Below are positions 1 to 64,000 of a DNA stretch of 64,000 nucleotides, one piece after another; within the stretch, counting starts at the first letter, position 1; each line of letters starts with the position of its first letter. This DNA comes from Arabidopsis thaliana (taxonomy: Eukaryota; Streptophyta; Magnoliopsida; Brassicales; Brassicaceae): positions 17,797,835-17,861,834 of the forward strand of contig NC_003076.8 of the NCBI RefSeq assembly GCF_000001735.4. The letters run 5' to 3'. The translations under genes and the position numbers were made by a program. Under the pieces are notes generated by a model. It saw nothing but the letters and a program-made list of their open reading frames with translations. It had not been told where the DNA came from and searched no databases.

Positions 1-600
1 AAAATGTAAAAAAAAATCACTTTTTATTAAAAAAATACTTACGCATTTGCTTAATTGCTAGTCGTCAAAGTTTTGTCATTTTATGCAAATACTAAAAAAA
101 TGTAGAAAGCATTTCCTCTTTATTTTTGGGACAACCAAGAAAGGAGCATTTCAATAGTGTATACATAGACAAAAATATTTCTCATTTCCTATATTTGACT
201 CTTTAAATCTTTAATAGCTCTTGTAATTTTTTCCATTCATTGTAATACAGCCATAATGTTTAAAAGGAAACTGTCAATTATAAACTTATACTAGAATATA
301 AAATATGGTATTGAATTGAATATTTTCAAAAATAAAATATTAAATTTACGAAAAGAATAAAAAAACTTAAAAATCTCTCTCTCCTATCTCTCAACCACAA
401 CTTATTTTTCATGTCAGTATCCACCAACACATATATACGGCATATAAAAGATTTTAATAAAACCTTGGAACTATCTATATCTATTCAGACACACACGTCT
501 ATATATATATATACACTCATATACTACTTTCACTGTATCATTCTTGTTTTCTCTAAATTTTTCAAAAAACCTTTAGAATTTTCATTTTTTTACGATTCCG
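1..600 (+). promoter_or_regulatory. Upstream region and 5' leader of GLK2
   Basis: AT-rich sequence with no supported gene. A CT-rich tract at about 373-395 and a TATA-like run (tatatatatatac) at about 500-513 lie within 230 bases of the GLK2 start codon, which suits a plant core promoter and a pyrimidine-rich leader. A 106-codon open frame at 411-731 overlaps the GLK2 start in another frame and is not credible as a gene. The transcription start was not determined. Confidence 0.45.
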
Positions 601-2813
601 ATGTTAACTGTTTCTCCGGCTCCAGTACTCATCGGAAACAACTCAAAGGATACTTACATGGCGGCAGATTTCGCAGATTTTACGACGGAAGACTTGCCGG
701 ACTTTACGACGGTCGGGGATTTTTCCGATGATCTTCTTGATGGAATCGATTACTACGACGATCTTTTCATTGGTTTCGATGGAGACGATGTTTTGCCGGA
801 TTTGGAGATAGATTCGGAGATTCTTGGGGAATATTCCGGTAGCGGAAGAGATGAGGAACAAGAAATGGAGGGTAACACTTCGACGGCATCGGAGACATCG
901 GAGAGAGACGTTGGTGTGTGTAAGCAAGAGGGTGGTGGTGGTGGTGACGGTGGTTTTAGGGACAAAACGGTGCGTCGAGGCAAACGTAAAGGGAAGAAAA
1001 GTAAAGATTGTTTATCCGATGAGAACGATATTAAGAAAAAACCTAAGGTGTGTTTATTTCCCAATTATCCATGTTAGATTAGTTTATTTTTTTTCTTCTT
1101 TAAAGGTAAAAAATCCCATTAAGAAATCACCAACCTTTTTAAGGATTTCATTAAAAAAACATAAACTTCTAGTGTTTCTGAATATTTTTTTTACAAAGTT
1201 AGTGAATTAGTGTATTTATCATATACACAATTATTATTAAGTTTGATAACTGGAGTAGATCTAGGACCAAAACCAAGTTTTGTGTAGTAGGACTATACAA
1301 ATTTGTGTGTTTATTTGGACTAAATATTTTTTTTTATAAAACTGTAAGACAATTTTCTATAAAAAAAATGAATTCCTTTTTTTTCTTTTCATTTATTGAT
1401 TAATTAATATATTGTTCCGGCAAATCAGGTGGATTGGACGCCGGAGTTACACCGGAAATTTGTACAAGCGGTGGAGCAATTAGGGGTAGACAAGGCGGTG
1501 CCGTCTCGAATCTTGGAAATTATGAACGTTAAATCTCTCACTCGTCACAACGTTGCTAGCCATCTTCAGGTAAATTTTAGACTAAAACTATACAAACTAA
1601 TTTTAACAGGAATTAATCAAGTGCTATAACCCCTAACATAGTAATTACCTAATTTATAGATTACATGTTTTTCCTTCAAAATTTTTTATGAAAAGACAAG
1701 TAAAATACTAACCAACTCAGATTTGTGTAATAAGATTAATTTGTGTTGTGTTCTTCTTGTAATGATAGAAATATAGGTCACATCGGAAACATCTACTAGC
1801 GCGTGAAGCAGAAGCTGCCAGCTGGAATCTCCGGAGACATGCCACGGTGGCAGTGCCCGGAGTAGGAGGAGGAGGGAAGAAGCCGTGGACAGCTCCTGCC
1901 TTAGGCTATCCTCCACACGTGGCACCAATGCATCATGGTCACTTCAGGCCTTTGCACGTATGGGGTCATCCTACGTGGCCAAAACACAAGCCTAATACTC
2001 CGGCGTCTGCTCATCGGACGTATCCAATGCCGGCCATTGCGGCGGCTCCGGCATCTTGGCCAGGTCATCCACCGTACTGGCATCAGCAACCACTCTATCC
2101 ACAGGTAATAATAATTCATTTGTAAAAATGTTACATGTTTTTCCATTATTAGTTGTATGGTTAAATCATGAAAAATAATCGAAATGACATAACTAAATCA
2201 GCTTTGTTGAACAATCATGACACTGCAAAAAGCTAGTCTTTGTACACTATTGGCTTTTTAACACATGCAACATATATAAGTATAAAACGGAATCATTGAA
2301 TTAGATTGTGGTTTTGTCTAACAACGCAATTAGTAAAAGATTGCAAGATCATGAATCATTTTTATGTAGACAACTAATAAAGATTTAGAGCTATGAATTA
2401 TGTATGGATTTTACAAAAACATATTTCTAATCATGGTTTATGTGTATATATGTGTAGGGATATGGTATGGCATCATCGAATCATTCAAGCATCGGTGTTC
2501 CCACAAGACAATTAGGACCCACTAATCCTCCCATCGACATTCATCCCGTGAGTGCACCTTTTTTGGTTTCAATTTTGTTTATTAGATTTTGATTATGACA
2601 TAACCCAAAAAAGTTTTCGAATAAATTTTGGATAATTAACAATATTTCATTACTTGACGGTTGCAGTCGAATGAGAGCATAGATGCAGCTATTGGGGACG
2701 TTATATCAAAGCCGTGGCTGCCGCTTCCTTTGGGACTGAAACCGCCGTCGGTTGACGGTGTTATGACGGAGTTACAACGTCAAGGAGTTTCTAATGTTCC
2801 TCCTCTTCCTTGA
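601..2813 (+). CDS. GLK2: GOLDEN2-LIKE 2, GARP-family transcription factor
   Basis: Nuclear transcription factor of the GOLDEN2-like pair that activates photosynthesis and chloroplast-development genes. Exons were placed at 601-1047, 1429-1569, 1769-2104, 2458-2547 and 2667-2813. Phases join to give 386 aa, the length I recall for Arabidopsis GLK2. The N-terminal third is acidic (about residues 20-90) and precedes a basic KRKGKK stretch. The GARP/Myb-like DNA-binding domain begins at residue 150 ([19 protein letters not shown]) and runs through [19 protein letters not shown], split by the second intron. A Pro/His/Trp-rich middle follows. The last two exons carry the GOLDEN2 C-terminal (GCT) box, with an [23 protein letters not shown]-like segment (seen as [16 protein letters not shown]). 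The ATG at 601 is chosen because it opens the full acidic N-terminus. All introns are GT-AG. Confidence 0.97.
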
Positions 2814-4227
2814 GAAAGATCTCCAAAATTTGTCGAAATCTCAAACTTTTAACTTCATTTTTTTGGTATCTTCTATGTATTTTTGCAAGGGAAAGACGAT
2901 AAATCCTTGTTGCTTGATCATATGTATTTCTCTATATGAGTGCATGTATCGAAGTTAAGCAACTTTAATATATCGTTATAATCTTCGATAGCAGAATCTG
3001 TAATTTTTATTAACTTTCAACTCCCGAAGCATCATTGCAAAATGACTAAATGCAACACTTTTTGGGGTTAAAAATGCTTAACATTTTAAAACATTACTAT
3101 CATTTATTCAATCAACAATTTATAGTTTTATACAATTGAAAACTAGACGGGATATATATCGCATGTGTTTTTTCAATGGCTTATTTTGTTTTATAATGCC
3201 AACTTTCACAGCTATGGATTGTGACTATTTATAATTTCAAAGAAGTCAAATATTTTTAAAACTCAATTAAAGTCCATAAAAAAATTTGCAATTGATAATG
3301 TTAACATATCGTGGCAAAAAAAAAAAAAAAGTACAACACATAATTGGAGTTTAGATATACGAATATTCTTTTAATTGGTTCCATGTAAAAAACTTAATTC
3401 AAACGGATTCGATTGGTGACACAAAATGGTAAAAACAAAAAAGCGGAAAAAGTTTTAAAAATACTAGAATAGTTGAAAGAAGTAAAAAAAATACAGGTAC
3501 AAAAAATACAATAGTACAAAAAAATACTAGAATAGTTGTAGATATACTTTTGTGTTTAGTAAACTATTAAAGCATTAAATATTGTACCATGCGATAGAGA
3601 TTACCAATCAAAAGCCAAAGTGATGATGCAGAATAAGTTAATAACAATTACTTTGGGGTAAGAAGTTTAAATTACTCTTGAATGTAGAAGGCATGAAAGT
3701 GGCATGTTTGATGGATTGTGTTTGTCGAGCATTGTGCAGACGCAGCTCAATAACGTTAATTTATATACATTCAACTCTTGAAAGACATTGAAGCTGTATC
3801 TTTGGCTTTGACACACTAGCAGCTCTCGATGGAGTTATGCGTGATCTAGTTAGTTACTATATCTCATTCTCCATCAGATAAATGTAAGTTCGTATAATAC
3901 TTTTTCGGAAGCTTCTAATGCATAAAGGAGCTGTATTTGGACAAATACTTTGAGAAATGTAAGAAGCGTACAATGTGATGAGAAAGAATGATACAAAGTG
4001 ATTAGTGAGTACTATGGAGGGCCTTCACTCGGCTACTTTAGCCCAATAGACTAGTAATGACATATCAGTTGATCAAGGAGCAAAAGTTAATGAGGACACT
4101 GATATTGAACGAAACCACTTAAGAAAGGTTGTAATGAAAATCTAGAAAACCCAAACTGAGTTCAGACTCATCAATCTAAAGATTACATTGACCATTCAGC
4201 AACATTGACAACTTCTAAAGTTTTGTT
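2814..4227. other. Convergent intergenic spacer between GLK2 and CBP20
   Basis: AT-rich DNA lying between the 3' ends of two convergent genes. No credible coding frame was seen. It holds an A15 tract at about 3316-3330 and an 18-base direct repeat (AAAATACTAGAATAGTTG) at 3458-3475 and 3521-3538, 63 bases apart. The stretch 3600-4200 has a more balanced base composition but no recognised product. Confidence 0.5.
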
Positions 4228-6041
4228 TTAAGATCTTCTCTTCCGATCATCTTCACCATCGTCATCGGAGTCACCGCTCTCACGGAATCGTGGGTTCTTC
4301 TCCTGTTACAATCACACAAAATTCCATAGCAGACAGTGTTTTAGCATCAGATACTAAATATACTCGAAACGTTTAGTAAGGAAAAAGAAAAAGGCCTTGT
4401 TATTTACCGGTCTCATGTCACTATCAGTGTCTCTCCTAGACTCATGATCTGTGTTTCTTCTTGAGTTATCGCGGCCATAGCGATCATCGTCTCTTTGTCG
4501 TTTCCGATGGTAGTCTGCAAAAACATTAAAAACAGTGAATTGTGCTATTGTGGCTGAGGATTACACTATTACTACGCATTATGTCATTTGGGATAAAAAT
4601 ACCTCCTCTTCCATGGCGATTTTGTCCTCCTTGACCATAGTTTCCACCACCACGCCTTCCATTTCCATCTGTGATTAACATATGCAAAAAGCATTTAGGA
4701 ATCTAGTGTTTTGCAGGCTCTATTTACGGATTCTCACATAATTTGACTTGAATAAGATACTTAACACTAGGACCATATCTTGTTTCACATTTTCACTATC
4801 TATTCGAAAGGGAACTGGGAAAACAATAAGCAGATGCTTTGCAAGATAAAGAGTCTTATTCTGAGCACTACAATTCTAAGTAAAGCAACTTAAGACTCGC
4901 ATTCATGGTACTTTTAGTTCACCATTTGTCCACAGTATAGTGCGAAATCATGAAACCAGGAATAAGATCAAGTAAATTTGGTAGAAAGTTGAAAAAAACA
5001 TACAATTCGTTGGCGCAGCTTGAGGATAAGCTCCCAATGAGCCAGTACCGTAATCCACGAGCTGCCTTTGTGCTTCGAGTTCCTTCTGAACTAATTTCCC
5101 ATAACCACCTCTAGGTAATCAATGAGTTAAGGAAAAAACACATGGATTGGCGGGAAATTCATAACCGAGAAATCAATCTTTCCTACCACAAAACAGGTAT
5201 ACTAAACAAGAACAACAGAGTGCATAACTATGCGGACTAAAAGGATATCAGGATCGTAATCTGTACGGTATTCATCACGAACCTGTATGAAATTAGAAAA
5301 CCATGATGACCTTTTAATTGTAAAGAAACGGTCAGGGAATTACAGAGAGGATGATGCATCTGATGAATACCTGGCCACCGCTTCTACCACGGCCCCATTG
5401 TCTTCCTTCTTGGAATCCCCAATCAAAATCCACACGAATAGGCCGGTCATCGAGAATAGTCCCACTTATATACTTGACTGCATCTTCAGTATCCTCTCTA
5501 GAGTAGAACCTGATAAAAACAAGACACAAAACCAAAACTCAGCAACCACCATAATGAAACTTACATATAAAACTGTTGAAGATGAAAGCTTACAGGACGA
5601 AACAAAAGCCACAAGGTGTTTTAGTGTTCTTATCCAAACCCATGATGATCTTTTTGATTTCTCCAGCTCTAGAGAAAAGCTCGTAAAGCTGTTCTTCAGT
5701 AGTGTAAAAAGACACATTGCCAATGTAAACCGTTGTAGATGCTCTTAGCGCTTCATCAAACTCCTCTTGTGTTCCTGAAAATCTTCTATCACGATAAGCT
5801 GATAGCTTTGCTTGCTCCTGACAATCAAAAACCCCAAACATGAAATCGTGAGACCAAACCCTAGACAACAACTTCAAAAATCAATTAGAATCGCTTCAGA
5901 CCCATCAGATTCCAGACAACCCGGATACTAAATTCACTAAAAACATTAACGAATCTCGATTTTCTATGCTAGAAAAAGCAAAACCCAGAAATGGTTTCCG
6001 ATAAAAATCTAAACTTTATGTACCTTGAACAAAGAAGCCAT
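4228..6041 (-). CDS. CBP20: Nuclear cap-binding protein subunit 2 (CBP20)
   Basis: Small subunit of the nuclear cap-binding complex. With CBP80 it binds the 5' m7G cap of nascent Pol II transcripts and acts in pre-mRNA splicing and miRNA processing. Exons on the minus strand: 6041-6024, 5817-5594, 5509-5371, 5282-5249, 5114-5004, 4668-4603, 4514-4408 and 4302-4228. The phases join to 257 aa. The RRM spans about residues 34-112, with RNP2 TVYIGNVSF and RNP1-like CGFCFVLFY. The C-terminal third is Gly/Arg-rich and ends in an RDRKRRS-type basic tail with nuclear-localisation character ([17 protein letters not shown]). The first coding exon is only six codons. Intron 4 has AT-AC ends and matches the U12 class; it is listed separately. 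The other introns are GT-AG. Confidence 0.97.
5115..5248 (-). other. U12-type AT-AC intron of CBP20
   Basis: A 134-nt intron whose 5' end reads ATATCCTTTT on the minus strand, the U12-class donor consensus. It contains TTCCTTAAC (5134-5126), the minor-spliceosome branch-point consensus, with its adenosines about 12 nt before the 3' end, and it terminates in AC. Removing exactly this segment joins GATCCTG to CTAGAGGTGG and continues the frame as D-P-A-R-G-G-Y-G. No GT-AG pair nearby does the same. Confidence 0.95.
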
Positions 6042-7593
6042 CGCTTCACGGTGAGAAGAAGTGAATCTGCGATGATGAGAGAGGAGGATAGCTTAAATTA
6101 GGTCTATGCGGGGTGAAAGAAGAAGAAGATGAGCGAGAAATCGAGAAGGAGAGACACTTACACTCGTCTTCTTCAAAAAGGGAACCCTAATTTCTAAAGC
6201 AGAAGCAGAACTGATAGAAGAAGGCAAGGACACTCCGGCGACTCTCGAGTATCCGGTTTCATGGCCCACCTTACGAAACCTTACAAAGTTACAATTAATT
6301 CACAAATATTATTGTTGGTATTAATTTAATATTAAAACAAATAAAAAACCCAAATTTTTTGCATCTAAAATGTTCAATCAAATAACAATTCCGGTTTGGT
6401 TTCGGTTCAATTATTTCGGTTTCGCTTTATTTGTTTAAACCATAAAACCAATTTGTAATTCAATTTAGTTAGGTCTCGACATAATAATCGAACCCTACGA
6501 ACCAACCCAAACCCGACCGAAAACCCTGATCCAAATCCAAAAATTTCAAATATTCAACGGGTCCTAAACTTCAAAACCCGAAAAACTCTAACCCAAACCC
6601 GATCTGAACAAATATCCAAACATACCTCAAATATTTGATATATTATTTATATTCATACTTAAATACAGAAAATATTTGGATATTTGGATATTTTAGTTAT
6701 TTTGTGTATTTTAGGTTACTTTGGATATATTAAAGTAAAACTATTCGTGTTGTTTTGAGAGTTTTTGAAATTTTCAAGTAATTTGATAAATTTACATACA
6801 AAATTTTGATATTTTAATATTTAAATAAACCTGAACTCGAACGGTTTAAAATTTTAAAATACCCGAACGGGTCTTAAACTTCTAAATCTGAAATACACAA
6901 ACTCGAAATATTCGATCCGAATACTGAACGCCCTTTAGTTTTAATTTGGTTTAAATGATATTCCGGTTTGGTTTGTTGTGGTTGTTGGTTTTAATTTCAC
7001 AGTTCAGCATTAGCAAACCTTAAATTTTATATTTTTAAACATCCTTTATTTCTAATTTCTAGATTTTTGCCTATGAAGATATCTTCAAAGTAATGTTTTA
7101 AGAAAATACCTCTTTAAGGACAAGAAAATCATATAAGGAACTTTGCTGAGGAGACATAGAAATAGTTATTTCTCGTTGTTGTAAGCGGTGGTTTAGGTGA
7201 CTCATTTTCGAAGTTAAAGCTCTCGTTAAATCTGTGTTGAAGCTTCATAATCTACTATGGTGTTCCCTCCAGATCACTTTTTATTACTCCAATACTCATT
7301 TTTGAGAGATTCACTGAAGATACTCTAACATACATACGTGTATCTGTAACGTAACGGGATTCAAATACCATTTTTTCTCTTTTTTTGTGTTATGTTGTAG
7401 GATCAAAAAAATTGTGACTTTTGTGTGGATTAACATTTGACAATAACGTTAGACGTATCCATTATTCATGTGTTAAAGTAAAATACTTATTCAATAAAAG
7501 TTAATATAATTCTAAATTTGTTTTATTTATCGAGTTAAATGAGTTAACTATAACATATATTACATATATGAAATCCTCTACAGCTGTTACACA
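6042..7593. other. CBP20 promoter and degenerate repeat DNA
   Basis: About 6042-6250 is the CBP20 leader and promoter on the minus strand. From about 6380 to 6980 the DNA is a degenerate patchwork of (A)CCCGAA-like and GGTTTGGTTT-like words. The 15-mer ATTCCGGTTTGGTTT occurs at 6388-6402 and again at 6960-6974 and brackets the patchwork, as old repetitive DNA often does. From 6980 to 7593 it is plain AT-rich sequence up to a LINE insertion. No gene is supported. Confidence 0.5.
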
Positions 7594-8124
7594 ACAATGT
7601 TCATCAATATCCAATGCTGCTATTCTTCTGAAATCTGGACATCAATCGCAAAGAATGTGTACAAAGATAGATTTTCCACAAAATGGTCTGCTGTGGTGAA
7701 TTACATATCTGATTCTCAGCCTGATCGCATCCAAAGTTTCTTATCCAGGTACACATTCCAAGTCTCTATTCATTCCATTTGGAGGGAGAGAAATTCTCGT
7801 CGTCACGGAGAGAAGTCACGTTCAGCTTCAAACCTCATCCGACAGATAGACAAGACTATTAGAAACCAGCTATCGACAATCAAAAAGAAAGGGGATCTTC
7901 GACTCGAGAAGGGGCTGCAAGTATGGTTTGACATGCGTCCATAGCATCCTCTAAGAAAGAAGACTCTGTTTTTGCTCTCTCAATTCTATTTACTCTGTTT
8001 TTGATCTAGCTCTATTTCTCTTATTATCAAAATATCAAAAAAGCTGATGTAAAAAGTATATTTTTTCTTTTAAATATAATTTGACATTTTATTCAAAAAA
8101 AAAAAAAAACAATGTTCATCAATA
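7594..8124 (+). mobile_element. 5'-truncated LINE (non-LTR) insertion with target-site duplication
   Basis: The 3' fragment of an L1-type plant LINE. The 16-base target-site duplication ACAATGTTCATCAATA is exact at 7594-7609 and 8109-8124. Between the copies lies about 500 bp ending in an A tract (about 8096-8108), as expected of target-primed reverse transcription. An open frame enters from the duplication and continues to a stop at 7942-7944. Its residues (SIWRERNSRRHGE, then a basic C-terminus ending VWFDMRP) match the zf-RVT C-terminus of Arabidopsis Ta11-like ORF2 proteins. The frame has no stops and the duplication is perfect, so the insertion should be young. The reverse transcriptase and endonuclease are absent, so it cannot move on its own. 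Confidence 0.9.
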
Positions 8125-8520
8125 AAGTTGATTGTTGTTGATTTCTTAAAACAGGAAATCAACGAAATCTCCCAAAGTAAATAAAATTGTGTATCAACCT
8201 GTATGCCATGTATCTAAATAACAAATCAAAATCTTTTAGCAATAGATTCAAAAAAAAAGAAAAAACTTTTTGCAATATGATATGTCATATAATGATAATT
8301 AAGTTGATACAAATTGGATTCTTAAAATAAACTGGATTCTTAAGCTGCTAACCATTTATTAAAAAAAGATATTGACACATTTACCTACTCACATATTATC
8401 AAACCATATATCTAAATCACCTACTACATATTTCATTCGAAACATTGTACATAAATATATCTCTATACAAAATTTAAATGACAACATTGTCAACATAGAA
8501 GTATAGAACCGTGGCTATTA

Positions 8521-8571
8521 GCTATTCATATTGGGCCGACAAAAAAAAAAAAAAAAGGCTATTCATATTGG
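8521..8571 (+). mobile_element. Micro-insertion: short poly(A) tail flanked by a 14-bp direct repeat
   Basis: GCTATTCATATTGG is present exactly at 8521-8534 and 8558-8571. It encloses only 23 bases, GCCGAC followed by 16 A and one G. This looks like an extreme 5' truncation of a target-primed retroelement, leaving little more than the tail between its target-site duplications. The source family cannot be named from so few bases. Confidence 0.7.
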
Positions 8572-8837
8572 TGGGTACTAAAATAAGGCTTGGAAATTCA
8601 TATTAATGTAAAACTCATTTAATCGTTAGAGAGCGTGGTAGTCATGTAGATTAATGAAGGAGCGTGAGATCAAGCAATCAAATTACGCAAAGTCACGCCG
8701 CAGTAACGGGACGTTAAGGCAAAAAGCCGTCACAAAAACATTAAAACCTCTCACATTGTCTGTTTTTTGGGCGGCGCTTTTCAGTCAAACCCTCGTTGAC
8801 CGTCTCTTTCTCTTTCTCTAAACCAAAAACCTTTTCC

Positions 8838-8848
8838 TTTATAAATTA
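8838..8848 (+). promoter_or_regulatory. TATA box of ERF9
   Basis: TTTATAAATTA lies 60-70 bases before the ERF9 start codon and is followed by a short AT/CT leader. Position and sequence suit a plant core promoter. The transcription start is inferred to be near 8870-8880. Confidence 0.6.
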
Positions 8849-8907
8849 AACCAAAAACAACGTCACTTCTCTATCTAAACGAGAATATATCTCTTCTTTT
8901 ATAAGCA

Positions 8908-9510
8908 ATGGCTCCAAGACAGGCGAACGGTAGAAGCATTGCCGTGAGTGAAGGCGGCGGAGGGAAGACGATGACGATGACGACGATGCGGAAGGAAGTG
9001 CACTTTAGAGGTGTGAGGAAGCGTCCATGGGGTAGATACGCGGCGGAGATCCGTGACCCGGGAAAGAAAACCCGGGTTTGGCTCGGGACATTCGACACGG
9101 CGGAGGAAGCTGCAAGAGCTTACGACACCGCCGCTAGAGAGTTTCGTGGCTCCAAAGCAAAGACTAATTTCCCTCTTCCCGGAGAGTCTACTACGGTTAA
9201 CGACGGTGGCGAGAACGATTCTTACGTCAACCGTACGACGGTGACGACGGCGCGTGAGATGACGCGTCAGAGATTTCCGTTTGCATGTCACCGGGAGCGT
9301 AAAGTCGTCGGTGGTTATGCTTCTGCTGGTTTTTTCTTCGATCCGTCAAGAGCTGCTTCGTTAAGAGCAGAGCTTTCTCGGGTTTGTCCGGTTCGGTTTG
9401 ATCCGGTTAATATCGAGTTGAGTATTGGTATTCGAGAAACCGTAAAAGTTGAACCGAGAAGAGAACTAAACCTGGATCTTAACCTAGCTCCACCGGTGGT
9501 GGACGTTTAG
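8908..9510 (+). CDS. ERF9: AP2/ERF transcriptional repressor (ERF9-type, group VIII)
   Basis: Single-exon, 200-residue nuclear transcription factor. One AP2/ERF domain spans about residues 32-90: [20 protein letters not shown], then [17 protein letters not shown] with the ERF-type alanine and aspartate that favour GCC-box binding, then [15 protein letters not shown]. The extreme C-terminus carries an EAR repression motif, [10 protein letters not shown] (residues 187-196), which fits both the LxLxL and DLNxxP forms and predicts recruitment of TOPLESS-type corepressors. Coding DNA is notably GC-richer than its surroundings, common for intronless ERF genes, and this creates long antisense open frames that I discount. 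The start is the only ATG placing a short N-terminus before the AP2 domain. Confidence 0.96.
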
Positions 9511-12500
9511 ATTTTTTTCTTCTTTTCATAATTTGTATTTTACATTGCCGGAAAATAATTAATGTTTTCTTTAGTAGATGAGAAAAAGAAAAATCTCCTA
9601 TGTTTTTGGCTAAGTAAGAGGAATTTTTTTTCAGAAATCTCCTATGGTTCCCTAATTACGTGGATGTAATTAATTACTAATCAAATATCTCCTTTTGATA
9701 TTTTTTTTCTACTTTTGATGTTTTTTCTTAAATGTCTTAAAATGACATGATGGTTGGTTGATGTATCAAATAGGTAGTAGATATCACTCCATTAAATGGA
9801 TGTGGAATATGAAACCAAGAAACATCGAACATTTAGATGGTCTGTCAACATCAAACAATTTAGTATAGGAGAGTACCCAAAAATAAAAATAAAAAAATCG
9901 GATGATCATGACACAAAAAAGTAGTTATCGTTTTCATTAGTTTTCTCATTATATTGAATTATGGTTTCATGGTTTGGTTTATAAATTAGACATGTAAAAT
10001 TCTTTTTTCATCTATGAATTGTGTAGGAAGAAAATTAAATTCAAAAGTAAAAAAACTGTAGTGAGTTATGAGTTTTTTTTTAAAATGTATTTGAAAAGTA
10101 GAGTGGTAGCATCATGAGTCCAATCTTCGAGTTTCGTGTAGATGGGGATGATGGCATGAGTGTCAGGTGGGAGGCACGTGTGCTTTAGCCGTCCATAATC
10201 TGTTTTGTTCCTATGCTTTCAATTTTTTTAAACCACAAACATATTTTGGCTAGGGTGGCTTTCTTACGTCTAATTATTATGTTTTGGTTTTATTTTTGTC
10301 ATCTAAAATTTTATTAATAAAAAGATGAAATATATATACCGCTGATAAAAATTAAATAAAGAGATAAAATTATATTATATGTTAGTAATAACTCTTTTGA
10401 GATGTAATTAATTTTGTTGAAAAAAAATCATAAGTACTAAAAAGGATCGCATCTAAACACTATTGAACAAAAGTTAGAGAGATTTTCATAAAGGTTCCCC
10501 TATAGAATATCTAAATGTCGGAACCACCAATAAATCCGAATAGACCAGGCACCAAAGATAAGCAAATAACAAACCAATATGGATGAAAATAAAAATCCAA
10601 CACGACCATAGGACTCAAATAGAACTACTAACACACTTCACCAACAAACCACAGAAAGCAAGAAACACTAGAATTAAGACAAAAACTTTAAATTGACTGC
10701 AGATAAATCACGTAAGATCAATAATTCTTATATGCAGATATTAGTCGAAGTAGCGTAGCCATCTATAAACTTAGAGCTGATTAGCGTTCTATCTAATTAT
10801 CTATAAATTGTTTAATTACATTAGTTTTTATTGGAATGAGTATATTATAAAACCAAAAACCATCACAGCTATCAGATTTATAACCCTCTAACCCGTTAAT
10901 TAACAAAGCCTAAAAGTCAATCCCATCTTTATATCAGAAACTTTAATACACATTTTTATTATAACAATCAATTATATAAGGAAAGATCCAAACAAATTCT
11001 ATATCATGCATTGGATAAGTCGCCGAAGTGGGTGTGGGACTCAAATTAAGGTCCGGTAAGCAGATATATGTGTGGCTCCTACAATTAGTCGGCAGATTCT
11101 GCGGAGCGTTCATTCTAACTATTTTCTCACGCACTTCATTATCGCGTGTCACTCACCGACAAAACATAGACCACGTGATCTCACCGCCTCGCGCTTAAGT
11201 TCATACAATTTTGGCCATTGCCTGAAACAGCAGCTCCAACCATGTCTCACCGCGTGTTGGTCTGCTCACGAGCCTTGCGTGCGTCGTTGTCTTAATGCTT
11301 TGATTTTAGTATTTTATTAAGTAACTATCAAGTCAAGGCATTAAGTCATTTTCGTAATTCACTGACGGTTACAAACTTACGACATTTAACAACAATCTTG
11401 AGCATTCACACTTGACCTTTTTTTGACACTTTTCAACCATTGACTTTTCGTAGTTTCGACAATGCATGCATGGACATACAAAAGCCTTGAATGCGAAGAA
11501 GGATCATCTGTACTTACTTTTACATTCAAACAAAAATTAACAAATGATCTGATATCGAACCACTTTTTGTTTTATAAGAAAATATATTTGTTTTTTCTCT
11601 CATAGTTTTTCTCCTGTCAACAAGACCGTTCATCCTTACCAAATAATGGCAGATTGGTATAAGATCTGTTTTTTTTTTTTTTTTTTTTTTTTTAATCGTG
11701 TAGTTGTGTTGATAATAAACATGAAAAGATGATACTGTATATTTCAATTTTTACCGATTTTAGGTATAATCTAGGCAGGACCGGCTCAAAAATAATTTGA
11801 ACCTTGTGCCTAATTATTCAGGATTTTCTATTTAACTTTTGAAGTGGATTTTTTTTTCAAACAAGAGATATTCATGAGTCTATCTATATTAGATTATTAG
11901 TAACTAGATTACCAAATAAATTACAGTGTCGTTAGTTGCTATTGGTACACCCTTTATGTTATTAGTTTATTTAAGTCTATAATAGTTCCTTTTGTGTTGC
12001 CGATGGAGGTGCATGAAACTGTTTGTGCATCATGTGCATTCTCCTAAATTTCCCATTTGTTAGAGAGATTTGGAAAGATACTTTTAGAACACTATGAGCT
12101 AAAAATAAGGAGATCACATTGTTCGTCGAGAGATGAATCATGAATGTTAAAGAGGACAGGTTCCTACCGCCGAGTCTGTTAGATTTGTGTAGGAAATCGT
12201 AGCACATGGTCTTGCATGGGTTATATAGCTTTTGCTTAAATCTGTTGAGGATTTGATGAAGTTAGAAATTATGGACAAACTATAATGAGACTTTAAATCT
12301 TAACACATGGTTTAATTTTAGATTGAAGTACTGAACTATATGGTAACATAAACGTTAATTAGGGTTGTTTGAAAAGTAAGGATATCAAAAACGGCTTTAA
12401 GATGAGGTGGATCGGAGGAGAAGATCAGAACAAAAGAGAATGAAAGGAGGTGGTGCTGAATCCTATTCTAAAAAACAAAAGTTTGGATTTGTAGCAAAGT

Positions 12501-12642
12501 TTGAATACACATGGGCCTAACAATTACGAGGCCCAAAACAAAAATCCACAACAAAGAGTTCGTTTCGTTGATAATTTTTTTGTTTATTGTCAGACTCTGA
12601 AACGTTTGAGAACGCTGAACTTGTTTTCTCTCTTTCTACACC
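9511..12642. other. Intergenic region between ERF9 and the F-box gene
   Basis: Mostly AT-rich with no recognised gene. Landmarks: a T25 tract at about 11669-11693; a patch of higher GC at about 11030-11300 containing CCACGTGATC (11172-11181), a G-box-like site, and an unconvincing 82-codon frame; and a segment near 11775-11810 (GGACCGGCTC...) resembling the 3' scars of old repeats. The last 250 bases form the F-box gene promoter. I see nothing else that can be supported. Confidence 0.45.
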
Positions 12643-13530
12643 ATGCAAAGACAGAGAGCAAATGACACTGTTACAACATTTCGCTACAATACTCGATCTT
12701 CGAGCCGCCATGGAATCTCTAACACTCTCAGAGTCGTGGAATCAAAAACATCGGCGTCGTCACCTAGGGTTAGGAGATGGAGGAAGAAGGTTTCAGATGA
12801 CCGGAGGAGCACAAACTCAGATCTGCTTCCGATGGATCTGATAAAGGAGATTCTTAAACGCTTACCGGCCAAAACCCTAGCGAGGTTCCTCTGCGTATCG
12901 AAGCTCTGGTCATCAATCATCCGCAGCCGAGATCTCATGAAACTGTTCCTCACCGAGTCTTCCGCTCGACCAGGTCGTCTCTTTTTCACCTTCAGACGTA
13001 AAGATGATTGCTTCTTATTCTCGTCTGAAGAATCCTCTGTAGCTACTTACCTTTTCACGATTCCTGCATCTGGATACACAAACAATTGTTCCTTTGTTCA
13101 CGGTTTGATTTGCTATGGAACTACTGCTTATGCTTCTCAACTTGTGGTATACAATTCCAGCACCAGAAGATCCATCACATTGCCCGAAATCGAAGCCCGG
13201 AGTTTTGTCCTGAAACACTTGTTGGGCTATGATCCCATTGATGGGGTTTACAAAGTCTTGTGTATGACAGTGCCAAGGCTTGTTTTACAGAAGAAGAAGA
13301 AGCTACGGAATAACGTCACTGATGCTGGGGAGCTTATTTTGGCACCGATTTCTTTGCCTGATCCACCATATTATGTTATCTATTATGATCCGCAAAGACA
13401 GTCTACGAGAAAAGTTGTGATACGAGGAATCACAGAGCATAACTGTAAGCTGTTACGTTGCAAGAAACGACATCCTTGTATTCTATACTATGTATTTTCT
13501 AGTCAGGTTGAGAGTCTTATGTTTATGTAA
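12643..13530 (+). CDS. F-box protein with short F-box-associated domain
   Basis: Single-exon frame of 295 aa. The F-box spans about residues 60-105 (DLLPMDLIKEILKRLPAKTL, then FLCVSKLWSSIIRSRDLMKLF) and is expected to bind ASK1-type SKP1 proteins in an SCF ubiquitin ligase. An F-box-associated (FBA_3-like) domain follows, with GLICYG, VVYNSSTRRSITLPEI and LLGYDPIDGVYKVLCM. Compared with typical family members of 360-400 aa, the middle of this domain seems to lack roughly 80 residues between the KVLCM strand and the terminal VESLMFM, so it may be an internally shortened member. The ATG at 12643 opens an N-terminal extension; an in-frame ATG at 12832, just before the F-box, is an alternative start. 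The substrate is unknown. Confidence 0.85.
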   Translation: MQRQRANDTVTTFRYNTRSSSRHGISNTLRVVESKTSASSPRVRRWRKKVSDDRRSTNSDLLPMDLIKEILKRLPAKTLARFLCVSKLWSSIIRSRDLMKLFLTESSARPGRLFFTFRRKDDCFLFSSEESSVATYLFTIPASGYTNNCSFVHGLICYGTTAYASQLVVYNSSTRRSITLPEIEARSFVLKHLLGYDPIDGVYKVLCMTVPRLVLQKKKKLRNNVTDAGELILAPISLPDPPYYVIYYDPQRQSTRKVVIRGITEHNCKLLRCKKRHPCILYYVFSSQVESLMFM

Positions 13531-13836
13531 GACCGCCACAAGCTGATGAGCTTGTTGTTGACATCTTCAATGTCAGTTAGATCTCTACTGAAATGTAACC
13601 TAACCCGTCTTTTGTTGTTCCCTTGTTCCTTGTCTTCTTTGATAGTGTGTTTATGTTAATCATAGGCGTTTTATCTTATGTTGCTACTCTAGTTTTTCAT
13701 TCTGAATTTGTAATCTATAACATAAGCTGCTTAGTGGTTTACATTGAGTTGCTTCTGAAACACACGCCCGGGAAAATCAAAAGCGAATCTATCTTGGTAT
13801 GATATCGTTTCAGTTGGATATTTATGAATCTGGCGT

Positions 13837-13896
13837 GTACAATTATTATTATTATTATTATTTTTTTTTTTTTTCCTTTTTTGGGCGAGTACAATT
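13837..13896 (-). mobile_element. Possible T-rich micro-insertion flanked by an 8-bp repeat
   Basis: GTACAATT occurs at 13837-13844 and 13889-13896 around a tract of ATT repeats, a T run and TTGGGCGA. On the minus strand this reads as TCGCCC followed by a long A tail. It resembles the other two tail-only scars in this window, but the flanking repeat is short and the interior is partly a microsatellite, so the call is weak. Confidence 0.3.
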
Positions 13897-14699
13897 TGTT
13901 AACTCGATTGTCATTTCGATGTTTTCTAATGGAAATATTTTGTGGTTATGGCCCTCTCAGATCAGTCACTCTCTTAGCAGAATAAACGGCATCATATTTA
14001 CTTAAATCAAATAGTAGTCATGCTTTAATTAGTTTATATATTACGAATTTCACATATTCTGTTTATCTATAAATGTTTATTTGTATAATTTATAAATTTT
14101 AAAAGTTTCTCAATTTATTATTAGTATCATTTAAACATAAATACTATTGAATTTATTACAAAATTGATGTATCCCTTTGAATACATAATTGTATATTTAG
14201 TATATGTAGTTGTATACATGGTGTGTCGGGGTTTAGTGTATTTTATTAATATGTATATTAATTATCAAATTTGACAAATTAATAAGACAAAAATAAATTT
14301 TATCAAAATTAAACTTATATTAAAATTCAATTAATTTAATTAACAATACCAATATATTAAAATCTAAACTACATCAAAAATATTTACACAATCTCAATAT
14401 ATTAGTGAAAGAGAATCTATCGATCAGATTTAAGAAAAAATATTGCATACCTTATAATTTTGTTGTTCATTGTAAGATAGTAGTCAAATTATAAATCATC
14501 ATCATGTTTCTGCAAATTAACAAGAAAAAGACCGTAATCCCTATAAAAAAAATTCAATCAGAATTACTCATCTTATAAATATATAGAGAGGTAAAAAAAG
14601 CTTAACATATTACTTTGCATAAAAGATAAATAATTAGAAAGCAAAACATACTTTAACAAAATCATGTGTGCGTCTACATTTTAATCTCCCACATTACCT

Positions 14700-14940
14700 G
14701 CATAAATATTTAAAAAAACAGATGTGAGAAAAACATGAAAAAAATAGAGAAAAACAGAGAGTGTGAGAGGATACCTCGATATATTGCTTTCTCCATGGTC
14801 TCGTCGATCCACAACCTCAGTTTTCTTCATGGTCTCGTTTTCTTCTGCTAGAATAAAAAAGAAGCGAGAGAGTAAAAGAAGATAGGAACTGCTGAGTAAG
14901 TTCTTGAAATGAGACGTACAATATTTATAAGATATAAATT
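14700..14940 (-). other. Candidate small minus-strand transcription unit
   Basis: Reading the minus strand, a TATA-like TTATAAATATTG (about 14934-14923) is followed by a CT-rich leader and an ATG. The ATG opens MKKTEVVDRRDHGESNIS and reaches a donor-like GTATCC near 14774. About 75 bases further, TTTATGCAG could be an acceptor, but it leads at once to a stop. The arrangement resembles a short transcript with a tiny frame, possibly non-coding. No homology is recognised. Confidence 0.25.
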
Positions 14941-15660
14941 TTTAGGTTTAAAATATGTATAAAATATTAAATCGTGGAAGCCAAGTTTAATGATTATGAT
15001 AAATCCCATAATTATATGAGAATGTTTAGCAATTATCTTATAAGTAGTTATTTAATTATGAAAATTGTTCGGAAATTTTATGTTAATTCAAAAATGAATA
15101 TCCAACTAAATATTTGATTACCTATAATTATGGAGAAGTGATATATTCAAATTTAAGAAAGGAATATACGCATTGGATATTTTAAATTAATATGATTCAG
15201 TTGCTGAAAAATGAATTCAATTAAGTTAATTAACAAAAATTAATATAAACCAAAAATATAATTAATTTTATTTTTAAATGTTTAAACATATTTTTTCTAT
15301 TTTAATTATCAAACATAAAAAATAGTTTAGTTAAAATTATTTTTCCAGTTATTTAAATAAATTTAGAAATATTTAACCCAATTTCGAATTCAAACATATT
15401 AATTCGATATTTATAATGTTATATCTATAAATAAAGCAGATTTGATTATGAAATGTTTTAAAAACATTGATTGGATTAATAATCTCTTAGAATGTAATAA
15501 ATATTGTTGATATATGAGTATAATTAGTTTTCCAATTTTAAACCCACGTAATTATGAATAGTATTGAATAAGGGAATATATTAATTGGAAATAAATAAAA
15601 ATTCTATTTCCAAAAATCTTGCTGTAGAATTTATTGAAAAAAAATCAATGGTTACAATTA

Positions 15661-15800
15661 ATTCAATCGAATGGCCAAGATTATAACGTATGACCCAATA
15701 ATTGTAAACCCGAGTCATAAGGATCCGCGTGTTTTTTAAGTGAAGGCGAGAGATCAGACGGTCACAAACAATTCAATCGAATGGCCAAGAGTATAACGTA
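15661..15800. repeat. 30-base direct repeat spaced 110 bases
   Basis: The 30-base block beginning ATTCAATCGAATGGCCAAGA and ending TATAACGTA occurs at 15661-15690 and 15771-15800 with one mismatch. Upstream of both copies the sequence is also similar (GGTTACAATTA against GGTCACAAACA). This is a local duplication, or the two ends of a small element. Confidence 0.75.
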
Positions 15801-15802
15801 AC

Positions 15803-15899
15803 TTAAGTGATTCTCAGTAAAAGGTAAACTTTTTCATGACATTAATATTTTAAACATATGATTTAAAGGTAAAAAAAATTTTAACCGAGAATCACTTAA
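15803..15899. repeat. Small foldback (inverted repeat, 16-base arms)
   Basis: TTAAGTGATTCTCAGT at 15803-15818 pairs with ACCGAGAATCACTTAA at 15884-15899 (one mismatch), leaving a loop of about 65 bases. A/T-rich sequence beside the arms is also partly complementary. It could be a miniature inverted-repeat element or a transcribed hairpin. Confidence 0.6.
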
Positions 15900-16501
15900 C
15901 GTACGTCTCAGTAGATGATCCAAAGCCAGCAATTGGGTTGCAGATTTTGTTTCTCGACCGGTTGGTCATAAACAAGCTCTTCTCAATCCTCACAAGCATG
16001 AAGATGGGTTGCAGATCTTGTTTGATTCGAAACACTATTTTTTTTTTTTTTTTTGGATTAACTCTAATTCAAACTAAAGATGCATATATTGTAACAAACT
16101 TTTTTTTGGTCTTCTTCAACAATGCATGGACAGAAAATAAAAACAATGAATTAAAAATTTAACAATAAGCTTTACAAGATTTAAAAACAATTTTAAAGCA
16201 TTTCATACTTGACTTTTAACTGGCACAACCCAAAGTCTCAAATTGACTTCTAGTGTCTTCAACATGTGTGTGTGTGATCCACCGCTCAGGGTAGTAAAGT
16301 CTTTATGAAACTTAGCTTGCCCACCTTACTTTAATGGGCCGGGCCTTAACCAAAAAGGCTAGTGAAGGTTACATCCAGTGACAAACATTTTTCGTAATTA
16401 AGTCAATATCATACATAGGTGCATTTTAGGATTTAGGATGTGAAAATCAGAAACGGGTAATTAAAGGCGGGCACGGCGCGAGCTCCGGGAATTTGCCGGC
16501 G

Positions 16502-18475
16502 ATGACGGTGGCTCATTCTCACCGGTTCTCGACGGCGGTAAACCCCATTAACATTAGCTTGCTTTCAAAACAATTACTTCAGCTTGGAAGAACAAGTAAC
16601 AATTCCGGTACCTTCTCAGAGATCAGTAATCAAAAAGAACTTCTAGTGTCTTCACTCATCTCAAAGCTCGATGATTGCATCAATCTCAATCAAATCAAGC
16701 AAATTCATGGCCATGTTCTCCGTAAAGGTCTCGATCAAAGCTGTTACATTCTCACGAAGCTAATTCGCACGTTAACGAAGCTCGGTGTTCCAATGGATCC
16801 ATACGCTCGCCGTGTAATCGAGCCTGTTCAATTCCGGAACCCGTTTCTATGGACCGCAGTGATTCGTGGGTATGCGATAGAAGGTAAATTTGATGAAGCT
16901 ATTGCTATGTATGGATGTATGAGGAAAGAAGAGATTACGCCTGTTTCTTTCACTTTCTCTGCTCTTTTGAAAGCTTGTGGAACAATGAAAGATTTGAATT
17001 TGGGTCGTCAGTTTCATGCACAGACGTTTAGACTTAGAGGGTTTTGTTTTGTATACGTTGGGAATACAATGATTGATATGTATGTGAAATGTGAATCTAT
17101 TGATTGTGCGCGTAAGGTGTTTGATGAAATGCCTGAACGAGATGTGATATCGTGGACTGAGCTTATTGCTGCGTATGCGAGAGTTGGAAATATGGAATGT
17201 GCAGCGGAACTGTTTGAAAGTTTGCCTACGAAGGATATGGTGGCTTGGACTGCTATGGTTACGGGATTTGCGCAGAATGCTAAACCTCAGGAAGCTTTAG
17301 AGTATTTTGATAGGATGGAGAAATCGGGAATTCGAGCTGATGAGGTTACTGTCGCCGGATATATATCGGCTTGTGCGCAGCTTGGAGCAAGTAAATACGC
17401 TGATCGGGCTGTTCAAATTGCTCAGAAATCTGGGTATTCTCCTAGTGATCACGTTGTTATCGGGTCTGCTTTGATAGATATGTACTCGAAATGTGGAAAC
17501 GTAGAAGAGGCAGTTAATGTGTTTATGTCGATGAACAACAAAAACGTTTTCACTTATAGTTCGATGATCCTAGGTCTTGCTACGCACGGGCGTGCTCAAG
17601 AGGCTTTACATCTTTTTCATTACATGGTAACACAGACAGAGATAAAACCAAATACGGTTACATTTGTTGGTGCGCTTATGGCTTGCAGCCACTCGGGACT
17701 TGTTGACCAAGGACGTCAAGTATTTGATTCTATGTATCAAACATTTGGTGTTCAACCAACGCGGGATCACTATACTTGTATGGTCGATCTTCTTGGCCGT
17801 ACAGGGCGGTTACAAGAAGCCCTTGAGCTGATTAAAACTATGTCTGTTGAGCCACACGGAGGTGTATGGGGTGCATTGCTCGGTGCCTGCAGGATTCACA
17901 ACAATCCAGAGATAGCAGAGATTGCTGCAGAACATTTGTTTGAATTGGAACCGGACATTATCGGAAACTATATATTGCTCTCCAATGTCTACGCGTCAGC
18001 TGGAGACTGGGGCGGAGTTTTAAGAGTGCGGAAACTGATTAAAGAAAAGGGTTTGAAGAAGACACCCGCGGTTAGTTGGGTTGTAGATAAGAATGGTCAG
18101 ATGCATAAGTTTTTCCCTGGAAACCTGAACCATCCAATGTCAAATAAGATTCAAGACAAGTTAGAAGAGCTTGTAGAAAGATTAACGGTATTAGGATATC
18201 AACCGGATTTGAGCTCTGTGCCATACGACGTGAGTGACAATGCGAAGAGGTTGATACTGATACAGCATACCGAGAAGCTAGCTTTAGCGTTCTCTTTACT
18301 CACTACGAACAGAGATTCTACGATAACAATAATGAAGAATTTGAGGATGTGCCTAGATTGTCACAAGTTTATGCGTTTGGCATCAGAGGTCACAGGGAAG
18401 GTAATTATAATGAGGGATAATATGAGATTCCACCATTTTAGGAGTGGAGATTGTTCTTGTGGTGATTTTTGGTGA
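16502..18475 (+). CDS. DYW-class pentatricopeptide repeat protein, PLS subfamily
   Basis: Intronless gene of 657 aa, typical of plant PPR editing factors that bind organellar RNA and mark cytidines for C-to-U editing. The N-terminus is basic and Ser-rich, consistent with a plastid or mitochondrial transit peptide. Degenerate 31-36-residue repeats of P, L and S type run from about residue 70 to 480 (for example NTMIDMYVKCESIDCARKVF and DMVAWTAMVTGFAQNAKPQE). E and E+ motifs follow, then a DYW deaminase-like domain with HTEKLALAF (the HxE zinc and catalytic motif), CLDCH, and HHFRSGDCSCGDFW at the extreme C-terminus. The last three residues are DFW rather than DYW. The first ATG of the frame is at 16502. 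A TTG nine bases earlier is not used. The RNA target is unknown. Confidence 0.93.
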   Translation: MTVAHSHRFSTAVNPINISLLSKQLLQLGRTSNNSGTFSEISNQKELLVSSLISKLDDCINLNQIKQIHGHVLRKGLDQSCYILTKLIRTLTKLGVPMDPYARRVIEPVQFRNPFLWTAVIRGYAIEGKFDEAIAMYGCMRKEEITPVSFTFSALLKACGTMKDLNLGRQFHAQTFRLRGFCFVYVGNTMIDMYVKCESIDCARKVFDEMPERDVISWTELIAAYARVGNMECAAELFESLPTKDMVAWTAMVTGFAQNAKPQEALEYFDRMEKSGIRADEVTVAGYISACAQLGASKYADRAVQIAQKSGYSPSDHVVIGSALIDMYSKCGNVEEAVNVFMSMNNKNVFTYSSMILGLATHGRAQEALHLFHYMVTQTEIKPNTVTFVGALMACSHSGLVDQGRQVFDSMYQTFGVQPTRDHYTCMVDLLGRTGRLQEALELIKTMSVEPHGGVWGALLGACRIHNNPEIAEIAAEHLFELEPDIIGNYILLSNVYASAGDWGGVLRVRKLIKEKGLKKTPAVSWVVDKNGQMHKFFPGNLNHPMSNKIQDKLEELVERLTVLGYQPDLSSVPYDVSDNAKRLILIQHTEKLALAFSLLTTNRDSTITIMKNLRMCLDCHKFMRLASEVTGKVIIMRDNMRFHHFRSGDCSCGDFW

Positions 18476-19785
18476 GAATCGAGGTTGTACACAGACCAAA
18501 TGCAATCTTCGAGGAGACTTTTCTTGTGAATCAAGAAAATGGCTATGGAGAATTGAGAAACTGGGATAGTTTTGGTCGAAGAATTTTGAACACATCTCGT
18601 GAAGACTTGAGAGTTTTAACAGAAACGCCACGGATCTGAATCAGATCATAGCTAGTGTATTTTTATGCGACTTCGATCTTGCTTGGTCCTCATGGGCTTG
18701 GGCTGTCTCTATAGGCCCAATTATATACGTCCTTTTGTGTTAGAGCTAATTCGTTCTTTTTTGTGTTACAGCTAATTCGTTCGTTTTTTACGCATAGCAT
18801 ATACCTACCAAAACGAACGCATGTCTTCGCTGTAGCCTGTAATTCATTTTTTCACTTTAACAACTTCGAATATGATCAATAATACAAACACTTTCGTGTT
18901 AATTTTTTTCTTCTTAAATAAACTTTTCTATTAGTCTCTTTGTATTGCTATCATAAGAGTATAATGTTTGGTATATATTAAGACTTTTTGGAAATATGAT
19001 GGTCCACACAAAGAGGTATATTCGACTATTCGTAGATTTGCGAGAGGATCAAACTTTTCGTCGTAAAATGTTTACCACCGTTTTATTTGTCTGAAACTGA
19101 AAACAACGAACAGTGTCTATTTAATTAACCAAAACGGCAGACACAAATCTCTGGGTGGAGCCGATTTCTACGGAAGTCAACAAAACGCACCGTCGCTGCA
19201 GATCACTACCTCCTCTTTCTTCCTTAACGAAAACGAAAACATTGAACAGAGAGCAAGAACAAAAAGGCACGAAAGCAAAAGAATTCTCAAACTCCTGAGA
19301 AAAATTCGAGCTCCGTGTGATTAATTAGGTAACGTATTGCTCGATCTTCAGATGAATTTGGAGTTTTGCTTTCTTCAAGCTTATTCTATTTTGCGAGATT
19401 TTCGGAGAAATGATAAATTAATTGATGTTTTTGAGTTTCTTCCTGATCTCGATGTGTTCGAATGTAATTAGATTTGAGTTGCGATATTGAGAGATCTCTG
19501 TTGTTTGAATTTTGAATTTGGATCTTCCTGATGTGGTTTTGCTTCTTCAACGATGGGGTTTATCGTTGCTTTCCCAATATTTTACTGAGTTCTTAAGCTT
19601 ACTCGTAAAGTGATTATCTGCTAGGTGTTCTTCTGCAATTGCTTTTGATTCAATGTCCTCTTTGATGTGAAGTAATGCTTAATCAATTCATATTTTGCAG
19701 TTTGTGTTGGTAAACTTCAATCAGATGAGTTTGATGATGAAAGTTTAGAAGAGTGTTTTTGCTTCCAAAGCAAAATAAAAACAAA
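18476..19785 (+). promoter_or_regulatory. PPR 3' flank, ALA2 promoter and 5' leader
   Basis: TGGGCT and GGCCCA words (site II type) lie near 18690-18720. A GA-rich probable first leader exon ends at a good donor (ATTAG|GTAACG) at 19328, and TATTTTGCAG near 19699 is a matching acceptor, so ALA2 probably has an intron in its 5' leader (about 19329-19699). No coding gene is seen here. Confidence 0.5.
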
Positions 19786-22700
19786 TGAAGCGTTTTGTGT
19801 ACATTAACGATGATGAAGCTTCAAAAGAGCTTTGTTGTGATAACCGTATATCTAACAGAAAGTATACGTTATGGAATTTTCTTCCGAAGAACTTGTGGGA
19901 GCAATTCAGGTAACGATGATTCATTTCATTTAGTGTTCTAATGTTCTTATATCTATGTTACGTCTTTTCTGATCAAAATGTTCTATCTTTTTCTTTTTGT
20001 TTCAGCCGGTTTATGAACCAGTACTTTTTGTTGATTGCTTGCCTTCAGCTATGGTCACTTATCACCCCTGTGAATCCTGCAAGTACATGGGGTCCGTTAA
20101 TATTCATATTTGCAGTCTCTGCTTCCAAAGAAGCTTGGGATGATTACCACAGATATCTATCAGATAAGAAAGCAAATGAGAAAGAAGTTTGGATCGTGAA
20201 ACAGGGGATCAAGAAGCATGTATGAATCACTTTTGCATGATTTTTTCATGGCGATTGATTTTTAGGTGGTGATAGTTTGTGTTAATTGTAGTAGTATGTT
20301 GCTTGTAGATTCAAGCACAGGACATACAAGTTGGGAATATTGTCTGGTTGCGTGAGAATGATGAAGTTCCTTGTGATCTTGTTTTGCTTGGTACCTCTGA
20401 TCCACAAGGTGTTTGCTATGTAGAGGTAGGTAGACTTCATGTATATGATTTATGTTACAATTTAGTTTCCAGGTTGGTGGTGGTAGCTTTACTTGAGTAC
20501 TTCCAAATGTGCTAAAAGTTAACTCATACATGCAGACTGCTGCTTTAGATGGTGAAACTGATCTCAAAACAAGAGTGATACCCTCAGCATGTGTGGGAAT
20601 TGATTTAGAATTGTTACACAAAATGAAAGTAAGACTTCTTGTAAATAATCATATCGTTCCTGGCTTTCCATACTATTTCCTCTTATCAGATTTTATATTA
20701 AGCTGTCTATGTTTTCAGGGTGTGATTGAATGTCCTGTTCCAGATAAGGATATTCGAAGATTTGATGCAAACATGCGCTTATTTCCGCCATTTATTGACA
20801 ATGATGTCTGTTCTTTAACCATAAAAAACACTCTTCTTCAGTCCTGTTACTTGAGAAATACAGAGTGGGCTTGTGGAGTATCTGTCTATACAGGTAAATT
20901 TACCTTATAAAATGTTTTTTCTTTTCTTGTGGACCATGTGTTCTGTGTTCTTATTATCTCTGGTCAGTCGTACGATTGTAGTTGATCTTAATAAATGCTT
21001 CAACAATTTTTCATACTATCTATAGGCAACCAAACTAAGCTTGGTATGAGTAGGGGTATTGCTGAGCCGAAGCTTACTGCTATGGATGCAATGATTGATA
21101 AACTGACTGGAGCAATATTCGTTTTCCAAATTGTCGTTGTTCTGGTCCTCGGTATAGCTGGAAATGTTTGGAAAGATACAGAAGCAAGGAAGGTTAGAAT
21201 TCCTACCTAATCCTCATACAATCTCATGACCATAATAAATATTTTACCCTTGGTTTTGTATGCTTGGGGCATTTCTGAGCTATACGAACTCTGTTGTTGT
21301 TTCAGCAATGGTATGTGCAGTACCCAGAGGAAGCCCCGTGGTATGAGCTGCTTGTAATCCCTTTGCGGTTTGAACTCCTATGTTCCATCATGATACCCAT
21401 CTCCATTAAGGTAGTTTAAACTTCCTTTCTATACTATCTGGAAATTCTGGTAACTCTCTTACTAGCTCTGGAGTGAGACATAGAATGCATTAACCGACTT
21501 CTTGGCATGTGAAAGAGATATTGGATTGAAAATTGGGGCTTAATGATCATCGTTAATTGAACAACATCGATCTTGATTCCTGAAGATAACAAAATTATGA
21601 GCAAATTAGCATGCCTGTTTCTACTAAGCATCTGGTTGATGTAATGTGGCAGGTGTCTCTAGATCTCGTTAAGGGTCTTTATGCAAAATTTATAGAATGG
21701 GATGTAGAGATGATAGATCAAGAGACTGGTACAGCATCTTATGCAGCAAAGTAAGTTCAGGACAGAGGCAGACTACCTCAGATTCACCTGCTTTGAACAC
21801 GTTAGTTTCATAATTTTTTGTTGCATTATGTGGCTTTTTGTGCATGGCAGCACAGCAATAAGCGAGGACCTTGGGCAAGTAGAGTACATTTTGACCGACA
21901 AAACTGGAACCCTGACAGATAACAAGATGATATTTAGAAGATGCTGTATTGGAGGCATATTTTATGGGAATGAGAATGGAGATGCTTTAAAAGGTTTCAG
22001 ACTTTTTTTTTTGTGTGTATTATGTACTCAGTTTTATGCTTTCCCAATTTGTGTCGATCATCTTAATTTATACATTGTTTGAAGCATGTGCATTAGTGAC
22101 TATGCATCAAAGAGGTATTCTTTCTTACTTATCTTGATTTATTTTTTCCAATCAGATGCACAACTTCTTAATGCCATCACCAGTGGCTCTACAGATGTTA
22201 TCCGATTTCTTACAGTGATGGCCATCTGCAACACAGTTCTACCTGTGCAGAGGTAAATTTGAACTTCTTGAAATCTTCACAATATCTGTTTTTGGAAAAT
22301 TTAACTTCTGCATATTTATTCTGTTTGTCTAGGAATTTTCATTTAGTTATATTTTTTGGGTTTCCATCTGACAGCAAAGCTGGAGATATTGTTTACAAGG
22401 CGCAATCTCAGGATGAGGACGCTCTTGTAATCGCTGCTTCAAAGTTGCATATGGTCTTTGTCGGCAAAAATGCCAATCTTCTAGGTAATAGCATCTAATT
22501 TTCATTTTTGCTCTATATGGAATATGTACCTAAAAAGTAGTTATCATTTGTTTTTTTCTTCCTCTTTATTAAATGCAGAAATCAGATTTAATGGTTCAGT
22601 AATTCGCTATGAGGTACTGGAGATTCTTGAATTCACTTCAGATCGAAAAAGAATGTCAGTGGTAGTGAAAGATTGTCAGAATGGGAAAATTATACTTCTG

Positions 22701-25700
22701 TCCAAAGGTGCAGATGAAGCAATCCTTCCCTATGCACGTGCTGGTAAGTTGATGTATCTCTTATTAATATGAGACGAGTAAGTAGTATTCAACTGAATGT
22801 GCTTAGAGCTGATGGCCGTTAACTCTCCACTAAACTTTTAGGTCAACAAACCCGAACTATTGGTGACGCCGTAGAACACTATTCCCAGCTGGGGCTCCGA
22901 ACATTGTGTTTGGCTTGGCGTGAACTTGAAGAGAATGAGTATCTAGAGTGGTCAGTGAAGTTTAAAGAGGCTAGTAGTCTTCTGGTTGATAGGGAGGTAA
23001 TTGAAACAATTCTCTCTTTCTGTTGTTCACTATAAGCGATTATGAAGTATGATTAGTTTGAATCTACAGCTTGACTGGCTAAGTCGATGCACTTGCTTGA
23101 TGTTTTTCTCATGTTACAGTGGAGAATTGCTGAGGTCTGTCAAAGGTTAGAACATGATCTTTATATTCTAGGGGTCACTGCAATAGAAGACCGCTTGCAG
23201 GTAAAAATTTAAATGTCCAGGACTAGTGAGGTTCACAGTGTAATATAATGTAGCACCGTAATAGGAGAGGAATGTCTTACATAGATTTTTGCCTTATTTA
23301 TTTAGGATGGTGTACCAGAGACGATTGAGACACTTCGAAAAGCAGGGATAAACTTTTGGATGCTGACTGGAGATAAGCAGAATACAGCTATACAGATTGC
23401 TCTTTCATGTAATTTTATCTCCCCAGGTAAGTTGGGATCATTTTCTCTTCTTTGTTATTTGTGTTAGAAAGCTTTGCCTATTACTACTTATCATACTTTC
23501 CTACCATAATCATGTTTATATCAGAGCCTAAAGGCCAACTTCTGATGATTGATGGAAAAACTGAAGAAGATGTTTCTAGAAGTTTGGAGAGGGTTTTGCT
23601 TACAATGCGGATTACAGCTTCAGAACCTAAGGTTCACCTCAGCTAAATTTCTTGAACTGTTACATCCTTGGAACAATTTCCTCTCACCTGTATCAAAGAA
23701 TAATTTTGTGGGTCGTACAGGACGTGGCATTTGTTATTGATGGCTGGGCTCTAGAAATTGCTCTGAAACACCATCGCAAGGATTTTGTTGAATTAGCTAT
23801 ACTTTCTAGGACAGCCATATGTTGTCGCGTCACACCTTCACAAAAAGCCCAGGTACCCCACCCAACTTTAGGTGCTATAAGTATTCGATTTTCCTAGTAC
23901 CAAGTGGCCTTCCACTGCTCATCTTATTTTCTGTTTTGGTTGAACTTTTGGCTCGACTTTACAGTTAGTTGAAATCTTAAAATCCTGCGATTATCGAACC
24001 CTTGCAATTGGTGACGGTGGGAATGATGTAAGAATGATACAGCAAGCTGATATTGGGGTCGGCATCAGCGGAAGAGAAGGGCTGCAGGCAGCAAGAGCTG
24101 CAGACTATAGCATTGGAAGTAAGGAATATATGTACATAATATGTATCTTCAAGCTAATACCAAGGAAACAATTTCTGATTGGTTCTTGCTGGACTACTCT
24201 TTGATTGCAGGATTCAGGTTTCTAAAAAGACTGATTCTTGTTCATGGGAGGTATTCATATAACCGGACAGCATTTTTGTCCCAGTATTCCTTCTACAAAT
24301 CGTTGTTGATATGCTTCATCCAGATTTTGTAAGTTTATTATCTCAGATATGTTCTCAGTAGATATCATTCAAGTCGTTCATGAAATACTGACAACAGAAT
24401 CTATGTAGCTTCTCGTTTATTTCAGGCGTTTCTGGAACCAGTCTTTTCAATTCAGTTAGCCTGATGGCTTATAACGTTTTCTACACCAGTGTTCCTGTTC
24501 TTGTTAGTGTAATTGATAAAGATCTTAGTGAAGCATCAGTGATGCAACACCCTCAAATTTTGTTCTACTGCCAAGCGGGAAGGTATGCTTGATTAATAGT
24601 GTCTAAATCTGGTTTCACTATATCTGAAGTCAACTGTTCATACGTTTATGCATATTTGTTAATTTCATTTTTCTCACGATTCAGGCTTCTGAATCCAAGC
24701 ACATTTGCGGGTTGGTTTGGCCGATCCCTTTTCCACGTGAGTACTGTCATTTCAAATCTACTCAATTGAGTACAGTTTCTTCACTACTTCAAAAGTCACA
24801 AAAATTTACTATGCAAACTCCACACCTAGTTAGAATGCTTGTAGTAACTTTTTTTTCTTCTTTCTTCCTTTTTGTTCATATTCCCTTGTAATAAATCTGA
24901 ATTCTGGAATCTATTTGCAGGCCATTATTGTATTTGTAATAACCATACACGCCTATGCTTACGAGAAAAGTGAAATGGAGGAGCTTGGAATGGTAGCTCT
25001 GTCTGGATGTATATGGCTTCAAGCTTTTGTTGTGGCTCAAGAAACCAAGTAACAGCTCCTTGTCCTTGTGGCGACGCTCATTTAGTCTCATACATCGCAT
25101 TCAAATATGCATGTTCACGATAGAAACACTCATGCTTAGTGCTTATTCTCTCTTCTTTATTCCCTTGCTGTGTGTTACAGTTCCTTTACGGTGTTGCAAC
25201 ACCTTTCCATTTGGGGAAATCTAGTCGGTTTCTATGCAATCAACTTTCTCTTCAGCGCAATACCGTCATCGGGAATGTACACCATCATGTTCCGCCTCTG
25301 TTCTCAACCTTCTTACTGGATAACAATGTTTGTGAGTATAAAAAAGTCATCTCCTATCATCTCCCTATATATAAGTCTCCCCAGAAACAAACACCAATTA
25401 ATTGTTTCTTTCTCTTATGCAGCTCATAGTTGGAGCAGGCATGGGTCCTATTTTCGCATTGAAGTACTTCCGCTACACATACAGACCCAGCAAAATCAAT
25501 ATACTCCAGCAAGCTGAACGAATGGGTGGTCCAATACTGACACTAGGAAACATCGAAACGCAACCAAGGACCATTGAAAAGGACTTGTCTCCAATATCCA
25601 TCACTCAGCCCAAGAACAGAAGCCCGGTCTATGAGCCATTGCTATCAGATTCTCCAAACGCAACACGACGCTCATTTGGCCCTGGAACTCCATTCGAGTT

Positions 25701-25764
25701 TTTCCAATCACAGTCAAGATTATCATCATCCTCTGGTTATACCAGAAACTGCAAAGACAACTAA
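19786..25764 (+). CDS. ALA2: P4-type ATPase, phospholipid-transporting ATPase 2 (aminophospholipid flippase)
   Basis: Membrane flippase that uses ATP to move phosphatidylserine-type lipids to the cytosolic leaflet; ALA2 is known to work with ALIS beta-subunits in the endomembrane/prevacuolar system. I place 24 coding exons, beginning 19786-19909, 20006-20219, 20309-20425, 20536-20628, 20719-20893 and 21026-21192, and ending 24409-24582, 24685-24736, 24921-25048, 25181-25331 and 25423-25764. They sum to 1107 aa with all phases intact. Visible motifs: [11 protein letters not shown] in the actuator domain, DKTGTLT at residues 381-385 (Asp381 is phosphorylated), KGADEAIL in the nucleotide-binding domain, [11 protein letters not shown], and [19 protein letters not shown] at the hinge. 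The membrane segments include the PISIKVSL stretch after the M4 proline and a cluster of hydrophobic C-terminal helices. The N-terminus is shorter than in ALA1/ALA3-type relatives, as known for ALA2. Confidence 0.96.
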
Positions 25765-26041
25765 AAAGCTTTTTAATTTTTTTTGTTTCTTTCAAATTTT
25801 TACGGTTCCGTGACGTTTGTGACTTTTCTGATCTCAATGGTAAATGCAGTCCAAGTCGCGGGTATTAACAAGAACTTGATTTATACAGCAGCCAAGAAAA
25901 CACATTGTCTTGTCTGCAAAAAAGATCTTATTTTATTAATTTATTAATCTTTGCGAGGGAAAACCAAATGGAATACCTCTGCAACAGTATCTGAAGAAAA
26001 CAAATGGGTACTCATGGTATATATAATATATAACTCAGATG

Positions 26042-27786
26042 TTACAATCTCGATCTACGTATAAATCTCTTCCCCGGTCTCCGCCTAGACCGCCCGGTTT
26101 CTGATAGCTTTATATCCCAATCCTCAACATTCTTCGGAATATAAACATCAAATAAGATTTGGCCTAGAACTCCATTGGGCTTAACCGATTCATTGGTTTG
26201 AGTATTGGACAAACAAATCAAATCTTGTTTGTGTTCATCTTGCACATATCCGCCGTCTCTGCCCACGTAGTAACCTACGGTGCTAGGTACGAAGAAATGA
26301 TCGGTTGTGACAAGTGGAGTTCCGTTGAAGCTTCGGTTAAGACCAGAGGTTGATTGCCCCAAGCTCTGAATTGGCTCTGTTATCTCATCATGACATGTTC
26401 CTTTCATAGCTTCTCTGTCAAGACTTCTCGTCTTCTGCGAATAAACCGACGCTGCTTTTGACAAGAACTCAGATACAGCAGCTTTATAGTCGACCTGGTT
26501 ATAACGATAATGACCTGAAAACATTGTGTATGAATTAATGTTAAGATCACAAAGAACTTATTTTGGAGAGAAAAACACCACTAACTGTTAGTATATACTA
26601 ACCACAATGAGGGGAATCATTCCATTTTACAAGTTTTACATTTCCTCCTAGTTCTTGGAGACGTGTAGCGAAATTGTGTATAGTTTGATAAGGAGCAAGG
26701 TCATCGTTTTCAGAGCATAGAATGAGATAAGGTACTCTCATGATCTGCATTCAAAAACATAAATGAATGCAATGAGATACGAAATCAAAGTCGAGACTCT
26801 TTCTACCATTTCATAATATGAAAACAAGGCTCTTACTATAGTAGAGTAAAGAGTCTGCCAGTACTCGGCTCGCTGTGATTCAAACCTGTTGAGAAAAACA
26901 TAATCGAGACTCGAAGCAATACCATTCGCTGCCCATACAAACGGTTTAGGTGGACTAGACATTTTAAGCGTAGTTGGATGAACCGCTAATCGAGCTCCCA
27001 AGTCGCTAGTGAAATCCACAGGACATGAGTCATAAATAAACCCTGAGATGCAGTTTCTAACCAATCTACAATCATCCTGAACACAGAGAAATGAACCAAA
27101 ACCCATTAACCTAAGAATCATCAAGATAAAGACAAGTCTAATCATTAACAAGAATGAAAACAACAAGTGCATACCGGATTTAGTCCCGTTTCGCATGTTC
27201 CTTCAAGTATCTACATATATATACATAAAGAAGGATCTTAGTTACACACTTGTGGAAAGAGATAACAAAATTCAGAAAAAATGGTGAAAACAAAAGCTTA
27301 CTTGAAGAACTTTATACATACAAGCATTAGGACCACCAGAGAAAGAAGCAAACACTAAAGGAACTGGCTTTGCTTTGAGCTCCTATAAGAAGACCAGAAC
27401 TAACATAATAAGCTTATGAGATCAATTAGGTATCAACAAAACAATAAAGTTTCAACCTTTTTACCTTGACAAGTTCAGAAACAACATTAGAAGCTAAATC
27501 TGCAGCTTTATCTGGAAGAAACCTATATGAATCAAAAGAGAATTCAATTTATGAAACAGAGAGATTAGAAAACAGAGAGATGAGAGAAGGAGATGAAAAC
27601 AAACATGTTGAGAAATTGAGAATGGCAAACGAGAGAATCCCAAAGAAGAGAAGAATAGAGATCGACATGGTTCTTTAGATTGCGTTCTTCGCTAGACATC
27701 CAAGCGAATACCACAACGATCGCTTCGCTTTCTCCTCCGTTGTTGTTTTTCTTTCGCCAGTAGTAATTTCCTCCAATTCCCCACAT
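26042..27786 (-). CDS. DUF829 / TMEM53-like alpha/beta hydrolase
   Basis: Member of the DUF829 (TMEM53) family of predicted alpha/beta-hydrolase-fold proteins, function largely unknown. Exons on the minus strand: 27786-27605, 27522-27465, 27382-27302, 27210-27175, 27076-26837, 26744-26603 and 26514-26042, giving 403 aa in one frame. The start ATG (MWGIGGNYYW) lies just before the first conserved strand, IVVVFAWMSSEERNLKNHV. The probable nucleophile elbow is VFASFSGGPNACMYKVL (residues about 89-105). VPYLILCSENDDLAPYQTI supplies the usual acidic residue and SPHCGHYRYN the conserved histidine. The last exon adds about 155 residues that are weakly structured and basic at the end (RSRRRPGKRFIRRSRL), so the tail is divergent. 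Longer upstream open frames exist but lack family similarity. Confidence 0.88.
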
Positions 27787-29413
27787 ATTTTCTGTGTAAA
27801 TTAGGGTTATTTTTTTGTTGTGGAGAAGATGATTGAAGAAATCTTCAATAGAGGAGGGTTGTTGACATAATAATGAAAGGGCACAAGCTTCGAGCAGAGA
27901 GACGTAGAGGAAGAAGATAGAACAGATCACTATCGTTCGTTATCTTTTGTCTTAATTAATAATTATTATATTTATTAAGATTTTAATTAGGAAATTAAAA
28001 CTACATAATTGTTATTAACTGCTCGGCATGAATATTTGTGTTACTATTTAGAGTTACATGATGATGTGTTCATCGAAAAACCGGCTTCACGCTAGTAGTC
28101 TTGGCCATTTTCTTAAACATAATATCATGTCCAGGATCACACAATATCCACCATCATATAGTTGTTTGTGGAAGTACTGTGATAATAACTCTAAATAATA
28201 ACACAAAATAAATTCATAACTTTGAAATAATTGAATATAAATTTTAAATTTTCGCAAAATAACTCATAACTATGCTAAAATATTAAATTTTAACAATGAT
28301 TGTACTCACCCTCATCGCATTATCGATTAAACTACTAGAGAGCAATAGAAAAAAAAAAAAAAGTTATTAGATAATCTTATATTATATTATAATGTAAATG
28401 TTTGAAACTAATTTTTCAATAATGCTTTGACAAAGCTTTTAATTAATTATTTACATTTTTTTATTAGTTCAAAAATAAAATAAAAAGAATAACTCAATTT
28501 TGCTAACCATTATATTATCTATATTAGTATTAATTTAACTAATTTTAGTATTTATTTATTAGTATAAGAATTAACTAGACAAATAAATAATTTATCTGTT
28601 TTATTTAGATACTTTATAATTATTCTATTAACATCCGTAACTATTTGATGATGTTTTAGGTTGTGATTATTTTTTAGGTTTTACCAAAAATCACAAAAAT
28701 AAAAACTAAGCTAGATTCAGCGTTCAACAGTTACAAATATAATAATTCAACTTAATTTAGCTAAAAATTACTAAAATTTAGTCAGTTTCATTGGTTACCA
28801 TTTAGACTCAATCATACATGGGATATTGTATCTGTTAACTATACGCGGTACAACACAATGTCATTTGGAACTTGATGTCATATACTGTCTCTTCAAGAAA
28901 TTTATTAAAAGCAATGTTTTTTACAAGCCTATGCATCGGCATCATGAGTTCCGTAACATTGCTATCGTCCATTATAGAAAAAAGATTAATTCCCCATTGA
29001 ATCGATATGAGGAAATAAGGAATTACAAAGTTTCAACACAACGAATTAACTCCTATCTTTGGTGCTTCAACCATTCGTTGATTGGCGTCTTCAGAACTCT
29101 TTCAGATCTTTGAAAGAAGTCAAGAAATCTTGATGATTAGTTATGTGTCTTACCCTCTTACATTATGTCCTCATATGGCGTAAATGTAATAAATTTCATA
29201 ACCTTTTTCATTCATCTTAACCATATGTTTTAAGTAACCAGCATCACAACTCAATAACACAACAATAGCTAGAAATGACATCATCATTTTCTAAGCGTAA
29301 AGATCTTTCAATATGTTCTCATCGGCTGTTTGGGAACACTTATTCTCAACATTTAACTTAATGATGTACGAGTATAAACTCAACCCTAGATGGTGTCGAT
29401 TAAATTTTTATTG

Positions 29414-29472
<59 letters not shown>

Positions 29473-29910
29473 TTTTTGCGTAATTGTAATTAAGTTGTAC
29501 ATGTTTTGCTCATTCAACAAAAACAAGTGTGTTACTCACGTTAAAAAACACGTTACAAGATAAAGCACTTCGTCCCAACCCCTCCCTCAATTTCACTATA
29601 ACAAACACCATTAAAGATTTTCACGGCAAAAATGATTGAACCAAATTGGCGATCGTCTATCCCCTCTTCAATATGGCCTACCAAATTTTTCTCAATCTTT
29701 ACTCAAAAAAAGTTCATAATGACAGTAATTAATCTCGCGATTTTTTTTTTTTTCATAAACAAATCTACAATAATTCTAGCAATAAAAAAACAATTACTTT
29801 TAACATTGGTTAGAAGACAAAACAAAATCTCTAAATTCTTTTTGCTTTGCCATAAAAAATAGTCTACTCTAATGATAAGTTATGTATTTTTACAATAGGT
29901 AAATAAAACA
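27787..29910. other. AT-rich gap downstream of the DUF829 promoter
   Basis: The first 200 bases are the DUF829 upstream region (minus strand). Beyond about 27950 the DNA is extremely AT-rich with no supported gene. A 95-codon frame at 28826-29113 shows no recognisable similarity. A long dinucleotide repeat is listed separately. Confidence 0.5.
29415..29471. repeat. (AT)n microsatellite
   Basis: An uninterrupted AT dinucleotide run of roughly 55-57 bases (about 27 repeat units). Such runs mutate in length quickly and are usually polymorphic between accessions. Confidence 0.95.
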
Positions 29911-29914
29911 CCTA

Positions 29915-30465
29915 CATGATCTATCGATAAATTTTATTGATGGATTGCCAGTTTCTCATGGTAAGTCTATGATTATGGTTGTTGTGGATAGGCTGAGCAA
30001 GGCTTCTCAGTTTATATTTGGTCTCATCCTTATAATGCGATGACAATAGCTCATCATTATTTGGATAATGTTTACAAACTTCATGGTCGTCCCAAATCTA
30101 TAGTTAGTGACGGAGATATATAAGGTGTTTACTAGTGAGTTCTGGCAAGAGTTTTTTACACTATAGAGCATGACTTTGAAGATGTCAAGTGCTACATCCA
30201 CAGTGTGATGGCCTGACGGAAGTGGTCAATAGATGCTTGGAAACTTACTTGCGGTATTTGTGCAATACTCAACTGCTTTTTGTGGAGTAAGTGGTTGGCG
30301 TTAATTGAGTATTGGTACAATACAAATTATCTCACTGCCACTCACTTGACACCTTTTGAGGCGGTTTATGGAAAGCTCCACCAGTTCATCTATCGTATTT
30401 ACAAGGGGAATCCAAAGTCGATGTGGTAGCTATATCATTGCAAGAAAGGGAAAATATGGTGTTGT
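29915..30465 (+). mobile_element. Ty3/gypsy retrotransposon fossil, integrase portion
   Basis: Translation in the plus direction shows integrase-core similarity typical of plant Ty3/gypsy pol, including the words GLPVSHGK, VVVDRLSKASQF and LHGRPKSIVSD. Later pieces resemble the region after the catalytic core. Only this internal part of pol is visible: no LTRs, primer-binding site, gag or reverse transcriptase were found nearby. The reading frame is broken several times, so it is an old, non-functional fragment. Confidence 0.8.
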
Positions 30466-30827
30466 TACTTTGAATTCAAGCTATTAGCTGCATATAAAGA
30501 GCATGTGTTTAGCTCATTTCATCATTATCGCATCATCTCTAAACTTGTGAACTCTGCTATAATGATCTTCCTTGGATATTTGGTTGGGTTTCTTTCATCT
30601 TGAGAGCTAGCTTGATGATTGAATCTGCATTTTATGAACGTTGTTTTGAACTTTTGATTAATGGATTATACAGATTTCTCGTGTGTTAATTTACTTGTTT
30701 GTGTTGAATTATTGGATTGTGGAGTTTTCTATATTACATGGGGTTTCAAAAACCATGAAGCTAATGGATCGGAATTGTAGAGCTGAAAAAATCCCTGAAA
30801 ATTCGACACTTCAAGAACATAAGAGAT

Positions 30828-30875
<48 letters not shown>

Positions 30876-32139
30876 CTCTCTTCACATTGTATTATTCATC
30901 TACCGTAGTACCGTACGTACGTGGTCCTCACTCTCACATCTCAAAGAGTGAACACTCCAAAAGAAAAATCAAGAAAAAAGATGGGAAGTTAAAGGTACAT
31001 GCATGCACCAAACTCTTCAACAAGAAGTAAATGGTTAGAGTTCCATGTACCATAATATTTAAATCCAAGCTTATTAGGGTCCATTTTATGGTGTAATTGG
31101 CCCACGGTCCTTTCTCCAAAAACATATGTAAATACATATAATGCATGATGGTGAAATATGTCTCCAAGGAGACATCTAAAGGACTCATCGACCCATCGAG
31201 ATGAGAATGGGAACTAAGTATTGGTGGGTCATCCGGTCCACGTGACACCTCCACACCCCGACATACTTTGCTTTTGTATATTTGCTATTATGTTTATCTA
31301 TTTATGTATATACATGCACATGATCACATGTACATATATACACATGTATAATTGTATATATATTATACCTAATTATACCATATCTATATGAGTAATGTAC
31401 ACCTCTATCTCTATGCATGTACAGCTGTCGTTCAGATAAGTATGTCTCCTAGGAAACAAGTGCTCTCGGAGTGGGGAAATTATATTATTATTATCGGACT
31501 TTTTAAGTTCTAGTGTCATAAAAATGAAGATTTTAAGATTTTGTAGTAACTAGTATATGATAGGAATAGCATATTTGCTCCACAATCAACCAACGAAACC
31601 TAACAATAACGTTATTCTCCACTATATATATACTCGACTCGAGGGACATAATGTTATGTTACAATTACAATGTTAATGTTTCACTTGCTTAATAGCACAA
31701 ATATAGAGCATATACAATTCTTTGATGTACCGATTTAAATCTATGTAATTAATTAAGAATCAATTTTCTTATAGTAATGATTGTGGACATTAATGAAAAG
31801 TACTGTAGGCATATAACTACATCATCATTTTCTATTAAACAGAATATTTTGAAGTAAACATTACATAGGAATTCGATCACAATGTAGTAGATATTACAAG
31901 TTCCAAGAGATCAATATAACAATAGAAGTTATGGACTCTCTTATTTAACAAAAAATACAGTAAAAATATATTTTTAAAGCACGACATAGTACTACAGACT
32001 CTTAATTAGCTCTCGTGGAAAAAATCGTAAATACTTTTTTAATAAACAATGTACCACGACGGACCTCCGCCGCGGCGCCGCCGTATAATTATTCCCGTCG
32101 GGAAAGATCTCAAGTAGTTCACAGTTGATGTCATACTGT
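30466..32139. other. Intergenic DNA between the gypsy fossil and TZF5
   Basis: No supported gene. It contains a T tract of about 41 bases (30831-30871), a CGTACGTACGTG word near 30911, and AT-rich DNA rich in TATATAC words (31260-31400). The last few hundred bases are the 3' flank of TZF5 on the minus strand. A 106-codon minus-strand frame at 30934-31254 has no recognised similarity. Confidence 0.45.
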
Positions 32140-33285
32140 TCATGTCAAAAGATCGTTCACCCATCCTAGATCAAGATCGCCACTAGAACCGACTTCAAAG
32201 CTATTTTTATCCCTAGCTTGGGCCGCCGCAGCTGCAGCCACCGAGAAATCGCTTAGCCGGCCACCACGTGGTGTGAATTCATCGCCAAAGAAGCTCGACG
32301 GTGGTGGCTGAAGCTGGCCATGGAGGTAACTTGGAGTTGAAGAAGGTGAAAGAGCAAATCGTAGAGGACTACTCTGTTGTAATTGGAGATCTCTGTCTCC
32401 GACATCAAGCCACGGCGGAAGACGGTGGTGGTGGTGGTTGCTGCTTAGATTCGATGAAGCGATCATCGTCGCCGTGGAAATGGGCATGGTAACGGGAGAC
32501 GATGAAGAAGCTGCAAGTGCTTCCGTGAGACTTAAGGAATCTAAAGAACTAATCAGTTCGTTTAGTACGGCGGTGCGACGGCGGCTCAGCCGTGAAAATG
32601 CATCGGCTTTATCAGCTGGAGACAAAGGCGGAGACGATGAAGGTGATCGTGATAAATTCAAGAGAGTACTCGTCGGAGAATGGGAACAAAACAAGCAACA
32701 TCGATTATTTTTATTGCTTAAAACCGATGCAGGGGATGACGACGGTGATCCACCGCAACCACCGGAAATATGATTCTCCGGGGACGGTGGAAGAACTCTC
32801 AGCTGACGTGGAGAATGAGCAAAGAAACAAACTTTCCTCTTACAATGCTTACCGTCTTTACAAGCTTCCGTACGGTAACGACTCGGATGAAGCCAACACT
32901 CGAAAACCCCGTGAGCGAAACCGCATTCATCACCACGGCTACAATCACCGTGACGGCTAAACTCAGGGCATACTTCTCCGGTGTAGTGAAACCGGCGAGG
33001 GTCACGGCGACGAGCCTTTTCACCGGGATGAGAGAAAGGACAGTCGGTCCAGTCATGGCTACGGCTACGCGTGCACCGTCGGATCTTGAATTCGTACATC
33101 CGGAAATGGTCTCCAGCGTAAGGATCCTCAGAGTCAGAGTCGTAACAATAGTCTTTCTGTTCTTTATAGTCGCGAAGGGGACTTGAAACTGACGACGGAG
33201 ACTTGGCGGAGGAAAGAAGCTTCCTCGGTGGAATATCCACCGTTGGTCTACTGATGTGGCCGGATTTGTGATGTTCGACGTCCAT
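32140..33285 (-). CDS. TZF5: Tandem CCCH zinc-finger protein, RR-TZF class (TZF5)
   Basis: Intronless 381-aa plant RR-TZF protein. Relatives bind RNA, shuttle to processing bodies and stress granules, and affect ABA/GA responses and seed germination. An Arg-rich cysteine/histidine block begins at Cys71 (C-X5-H-X4-C-X3-H in [16 protein letters not shown]). Two tandem CCCH fingers follow: C-X8-C-X5-C-X3-H (residues about 106-125, ending CGFAH) and C-X5-C-X4-C-X3-H (residues 142-157, ending CFFAH), separated by the usual 16-residue linker. The rest is Ser/Pro-rich with short hydrophobic patches. Like other RR-TZF genes the coding region is GC-rich, producing long but meaningless antisense frames. 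A TATA-like run (about 33417-33427) lies about 130 bases upstream. Confidence 0.95.
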
Positions 33286-34944
33286 GTCTACGTGGCGAAA
33301 GATGAGAGAAAGACTTTTTATTATACTTTTGTGTATTTGTTTCCTATTTGGGTTTGAATGAGAGAGAGATAGGAAGAGATAAGTGTGGGATAAAATGATA
33401 GATGCCTAATTGTCTCTATATATATGCGTTAGTGGATACATCCATATACATGGTTTGAGATAAAAGATAATAAGACGTTGACAAAAAAATATCAAGGATG
33501 TTTTAGAATGCTAAAATTGCAGTGCTTCTATGGTGGACGTGGTTATATTCGTTTTTAGATATTTTGCTTAAGAACACAACAATTGATTTAAATTATGATT
33601 AAAAATAGTCAAAATATCAACATATGTATTGAATAACTTATTTTTTTGAAATAGATAAAATAAAATAAAAAGGAAACATATTGATATTAATTTATCCACA
33701 TTTTTTTTTTGTTAAAAGGCTTTAATTTATCCACATTTTATTAATTAGTTTTAGTTCATGAGTATATTTTTAAACAGGAAATAAAATCTGAAACAATTAG
33801 TACATTATATTCATTTAAATGATTCGTATTTAAAGTATATCTTAGTGTTGATTTAAATTGACAAAAAAGAAAAAGGTATACGTATTGTAAGTTATTTAGT
33901 GGAAAAGAAATGATGATGTGTAGAGTTATAAGAAGGAGACAAAAGGGAAGAGTTCGTGGCGAAAGAATATTAAGATAGGTTCATGCAATTCAGCAGGAGC
34001 TGGCGGTTTCTTACGGATATCGAGTCATTGTTTCTGAATAATTCGATATTTTTTAAGGTAGGCATATTTACATCATTACATGCATGTATTAGCTTCATAT
34101 TCTCGACCTAAAACTTAAAAGTACTAATACTATAATAATGGTCATCATGAGTCATGACTCAGTGATAACTCTAGAGTAAACTTTGCAACACAGAACGCAT
34201 GTGTGATGCTATACTAAATATATATAGAAATGGCATTATCTTCGAACATTGTGATTAGTCTTAACAGGTTTGAGGTGTTAAACAAGGGTGGATCTCTTTA
34301 TTGGTTACGTGGCTCGCATGGAAACGAAGATCCTTTGGTTTTTCCTTCCAATCGGTTACTCTTTTCTTAAGGACAATTGTTTTAAACACGCATAGTTATG
34401 AAGAAATAACGCATATATATGATATTTTGTTTTAAAATCGATATGTTTTATACATTTATTTTATTTTTGTTACTGCACATTTTGCTTATTTTAAAATTTA
34501 TTGATTAGTTGTCCAATCCAAATTTTTTTTTATGAATAAATCATTAGCTAAAAAGTCTATTTAAAATTTTAAATAACAGATAAGACAACAAAAAGAAATT
34601 GAGAAGAAATCTTTCATTCAAGTCATCAAGTGTCCCTTCAGCATTGTATTAAAAGTGGAAATTATCTAAATCAATACTTCAAATTTGTTGGAAGTATACT
34701 AGTATAAAGATATACTTTTTTTGTAAGAAAACTGAATTCGAAATCTAACGAAAATGACACAAATATATGCTAGATTCAACTTTTAAAATGTGGCTGCCAC
34801 ATTCTCTAAACCAAAATAGTCAAAATCTGGAGAAAAAAAAGAACCAAACTAATATAAACAAGACCAAAATTGAATACCCATACACATAGAACCATATTTC
34901 TTGAACACCCCAAAGCAAACTGGCCCACACAACCCCTCAAGACT
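33286..34944. other. TZF5 promoter and intergenic spacer
   Basis: TZF5 upstream DNA on the minus strand, then AT-rich spacer up to the lipid-transfer gene. A tail-only micro-insertion sits at 33687-33739. No coding gene was found. Confidence 0.5.
33687..33739 (-). mobile_element. Micro-insertion: poly(T)-side retroelement scar with 18-bp flanking repeat
   Basis: TTAATTTATCCACATTTT occurs exactly at 33687-33704 and 33722-33739. Only about 17 bases separate the copies: a T run and then GTTAAAAGGCT. On the minus strand this is AGCCTTTTAAC followed by an A tail, so it looks like a second extremely truncated target-primed insertion. Because the flank ends in T, the exact edge of the duplication is ambiguous by a few bases. 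Confidence 0.7.
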
Positions 34945-35482
34945 TTAAACCCTGCATAAAACCAAACACATGCTACATTATTAATAGTTTTGAATATACA
35001 ACACAACAACATAACTAGTTTATATAAAAAAGATCATCTTAAATCAAAACCCAAACCAATCTCGAATCTTTCTCCACTTAAAGTAAAATTTAATGTTTAT
35101 AAACTTACGTGGAGCAATCCATGCTAGAGGAGATAGGGAAACTGAGATGTGTGTTGCAAAGAAGAGGAAGCTGTTGGATCTTATCAGCCAACATTGGAGG
35201 CGTATAACCTCTCGTCATCATCTCAACACAATTACACAAAAGCCTCGGGTTCTCTTTTTTGTGTTTCGCAATTATGTTAAGTTTTACGATATGGACACAA
35301 CATTTTTTACCGGGTTTGTAGTAATATCCCGTGAGAAAGTCTAGACAATAAGAAAAGTAATCATATGTGTATGCACAAAATGGTACGTACGAGTGAACCT
35401 GAATCATTAGCCTAGTGTAATCGGAGATCACGAGAAGCAGTAGAAGTGAAATCGCGACTAATTTAGTGGTGTGTGTATCCAT
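34945..35482 (-). CDS. Secreted lipid-transfer / bifunctional inhibitor-like protein
   Basis: Small eight-cysteine-type protein, probably secreted. The first exon (35482-35109) encodes an N-terminal hydrophobic signal peptide (LVAISLLLLLVISDY) and then the cysteine framework: single Cys (VPFCAY), Cys (SYCLDF), a CC pair (KKCCVH), a CNC (LLCNCV), Cys (LLCNTH) and Cys (MDCST). That matches the C..C..CC..CxC..C..C pattern of plant nsLTP and hydrophobic-seed-protein folds. A good donor (CCAC|GTAAG) leads to an acceptor (ATGCAG) at 34952. The second coding exon is only seven bases, adding Val and a stop, for 126 aa. Introns just before the stop are common in LTP genes. The ligand and role are unknown. 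Confidence 0.8.
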
Positions 35483-36612
35483 TTCTAGACTTCGAATTAA
35501 TTGATATACACAATGAGACCAACCTTAGACTAATTTGTACATAGTAGTTCAGTATTAGTGATCATGCTTATTTCATGAGTTTTTGTTGTTGTTGATGGTT
35601 GTGTCATCGTATACGTAAATACCAATGAGAACAATAATACAAATCGAATGAACCTAGGTTTTTATTTTATTTTATCAAACAAAACTCAGGAATAAACCTA
35701 ACAGGAGGATAATTAATAGCTACTCGCCCAAGCATTTGTGGTCCAGTGGTAAGAGAAGATTTGGGGAAGGGTAAAACTTCCAGACCCGAGTTCGATCCTC
35801 TATGGAAACAAAAATCACATTTGTTTGGGAAGTTTGTCAGTTGGGCCTTGGCCCAATTAGTTTACCTGGTAGTCAGAAATGCATGCGGCCTGACTACTCT
35901 CTGGCATTAGTCGGAAAGCATTCCAAACTCGGGACAGACAGTGTGGTGGTCCTTCGTGGAGAAGTCCACTCTAAAGTACTTCGGTGCGTTTCTACCGAGG
36001 CTGACCATTTCTAAAGGGTAGTTAATATTTTCTTATACTCGTAATATGTACATGTGAATTTTCTTTTTATTTGATCTTTGTGAGAAGCAAAAATCGTCCT
36101 ACCATTACTAAATTTACATTTTATTGTCATTTAAGTGTCAGTTTTATATAGAATAAAGTTTTATATAGAATAAAGTTTGAATCTGGTTTCATTTAGATTG
36201 TTGTAATTGTGAGTAAACAAAAGATTAAAAAGTAATACAAAATATTTTACCTCTATTTGATGGCTCACCTTATTATCATTATTATTTAGAGACTGTAAAT
36301 CTAGAGACTGTACTATCTTGCTTGTTTTGCATAACTCTAAATCAAGACAGGTGAAGCCATCAAAAGGCAAAAGCTTGATGATGGGAGGTAAATCCAGACA
36401 AGTTAGTCAACTCAAACTGCAATACTTGTTTCACTATCTCACTGTATGTGTTAATCCGACCGTTGATGTCACTAGATTCTGAACCTAAAACCAACAACTT
36501 TGCCTCACAAGAAAAAACAAGGACTTGTTAACACGAGCTTCAACTTCTGCCCTTCAGTCACTAAGCAAACCCGGACAGAGAACATAAAGGTGCATTGCGT
36601 CTGCCGATGACA
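35483..36612. other. Intergenic DNA with SINE-like element
   Basis: The LTP promoter lies on the minus strand next to 35482. The tRNA-derived element at 35731-36020 is listed separately. The remainder (36021-36612) is ordinary AT-rich DNA without a supported gene. Confidence 0.45.
35731..36020 (+). mobile_element. tRNA-derived SINE-like element
   Basis: An internal Pol III promoter is visible: A box TGGTCCAGTGG (35739-35749) and B box GAGTTCGATCC (35788-35798), at tRNA-like spacing. The surrounding bases do not form an acceptor stem or a clean anticodon arm, so this is not a working tRNA. A GC-richer body of about 200 bases follows and ends near 36020, unlike the AT-rich surroundings, as in Brassicaceae SINEs. 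I could not find a clear target-site duplication or long A tail, so the ends are approximate and the family is not named. Confidence 0.6.
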
Positions 36613-37906
36613 CTAAAAAGGCGAAAGAATTCAGAGTTTGTGACATCTCAGAGAGTTCGTCCTGTAAGACTTAACGCACTTCAGAGCTTGAGGAAGAGAT
36701 GTTGGCAAAGATGCCTTAGTTAAAAGAGCGACCTTAGAATAAGAAGGTACTGCGTGGCTTTCCCACAACGTCTCTCTCTTCTGTAACTTCAGAAACAACA
36801 GAGCTGCACAGAAATGAGAAAACTGAAAACTAAGCATGCGCTTCCTCTCTGTTTCACAAAGATTTTGGCAGCTCCAGCTATGCCCACACCACAAAGAAGT
36901 ACACCACATCCTCCAGAATTTCAAGTCAACCACACTGATCAGACCACGAGATTCAAACGCTCTTATCCAAAATATTTTCTGAGTGAGACGTTTTAAACGT
37001 GGCTTTATTCTTACTGTTGCAGGAGTTCCATCTAGAAACGATGGCCCGGGCTAGCCGCTAGCCCGTACGGAGAGAGACATCTTCAGTAGTGTCGACGGAA
37101 ATGTCTCAGGCTATAGAGCTTTTGTTTGTTTCCTATTGTCTTCAGAGCACAGCCAGTGATTAAAGAGTAAGTGACTGTTCATCTGCTGTTTCTTCGTCAA
37201 CATATACAGTTTCCTTTACATATTCAAAGACTCAAATAATTTCTGTGAATTCTCACCTGACTGGCTGACTCAGAGATCAAATTTCTGTTCTGGATAAACT
37301 AAAGGCCTCTTACAGAATTTTTCAAGAGTTTAATCTGCATGTGGACCATCGGCCTATCGAAAGGGCAGACTTTGACCATAAAGTAAGCTTATCTAACTCG
37401 ATCAGCAGATTAAAAGAAACCTTTTGATTTCTCAACTAACTTGTTCTATCATCTTTGGTTCCAGATCAAAGAGAAAGAGATGATGTACAAGAGACATCTC
37501 GAAGAGGCGGAAGCCGCAAAAATGGTATAATACTATAAATTTTCTGCCAAGTATAGATGTATCTAATAAAAGAGTATGATAGTAAATGTATTTTACCTAA
37601 AACTTTGTCAGGTAGAGGAAGAGAGAGCTCTAAAACAACTGAGAAGGACAATCGTTCCTCAAACCAGACCAGTGTCAAACCTTAACAACCCATTCTTACC
37701 TCACAAGTAAGTTCTGATCCAAACCAGGAGTTGATTTCTTCTTTTCTGTTCTTGATTTTTACCTACACTTGTTAAACAAAGAAAACTCCATGTCAATTAA
37801 ACACAGGTCGAACAAGGAGACGACAAAACCAAATTCACCAAAGCTTAGAGTGATTAGAAGAATCGACAGGAGAACAATGATGATGGTTTCTCCTCACATG
37901 AGGTAG
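36613..37906 (+). pseudogene. TPX2-like microtubule-associated protein, decayed copy
   Basis: The 3' half reads as clean spliced TPX2-family sequence. Exons at about 37316-37382 (LHVDHRPIERADFDHK), 37465-37524 (IKEKEMMYKRHLEEAEAAKM), 37612-37706 (VEEERALKQLRRTIVPQTRP, then NNPFLPHK) and 37807-37906 (SPKLRVIRRIDRRTMMM, then a stop) have GT-AG borders. The 5' half shows the same family only in pieces: TSQRVRPVRL near 36650, EEEMLAKMP near 36700 in a different frame, TPQRSTPHPPEFQ near 36890, and FHLETMARAS near 37030 followed soon by a stop (CGCTAG). These need at least two frame changes and cross stops, so the gene looks broken. TPX2 proteins organise spindle microtubules and bind importin and Aurora. 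An alternative is a short functional C-terminal transcript. Confidence 0.65.
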
Positions 37907-38280
37907 CTGTTAAAAAGTAAAAAAGACTAAGCAGCAGCAGATATTGCTGTTCAAGAACGTTTGAACCGCACCAACCGCTCAACGTCTCCATTATAAAATG
38001 AGGCAGTAGCATAATCTTCCTGTGTTCTGAGACTTGACTGATATATATATAGTAAAAAAAAGGTTTCCATATAAAAACTTGCTCCGGAAATACTAAGCAA
38101 CGTCTACAATGAATACACAAAGGAAAAAAGTTTGTCACAAACAAAAAACTTCCTAAATAAAAAAACCAACTGAGATATATAATCTAGCAAACGGATAAAC
38201 AAAACAAGCCCTGATCCATCTGTTTATATATTATACACTGTTTGCACTTCCGCAGCACGTCCATTAGGCTCCAAGTTTCT
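37907..38280. other. Short convergent spacer between the TPX2-like copy and RING1A
   Basis: 374 bases that should hold the 3' ends of two convergent transcripts. No further feature is seen beyond AT-rich sequence and a TATATATAT word near 38040. Confidence 0.5.
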
Positions 38281-40964
38281 TCACTCAGTTTGCTTCTTCC
38301 GGTAAGCTATGATCTGAAGGCACAAACCAAATAAGGAAAAAGTCTCACAAAGTTGAATCATACTTAGATTAGACTGTAAGATATTTAGATAAAAATTATT
38401 ATTATTGACGCTACCAAATGTTGTTCATGGCTTGAAATGAAATCGATTTTGAGCCTTGACAATGTTTCATTGTCTTCCAAACTCAGCATCTCATCTTTAG
38501 ATGCTGCTGCTGAAGCTGGAGTCACTGCAGGAAGATTCTCTATTGCCGCATCTTCTCCTACTCTTCTTCTTGTTACTAACAATTCAACCTCTTCAGTCTT
38601 CAAATGTATCTGAAGTGCAACGAACTGTACAACATTGAAAGTTGACAAATATATTAGCGTATGTGATACTGAAATCATTTTTGTTATTGAATCATATTGA
38701 AGTACTTTCGCATCAATATATATAACAAAAAACCACTTTCTACTGTGACAAGTCTGATGATAACTGTAAAGGGAGAGAGAGTGCTCACTTCACGGAGCTG
38801 TTTTACAAGCAAAGTGGGTCGGCAACAGAGATATGGCTGTGGTAAGTCTGGTATACATTTTGTATCCAGCGAGACAAGCTTGACATGAATATCCAACTGC
38901 AAGAAAGATTAAGTTTAATCGAAATCCAAACTAACTGCAATCAAAAATACAGGTCATCAAGAAGAAGAGAATCATCGTTTTTTTTCTTTGGTACCTCAAC
39001 ACTAGATCCATCTACGCTGCTGCGTAGATATTCAACAAGTTTGTTCACACGGGCATTCCTTACACTCTTACTACTACCTCCAGAAGTATTATTCCCATGC
39101 CTTGTGTTACTCCTTGTCCCGCCTCTTCCCCAAGCCAGTATCTCGGGATTCCACACAAGCCCGGGAGATATGCCTTTGGTGTCTCTATACACTTCTGTGT
39201 CGTTATCTGCACAGTTACCATTGTTTTTGTTTGCACCTGAAGAAGAAGGGTGTTGTGTTGAACGACTTGTAGACCGTTTTCTACGTTTCTTCTGCCGGAC
39301 TTCTGTACCACGCTCATCTGAAGACGAATCTTTGTCTCTTCCTCTGTTGTTATTATCATCATTATCATCATCTTCATGAGCTTCTGATGCGTTTTGTTGT
39401 TCCATGTTTCTGCTGTTCCGTCTCCTTCTGGAGCCACTAGCAATACGCGGTGATCTCATTAAGACTGCTGCCTCTTTACCAAGAGATCGTCTTTTCACAA
39501 GAGCCTCAGATTGTCGTTGCGATATCTGAGCTATAGATGCTTGAATCTACACAAAAGCCATAAGAAGGTGATTAAGTATATTTTAAGCAATAGTCAAAAA
39601 AGTGAATAACAACATTCTCCATGGTATCCGACCTGCTTATTACGAGCCATTTCATCTTCGTGAAAAGCCAGTTCCTGAACCAAAAAAAACAAAGCGTTTT
39701 AACAGCAACAATCTCTCCAAAACAAACAAGCAGGAAAAATATGTTGATGCTTTACCTCTTCCTCATAACTATCAATATTTGTAAATAAAGCAGCAATAAG
39801 AGCATCAAATTTCGGATCGTCTCTTAGAGAACGCCGGCTTGCACAATGCTTCCTGCAAGCAGGACATTCGTTATTCCTGCAATAGAAACTTCAGTTAATA
39901 TAAACTCAAAAAAAAGCTTTAGAAAAGCCAACACTTATGGCTCCCAAGAGAATGATGAAATATTTAACTTGAAAGTGGCACAGAACTGAGAAGCAAGAAG
40001 AAACGAAAACAACATAGATAATAAGAGTAAGACCCAAACAATTTGAAACCGTACCCCAATCTCATTGACTTATCAATACATTCCCGGCAGAACCTGTGGA
40101 GACATTCCATCACAGTCCTTGTTTTCTTTATAATACCTGAAAACAGGACAACAAGAAACTCGTTTCAGCCAGATGTAGTAATGTAGCTTAAAAATAGAGT
40201 GTGAACCAAATCATGCCGACTTATCTACAAGAATACGATATGAAAAGACGCAAGAATTTCATGCCGACTGAAGAAAGTAACGGCTTTCGAGCTTTAGCAA
40301 AAGTTCTGTTCCCAACGAGAAATATTCAGGACAAAATTGAGTACCTAGGCATATTGGACACTGCACGTCTTTACGGATTTCCCCTAGATCAATTTCCATA
40401 AACCTGCATGAAAAAAATGCAGACACAATTAAACAAGAAAGATCCATCCAGCTTCTTTATTCTACAGTAAAGAATCTATCTCAAGACAAAAATAAAGCTG
40501 ACATTCTAAAGGTCAAGTTAAATAGAAGATGAATCATTCTTAGGACACAACTTCCAGTAATGGCCGCTATTATTCAAGGTAAAGACTTTACATTGTTTAG
40601 CCACAAGAGCGTAGAGGTTTTGAGCAGTAATACGAGAGGAATTACAACATGCAAGTGCTAAGAAGATGCATCAACAGATTACTAAATCAAGCAGAGCAAT
40701 TTTAACATTTAATTGACTAGAACAACAGAAGTAAAGAAATATTGGAGTAGAGAACCCATCACAAGCTAAACACATCTGGAGAAGAGAAAGACAGAGAAAT
40801 GAGAAAAATCATTACTCTGATTGGTCTCCAGATATAGAAGATGGACTTCTTTCTTTAGAATCTGAAACAGAAACAAAGAGAGAGAACCAAATCGATCACA
40901 TGAACAAACACAAAACACTCTCACGTTTACACGAGAGTAGAAGAAACAAAAACACATCCTTTAC

Positions 40965-40998
<34 letters not shown>

Positions 40999-41280
40999 TT
41001 CCTCTTCCTCTGCTTCTTCATCTTCCTCTGCTTCTACTTCTTCTTCCTCGTCCTCCTCTGCATCGTCACCATCATCATCTTCCTCGGCGTCGTTGGGTTT
41101 CACTACTTCTTGGTCTTCCTCCGCTTCGTCGTGTTTCACTTCCTCATCTCCTTCTTTCTCTTCTTTCGTCTCATCCTTCTCTTGTAGATCCTGTGTAGCT
41201 TCGGGGTTAAATCGGTCGCGTGGTTGGTCTGCCACATCGGGAATCTCAGCCGACGAGAAGCTATTATTCTTGACAGACAT
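38281..41280 (-). CDS. RING1A: RING1A, Polycomb repressive complex 1 E3 ubiquitin ligase
   Basis: Nuclear RING protein that monoubiquitinates histone H2A and represses developmental genes such as class I KNOX. Ten coding exons on the minus strand: 41280-40965, 40861-40816, 40403-40345, 40136-40055, 39876-39756, 39674-39633, 39546-38995, 38896-38789, 38624-38415 and 38313-38281. They sum to 522 aa with all phases intact. The N-terminus is very acidic and ends in a near-pure glutamate run coded by GAA/GAG repeats. The C3HC4 RING finger covers residues 136-175 (CPIC at 136-139, HRFCREC at 154-160, CPAC at 172-175). The middle exon is Arg/Ser-rich with acidic patches. A RAWUL ubiquitin-like domain (LDIHVKLVSLD, RPTLLVKQLRE, EEVELLV) lies at about 407-465 and is expected to contact other PRC1 subunits. 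Confidence 0.95.
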
Positions 41281-41750
41281 TGTAGGGACACACACTAAAG
41301 ATCTTCTCTCTAAGAGAAACCCAAAAGGCTCAGCCTTTGTCTCTCTCTCTCTACGTCTCTCTCTATTCTTCTTCTTCTTCTTGTTCTGCTTCGTTTGTGT
41401 TTTTGGTTCGGTGCCGATATAGACGAAATAGGAGAAAGAAATCGGTCGAAGAAAAAAGTGAGAATTTTGGCCTCTTTTTTTTTTTTGCCATTTTTCTTCA
41501 CTTTAATTAATATATCCTAATTATATTTTTTTCTTCTTAATATCTCCTAATTCTATTATTTAAACCGGATTATAAAACTTAAAAAACATAAAATCGACCG
41601 CTTTTATAAAATTGTATTGCTGTCGAAAAAAAAGAAAAATATTTAAATTTAAACCCACTTGCTCACTTGCCAAAGCCATGATTAAATTGTAAAATTGAAT
41701 TTTTGACTAAAAATAATAAAATGACTAACTATAACAAAATCAAAGAGCTA
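41281..41750. promoter_or_regulatory. RING1A promoter and leader
   Basis: CT-repeat-rich DNA just upstream of the RING1A start reads as a GA-rich leader on the minus strand (about 41330-41400). Beyond it is AT-rich DNA up to the tRNA gene. The T-rich stretch on the minus strand just past the tRNA 3' end (GATTTTG near 41738) may serve as its Pol III terminator. Confidence 0.45.
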
Positions 41751-41822
41751 CGCCGTCTGTGGGGATCGAACCCACGGCCACGTGGTTAAAAGCCACGCGC
41801 TCTACCACTGAGCTAAGACGGC
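41751..41822 (-). tRNA. tRNA-Lys (UUU anticodon)
   Basis: A 72-nt sequence that folds as a complete cloverleaf. The acceptor stem pairs GCCGTCT with AGACGGC and leaves a discriminator base. The D arm contains TAGCTCAGTGGTAGAGC, with an intact A box. The anticodon arm has a CGTGG/CCACG stem around the loop CTTTTAA, so the anticodon is TTT (UUU, Lys). The T arm carries GGGTTCGATCCCC, with an intact B box. There is no intron, and CCA is not encoded, as expected for a nuclear gene. Confidence 0.97.
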
Positions 41823-41889
41823 TATTTGTTTATCACTTTCGTTAAACTATATTTAACAAGGTTTATTGTATTAAATTAGAACAATAGAC

Positions 41890-42080
41890 TGGGCCAAAAT
41901 TGAGTAAAGAATGTTTAAGCAAGAAGGCCCAACAAAAGCAAAGGAAGAAAAAGGAAATTTGTAACCAATAAAAACAGTCCGAACTGGAATTGTACTTGTG
42001 TCCAAACAGAGAGTTTAAAGATTTTGTCTTTTTTAGTCAAACAGATAAATTTAGGGTTTCTTCTCAATCTCTTATAAATA
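41890..42080 (+). promoter_or_regulatory. Pol II promoter of the snoRNA cluster (site II, telo-box, TATA)
   Basis: TGGGCC at 41890-41895 and GGCCCA at 41926-41931 are site II elements. TTAGGGTTT at 42051-42059 is a telo-box in reverse orientation. TTATAAATA at 42072-42080 is a TATA box. This set is typical of Arabidopsis ribosomal-protein and snoRNA gene promoters and lies 110-300 bases before the first snoRNA. A 78-codon open frame across this segment is discounted. Confidence 0.8.
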
Positions 42081-42191
42081 GCTCATCTTCCGCCGTTCTT
42101 TGTACATTCATTCGATTTCTTCTTCTCGTTTCTCAATTTCGCTTCTTTTGCAATATTCCGTTTTACGAATTTTCTTTGTTTGAAATTGGTC

Positions 42192-42289
42192 TGAAGAATG
42201 TGATGAAAGTTGTCGATTATGTGTGATGATTCTTTAGATTCAATTGATCGATAAAAACTTCAATTCGCTACGTTCTTTCTGATTCTTCA
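42192..42289 (+). ncRNA. C/D-box snoRNA, predicted guide for 5.8S rRNA Am47 (plant snoR9-like)
   Basis: Terminal stem TGAAGAA (42192-42198) pairs with TTCTTCA (42283-42289). C box GTGATGA (42200-42206) and D box CTGA (42279-42282) sit immediately inside. An internal C'-like GTGATGA lies at 42222-42228. Upstream of the D box, TTCGCTACGTTCTT is complementary over 14 nt to the 5.8S rRNA segment AAGAACGTAGCGAA. Counting five nucleotides from the D box selects the adenosine that I number A47 in recalled Arabidopsis 5.8S. From memory, plant snoR9 guides that site. It would be cut from a Pol II polycistronic precursor shared with the next snoRNA. Confidence 0.9.
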
Positions 42290-42380
42290 TCCCTTTAAAG
42301 AAAACAGTTTTCATAAGTTTTGTTTTTAGTAATTTCAGATTCAGTTTTTCAAGTAATCAAATTGGTGAAAGATAACATCT

Positions 42381-42475
42381 TGGAGAAATATGATGATAAT
42401 AATCAGTAAATATCTTAGGACACCTTCTGACACAGTTTACTGTGTATGAGAATGACTTGTTAATCTGATTCTCCA
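42381..42475 (+). ncRNA. C/D-box snoRNA, predicted guide for a 25S rRNA uridine
   Basis: Terminal stem TGGAGAA (42381-42387) pairs with TTCTCCA (42469-42475). C box ATGATGA is at 42390-42396 and the terminal D box CTGA at 42465-42468. An internal D' box CTGA (42427-42430) is preceded by ATCTTAGGACACCTT. That is complementary to AAGGTGTCCTAAGAT, which I recall as a conserved stretch of plant 25S rRNA. The D+5 rule then selects the U of AAGGU. The segment before the terminal D box (GACTTGTTAAT) has no target I recognise. The 92-nt gap to the preceding snoRNA suits a plant dicistronic cluster. The family name is left open. Confidence 0.8.
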
Positions 42476-42915
42476 TATGTTTCTTCTTTCAAATCTTTAT
42501 CAAACTGTTTTACTATCTTCAAGAGCCTTTTATCAGAATCTGATTGAAAGTTAGGAACTTGTAAAAATATGTAATCAGAAACAGCATACTGATAATAGGA
42601 ATCTATGAAACATATATGGATATGTTATGTTATGTACACATCTCTGTAATATATGAAGAAGTGTACATACATGTAATATACACAAAGAACCAAACTCTAT
42701 GATGAGTCTGTATAAATGTTATACACATCACTCTATAACCACAGAGCTTAGCTTTTTATAAGCCAACAACAATCTTTTAATCTCTATATATTACAAACAA
42801 ATTTTTCAAAATCTACGAACCAAATAAGACTCTTCTTGATACAACAAGACTTGAATGGTTCTCTGTTTTTGTCCTCTGATAAAAGACTCCCAGCAAAATC
42901 ATTCAGATACGTGAT
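42476..42915. other. 3' flank of snoRNA cluster and of the CDK-like kinase
   Basis: AT-rich sequence without a further C/D pair supported by a terminal stem. It should contain the 3' ends of the snoRNA precursor and of the convergent kinase transcript. Nothing else is seen. Confidence 0.4.
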
Positions 42916-45356
42916 TTAGTTTCTGCAGTGTTTTGCTTTCTGTCTGGTGAAATCTTGGAGCTGCCGGTCGTGTTCTTCCAGCATCTGATCCACTTTTCTT
43001 GGCTGAGCCAGTAATGGACCGGACATGTACATCTTGTTATCCCCTGAATCATACTATATCTCCAAAGAGAGAGAGAGAGATAAAGACAATGTAACTGAGA
43101 AATGAGGAAAAAAATAGTCTCTTGAGATGACTTACCCAAGATGGGTCATTTGGGATTTTGGTTTGTCTTTTACTATTATCCATAGTGTCAGCTCTGTTGA
43201 ATGTTCTCAATTCCTTCCTTTGCTGATCCATCATTTGTTGATCTGACCCAACATAACCGCCTCCTTGTCCTGCTGAGTTAGCCCTATATGAAGGTATTCT
43301 AGGGGCTGCATTGTCCTTCACGTATGTTAACCGACTAAGATTCCGGTTTTTCATCATCGGACCTGAGTGAGAGACTCTTCCGCTTGTTGGATTGTTGCAG
43401 GTCATGTCCTGCATTTGTCTTTGTGAATTACCCGGAACACAGCTTCTTAGATAAGGATTCTGTATTGGCCAACAAGTTTTTTTTTAAGTTAGGATTCTGA
43501 TGGATCAGAGGGAACACCGAACCATAGCAGATCGAGCCTTTGTGTTACCTCCACAGCTGTTGAAAGTGATGGATTATTAGCTTTTACCGGCGGGATCAGT
43601 TTTCTTTCGTGTGATCGTCTTGTCTGAGAGTCTTGTCTCTCATGCTTCTCCTGGGTGGGTCGTTGCCTTTTCGCATCATCGCGGATTTTGGCATCAATCT
43701 CTTTGCTGGGAGGATATTTTGGTAGAGAAGATGGATCACAAGCAAACGGCTCTGTTCTGAAATACTGCTCCAAAACAACTGTGTGTTACTAATCATAATG
43801 CTTGAATGAATCACAATATCAAATATAAGCTAAACCTGTACCTCACTCTCAAGAGCTCTAGCTGCAGAGCCTCTCCGATCGGGATCTATGGAGAGTAAAG
43901 CCTCCAAAAGGGAAAGAACATTCGTTGGCAAGTCTTTAAACATCTCTGCTACACGTCTTCCATATGGAAGAGCGGGTCTAAATGCAGCTGAAGGTGGTAG
44001 CTTTAGTTTCCTCCAGTAATCTTCTGTCGGTGAACCACATAGCTTGAAGATTTTATGCAGTTGCTCTACCTAGAAAAAGGTTAAACTTCAAGTCAGTTTT
44101 TGAGATTATGGGAAGCTGAGTTCTAGATGGATTTAAAAATTGGTACCTCGGTTTTCCCGGCCAGGATTGGTTTCCCGGAATATAGTTCACCTAAGATACA
44201 GCCTGTGCTCCACAAATCAACCCCAACACCATAATGACAAGCTCCAAGTAGAAGCTCTGGGGGTCGATACCAAAGAGTCACAACACGGCTAGTTAATGGA
44301 ACGCAGTTCTGTGGATCGAAAAACGTTGCTAACCCAAAATCTGCAATCTTCAAGACTCCATTACTATCAATCAGTAGATTAGAGCCCTTTATATCACGAT
44401 GCAGAACACCACGACTGTGACAATGATGAAGCCCGCTTAGAAGTTGTTGCATATAACATTTAACCTAAGCAGCAGAAGAACAAGTTGATTGATGTCTAGG
44501 CAAGTTGATATACTAAGACATAGTGTACGTAAAGCATAAGTAAAGGGATAACCTGAGGCTCTGAAAACTTGATACCAGGTATGGAAGCAAGTCCGACGAG
44601 ATCATGATCCATATACTCAAAAACCAAGTACAGAGAAGATGAAACAGAGGCAGTGATCAACCCTTCTAACTTAAGTACATTAGGATGATCAAGCCTTCTC
44701 ATTACAATAATCTCTCTCGCCATAAACTTAACACTCTCTAAATCGCTAAGATCAAACCGGACTCTTTTGAGTGCAACAATCTTGTTATTAGTAAGATCAC
44801 GAGCCTTGTATACACTGCTATATGTACCTTGGCCAATCTGTATCCACACAAGAAGCAAACATTTGTCAAAAGGAGTTCATCATTGAATCAAGTCAGATCA
44901 AAAAGGCGATAAACACAACAGCATACTTACTTTCTCCAATTTCTCAAAGGTACTAGCACGTCGTGGAGTCCAATTCACAAGTGCCTCACCAGCCACTGAG
45001 ACTAGCCAAGCAGGCCATCCAGCAGCCAATTCAGCCTCCTTTGAAACGGTTTCAGGACTTGGAGGAATCACAACACTAGGCTCTCTCTTCAACTCCTCAG
45101 GTGGATGATGATCATCATCTTCATCTTCATCAGTATCACCAATCTCAGCAATCTCCTGATGTTTCTCAGAAAACCTACTTGAACTAAACTTTTCAGATTC
45201 AATCAACCTAACTTTATTCGACCTATCTTGTTCCTCTTTAGTTTGGCTAGAATCATCAATCCTCGACGAATTGATCCTTGAAGAACGCTTCTCTAATGTT
45301 TCTTTCCATGGTGGATTCCTCTTTGGAGACTTCTTCTTAGAGATTATGCAACCCAT
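42916..45356 (-). CDS. CDK-like Ser/Thr protein kinase with N-myristoylation signal
   Basis: A 644-aa kinase of the plant CDK-like group close to CDKC. Exons on the minus strand: 45356-44931, 44837-44553, 44464-44147, 44069-43842, 43764-43549, 43459-43136 and 43053-42916, all phase 0. The N-terminus MGCIISKKKS fits the N-myristoylation rule (Gly2, Ser6) with an adjacent Cys3 for palmitoylation, followed by a basic, disordered segment, which suggests membrane association. The kinase domain starts IGQGTYSSVYKARD (residue 143) with VALKRVRF. The alphaC region ESVKFMAREI replaces PSTAIRE, HRDIKGSN contains the catalytic Asp261, and DFGLA and RVVTLWYRPPELLLG follow. The C-terminal 250 residues are polar and basic, rich in Gln/Arg, with no known domain. 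The partner cyclin and substrates are unknown. Confidence 0.93.
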
Positions 45357-47536
45357 AACAACTTCTTTTCGATAGAGAAGAATCAACAACAACAACAGCT
45401 CAAAATCCTAATCCCTAATTCATCCATAACAAAGACAACAACTTTAATGGCTCAGCGAGACCCAACACCATCCCTGAATACACACAAAGCAAAAAACAAA
45501 ACTTTGATGTCAAATTCAAACTCAATCAAGAAAGAAAACTGAACCCATCAACAACAACAGCTGAAGAATCCAATTCATACACTGTAGAACCCTAATACCT
45601 CCATAGCAAAAAGGCAACAACTTTCAGAGAAAACAACGATCTTGATGAAGAATTTGAATCTGATGATCAAATATAAAGTCTTTAAACACAATTCAAACGC
45701 AAACCCATGAAAGGGGAAGTGGAATCAAGTGGGGAATTTGACCTTTTTTGGGAGAGAAAATTTCAAGAGCAAGTGATGAAGAAAGGGTAAGACTTTAATG
45801 GAAGATGGAGAGAGATGTACGCAAAAATAAAAGTAGATTGGATTATTATTTTCTTTGTTTCAGATTGGTATCATTTGACCGAAGAAACACTGCATTGACA
45901 CAGAGAAAGAGATGTGTATGTAAACAATCTATACATACATATATTTATGCAAACAGCTAATAACTTAGCCGCCAACGTCAACGGAGAGAGAGATTGAGAT
46001 TTTTCTCCATCACTTATTTTCTTTGGCTAAAATTACTAAATTCAAATCTACTCCTTTGGAAAATGAATATTTTATATTATAATATGATATTATTGTAGAT
46101 GACCATATTTGGAAAATGAATAAAATGTTTAATTGATTTCAGTATTTTATATAGATTATAATATTGTAGATGACCATATTTTGTTGTGCATTATATGTAG
46201 ATGACCATATATGGAGAAATGTTTTAAGTAGATAATAATAAAACAAAAAAAACAAATTTAGTAAATGGAAATAAAACAAAATGAACATTTCATAGTTCTA
46301 ATTTTATCATTTATTAAACTTTTATAGGAATAGTATAATTTTATATTTATTTAAGTTTTAGTAGAATAATGAAAAAATTTCATAACATGTTATTTTTTTT
46401 GAGAAATTCCTCAACCTACTATACTTTCAAGCTTTAGTTTTTATTCAGAATTTATATTCTTAATTTTGCCCGTTCAGGTAACTATTTTAGATTTACGATA
46501 GAGTTATTATAGGAGATAGGATTTGAGGTTTGAGATTTATGGTTTAGTTTTGAAAGTTGAAAGTTTAGTTTTAGTCTTGTTGTATTTTTGAAAAACCAAA
46601 ACTTAAATGATATTTTTGGAAAACGAAAACCTAAGTGTGATAGTTTTGAGAATTGTCCTAATTTTTTTCTGGAGATTTAATTGATCATATAGTGTTCTAT
46701 CAAAAATTAATCATGTATTCAAAATTTTACACACCTATAAATTTTGATTCCTACATAAAAGTAACATGTTACAAGAAAATTATCCTCCTGTAACAACTTA
46801 ATGAGAGGTAACATTATATCCGATTGCATTTAAAAATTAGACAAGCAATCATTTTTTCTTTCTATTTGCTACTCTTAATTTCTTGTGAGTTTATTGTCAT
46901 CCAACCTAACTACACTTATAGACATAAATTGATTGTGTCTAGGAATTAAGAAATGTCAACGGACAACTAGGACTGAAAGACGGTGGTCGAACATGAATTG
47001 TTTTGAATGAGTAAAAATTATAACTTTTAGATGTCAAAAGAGAAACGGGTATTGGGATAGTCCACTGCGTACAACGGTATCAGTGAAAACATAATGTTTA
47101 AATATTGCAACACTACATTCAGTGTTAGAATCGTATTTGAACCACAAAAGGTATCCACGAGACCACGAGCTAAGTTTGATTGATATTACGAAAAATGTTA
47201 AGGTAGAGTCGTTGTTATACGAAAGGTTAGTTATTACATCACTAAGGTTTACGAAGAGAAGAATTAATTGAGTTTTCGGTGGGCAGCAACGAATAAACCT
47301 TTGAACGCTACATGCAAAAGTTAGAAACTTCTTTTTGGACTATAAAGATTGTTATAAAGATTGTTTGAAATCAATAAAGATGATCGTTCGTCTTTCAAAT
47401 TTATTTAAAACATTAATTATACGGCATACGCAATTGATTATTATTAACCTTAACCATCTTGAAAATCGAAATTGACGACTTAATTTTATGAACTCTTGAT
47501 TTATTAATTTGACGGTGCGTTGATAAATGGTAAGCT
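45357..47536. other. Intergenic region upstream of the CDK-like kinase
   Basis: About 45357-45960 is the kinase leader and promoter (minus strand), with CAACAACAACA-like repeats. Further on, TTGTAGATGACCATAT-like words recur three times (about 46093, 46164 and 46195), marking a small degenerate repeat. The remainder is AT-rich without a supported gene. Confidence 0.45.
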
Positions 47537-48345
47537 TCAACGGTGCTTGCTCCTGGTCTCGTTGCTATACATCCTGTCATGCAGCAACAACAACAACAAC
47601 CAAAACTACACTTTTTGTAATCAATAAAAAAACTAATCGCAATTTAATTACAAGTTTTGTAACCCTTAATACCCATTGTTAGATTCATATAAAAAATGTA
47701 TACCTATAAGGTTAAATTGGATCTTAAAATCTATGAGATGCAACTATAAAATTGATAATATAAATCATTTACCAGTCATAAACCGTAGGAGAATTAGGAT
47801 GAGAGGGTTTGTCAAAGACATTAGCACCAATCTCCCTTGTGGTCACATTACTTGCCGGATGAAATACACTCCTCCACACATCCACTTTCCGACCAGATCC
47901 TGGTGTCACCGGAGTAGCCGGACTCGCTGGAAGAGATACCGATCCGGCCACTGACATTCCTTCTAAACCCCCACATATGTAACACTCCGATTAGAGGAAT
48001 GTATATATTTAAATGATATGACAATTAGAACAATATGATATGATTTAATTATTGACTGTTTCAAAATTTCACCATGGTAACCCATTCTTTTGGGTAAATT
48101 TCTAATTGTTAAAAAAGTTAAAAGAAATAAATATCATCAACTATATTCAAGAAGAATTAGTGGAACAAAATTATTCCTTTATTCATTTTTCCGCTAATGC
48201 TTACTATTGCTTAATATTTTGGTTCACCTGTGGTATTGTTCAAGCTAGTTAAGCTGGTGGAGATTCGTCGGAGATGGCCACGGCCACCGGCTTCGGGTCG
48301 AGGACCAGCCACAACGTCGTCCCAAAGGTTTTCAAGTACACCCAT
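47537..48345 (-). CDS. Dormancy/auxin-associated (DRM/ARP) family protein
   Basis: Small protein of the dormancy-associated/auxin-repressed family; members are induced in dormant buds and by sugar starvation, but their biochemical role is unknown. Exons on the minus strand: 48345-48228 ([18 protein letters not shown], then [12 protein letters not shown]), 47962-47773 ([20 protein letters not shown], then [14 protein letters not shown] and the family signature [15 protein letters not shown]), and 47573-47537 ([11 protein letters not shown] and stop). They join to 114 aa with GT-AG borders. The terminal [10 protein letters not shown] matches the conserved C-terminal YSGETRSKHR-type ending of the family. 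The second acceptor could slip by three bases (AAG or GAA), changing one residue. Confidence 0.9.
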
Positions 48346-50163
48346 TTTTTTCTTTTGCTTAGAAAGATCTTCGTTTCATGTCTCTCCTATAAATACCTGA
48401 CATGATCGGTTTAGTTTGATTTGAGTTGTTCCGGTTTAGGAGATTGTGGAGCTGGTCTCTTGCAACAATTTGTCCGTGTCCTTAGGAGATAAATTTGAAG
48501 TTTTCAAGACTTTCAAAATACAGACATATTTGTTTTTTGGGTTTTCTTGTGTCTTAATCACAATATCATGTCGTATGTTCCTCTTTTCACTCGACTTTTT
48601 AGCTCTCAAGCTTCTTAAACCAGATAAAACAGAGGAAACAGAGTTTTACAGAAGCGATAGCACTTGAAGGCTCTTTACTTGGGTATGAAGAAAACAGTTT
48701 TTAACTGTCAAATATTCTTTCTGTTTTGTTTTCTTCAATCATGGTTCTTAAAATACGAATCAAGCTTCAGACTTTGACAATCACATGGTTTTCTCTTTAA
48801 AGATCTATTTCAAATCTAGAAGAGATGTAGCAAGGACATAAAAAGAAGGCAGAATGGAAATTTGTATTACAGGATTGACGTATTTGGTTCTTTGTTTTTA
48901 ATCCGTAATTGAAAGTTTAATTAAGACATGTGAAAAAACATTAATGTTAGTGTTACACTTCGAGAAGTTGAGAAAGAACTTGAGTTGATGCGGCACAATC
49001 TATTGTTCAAGGGTTTATGAGTGAAGAGAAAACTCATGGCCTAACGTTCGTAGTGTGGCTATAACGCAGTGGAGCATCGTCGTGGAAGAGATAACCATCA
49101 ACACATTGGTCACTTTAGTACGGTTAGGCGCGATGCAACTCCTAGACAGAAGGTAGGTCTTATTGCTGCTAGGAGTACTGGTCGTCTCAAAGGTCAAGAT
49201 GTTGCGCTTCAGCCGCAAAGGCCGACTAGAGTTAAACATAAAACTTTAATGGATAAGTTTATACTATTATGCATGAAAATAAATGGTTTGAGTTCATAAC
49301 CGTACCTTATTCCTGGTTCTGGGAATTATTAAGAAAACCGGAATAAACCGGGACATTCCCTAGGTCAGAGACCTTTAAGTATTAAATGAAGTGAGAACAG
49401 GTCACCAATTCTCGACAAGATCAAGTGGTTTGACTCAGCATGATTAAGAGTCTCACCATGGTTCGAGTAATTGGTGTACCGTCTTGACGGAGATGAAAAC
49501 TTATTTGGCTTCTCTTCCTCCCAATAAGAGTATCTCATGGGAGCTGAATGAACAGCGGATAAGTTTCCTCTCCCAGATTTGGATTTCTATAAGATACTAA
49601 TCTGGACGTGGCTCTTCCCTGATCTTGAGAGTTGACCCACGGTCGAAACAGGATTTGGTCTAAATGTCTATCCCAGAGATCATGCATTTGGGTTAGAGAA
49701 TTGAGGTAATATTAATTACTTTCTTTTCGGTTTTATATATGATAATTGATAAGAGTCATAGGCTATAACGATTTCGAACCCGACGCCTTCTCATAGGGTT
49801 AGGGTTCTGCCTCGTGAAAAGATGCCACAAGGCAAAGTTGAAGAGACAATTGGCGAAGAAAGGATTAGTGAGTTGTCTCAAGGTTTGCTTGTACTAATAT
49901 TAGTTGCCCAAATCCAGTAAACTTGTATTTAGGAACATAAACTCATGATGGAACGATGAAGCGCCATCTTTACTTTGAAGATATCTTTCTGATCTTAGCT
50001 TATTTTTACACATCAACCTCAAAGCCAAAGGAATGTTTGATAAAACCTTTAATACCCTACTATAAAAGTTTCTCAAACAGAGCTTTTAAAACATAGAAAG
50101 ATGAAACACCACCTATAGTAAAATAACAACAAAAGAGAAAAGGTAACAAGATGATCAGTAAAT
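48346..50163. other. Unassigned sequence between the DRM-like and LEA genes
   Basis: About 48346-48700 is the DRM-like leader/promoter (minus strand). From about 49000 to 49900 the DNA is more GC-balanced than ordinary spacer and contains several medium open frames (for example 49069-49299 plus and 49015-49239 minus), none recognisable. It could be an old repeat or a lost gene. No terminal repeats or splice-consistent coding model were found. Confidence 0.4.
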
Positions 50164-51602
50164 TTAGAACCTCTTGAAATCATCATCCTTATTTCGATTT
50201 TCCTTCGCCTTTTTCGACAAATCTTCCAAGCCCTTATCAACATCATCCCTAGCCTTATCCGCCTCCTCACCGGACCCAACCACAGCCTCAGTCACCTTCT
50301 GAGCCGTGCTCTTCGCCGTCTCCCACACATCTTTCACAGTATCCATAGTCTTCTCCCCAATATCTTGAGCCTTTTCCTTAAACCCATGAGCCATGTCCTC
50401 TGCTTTCTCCTTTGAGTCCTCTGCATAGTCCTTTGCTTTATCTTTTGTCTCTTCAGCTTTATCCGCAGCTCTACTCGCTCCTTCATTCACTTTATCTTTT
50501 GTTTGTTCCGCATAATTCTTTGTCTTCTCCTTCACATCATAAGCTTTATCTGCTGCTCTACTCGCTCCTTCATTCACTTTCTCCTTAGTTTCTTCCGCAA
50601 AATCTTTTGTCTTCTCTTTCACATCATAGGCTTTGTCTTTAGCCTTCTCTTTTGTCTCGTAAGCTTTATCAGCAGCTCTACTAGCTCCTTCATTCACCTT
50701 ATCCTTGGCCTCTTCTGCGTAATCTTTCGTCTTCTCTTTCACATCATAGGCTTTGTCCTTGGCCTTCTCTTTCGTCTCATAGGCTTTATCAGCTGCTCTG
50801 CTTGCTCCTTCATTCACTTTATTCTTAGTTTGTTCAGCATAATCTTTCGTTCTCTCTTTCATATCGTAAGCTTTGTCCTTAGCTTCCTCTTTTGTCTTGT
50901 GGGCTTTCCCTTTACCTGCTTCTGCGTATTCTCCTGATTCTTCTCTCCATTTTTTCGAATCATATGCCAAGTCGGCCCTCGAGTCTCTCGCTTTCTCTAC
51001 TGGATCATATCTTCCCTGAAAATCAACAACCATTGATATCTCTTCACACATATTGACCTAATACCAGCTTATTGAATTAACAAGTGTCACAAACCGTTAA
51101 AGAGTCTTGTAAAAATCTTATATCAAAAACAAATATCATACTCATTGATCATTTTTCAAAGTTCAGATTCCACTTGATTTCTTGTCAAACACGTTAGCTT
51201 AATACCATATTGCTAAATTCACCATCCAAATTATCACACGGAAAAAAACTCCACATATTATAAATAGATACAAACTTTTTATTTTTAAAAATAAAGATCC
51301 CACTTCACATATACACAAAACAATTTCCTTCTTTTTTTATATAATTAAATAAAATAGTTTTGAATATCAAGATCATTTGTGAATCAACTAGTTAATTTAC
51401 ACACAAGCATAAAAACCGGTTATGCATCAATCTGTATTGATGACCATATATTAATTACCTTAGAATGGTTAACCGACGATGCAAAAAAGACACGAGAGCT
51501 TTTCCGACCAATCGCTACCGCAAGAGTTCTAGGAGCTTGGCTTTTAGGGAAAGCCTTCGAGATCCCGAAGAAAACCGTTCTCGTTAACTGCATAGCCGCC
51601 AT
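50164..51602 (-). CDS. Group 3 (LEA_4) late embryogenesis abundant protein with mitochondrial presequence
   Basis: Two exons on the minus strand: 51602-51459 (48 codons) and 51015-50164 (283 codons plus stop), totalling 331 aa. Exon 1 encodes a basic, Arg/Ser-rich N-terminus with almost no acidic residues (MAAMQLTRTVFFGISKAFPK, then RTLAVAIGRKSSRVFFASS), a classic mitochondrial or plastid targeting peptide. Exon 2 starts GRYDPVEKARDSRADLAYDS and is built from 11-residue amphipathic LEA_4 repeats. A larger cassette containing KVNEGASRAADKA recurs four times, then a Lys/Asp-rich end. Such proteins are disordered when hydrated and become helical on drying, protecting membranes and matrix proteins in seeds. 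An in-frame ATG in the intron just before exon 2 (MVVDFQ) could give a form without the presequence. Two CACGTG boxes upstream fit ABA control. Confidence 0.92.
50450..50830 (-). repeat. Tandem coding repeats within the LEA gene
   Basis: Four copies of a cassette starting KVNEGASRAADKA. The first two units are about 40 codons and the third is about 29, the difference being one 11-residue LEA motif (ETKEKAKDKAY type). Nucleotide identity between units is high, so the array probably grows and shrinks by unequal exchange. Confidence 0.85.
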
Positions 51603-51766
51603 ATTAATCAATCACAAAAACAATTTCTTCTTCTTCTTCTTCTTCTGCTTAATTTAGCTTTACAAAATCTAGTTTTCTGAAGTTTTGGATCCGTAATCTC
51701 TCGGCTTGCATTATCTATGTTGCGAACTTATAGAAGCCATTTGGGACAGCTGGCAGTACGAATTCG

Positions 51767-51792
51767 ACACGTGTTGATGTTGTAACACGTGT
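51767..51792. promoter_or_regulatory. Paired CACGTG (G-box/ABRE) elements upstream of the LEA gene
   Basis: ACACGTGT at 51767-51774 and ACACGTGT at 51785-51792, 18 bases apart, located 165-190 bases upstream of the LEA start codon at 51602. Paired ABRE-type G-boxes bound by ABF/bZIP factors are the standard ABA-responsive arrangement for LEA genes. The link is inferred from position. Confidence 0.75.
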
Positions 51793-52485
51793 TAACCAAG
51801 TGATAACTAAACTACTATGGTGTGTTATCGAACAAATCTGGTGTCTTATGTCGAGTAGGGACCGTGGGATTAGATGGACGATTCTCAAGATCGACGGCTG
51901 TAGGCAACAAATGGGAGAATGCGAAATTCCCTCATGGTCAGGATTTTTTAGAAATATATACATTAACGTTTTAAAACTTTGATAAAGAGACACGATAATG
52001 GATAAAAGTAGCATAGGGGGATTCTACACATAAACTTGCATGTTCTAAACAGAGAAAAAAAACAACATTCGAAGTTATCCTTCTATGATAGAAGTTCTAT
52101 CATCAAAAATTTATGAATTAAATGACATTTTTCTAGTGTTGGTTCAAGTATCTCGCTCTGGTTGCGCTTCCCAATTGTACACATGAAAAAGTGTTATGAT
52201 TACGATGTTATTATATGATTACGATGTTATTATTCTGCATTTGTTTCCCATAGGAAATAACCCGACTCTAGAGTATAAACGCTAAAGTACTAAACCGAAC
52301 CCAACCCAAAGTTTTAAAATATTCGAATGGGGTTTAGAAAACTAGAGTCCAACACAAACACAAACCGAATATTTGATCTCTCATGCTTAATTTTGATTGC
52401 AGGATATATATATGTAGGTTACTTTGGTTACTAGGAAAAGAAAAAAAAAAGTCATTGTACGTGAGCCAAAATGAAATTTCCATAA
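51793..52485. other. Intergenic spacer upstream of the LEA gene
   Basis: AT-rich spacer. The word ATGATTACGATGTTATTAT is repeated immediately in tandem near 52196-52232. A (A)n tract lies at 52438-52450. No gene is supported. Confidence 0.4.
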
Positions 52486-53146
52486 GGGTAATTTGCAGGC
52501 CACACCCTTTGACCATGTTTTATTTTCAAGGATTGGCAAAGTGAAAGGTGGTTTTCACGTTTTGTCTTTTCAGCTGAAATTTGACCATTTTGCCCTTACT
52601 GCTGCAGTAGAGAAACTGTTGAATGTACGGTTTATTTAGTCAGGTTTAGTTAGGTACACTATTCCGGTTTAGTTATAATATTATAAAATTATTGATAATA
52701 ATTGGTGAGTTAAAGATGAACCCAGGAACAAACATTAATTGCGAACAAACATTGATGCTCAAGAAGTGTTGATCTTTTTTATTTACGAAGTTTGGAGTCA
52801 AGATAAGCATTATCGTGTAAGTAATGAAGTTTTAAAGAATTTTTTTGTTATAACATACTATGATCTTCATTGTGTTCAAAATCAACTTTGTTTTTTATAG
52901 AAAAACCCAGAAATATTTTATTTTCAATTTTGTTGGTTGAAAATGATAAATGTGTAAATACTTATGTTTATAAGTGTGTATATCGAAATTCTATTTGTTT
53001 TTGTAGATATAATCATGTTTTCAGTTGCATTTACTCGGTTTCTCATGAATTTATGATGTTGTTGGGTAATGGATATTCCCGTATTTATTATGGTCGGTGA
53101 GGGGAGATGCAAAGAAGAAGAATAGAAATTTAAACTAAAGAAAGAC

Positions 53147-53893
53147 ATGTTTGGTCGCTGTGTACGTGTTACGGAAAACATGACGTACACGGAATTTGTA
53201 CGTACACTAAGCGAGGCTTTCAGTTTGAAGTCCACAGAGATCAATCCCATAATTAGTTACTGGATGCCCAGAGAGATGTTAGTGATGATAGATACTAAAC
53301 GCCCTCCTGTCTACATTGACAGTCAAGTGGAGTTGAATACGTTCTTTATGATTCGTGGTAGGTATCCTTCTCTCAACTTGTTTGTCTCTTTCATTACAAC
53401 CGTCAAGACACTCAGGAATAATGTCTCTAGGGCTCATGATGATGATGCTGAAAGTGACCGTGTTTCAAATGTTGATGAAAATAATGAGGCCGTAGATGAG
53501 CAAGACGACGTTGAAGACGATAAAACAGATGAGGATGAAGAGGAGGGGGACAACGAAGATGGTGATGGGTATGATGATTATCAGGGTGACGATGGATCTA
53601 TGGGGGGAAGTACCCTCGATCCTACTAATGATGGTAGTGAAAGTTGTGGCGAAGATTATGATTACGACAAGTGGAACGATGTAATTGTAGAAGAATATGG
53701 AATAGGGAATGTTGAGGAGAACGTCATTCTCACACCAGGGGAATTCAGTCGTCTGTTGGCAGAGTGTACGTACACAAGTCAGCGTGTACCTGGCGGAGAT
53801 AACATTTCTCACTCGGGTGACCGTACACCAGATGTGACTCCAAGAAGTATGTGTCAACATCGTTTGTACCAATGTACGTACACTATAGATTGA
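53147..53893 (+). CDS. MuDR-type transposase N-terminal-like ORF with acidic tail
   Basis: Uninterrupted 248-codon frame inside the MULE. Residues about 10-85 (YTEFVRTLSEAFSL, then ISYWMPREMLVMIDTKRPPVYIDS and LNTFFMIRGRYPSLNLFVSF) resemble the PB1-like N-terminal region found in Arabidopsis MuDR/VANDAL transposases before the zinc-finger and DDE domains, which are missing here. Residues about 95-170 are almost entirely Asp, Glu, Asn and Gly. The C-terminal quarter is unrecognised. Two TGTACGTACA palindromes lie within the frame and one overlaps its end, so the codons may be constrained by a DNA motif. It is either a truncated transposase or a small MULE accessory protein; expression is unproven. 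Confidence 0.55.
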   Translation: MFGRCVRVTENMTYTEFVRTLSEAFSLKSTEINPIISYWMPREMLVMIDTKRPPVYIDSQVELNTFFMIRGRYPSLNLFVSFITTVKTLRNNVSRAHDDDAESDRVSNVDENNEAVDEQDDVEDDKTDEDEEEGDNEDGDGYDDYQGDDGSMGGSTLDPTNDGSESCGEDYDYDKWNDVIVEEYGIGNVEENVILTPGEFSRLLAECTYTSQRVPGGDNISHSGDRTPDVTPRSMCQHRLYQCTYTID

Positions 53894-54207
53894 GAAGTGT
53901 TTTTAAGAACAGAAAATCATACAACAAACAATGTCTTATCTCAGTCACTGCCAATATTGGTTTAATATTGTATCAATAAATTTTTCTTAGTAAATTTAAT
54001 TCACAAACAAAGATGTACGTATATTATTACACATGTACATACATTAATTTACCAACAAAAATGTACGTACATTATTTCACCATCTATTTTTATTTAATTA
54101 TTATGTATATATTGAGATTATTGAGATATAAGAATACGTAATAAAATAGTTTGAGTTATTAGAAATCGTCCCATATACGTTCCAATAAATAATTTCGTGT
54201 ACGTACA
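53197..54207. repeat. Dispersed palindrome TGTACGTACA, five perfect copies
   Basis: Exact copies at 53197-53206, 53765-53774, 53873-53882, 54062-54071 and 54198-54207. Close variants occur near 53161, 53183, 54013 and 54222. All lie inside the MULE. This clustering of one 10-base palindrome within 1 kb looks like a set of protein-binding sites. Confidence 0.9.
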
Positions 54208-55076
54208 CTGTAAATTGAATATACGTACACAGAAAAAATTCGATGAAGGGTATAATTGTAATTTTCCAGTCATCTTCAACCTGTGTATCCTTTTCTACAA
54301 ACCTAATTTTGCGGCCGTCTTTATCAGTTTTCTCAAAATCTCATTTTTGTTTACGTTTTGATTACTATTTATAAATAAATCTTGTAAACCTAAAGTGTTT
54401 GAATCTATGAGCTATCTTTAGTTTAAAAAGCTAAAGTGTTTGAATCTATGAGCTTTTTTTTTTGCATTTTGTTCATCTCTGAAAACAAGAAATTTGTTCC
54501 TCAATTTTGGAGTTCAATGGAGAGATGTCAAAATATGAAGGAGTGAATAATGAATTTTGAACTTCTTTCTACTTCTCTCTCGAATTTCTCCGTCTCTTTC
54601 TCTTTTTCTTCTTCTTCGATTTCTTTGTTTCAGTTTTTTTTTTTTTTTTTTTCAAAACTGAACCACAAAATCTAAACCGAAATCAAGTGCTGTGTGGTTT
54701 GCTTGCTCCCATAAAGGGTATTTTGATCTGAAAACAACTGAAAAGACAAACGATGAAAACCATATCTCATTTTGACAAACCATGAGAGCAATTCTTTTTT
54801 CATCCACTTATGTGAAAATTTCTTTTTCCATAAAGCCACTAAGGAAATGGCAAATTTACTTCGTCTTTTTTTTTTTGGTGTGTATAACTCTTTTTTATTC
54901 AGTAGTTCCCTTATATAATTGAGTAAAAGTTAAAATCCAAGTAAAAAGATCCCTTACTTGGTAGACACGCGACTATCATTTTTTCCACACGTAAAAGGAA
55001 AAACATATTCAATGTTTTTACTTGATAAGAAAAAGAAAGAAAAAAACTTCTTCTACTTCGCCTTGGAAGCACAACA

Positions 55077-56687
55077 ATGGCGTCTCTTTTCGCAATCGGT
55101 TTCTCCAAATTTTCTCCACAACCCACTTCCGATTATTCCAAATTACTAAAAGTGTTTCATCCAAAACCCTATTCCTTGAAATTTCTATTTCTCAAAACCC
55201 TAAATCCTACTAGGTTTTTCAAAGTCAGAGCCAATGATGGAACCGAACCATCTGATAAACTTCAACAGTATTTCCAGAATCAAGATTACGATAAGAAATA
55301 CGGATTCCTTGAAAACATCGATTCCTTCACAATCCCTAAAGGTTTATCTGAAGAAACGATTCGCTTGATATCGAAGTTGAAAAAGGAACCAGCTTGGATT
55401 CTTGAGTATAGGCTCAAAGCTTATGCTAAGTTTCTAAAATTAGAAGAACCTAAATGGTCAGATAATAGGTACCCTTTGCTTGATCTCCAAGATATGTGTT
55501 TTTACTCTGCTCCTAAAAAGAAACCAACTTTGAATAGTTCAGATATAGCTGATGAAGCTGATGATCCTAAGCTTCTTGAGGAATTTGATAGATTAGATGT
55601 TCCTTTAACAAAGAAGAAGAAATGTTCACCTAAAGTTGCGGTTGATGCGGTTTATAATAGTGAATCGATAGCTATTACTAATAAGGAGCCTCTAGAGAAG
55701 TCAGGTGTGATCTTCTGTTCGATATCCGAAGCTATAAGGAAGTATCCGGATTTGATCAAGAAGTATTTAGGAAGAGTTGTGCCTAGTGATGATAACTACT
55801 ACGCGGCTTTGAATACCGCGGTTTTCAGCGATGGATCGTTCTGTTATATACCGAAAAACACTAGATGTCCGATGCCTCTTTCGAGTTATTTTCGGATGAA
55901 TTCTATTGAAAACACTGGTCAGTTTGAAAGAACTTTGATTGTTGCTGAGGAAGGTAGTTTTGTTGAGTATTCAGAAGGATGCACTGCTATTTCTCATGAC
56001 AAGAATCAGCTTCACGCTGCTGTTGTTGAGCTCTATTGCGCTGAAGGAGCGGAGATTAAGTACTCGACGGTGCAGAATTGATATGCAGGGGATGAACAAG
56101 GTAAAGGTGGGATTTACAATTTCGTCACAAAGCGTGGTCTCTGCGCTGGTGATCGTTCCAAGATCTCATGGACTCAAGTTGAGAAAGGGTTCGCGATAAC
56201 TTGGAAGTATCCAAGCGTGGTTTTAGAAGGAGATGATTCCGTTGGAGAGTTTTAATCCGTATCATTGACTAATAACTACCAGCAAGCTGATACATGGACC
56301 AATCCAGAGCTGAGAACGCTAGAAATACTTCGACTTGTGACTCGATGCTTATTGGTGACAATGCAGCCGCTAATACATATCCTTACATACAGGTACTTTG
56401 TATATGATCATCTAACCTTTTATTATAAGGTTATGATAAAAGCACCTCTAATGAAGATCTTATAACAGGTAAAGAATCCATCGGCGAGAATAGAGCATGA
56501 AGCAAGTACTTCAAAGATTGGAGAAGATCAGATTTTCTATTTTCAACAGAGAGGTATCGATCATGAGAGAGCATTAGCGGCAATGATCTCTGGATTTTGC
56601 AGAGATGTTTTCAACAAGTTGCCTAATGAATTTGGAGCCGAAGTTAACCAGCTTTTGAGCATTAAGCTTGAAGGATCAGTGGGTTAA
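55077..56687 (+). pseudogene. SUFB-like iron-sulfur scaffold gene, decayed paralogue
   Basis: Paralogue of plastid SUFB, the scaffold of the SUF Fe-S assembly complex (SUFB-SUFC-SUFD). A 334-codon frame (55077-56081) contains a plausible transit peptide and clear SUFB sequence: [20 protein letters not shown], the [10 protein letters not shown] and [20 protein letters not shown] blocks, and [10 protein letters not shown]. It stops at a TGA where SUFB has Trp in [14 protein letters not shown]. Beyond it the homology continues ([20 protein letters not shown]) but needs frame changes near 56190-56330, where a conserved segment also looks deleted (only the SVGEF and NNYQQADT words survive). A GT-AG intron (about 56389-56467) then leads to an intact end: [20 protein letters not shown], then [18 protein letters not shown] and stop. 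The full-length product cannot be made; a 334-aa N-terminal fragment is conceivable. Confidence 0.85.
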
Positions 56688-57066
56688 ACAAATCTCACAA
56701 TTACTTAACATTAAAGAAAGCTTTACTTGTGCCCAACAAACTGCTAACAATTTTAGGCTTTCAATAATTAATTTTGGCTTGAGAAAACTGATATATAAAC
56801 ACTTGAGAAAAAGCATATTCTCGATCAGAAAAGAGTCTCACGAATAATCAAAGATGCTACTGTTCTCTAATGCCGGAATATCAATGACCAAGCACCTACC
56901 ACAGTGATGACCTTTTAAGTTCAAAGAGTTAATTCAAAAACAACCAAGAAAGCATGAACCAACATTTTGGAACATAAATAGTCTATGAAAAAGTGAACAA
57001 GCTTTCGAACATTTTTTAAAAGTAACTCAAAACAACACGACTTGAAATATACCCATATCATCAAAA
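56688..57066. other. Convergent spacer between the SUFB-like copy and eIF3d
   Basis: 379 bases holding the 3' ends of two convergent units. No other feature is seen. Confidence 0.5.
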
Positions 57067-58833
57067 TCAGGCTTCAACTTCGGATTTCTTATCCTCTACA
57101 GCTACATTAGTAGAGGAAACCCCATTAGTCTCTGCTCCTGCATCAGTGTTCTCCTCAGGTGGCTGAACCTGTTCATCTTCAGGGAGTGGCTCCTCCACAT
57201 AATCATTGTCAAATGCATCAGCCGGAACTTCGTAAATCCTAACTTGAGGCTTCGATGGATCCTTCACTAGAACATACTTTCCTTCACTTAACTTCATACA
57301 CAGATCAACAATCGACTTCACAATTCCCCACATATTGTTAGTGTTCAGATTGATCTGCCCAGCGAAATCTTTCGGCTTATACCCCAAAACCGATAATATA
57401 ACATGGTTAAAATGATCACGAGGATGAACCCTCGAAACAAACCCAATCTTCATCATATCCGCATTAGCCAAGAGAGCCTGCGCAGTCCATTTAGCTAACT
57501 TATTACCATTGTTCTTCAACTCATTAGCTAAAACCGCACCTCTCTGAGTCTCAAGCTTCTGTCTCCAATCAACACCAGAGTACTTAGGATCAAACTCGTT
57601 AAGAGCATTCAAAGTTAAAAACGATCTCTGGTTATTCAAATCAACAGTGCTCTGTAACTCACACCTAGCAACTAGATACATACTATCATCAAGCTTCCAT
57701 CTCCTATACCTATAAGCAATAGAAGCATTCTCTTCACCTTCATTAACATTAGGAATTGGCTCATCAAAAGTTTCCCTTTTCCCATTCTTAACCAAAACCT
57801 GCTGAGCAAAATTCTGATTAATATAAGCAGCCTCCAGACCTAGAGAATGAGCAGAGTTAATATCATCTTTACCCTCAGGCAAAGGCTCTTGAGAAGTCTC
57901 ATGAACAGATAACAAATCAAGCGGTGACCCATCTCTCTTATCAAAGAAAAGCTTATTCCCAACACGTTGAATCACAAGATCCCATGAATAAACCGATCTA
58001 GGAGCACACATAAGAGCAGCTAGAATAGCATCAGTAGCAAAAACAGTAGCTTTATCTTCTTTAGCAAGACGTCTGATCACAAGATCATCACTTGTAGTAA
58101 CCTTAAAGCTTCTGTTCTTGAAACGCTCAAGTCTACGATCAGCTTTAGGAGTAATACGATCAAAACTCCGATCATAAGACTCAAGTCCACCACAAAGAAG
58201 AAGATCTTCAGGTTCAGAAACTGTAAACGAAAGCTTAGAGAAAGTCGAAAACGGAATCTGCTCAAGCATATTCCATTCCGGTTGAATATCAACTGATGAT
58301 TTAAACGCGGCGGCTTCACGGCGTTGCTGATGAATATTGTTACGATTGTTATTGTAGAGACGATCACGACGAGCTCGATCTTTCTCAGCTTCACGTTTCT
58401 TAGCTTCAACTTCTTCATCACGACGTTGAGGAAGCTGATTTCGGTTATGGTATTGATTGAATCTCCATTTAGGTCCGAATTTAGGACGCGGCGGTGGTTT
58501 TCCGTCGACTAATCGGAAAGCGGCGTCTTCGTCGGCGTTTCCACCTGAGTTTGTTAGACCAAATCCTTCATCTACTGCAAAAGCTGAGAAATCGAAGATC
58601 GCTGATGGATCTGATTTGGATCCGGTGTGAGGACGAGCTGATGGATTTGAGAGAGCTCGAGTCCAATCAGCAACGCGTCCGAGTTTTTCGGATCGTGAGA
58701 AGGAAGCGAAGGGGACGTTTGGGAGGAGATTCGCCGCCGCGACGCTGGTGGAGGAAGTGTCGGAAGCATCTGGTGGTCCCCAACCATCGGAATTGAATGG
58801 GACTGTGCCGACTTCGAATGCTTCAAACACCAT
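57067..58833 (-). CDS. EIF3D: Eukaryotic translation initiation factor 3 subunit d
   Basis: Intronless 588-aa gene for eIF3d, the eIF3 subunit at the mRNA exit channel; in animals it can bind the 5' cap of selected mRNAs. The start MVFEAFEVGTVPFNSDGWGP at 58833 matches the family. An in-frame ATG ten codons upstream (58863) would add MRTSSSQIST and is less likely. Visible blocks: PFASFSRSEKLGRVADW, FKVTTSDDLVIRRLAKED, PRSVYSWDLVIQRVGNKLFF, AYRYRRWKLDD, KYSGVDWRQKLETQRGAVLA, NNMWGIVKSIVDLCMKL, and an acidic C-terminus (EEPLPEDEQVQPPEE). A basic region around residues 145-180 (KKREAEKDRARRDRLY) likely binds RNA. An intron-free copy of a housekeeping gene may reflect an old retroposition. Confidence 0.94.
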   Translation of the reverse strand: MVFEAFEVGTVPFNSDGWGPPDASDTSSTSVAAANLLPNVPFASFSRSEKLGRVADWTRALSNPSARPHTGSKSDPSAIFDFSAFAVDEGFGLTNSGGNADEDAAFRLVDGKPPPRPKFGPKWRFNQYHNRNQLPQRRDEEVEAKKREAEKDRARRDRLYNNNRNNIHQQRREAAAFKSSVDIQPEWNMLEQIPFSTFSKLSFTVSEPEDLLLCGGLESYDRSFDRITPKADRRLERFKNRSFKVTTSDDLVIRRLAKEDKATVFATDAILAALMCAPRSVYSWDLVIQRVGNKLFFDKRDGSPLDLLSVHETSQEPLPEGKDDINSAHSLGLEAAYINQNFAQQVLVKNGKRETFDEPIPNVNEGEENASIAYRYRRWKLDDSMYLVARCELQSTVDLNNQRSFLTLNALNEFDPKYSGVDWRQKLETQRGAVLANELKNNGNKLAKWTAQALLANADMMKIGFVSRVHPRDHFNHVILSVLGYKPKDFAGQINLNTNNMWGIVKSIVDLCMKLSEGKYVLVKDPSKPQVRIYEVPADAFDNDYVEEPLPEDEQVQPPEENTDAGAETNGVSSTNVAVEDKKSEVEA

Positions 58834-59490
58834 TGTTGAGATTTGCGAAGAAGATGTGCGCAAGTGAAAAATTTGTATTTTATTTTGTCAACAATGAAAA
58901 CCCTAGCCCTTAATGGGCCTCAATGGGCTTTTCTCTTGTCATAAGAAACTCTAGCCCTTTTAAGCCCATTATTATCTCACTCAGTCAAAAGGACGTCGGT
59001 TTAAGCTAACCAATGCTTTTGGTTTGGGCTATATTCTCTCAATCGAAATTTTGGGTTATATTCAACCGTACATTTATTAAGGAATTAAGAAACCGGCTTA
59101 GAACCGGTTCATGATCTGTTAACCAATAACTGAACGTTGCACTTCAATTCAAAAGTTTACGAATTTGTACTCGTCGCAAAACTTATTTTATTTAGATCCT
59201 TGTTTTTATATCCATGTCTCACTTCTTTCCCCTAAGTTTTTCATTGGTTACTTAAGGTCCAACTATATAAAGACTTTTTTACTCTCTTCTCTTCTTCAGA
59301 GAAAATTCAAAAAGAATCTCCAATTTTCTCGGGAAAATTTCTCCATTAGTCTCTTCTCTTTTCCGGCTTGGAATCGCTTTGCTTCTTAATCTTTAACAAA
59401 CACGTTCCATAGAACCCCAAAAATTTGATCATCGGAAACATTTTCTCGGGGAAGTAAAGAAGATTTTCCCGAGAAAAGAAGATTCTCACT
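58834..59490. promoter_or_regulatory. Bidirectional promoter region (eIF3d and TPR gene)
   Basis: Head-to-head spacer of about 660 bases. Near eIF3d are a telo-box-like AAAACCCTAG (58897-58906), TGGGCC (58914-58919), TGGGCT (58924-58929) and AGCCCA (58963-58968). These site II plus telo-box words are typical of translation-apparatus genes in Arabidopsis. On the other side, a TATATAAAG word near 59265 may serve the TPR gene on the plus strand. Confidence 0.7.
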
Positions 59491-61222
59491 ATGCGGCGTC
59501 GTGAGAGCCGTGGTGCTAAGGGAGGAGGTTTCTTGACTCCACCACCGTCATGGCACACGACGAGAAGAGTTTACATTGCGATGCCGATTTCGGAGAGGAA
59601 AAGATCACCTTTGATCGAGAATCAAGAATCGTTTAGGGTTCGTACTGGTGATTCTCCTTACGTCAGAGCCAAACATGCTCAGGTAATATCAATATAGGGT
59701 TTTTAGTGAATTGTATTGGTTTATGTGTATGAACGTTTGTTCTTGACATGGAATTGTTTTCAATAACAGTTGGTTTCTAAAGACCCGAATCGAGCTATCT
59801 CGTTGTTTTGGGCGGCGATTAATGCTGGAGATAGAGTTGATAGTGCATTGAAGGACATGGTAGTTGTTTTAAAACAGTTGAACCGATTCGATGAAGGAAT
59901 CGAAGCTATCAAGTCTTTTCGATATCTCTGCCCTTTTGAATCTCAAGATTCTATTGATAACTTGTTACTTGAACTCTACATGGTAAAACTTTCTCAGTAT
60001 GACTAATTGTGAAGCTATTTCTATGCTCAGTATGTGATTTTGATGGATTTTGGTTTTGCAGAAGTCTGGGAGGATTACAGAGGTCGCTGAGCTGCTTGAA
60101 CACAAACTGAGAACACTTGAACAAGACAAACATTATGGTGGCAGGATCAAAATAGCGAAAAGAAGCCATGAGGAGCAGAATAACAAGACAATCGAGCAAG
60201 AGAAAGCACGGCAAGACAATCTCCCATCTCCGCTTTATACCTGAAAGAGTAGTTTCTCTGACTTTCTTGGTGTTTGGATATGTAGGATTCTAGGGAACTT
60301 AGCTTGGGTTCACTTACAGCTTCATAACTATGGAATTGCAGAGCAGTATTACAGGTTTGTGAAACACCATCAATCCCATTAAGAATGTTAGTTTTATCAT
60401 TGCCTTAACAAGTGAAATGGGTTTTACTGTGATAGGAATGCTTTGTCTTTGGAACCTGACAATAACAAGTTGTGCAATCTTGCAATCTGTTTGATACGTA
60501 TGGAAAGAACCCATGAAGCTAAATCTCTGCTTGAGGATGTAAAACAGTCTCTAGGGAATCAATGGAAGAATGAACCGTTTTGCAAGTCTTTTGAACGGGC
60601 TACTGAGATGTTAGCAGAAAGAGAACAAGCAACAGTAGCGGATAAACCAGAAGATTTGCTGACAAGTAGCTTTTCAGATAACTTCTCTTCGAGATGTTCA
60701 GGTGGGATGAAAGGAAAGAAGGCTCTAGCTGGAACTAGCACTGAACTGGGTAATATTCACAAGACAAACTCGCATGCTTCCTCTGAATCGGTTGAACAAA
60801 ACTCACCAGGTCTGACTACACAACCCCGGGAATGTAAATGGGTAGATGAGGAAGTAGATCAGAGTAAATGGGATGCGACAATTGGTGCTTCTCGAAAGCT
60901 CAGGTTCTGGACAGTTGGTCCTGTTCGTAGTCTAAGATTCGGTAATGATTATCAGAAGAACTTGAAGAGTGTAGGAACAGCAGCCTCGACTACTAATGAC
61001 GAACTGCATCAATTCATCAGTAGTGATGCAGATTGCATGACAAGCAAAGCAAGGAAGCTGTGTCCAGAATTGATCAAAGATAAGGAAGATAACGAAAAAG
61101 AAAGTGAAAGAATTGCTTCAGAATCTTCTTCAGCTTACGCTAAGATCACAGACATTGGTCAAAGAAAGGTTCTTCACATTGATCAAAGAAAGGTTCGTCA
61201 CATTGGTCAAAGAAGTGTTTAG
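59491..61222 (+). CDS. MS5/SDI-type tetratricopeptide repeat protein
   Basis: TPR protein of the plant MS5/TDM1-SDI (sulphur-deficiency-induced) family, 469 aa. Exons: 59491-59682, 59770-59982, 60062-60210, 60286-60354 and 60436-61222. The N-terminus is basic and family-typical (GGGFLTPPPSWHTTRR, then RVRTGDSPYVRAKHAQLVSK). TPR helices follow (DPNRAISLFWAAINAGDRVD; LKQLNRFDEGIEAIKSFR; RILGNLAWVHLQLHNYGIAE; LEPDNNKLCNLAICLIRMER). The C-terminal half is polar and disordered, ending with three copies of an 8-residue repeat. Intron 3 uses a GC donor (60211), required because the unspliced frame meets TGA after 11 codons. Known relatives act in meiotic exit (TDM1) or glucosinolate repression (SDI1/2); the role of this member is uncertain. 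Confidence 0.9.
60211..60285 (+). other. GC-AG intron of the TPR gene
   Basis: A 75-nt intron beginning GCAAGA and ending GTAG. Splicing joins AAAGCACG to GATTCTAGG, restoring the conserved R-I-L-G-N-L-A-W start of the next TPR helix. No GT donor before the in-frame TGA (60242-60244 region) gives that join. GC-AG introns are a known minority of U2-type introns. Confidence 0.85.
61152..61220 (+). repeat. 24-base coding repeat, three units
   Basis: Units at 61152-61175, 61176-61199 and a partial third at 61200-61220, beginning ACATTGGTCAAAGAAAGG or a one-base variant. They encode I-(G/D)-Q-R-K-V-x-H at the extreme C-terminus of the TPR protein, so the array sets the length of the protein tail. 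Confidence 0.9.
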
Positions 61223-61607
61223 GCTAGACATTGCTACACTAATTGATGTATAGATTGAACAAATGCAGAAATGAATTTTTGGACCAGTGTTATAGAGTTG
61301 CTTGAAACTGAAATTTATTTTTCGTGTATGGCTTTATCTCCTGAAATGAAAGCTCCGAGCGAAATGCAACACAAAACTTAAGAGAACAAAAGCAATATTT
61401 TTTTCACCGACAAAAACAATAAGCAATACACGCAAAAGTTTAACAAATCCAGAACCGATATAGGGTTTCAATAACAAAAACGAACACACATGAACGAAAC
61501 AATAAAAGAGATATTACGAAGAAAAAAATTCAGGATAAGGGGAAAGAAGAAAGTGAATGCTGCTTGCTTACACAGCTTACGAATCCGAGGGAGCCATTGA
61601 CAACATC
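61223..61607. other. Convergent spacer between the TPR gene and TUB4
   Basis: 385 bases containing the 3' untranslated ends of two convergent genes. No other feature is recognised. Confidence 0.5.
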
Positions 61608-63160
61608 TTAAGTCTCGTACTCCTCTTCTTCCTCCTCGTACTCTTCCTCTCCGGCTGTAGCATCTTGGTACTGCTGGTACTCTGCGACAAGATCATTCAT
61701 GTTACTCTCTGCTTCAGTGAACTCCATCTCGTCCATGCCTTCTCCTGTGTACCAATGAAGGAAAGCCTTTCTCCTGAACATAGCTGTGAACTGTTCGCTC
61801 ACACGCCTAAACATCTCCTGGATTGAGGTTGAGTTACCAATGAAAGTAGACGCCATTTTCAAACCCTTTGGTGCAATATCACAGACACTGGACTTGACGT
61901 TGTTTGGGATCCATTCCACAAAGTAGGATGAGTTCTTGTTCTGAATGTTCATCATCTGCTCGTCAACCTCTTTGGTGCTCAGCTTTCCACGGAACACAGC
62001 GGATGCAGTCAAGTAACGTCCATGACGAGGGTCAGCAGCACACATCATGTTCTTTGCATCCCACATCTGCTGGGTCAGTTCAGGAACACTCAAGGCACTG
62101 TATTGCTGTGATCCTCTCGATGTCAATGGTGCGAAACCAACCATGAAGAAGTGAAGCCTTGGGAATGGGATAAGGTTCACAGCGAGTTTCCTAAGGTCAG
62201 AGTTAAGCTGGCCAGGGAAACGAAGACAGCAAGTGACACCACTCATTGTAGCAGAGATGAGATGGTTAAGATCACCAACTAATGAAAACACAAAATACAC
62301 AAAAACAAGTCAGGACTCAATCACACTACATGAATACACAAGCTGCAAATGGAGAAATGTACTCACAGGTAGGATTAGCGAGCTTGAGGGTACGGAAACA
62401 GATATCGTAGAGAGCCTCATTGTCCAAAACCATACACTCGTCAGCGTTTTCGACAAGCTGATGCACAGAGAGAGTTGCATTGTATGGCTCAACAACAGTG
62501 TCAGAGACCTTAGGAGAAGGAAACACTGAGAAAGTCATCATCATACGATCTGGATACTCTTCTCTTATCTTAGAAATCAATAGAGTTCCCATTCCAGATC
62601 CAGTTCCTCCTCCCAATGAATGACACACTTGGAAACCTAAATCCAAACAACAAAAACCATACACATCACAAAATGTACATAATCAACAAAGACCTAAATC
62701 GATTGTAATCATTCTCGTTCCACGATTCAAAAACTCAGATCCAGATTCAAAAAAATTGTTCCTAACCTTGAAGACAATCGCTGTTCTCAGCTTCCTTCCT
62801 CACAACATCGAGAACAGAATCAATCAACTCAGCACCTTCGGTGTAATGACCTTTCGCCCAGTTATTTCCGGCACCAGATTGACCAAAGACGAAGTTATCA
62901 GGACGGAAAATCTGACCGAACGGACCAGATCTGAGAGAATCCATGGTACCAGGCTCCAGATCCATAAGAACAGCGCGAGGAACGTACTTTCCACCGCTAG
63001 CTTCGTTGAAATAGACATCGATACGTTCAAGCTGTAACGGAGAATCGCCGACGTATTGACCGGTGTGATCAATGCCGTGTTCGTCGCAGATCACTTCCCA
63101 GAACTTTGCTCCGATCTGGTTTCCACATTGACCGCCTTGGATATGAAGGATCTCTCTCAT
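61608..63160 (-). CDS. TUB4: Beta-tubulin (TUB4-type)
   Basis: Beta subunit of the alpha/beta-tubulin heterodimer that polymerises into cytoplasmic microtubules. Exons on the minus strand: 63160-62767, 62636-62367 and 62278-61608. They join to 444 aa with the two intron positions usual for plant TUB genes. The N-terminus [17 protein letters not shown] includes the MREI tetrapeptide used for co-translational autoregulation of tubulin mRNA. The GTP-binding signature [14 protein letters not shown] is at about residues 137-150. The C-terminal tail is strongly acidic ([13 protein letters not shown]), the usual surface for microtubule-associated proteins and modifications. Gene order points to TUB4 among the nine Arabidopsis beta-tubulins. 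Confidence 0.96.
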
Positions 63161-64000
63161 TTTTTTTTTTTTTGGTTTCTTCGTCAAGAGCAAAAAAAAA
63201 ATGAGAAGAAAATGGGCGACTCTTTTTTTTTTTTCTTGTCCTTGGCTTTGAATAGGTTTAAAAAGAGGGATTTGTTGAATAGGTAATAATCAGCTATATA
63301 TAGTTTACGTCTTCTTCAATAAGTTTTCTAAAATAGTTATTTTCAAATTGGTCCTTATAGTTTGTTTTATCTTGTACATTGTAACATGATAGTTTTAGAT
63401 AATTTGTTTTTGTACTCTGCGCTGTATGACAGCGGAGGATTTCAAAATATATCTGTACTGTCCCACTTGTCTTGAAGATATTTTTACTATTTAAGTTTAT
63501 TTTTAATAACAAGAATAGAATAATCATATTCGGTAATAGTACAAAGAAAATTAGTTTTTTTTGCCGTTTATAGAAATTATAACATAATGACAAATTACAT
63601 TATTTTTGAAAATTGAAAATTTATTGAAGGGAGAGATTCATTCTAGTTAATTTGAATAGTATTCGACTCAGGATCTGCTAAACCGGTTTTGGATACAACG
63701 ATTATGCATAATTAAACAAGTTTTGACTACAGAGATCATATAGTTGGGCCCTCTCGATAGTTGAAAAAGGCCCATTACTTTTAGTATAGCAAAACAAATA
63801 TTATGAAGCGTCTCTAAATGATCTAATACACACATTAAAATTTTCAAAATGTTTTATCACACTCTCCTTCACTGATTTGTTCTCAGGGGCGGTCCCTACT
63901 AAGGCCGGAACAAACATAAGTTGGGACCTCTCAATAATTTAAAAAGGCCCATCATTTTCAGCAAGAATGATCTAAATTAATTAAGAGTTAAGACCTACAT
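63161..64000. promoter_or_regulatory. TUB4 leader and promoter, then repeat-bearing DNA
   Basis: Just upstream of the start is a T-rich tract that reads as an A-rich leader. A TATA-like CTATATATAG (about 63294-63303) lies 135-145 bases from the ATG. Beyond 63650 the DNA contains a diverged direct repeat, listed separately. No further gene is seen. Confidence 0.5.
63743..63962. repeat. Diverged direct repeat, two copies
   Basis: GTTGGGCCCTCTCGATAG (start of the copy at 63743-63784) and GTTGGGACCTCTCAATAA (start of the copy at 63920-63962) head copies that both continue into AAAAAGGCCCAT and end in similar A/T-rich words with ATGATCTAA. Spacing is about 177 bases. The GGGGCGGTCCC word between them is common in old dispersed Arabidopsis repeats. 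The element family is not identified. Confidence 0.6.

What the first reader, a model, noticed from the sequence alone, without database searches (positions are those of the whole stretch)
53197..54207. Cluster of five perfect TGTACGTACA palindromes in a Mutator-like element
A 10-base palindrome should occur by chance about once per million bases, yet five exact copies and several variants lie in 1 kb, some inside coding sequence. Arabidopsis VANDAL MULEs are known to carry short motif arrays recognised by their own anti-silencing (VANC) proteins. This array could be such a recognition code, or the binding site of a host factor such as an SPL protein (GTAC core). It is the best candidate here for an under-described system.
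Basis: partly seen in the sequence, partly recalled or inferred. Interest (0 to 1): 0.7.

Follow-up and report, generated by a model that had tools for sequence, protein, structure and literature searches.

The report
Transposon's palindromic anti-silencing motif array
A small Mutator-type transposon in thale cress carries copies of a short palindrome that marks a group of related transposons, most likely as the address read by a protein those transposons make to escape gene silencing; this is a further example of a known kind of system.

Summary
In detail: five exact TGTACGTACA lie at the stated positions (0.05 expected). They sit in a 2,339-bp non-autonomous Mutator-like element, window 52486-54824, bounded by a perfect 9-bp duplication. 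All 16 close copies examined carry 2-5 palindromes. An unbiased 8-mer count gives TACGTACA as the most over-represented word in a full-length partner (22 seen, 0.27 expected) and in a second related family (48 vs 0.64); stretches of two more distant relatives have none. Copies related to the second family carry 21-bp tandem arrays; of 27 genome-wide pairs with 1-30 bases between, 26 are 19-21 bp apart. Both families encode a MULE transposase, a DUF1985 protein matching solved VANC21, and an Ulp1 frame. This is the anatomy of a VANC target code, probably of the Ulp1-carrying (KIU) type. An SPL site is disfavoured: the base after CGTACA is C or T in 123 of 128 flanks, though in 11 of 16 in one further stretch. 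Binding and demethylation are untested. The kind is published; two text searches did not find this motif with these elements, but the key 2022 paper was not held.

The parts
52486..54824 (+). Non-autonomous VANDAL-type (non-TIR) Mutator-like element, 2,339 bp
   Evidence: 9-bp duplication TTTCCATAA on both sides; 14 of 16 close copies show the same left end, and 5 of 16 have an exact 9-bp duplication of their own
52477..52485 (.). Left target-site duplication TTTCCATAA
54825..54833 (.). Right target-site duplication TTTCCATAA
53126..53893 (+). Truncated transposase (VANA) N-terminal open frame, 255 codons; holds three of the five palindromes
   Evidence: DNA match to the start of the 994-aa transposase frame of L035; no Pfam family above cut-off on its own
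53197..53206 (.). Palindrome 1 TGTACGTACA
   Evidence: exact in 10 of 17 aligned copies, window included
53765..53774 (.). Palindrome 2 TGTACGTACA; in the full-length relative a 66-bp tandem duplication carries two copies in the matching stretch
   Evidence: exact in 15 of 17; L035 sites 1784 and 1850
53873..53882 (.). Palindrome 3 TGTACGTACA
   Evidence: exact in 13 of 17
54062..54071 (.). Palindrome 4 TGTACGTACA (non-coding)
   Evidence: exact in 10 of 17
54198..54207 (.). Palindrome 5 TGTACGTACA (non-coding)
   Evidence: exact in 14 of 17
54220..54229 (.). TATACGTACA, a half-degenerate unit 22 bp after palindrome 5, in the part of the element homologous to array-bearing relatives
   Evidence: TATACGTACA in 15 of 17 copies, the full palindrome in 2 of 17; spacing 22; homology of array loci L037-L039, L048-L050 to this part of the element

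Best explanation
[quoted passage not shown] The window element is a non-autonomous VANDAL-type MULE. Full-length relatives encode a transposase and a DUF1985 (VANC-like) protein, with an Ulp1 frame on the same strand. The DUF1985 protein is inferred to bind TGTACGTACAY, probably as a symmetric dimer, at many sites within its own clade of elements, often two helical turns apart, and thereby to remove DNA methylation from them. The non-autonomous copy would ride along because it kept the code. Shown: clade-specific enrichment, arrays, spacing, presence in all close copies examined, gene content and homology to VANC21. Inferred: binding, dimerisation, demethylation.
For: TACGTACA is the top 8-mer in a full-length element (22 vs 0.27) and in two stretches of a second family (48 vs 0.64; 26 vs 0.46), and 0 in stretches of two ~40% relatives. 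The same count on the VANDAL21 region puts the known VANC21 word AGTATTAC third of all words (9 vs 0.30). 38 of the first 50 listed genome places lie in six clusters. Of 27 pairs with 1-30 bases between, 26 are 19-21 bp apart, with two unlike spacer sequences; reversed-pattern control 0. 21-bp tandem arrays with differing unit numbers occur at about 13 loci (my tally). DUF1985 proteins of the two families are 60% identical and match solved VANC21 with E 2.8e-12 and 7.4e-11. MULE, DUF1985 and Peptidase_C48 in both families. Published systems have the same layout: VANC21 YAGTATTAY and VANC6 AGTTGTCC/AGTTGTAC.
Against: No binding or methylation data. Three of the five window sites are in a transposase reading frame, whereas VANC21 sites are mainly non-coding. 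The motif is palindromic; VANC21 sites are directional. The VANDAL6 control region held its published words 6 times but not among the top words. One longer relative, L022, has no exact palindrome in the 4.1 kb fetched. CpGs in the motif are not kept better than other CpGs in the copies (0.857 vs 0.776, permutation p 0.30), and whole-site retention is only modestly higher (0.74 vs 0.52, p 0.026; p 0.06 within 53100-54240). No DUF287, a domain of VANC21, was found in the elements examined. The close pairs are largely copies of two sequences, so they are not independent events. One further DUF1985 family read (L055, 5 kb) showed no array word.
Confidence: 0.7

Rival explanations
1. The palindromes are sites of a host transcription factor (SPL with GTAC core, or a bZIP or NAC factor reading ACGT/CGT; the latter two from recall) that the transposons use as an enhancer.
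For: TACGTACA fits TNCGTACA of the SBP site TNCGTACAA on both strands; GTAC core is present (consensus from a passage of PMC10796333). Two of the four isolated genome sites fetched have A on one side (L001, L003). In the second family A follows in 3 of 30 and 4 of 16 flanks.
Against: In the elements pooled the next base is C 74, T 49, A 5 of 128 flanks (array units repeat each other; the stretch L042+L043, with 11 of 16 C or T, was not in that pool). Family A alone: 16 of 16 C or T, and 0 CGTACAA. Not found in stretches of two relatives. Spacing 19-21 bp in 26 of 27 close pairs.
Confidence: 0.15
2. The palindromes are binding sites of the element's own transposase, like the subterminal repeats bound by Spm TnpA (that comparison from recall).
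For: The motif is shared by elements that share a transposase family.
Against: Sites start 711 bp from the left end and stop 617 bp from the right end of the window element, and are spread through the interior of the long element, not concentrated at the ends.
Confidence: 0.07
3. Neutral minisatellite expansion: the motif is repeated only because short tandem repeats expand by slippage.
For: 21-bp arrays are clearly tandem duplications, and a 66-bp tandem duplication carries two sites in the transposase frame. CpG retention shows no sign of selection.
Against: The five window sites lie in unlike flanks, and the sites of the full-length element are dispersed; two unlike spacers give nearly the same spacing; two families that differ by 40% in their DUF1985 protein keep the same word.
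Confidence: 0.08

Closest known systems
VANC21 / VANDAL21 (Hiun) anti-silencing system
   Same: MULE with a DUF1985 protein; short motif repeated, tandem repeats that gain and lose units; protein homologous over about 200 residues
   Different: Motif YAGTATTAY is not palindromic and is arrayed in one orientation (PMC5735166); protein has DUF287, not found here; 23-25% identical in the DUF1985 frame
VANC6 / VANDAL6, 7, 8, 17 and AT9TSD1
   Same: Same layout; motif AGTTGTAC shares GTAC with half of the palindrome
   Different: Motifs AGTTGTCC/AGTTGTAC are absent from the family A element and occur once on each strand in one family B stretch; DUF1985 frame 26-28% identical
KIU (Kaonashi) VANDALs, VANC genes with an Ulp1 domain
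   Same: DUF1985 and Peptidase_C48 frames in a MULE; a 2026 review says that KIU elements recognise specific motifs in other KIU elements (passage of PMC13317346)
   Different: Their published motifs (Sasaki et al. 2022) could not be read, so it is open whether TGTACGTACA is already among them
SPL (SBP-domain) sites
   Same: GTAC core, TNCGTACA
   Different: Following base is mostly a pyrimidine, not A

Membership tests
VANDAL-type (non-TIR) MULE | 9-bp target-site duplication (feature from recall) | tested here: met
   TTTCCATAA at 52477-52485 and 54825-54833; exact 9-bp duplications in 5 of 16 close copies
VANDAL-type (non-TIR) MULE | Degenerated terminal inverted repeats (passage of PMC10398659) | tested here: met
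   Ends GGGTAATTTGC and GAAAATTTCTT do not pair by eye; in the full-length element the best inverted match at the ends is 40 bp, 82%, and lies inside them
VANDAL-type (non-TIR) MULE | MULE transposase in an autonomous-looking relative | tested here: met
   994-aa frame with PF10551, SWIM and PF00872
VANC anti-silencing system | Relatives encode a DUF1985 protein homologous to VANC21 | tested here: met
   PF09331; PDB 9lnj VANC21, E 2.8e-12 and 7.4e-11
VANC anti-silencing system | Private short motif at high density, in tandem repeats | tested here: met
   privacy tested against two relatives, the VANDAL21 and VANDAL6 regions and L055 only
VANC anti-silencing system | Sites mainly in non-coding regions | tested here: inconclusive
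   Window: 2 of 5 non-coding. Full-length element: 11 of 14 half-site centres lie outside the transposase, DUF223, DUF1985 and C48 frames (positions, frames, tally mine); three of those 11 lie in other long open frames, and exon borders are not known
VANC21/VANC6 subtype | DUF287 domain | tested here: not met
   None of 51 DUF287 matches in the genome lies in the stretches of family A and B read here
KIU (Ulp1-carrying VANC) subtype | DUF1985 and Ulp1 C48 domain in the same gene | tested here: inconclusive
   Family A: both frames on one strand about 3 kb apart. Family B: C48 frame in the C2 copy; the C5 copy appears to lack that stretch (alignment pieces). Splicing not shown
VANC anti-silencing system | Protein binds the motif and removes methylation | not testable with these tools
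   No binding or methylation data at hand
SPL (SBP) binding site | TNCGTACAA, A after CGTACA | tested here: not met
   A in 5 of 128 pooled flanks; 1 of 10 in the window element, 0 of 16 in family A, 3 of 30 and 4 of 16 in family B

The most novel reading that the evidence does not exclude
A VANC code of a different geometry: a perfect dyad (RTGTACGTACAY) read two-fold symmetrically by an Ulp1-type VANC, with sites set two helical turns apart, kept by two families whose DUF1985 proteins are only 60% identical, while a relative at 36-39% has none of it and carries another enriched word.
Probability: 0.45. Interest if true: 0.5.

Novelty: new member of a known kind. Interest (0 to 1): 0.36.

Why it matters
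It names a concrete target sequence and a concrete candidate protein (DUF1985/Ulp1) for a clade of Arabidopsis transposons, so that specificity switching between VANC proteins can be tested directly, with a solved VANC21 structure as template. A palindromic, CpG-containing site would also let one ask whether such a protein binds methylated DNA. As a kind of system it is already known.

Tried and rejected
Pfam on the window's 255-codon frame gave nothing above cut-off; its identity came from DNA homology to the full-length element. A text search for TGTACGTACA gave 8 papers, none on plant transposons by title, none opened; TACGTAC with VANDAL and transposon gave 0. A search for a VANC21 structure paper showed nothing relevant in the 10 titles listed. 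The reversed-pattern control (408 vs 494) is weak evidence for enrichment; ACATGCATGT may not be a neutral word (it contains CATGCATG, an RY-type element; recalled). The 12-base pattern (142 vs 35), paired patterns (44/46 vs 2/2; 27 vs 0) and clustering are clearer. CpG retention as a test of selection gave no difference. The VANDAL6 region as second positive control was not recovered at the top of the word list (only part of the element may be in the stretch). A third DUF1985 family (L055, 5 kb) showed no array word. I did not fold the DUF1985 proteins: the folding tool's stated sources do not list loci of the kind I held.

Slips: my script counted the exact word ten times over; '640' stands for 64 exact sites (8+15+36+5) against about 0.07 expected. 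The 128 flanks left out the stretch L042+L043; its 16 flanks (C 7, T 4, A 4, G 1) were added. differ by one in some site counts because they treat alignment gaps differently; one search set aside copies with more than three gaps at a site.

Full report
What is there. The five palindromes are real and at the given places. The window lies in a 119.7-Mb plant genome, C5:17797835-17861834; chromosome lengths and gene content point to Arabidopsis thaliana (inference). The palindromes sit in an element of 2,339 bp, window 52486-54824, flanked by the perfect 9-bp repeat TTTCCATAA. Of 16 other close copies, 14 show the same left end and 5 (L010, L011, L015, L016, L021) have an exact 9-bp duplication of their own. 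The element is non-autonomous: it keeps only a 255-codon frame matching the start of a MULE transposase gene.

Relatives. A DNA search with window 52400-54700 gave 119 matching pieces (40 of 99 first-look candidates scored, so a lower bound). Loci L006-L021 (16 loci) are close copies, 77-96% alike by piece, and all 16 carry 2 to 5 exact palindromes. L022-L034 (13 loci) match the first part of the element at 78-82% and belong to longer elements; I left them out of the copy alignment. In the 4 kb fetched for each, L022 has no exact palindrome and the other 12 have 1 to 3. One long element (family A) was read in full, C1:9004500-9017500 (L035+L036): a 994-aa transposase frame (MULE, SWIM, Transposase_mut), a DUF223 frame, and on the other strand a DUF1985 frame and an Ulp1 (Peptidase_C48) frame. 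The 13.0 kb hold 8 exact palindromes and none of the published VANC21 or VANC6 words. A second family, B (transposase 60-75% identical by piece), was read at C5:10432500-10450000 and C2:1998000-2011000; their main aligned pieces are 94-97% alike. Family B has a MULE transposase and a DUF1985 frame and, in the C2 copy, a C48 frame; the C5 copy seems to lack that stretch.

Is the motif special. A plain count of all 8-mers against a dinucleotide expectation puts TACGTACA first in all three long stretches: 22 vs 0.27, 48 vs 0.64, 26 vs 0.46. In stretches of 15 and 14 kb from two more distant relatives (transposase about 40% identical) there are none; one of them, O1, has a different enriched word, TATGGAGA (12 vs 0.61), often within CCATATGGAG. 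The DUF1985 region of the other, O2, was not fetched. As a positive control the same count on the VANDAL21 (Hiun) region puts the known VANC21 word AGTATTAC third (9 vs 0.30); on a VANDAL6 region the known words were present 6 times but not on top. Of the first 50 genome places listed, 12 are isolated and 38 lie in six clusters (my tally; 494 in all, reversed word 408).

Arrays and spacing. The motif forms tandem arrays with a 21-bp unit, GTGTACGTACACATTACTACC, at about 13 loci with different unit numbers (my tally). Six of these were fetched (L037-L039, L048-L050); all six match family B best and also match the 3' non-coding part of the window element. Among all 27 pairs of exact palindromes with 1-30 bases between them, 16 are 21 bp apart, 9 are 20, one 19 and one 32; the 20- and 21-bp pairs have unlike spacers, but within each type they are mostly copies of one another. 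The window element has a weak form: TGTACGTACA at 54198 and TATACGTACA 22 bp further on. Single-base variants seen in the pooled elements are mainly TATACGTACA (28), TGTACATACA (11) and TGTACGTAAA (10) against 64 exact.

Who reads it. The DUF1985 proteins of the two motif-bearing families are 60% identical. With family A's protein VANC21 (9lnj, 9lnk) is the one PDB match up to E 0.01, E 2.8e-12; with family B's it is E 7.4e-11, the only other match up to E 1 being an unrelated invertase at 0.57. Identity of A and B to the DUF1985 protein of the motif-free relative O1 is 36-39%, and to VANDAL21 and VANDAL6 23-28%; VANDAL21 and VANDAL6, which have different published motifs, are 42% identical to each other. 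So in these five families the motif is the same at 60% and differs at 42% or less; a sixth, L055 (32-33% to A and B), shows no array word in 5 kb. No DUF287 match lies in the A and B stretches. I read in Hosaka et al. 2017 (PMC5735166, parts 1-3 of 6 of the text) that VANC21 binds YAGTATTAY in non-coding tandem repeats and that VANC6 targets carry AGTTGTCC/AGTTGTAC; in passages of PMC10398659 that VANC and RdDM act on the same non-coding regions and that VANDALs have degenerated TIRs; and in passages of a 2026 review (PMC13317346) that VANC genes with an Ulp1 domain (KIU) also recognise specific motifs in their own group. From recall only, not seen: the abstract of Sasaki et al. 2022 speaks of at least ten VANC systems and of helical periodicity of motifs.

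SPL alternative. TNCGTACAA is the SBP site (passage of PMC10796333). The palindrome fits all but the last base: in the pool that base is C or T in 123 of 128 flanks and A in 5 (array units are not independent). Separately: window element 9 of 10 C or T; family A 16 of 16; family B 27 of 30 and, in the C2 stretch left out of the pool, 11 of 16 with A in 4 and G in 1. ACGTACAA occurs 9 and 7 times in the two family B stretches, so some full SPL-like sites exist there.

Selection. Across 17 aligned copies, window included, the five sites are exact in 10, 15, 13, 10 and 14. Whole 10-mers at the motif are kept in 74% of comparable copies against 52% for 53 other CpG-centred 10-mers (permutation p 0.026, or 0.06 against the 34 in the same stretch); their CpGs alone are not kept better (p 0.30). 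This is weak support at best.

Verdict. The motif is most likely the address of a VANC-type anti-silencing system, probably of the KIU subtype, with a palindromic site. The kind is known; this motif may or may not already be in print.

Noticed in passing
window 55029-56700: SufB/SufD-like gene copy just right of the element: frame 55029-56081 matches SufBD_N and SUFBD_core, then a stop, with similar-looking coding sequence continuing beyond it (by eye); looks like a broken or retro-copied gene. It lies outside the transposon.
   Followed up: no
L044+L045, positions 7178-8507 (C1:12.82 Mb): A ~40% related MULE lacks TACGTACA but has five copies of TATCCATATGGAGATG about 310-360 bp apart, a candidate code of another DUF1985 family.
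   Followed up: partly
L008 and L017 (C2:7287842-7296025): Two copies of the window's element lie in opposite orientation within about 2 kb of each other.
   Followed up: no
L035 1784-1860: 66-bp tandem duplication inside the transposase frame, each unit with one palindrome (LLETCTYTG...).
   Followed up: partly
L054 2466-2708: Short minisatellite (unit near GATGGTGAAGGTGGACC) downstream of the DUF1985 frame of the second family.
   Followed up: no
window 52455-52465: TTGTACGTGAG, a look-alike half site, lies in host DNA about 20 bp left of the element; probably chance.
   Followed up: no
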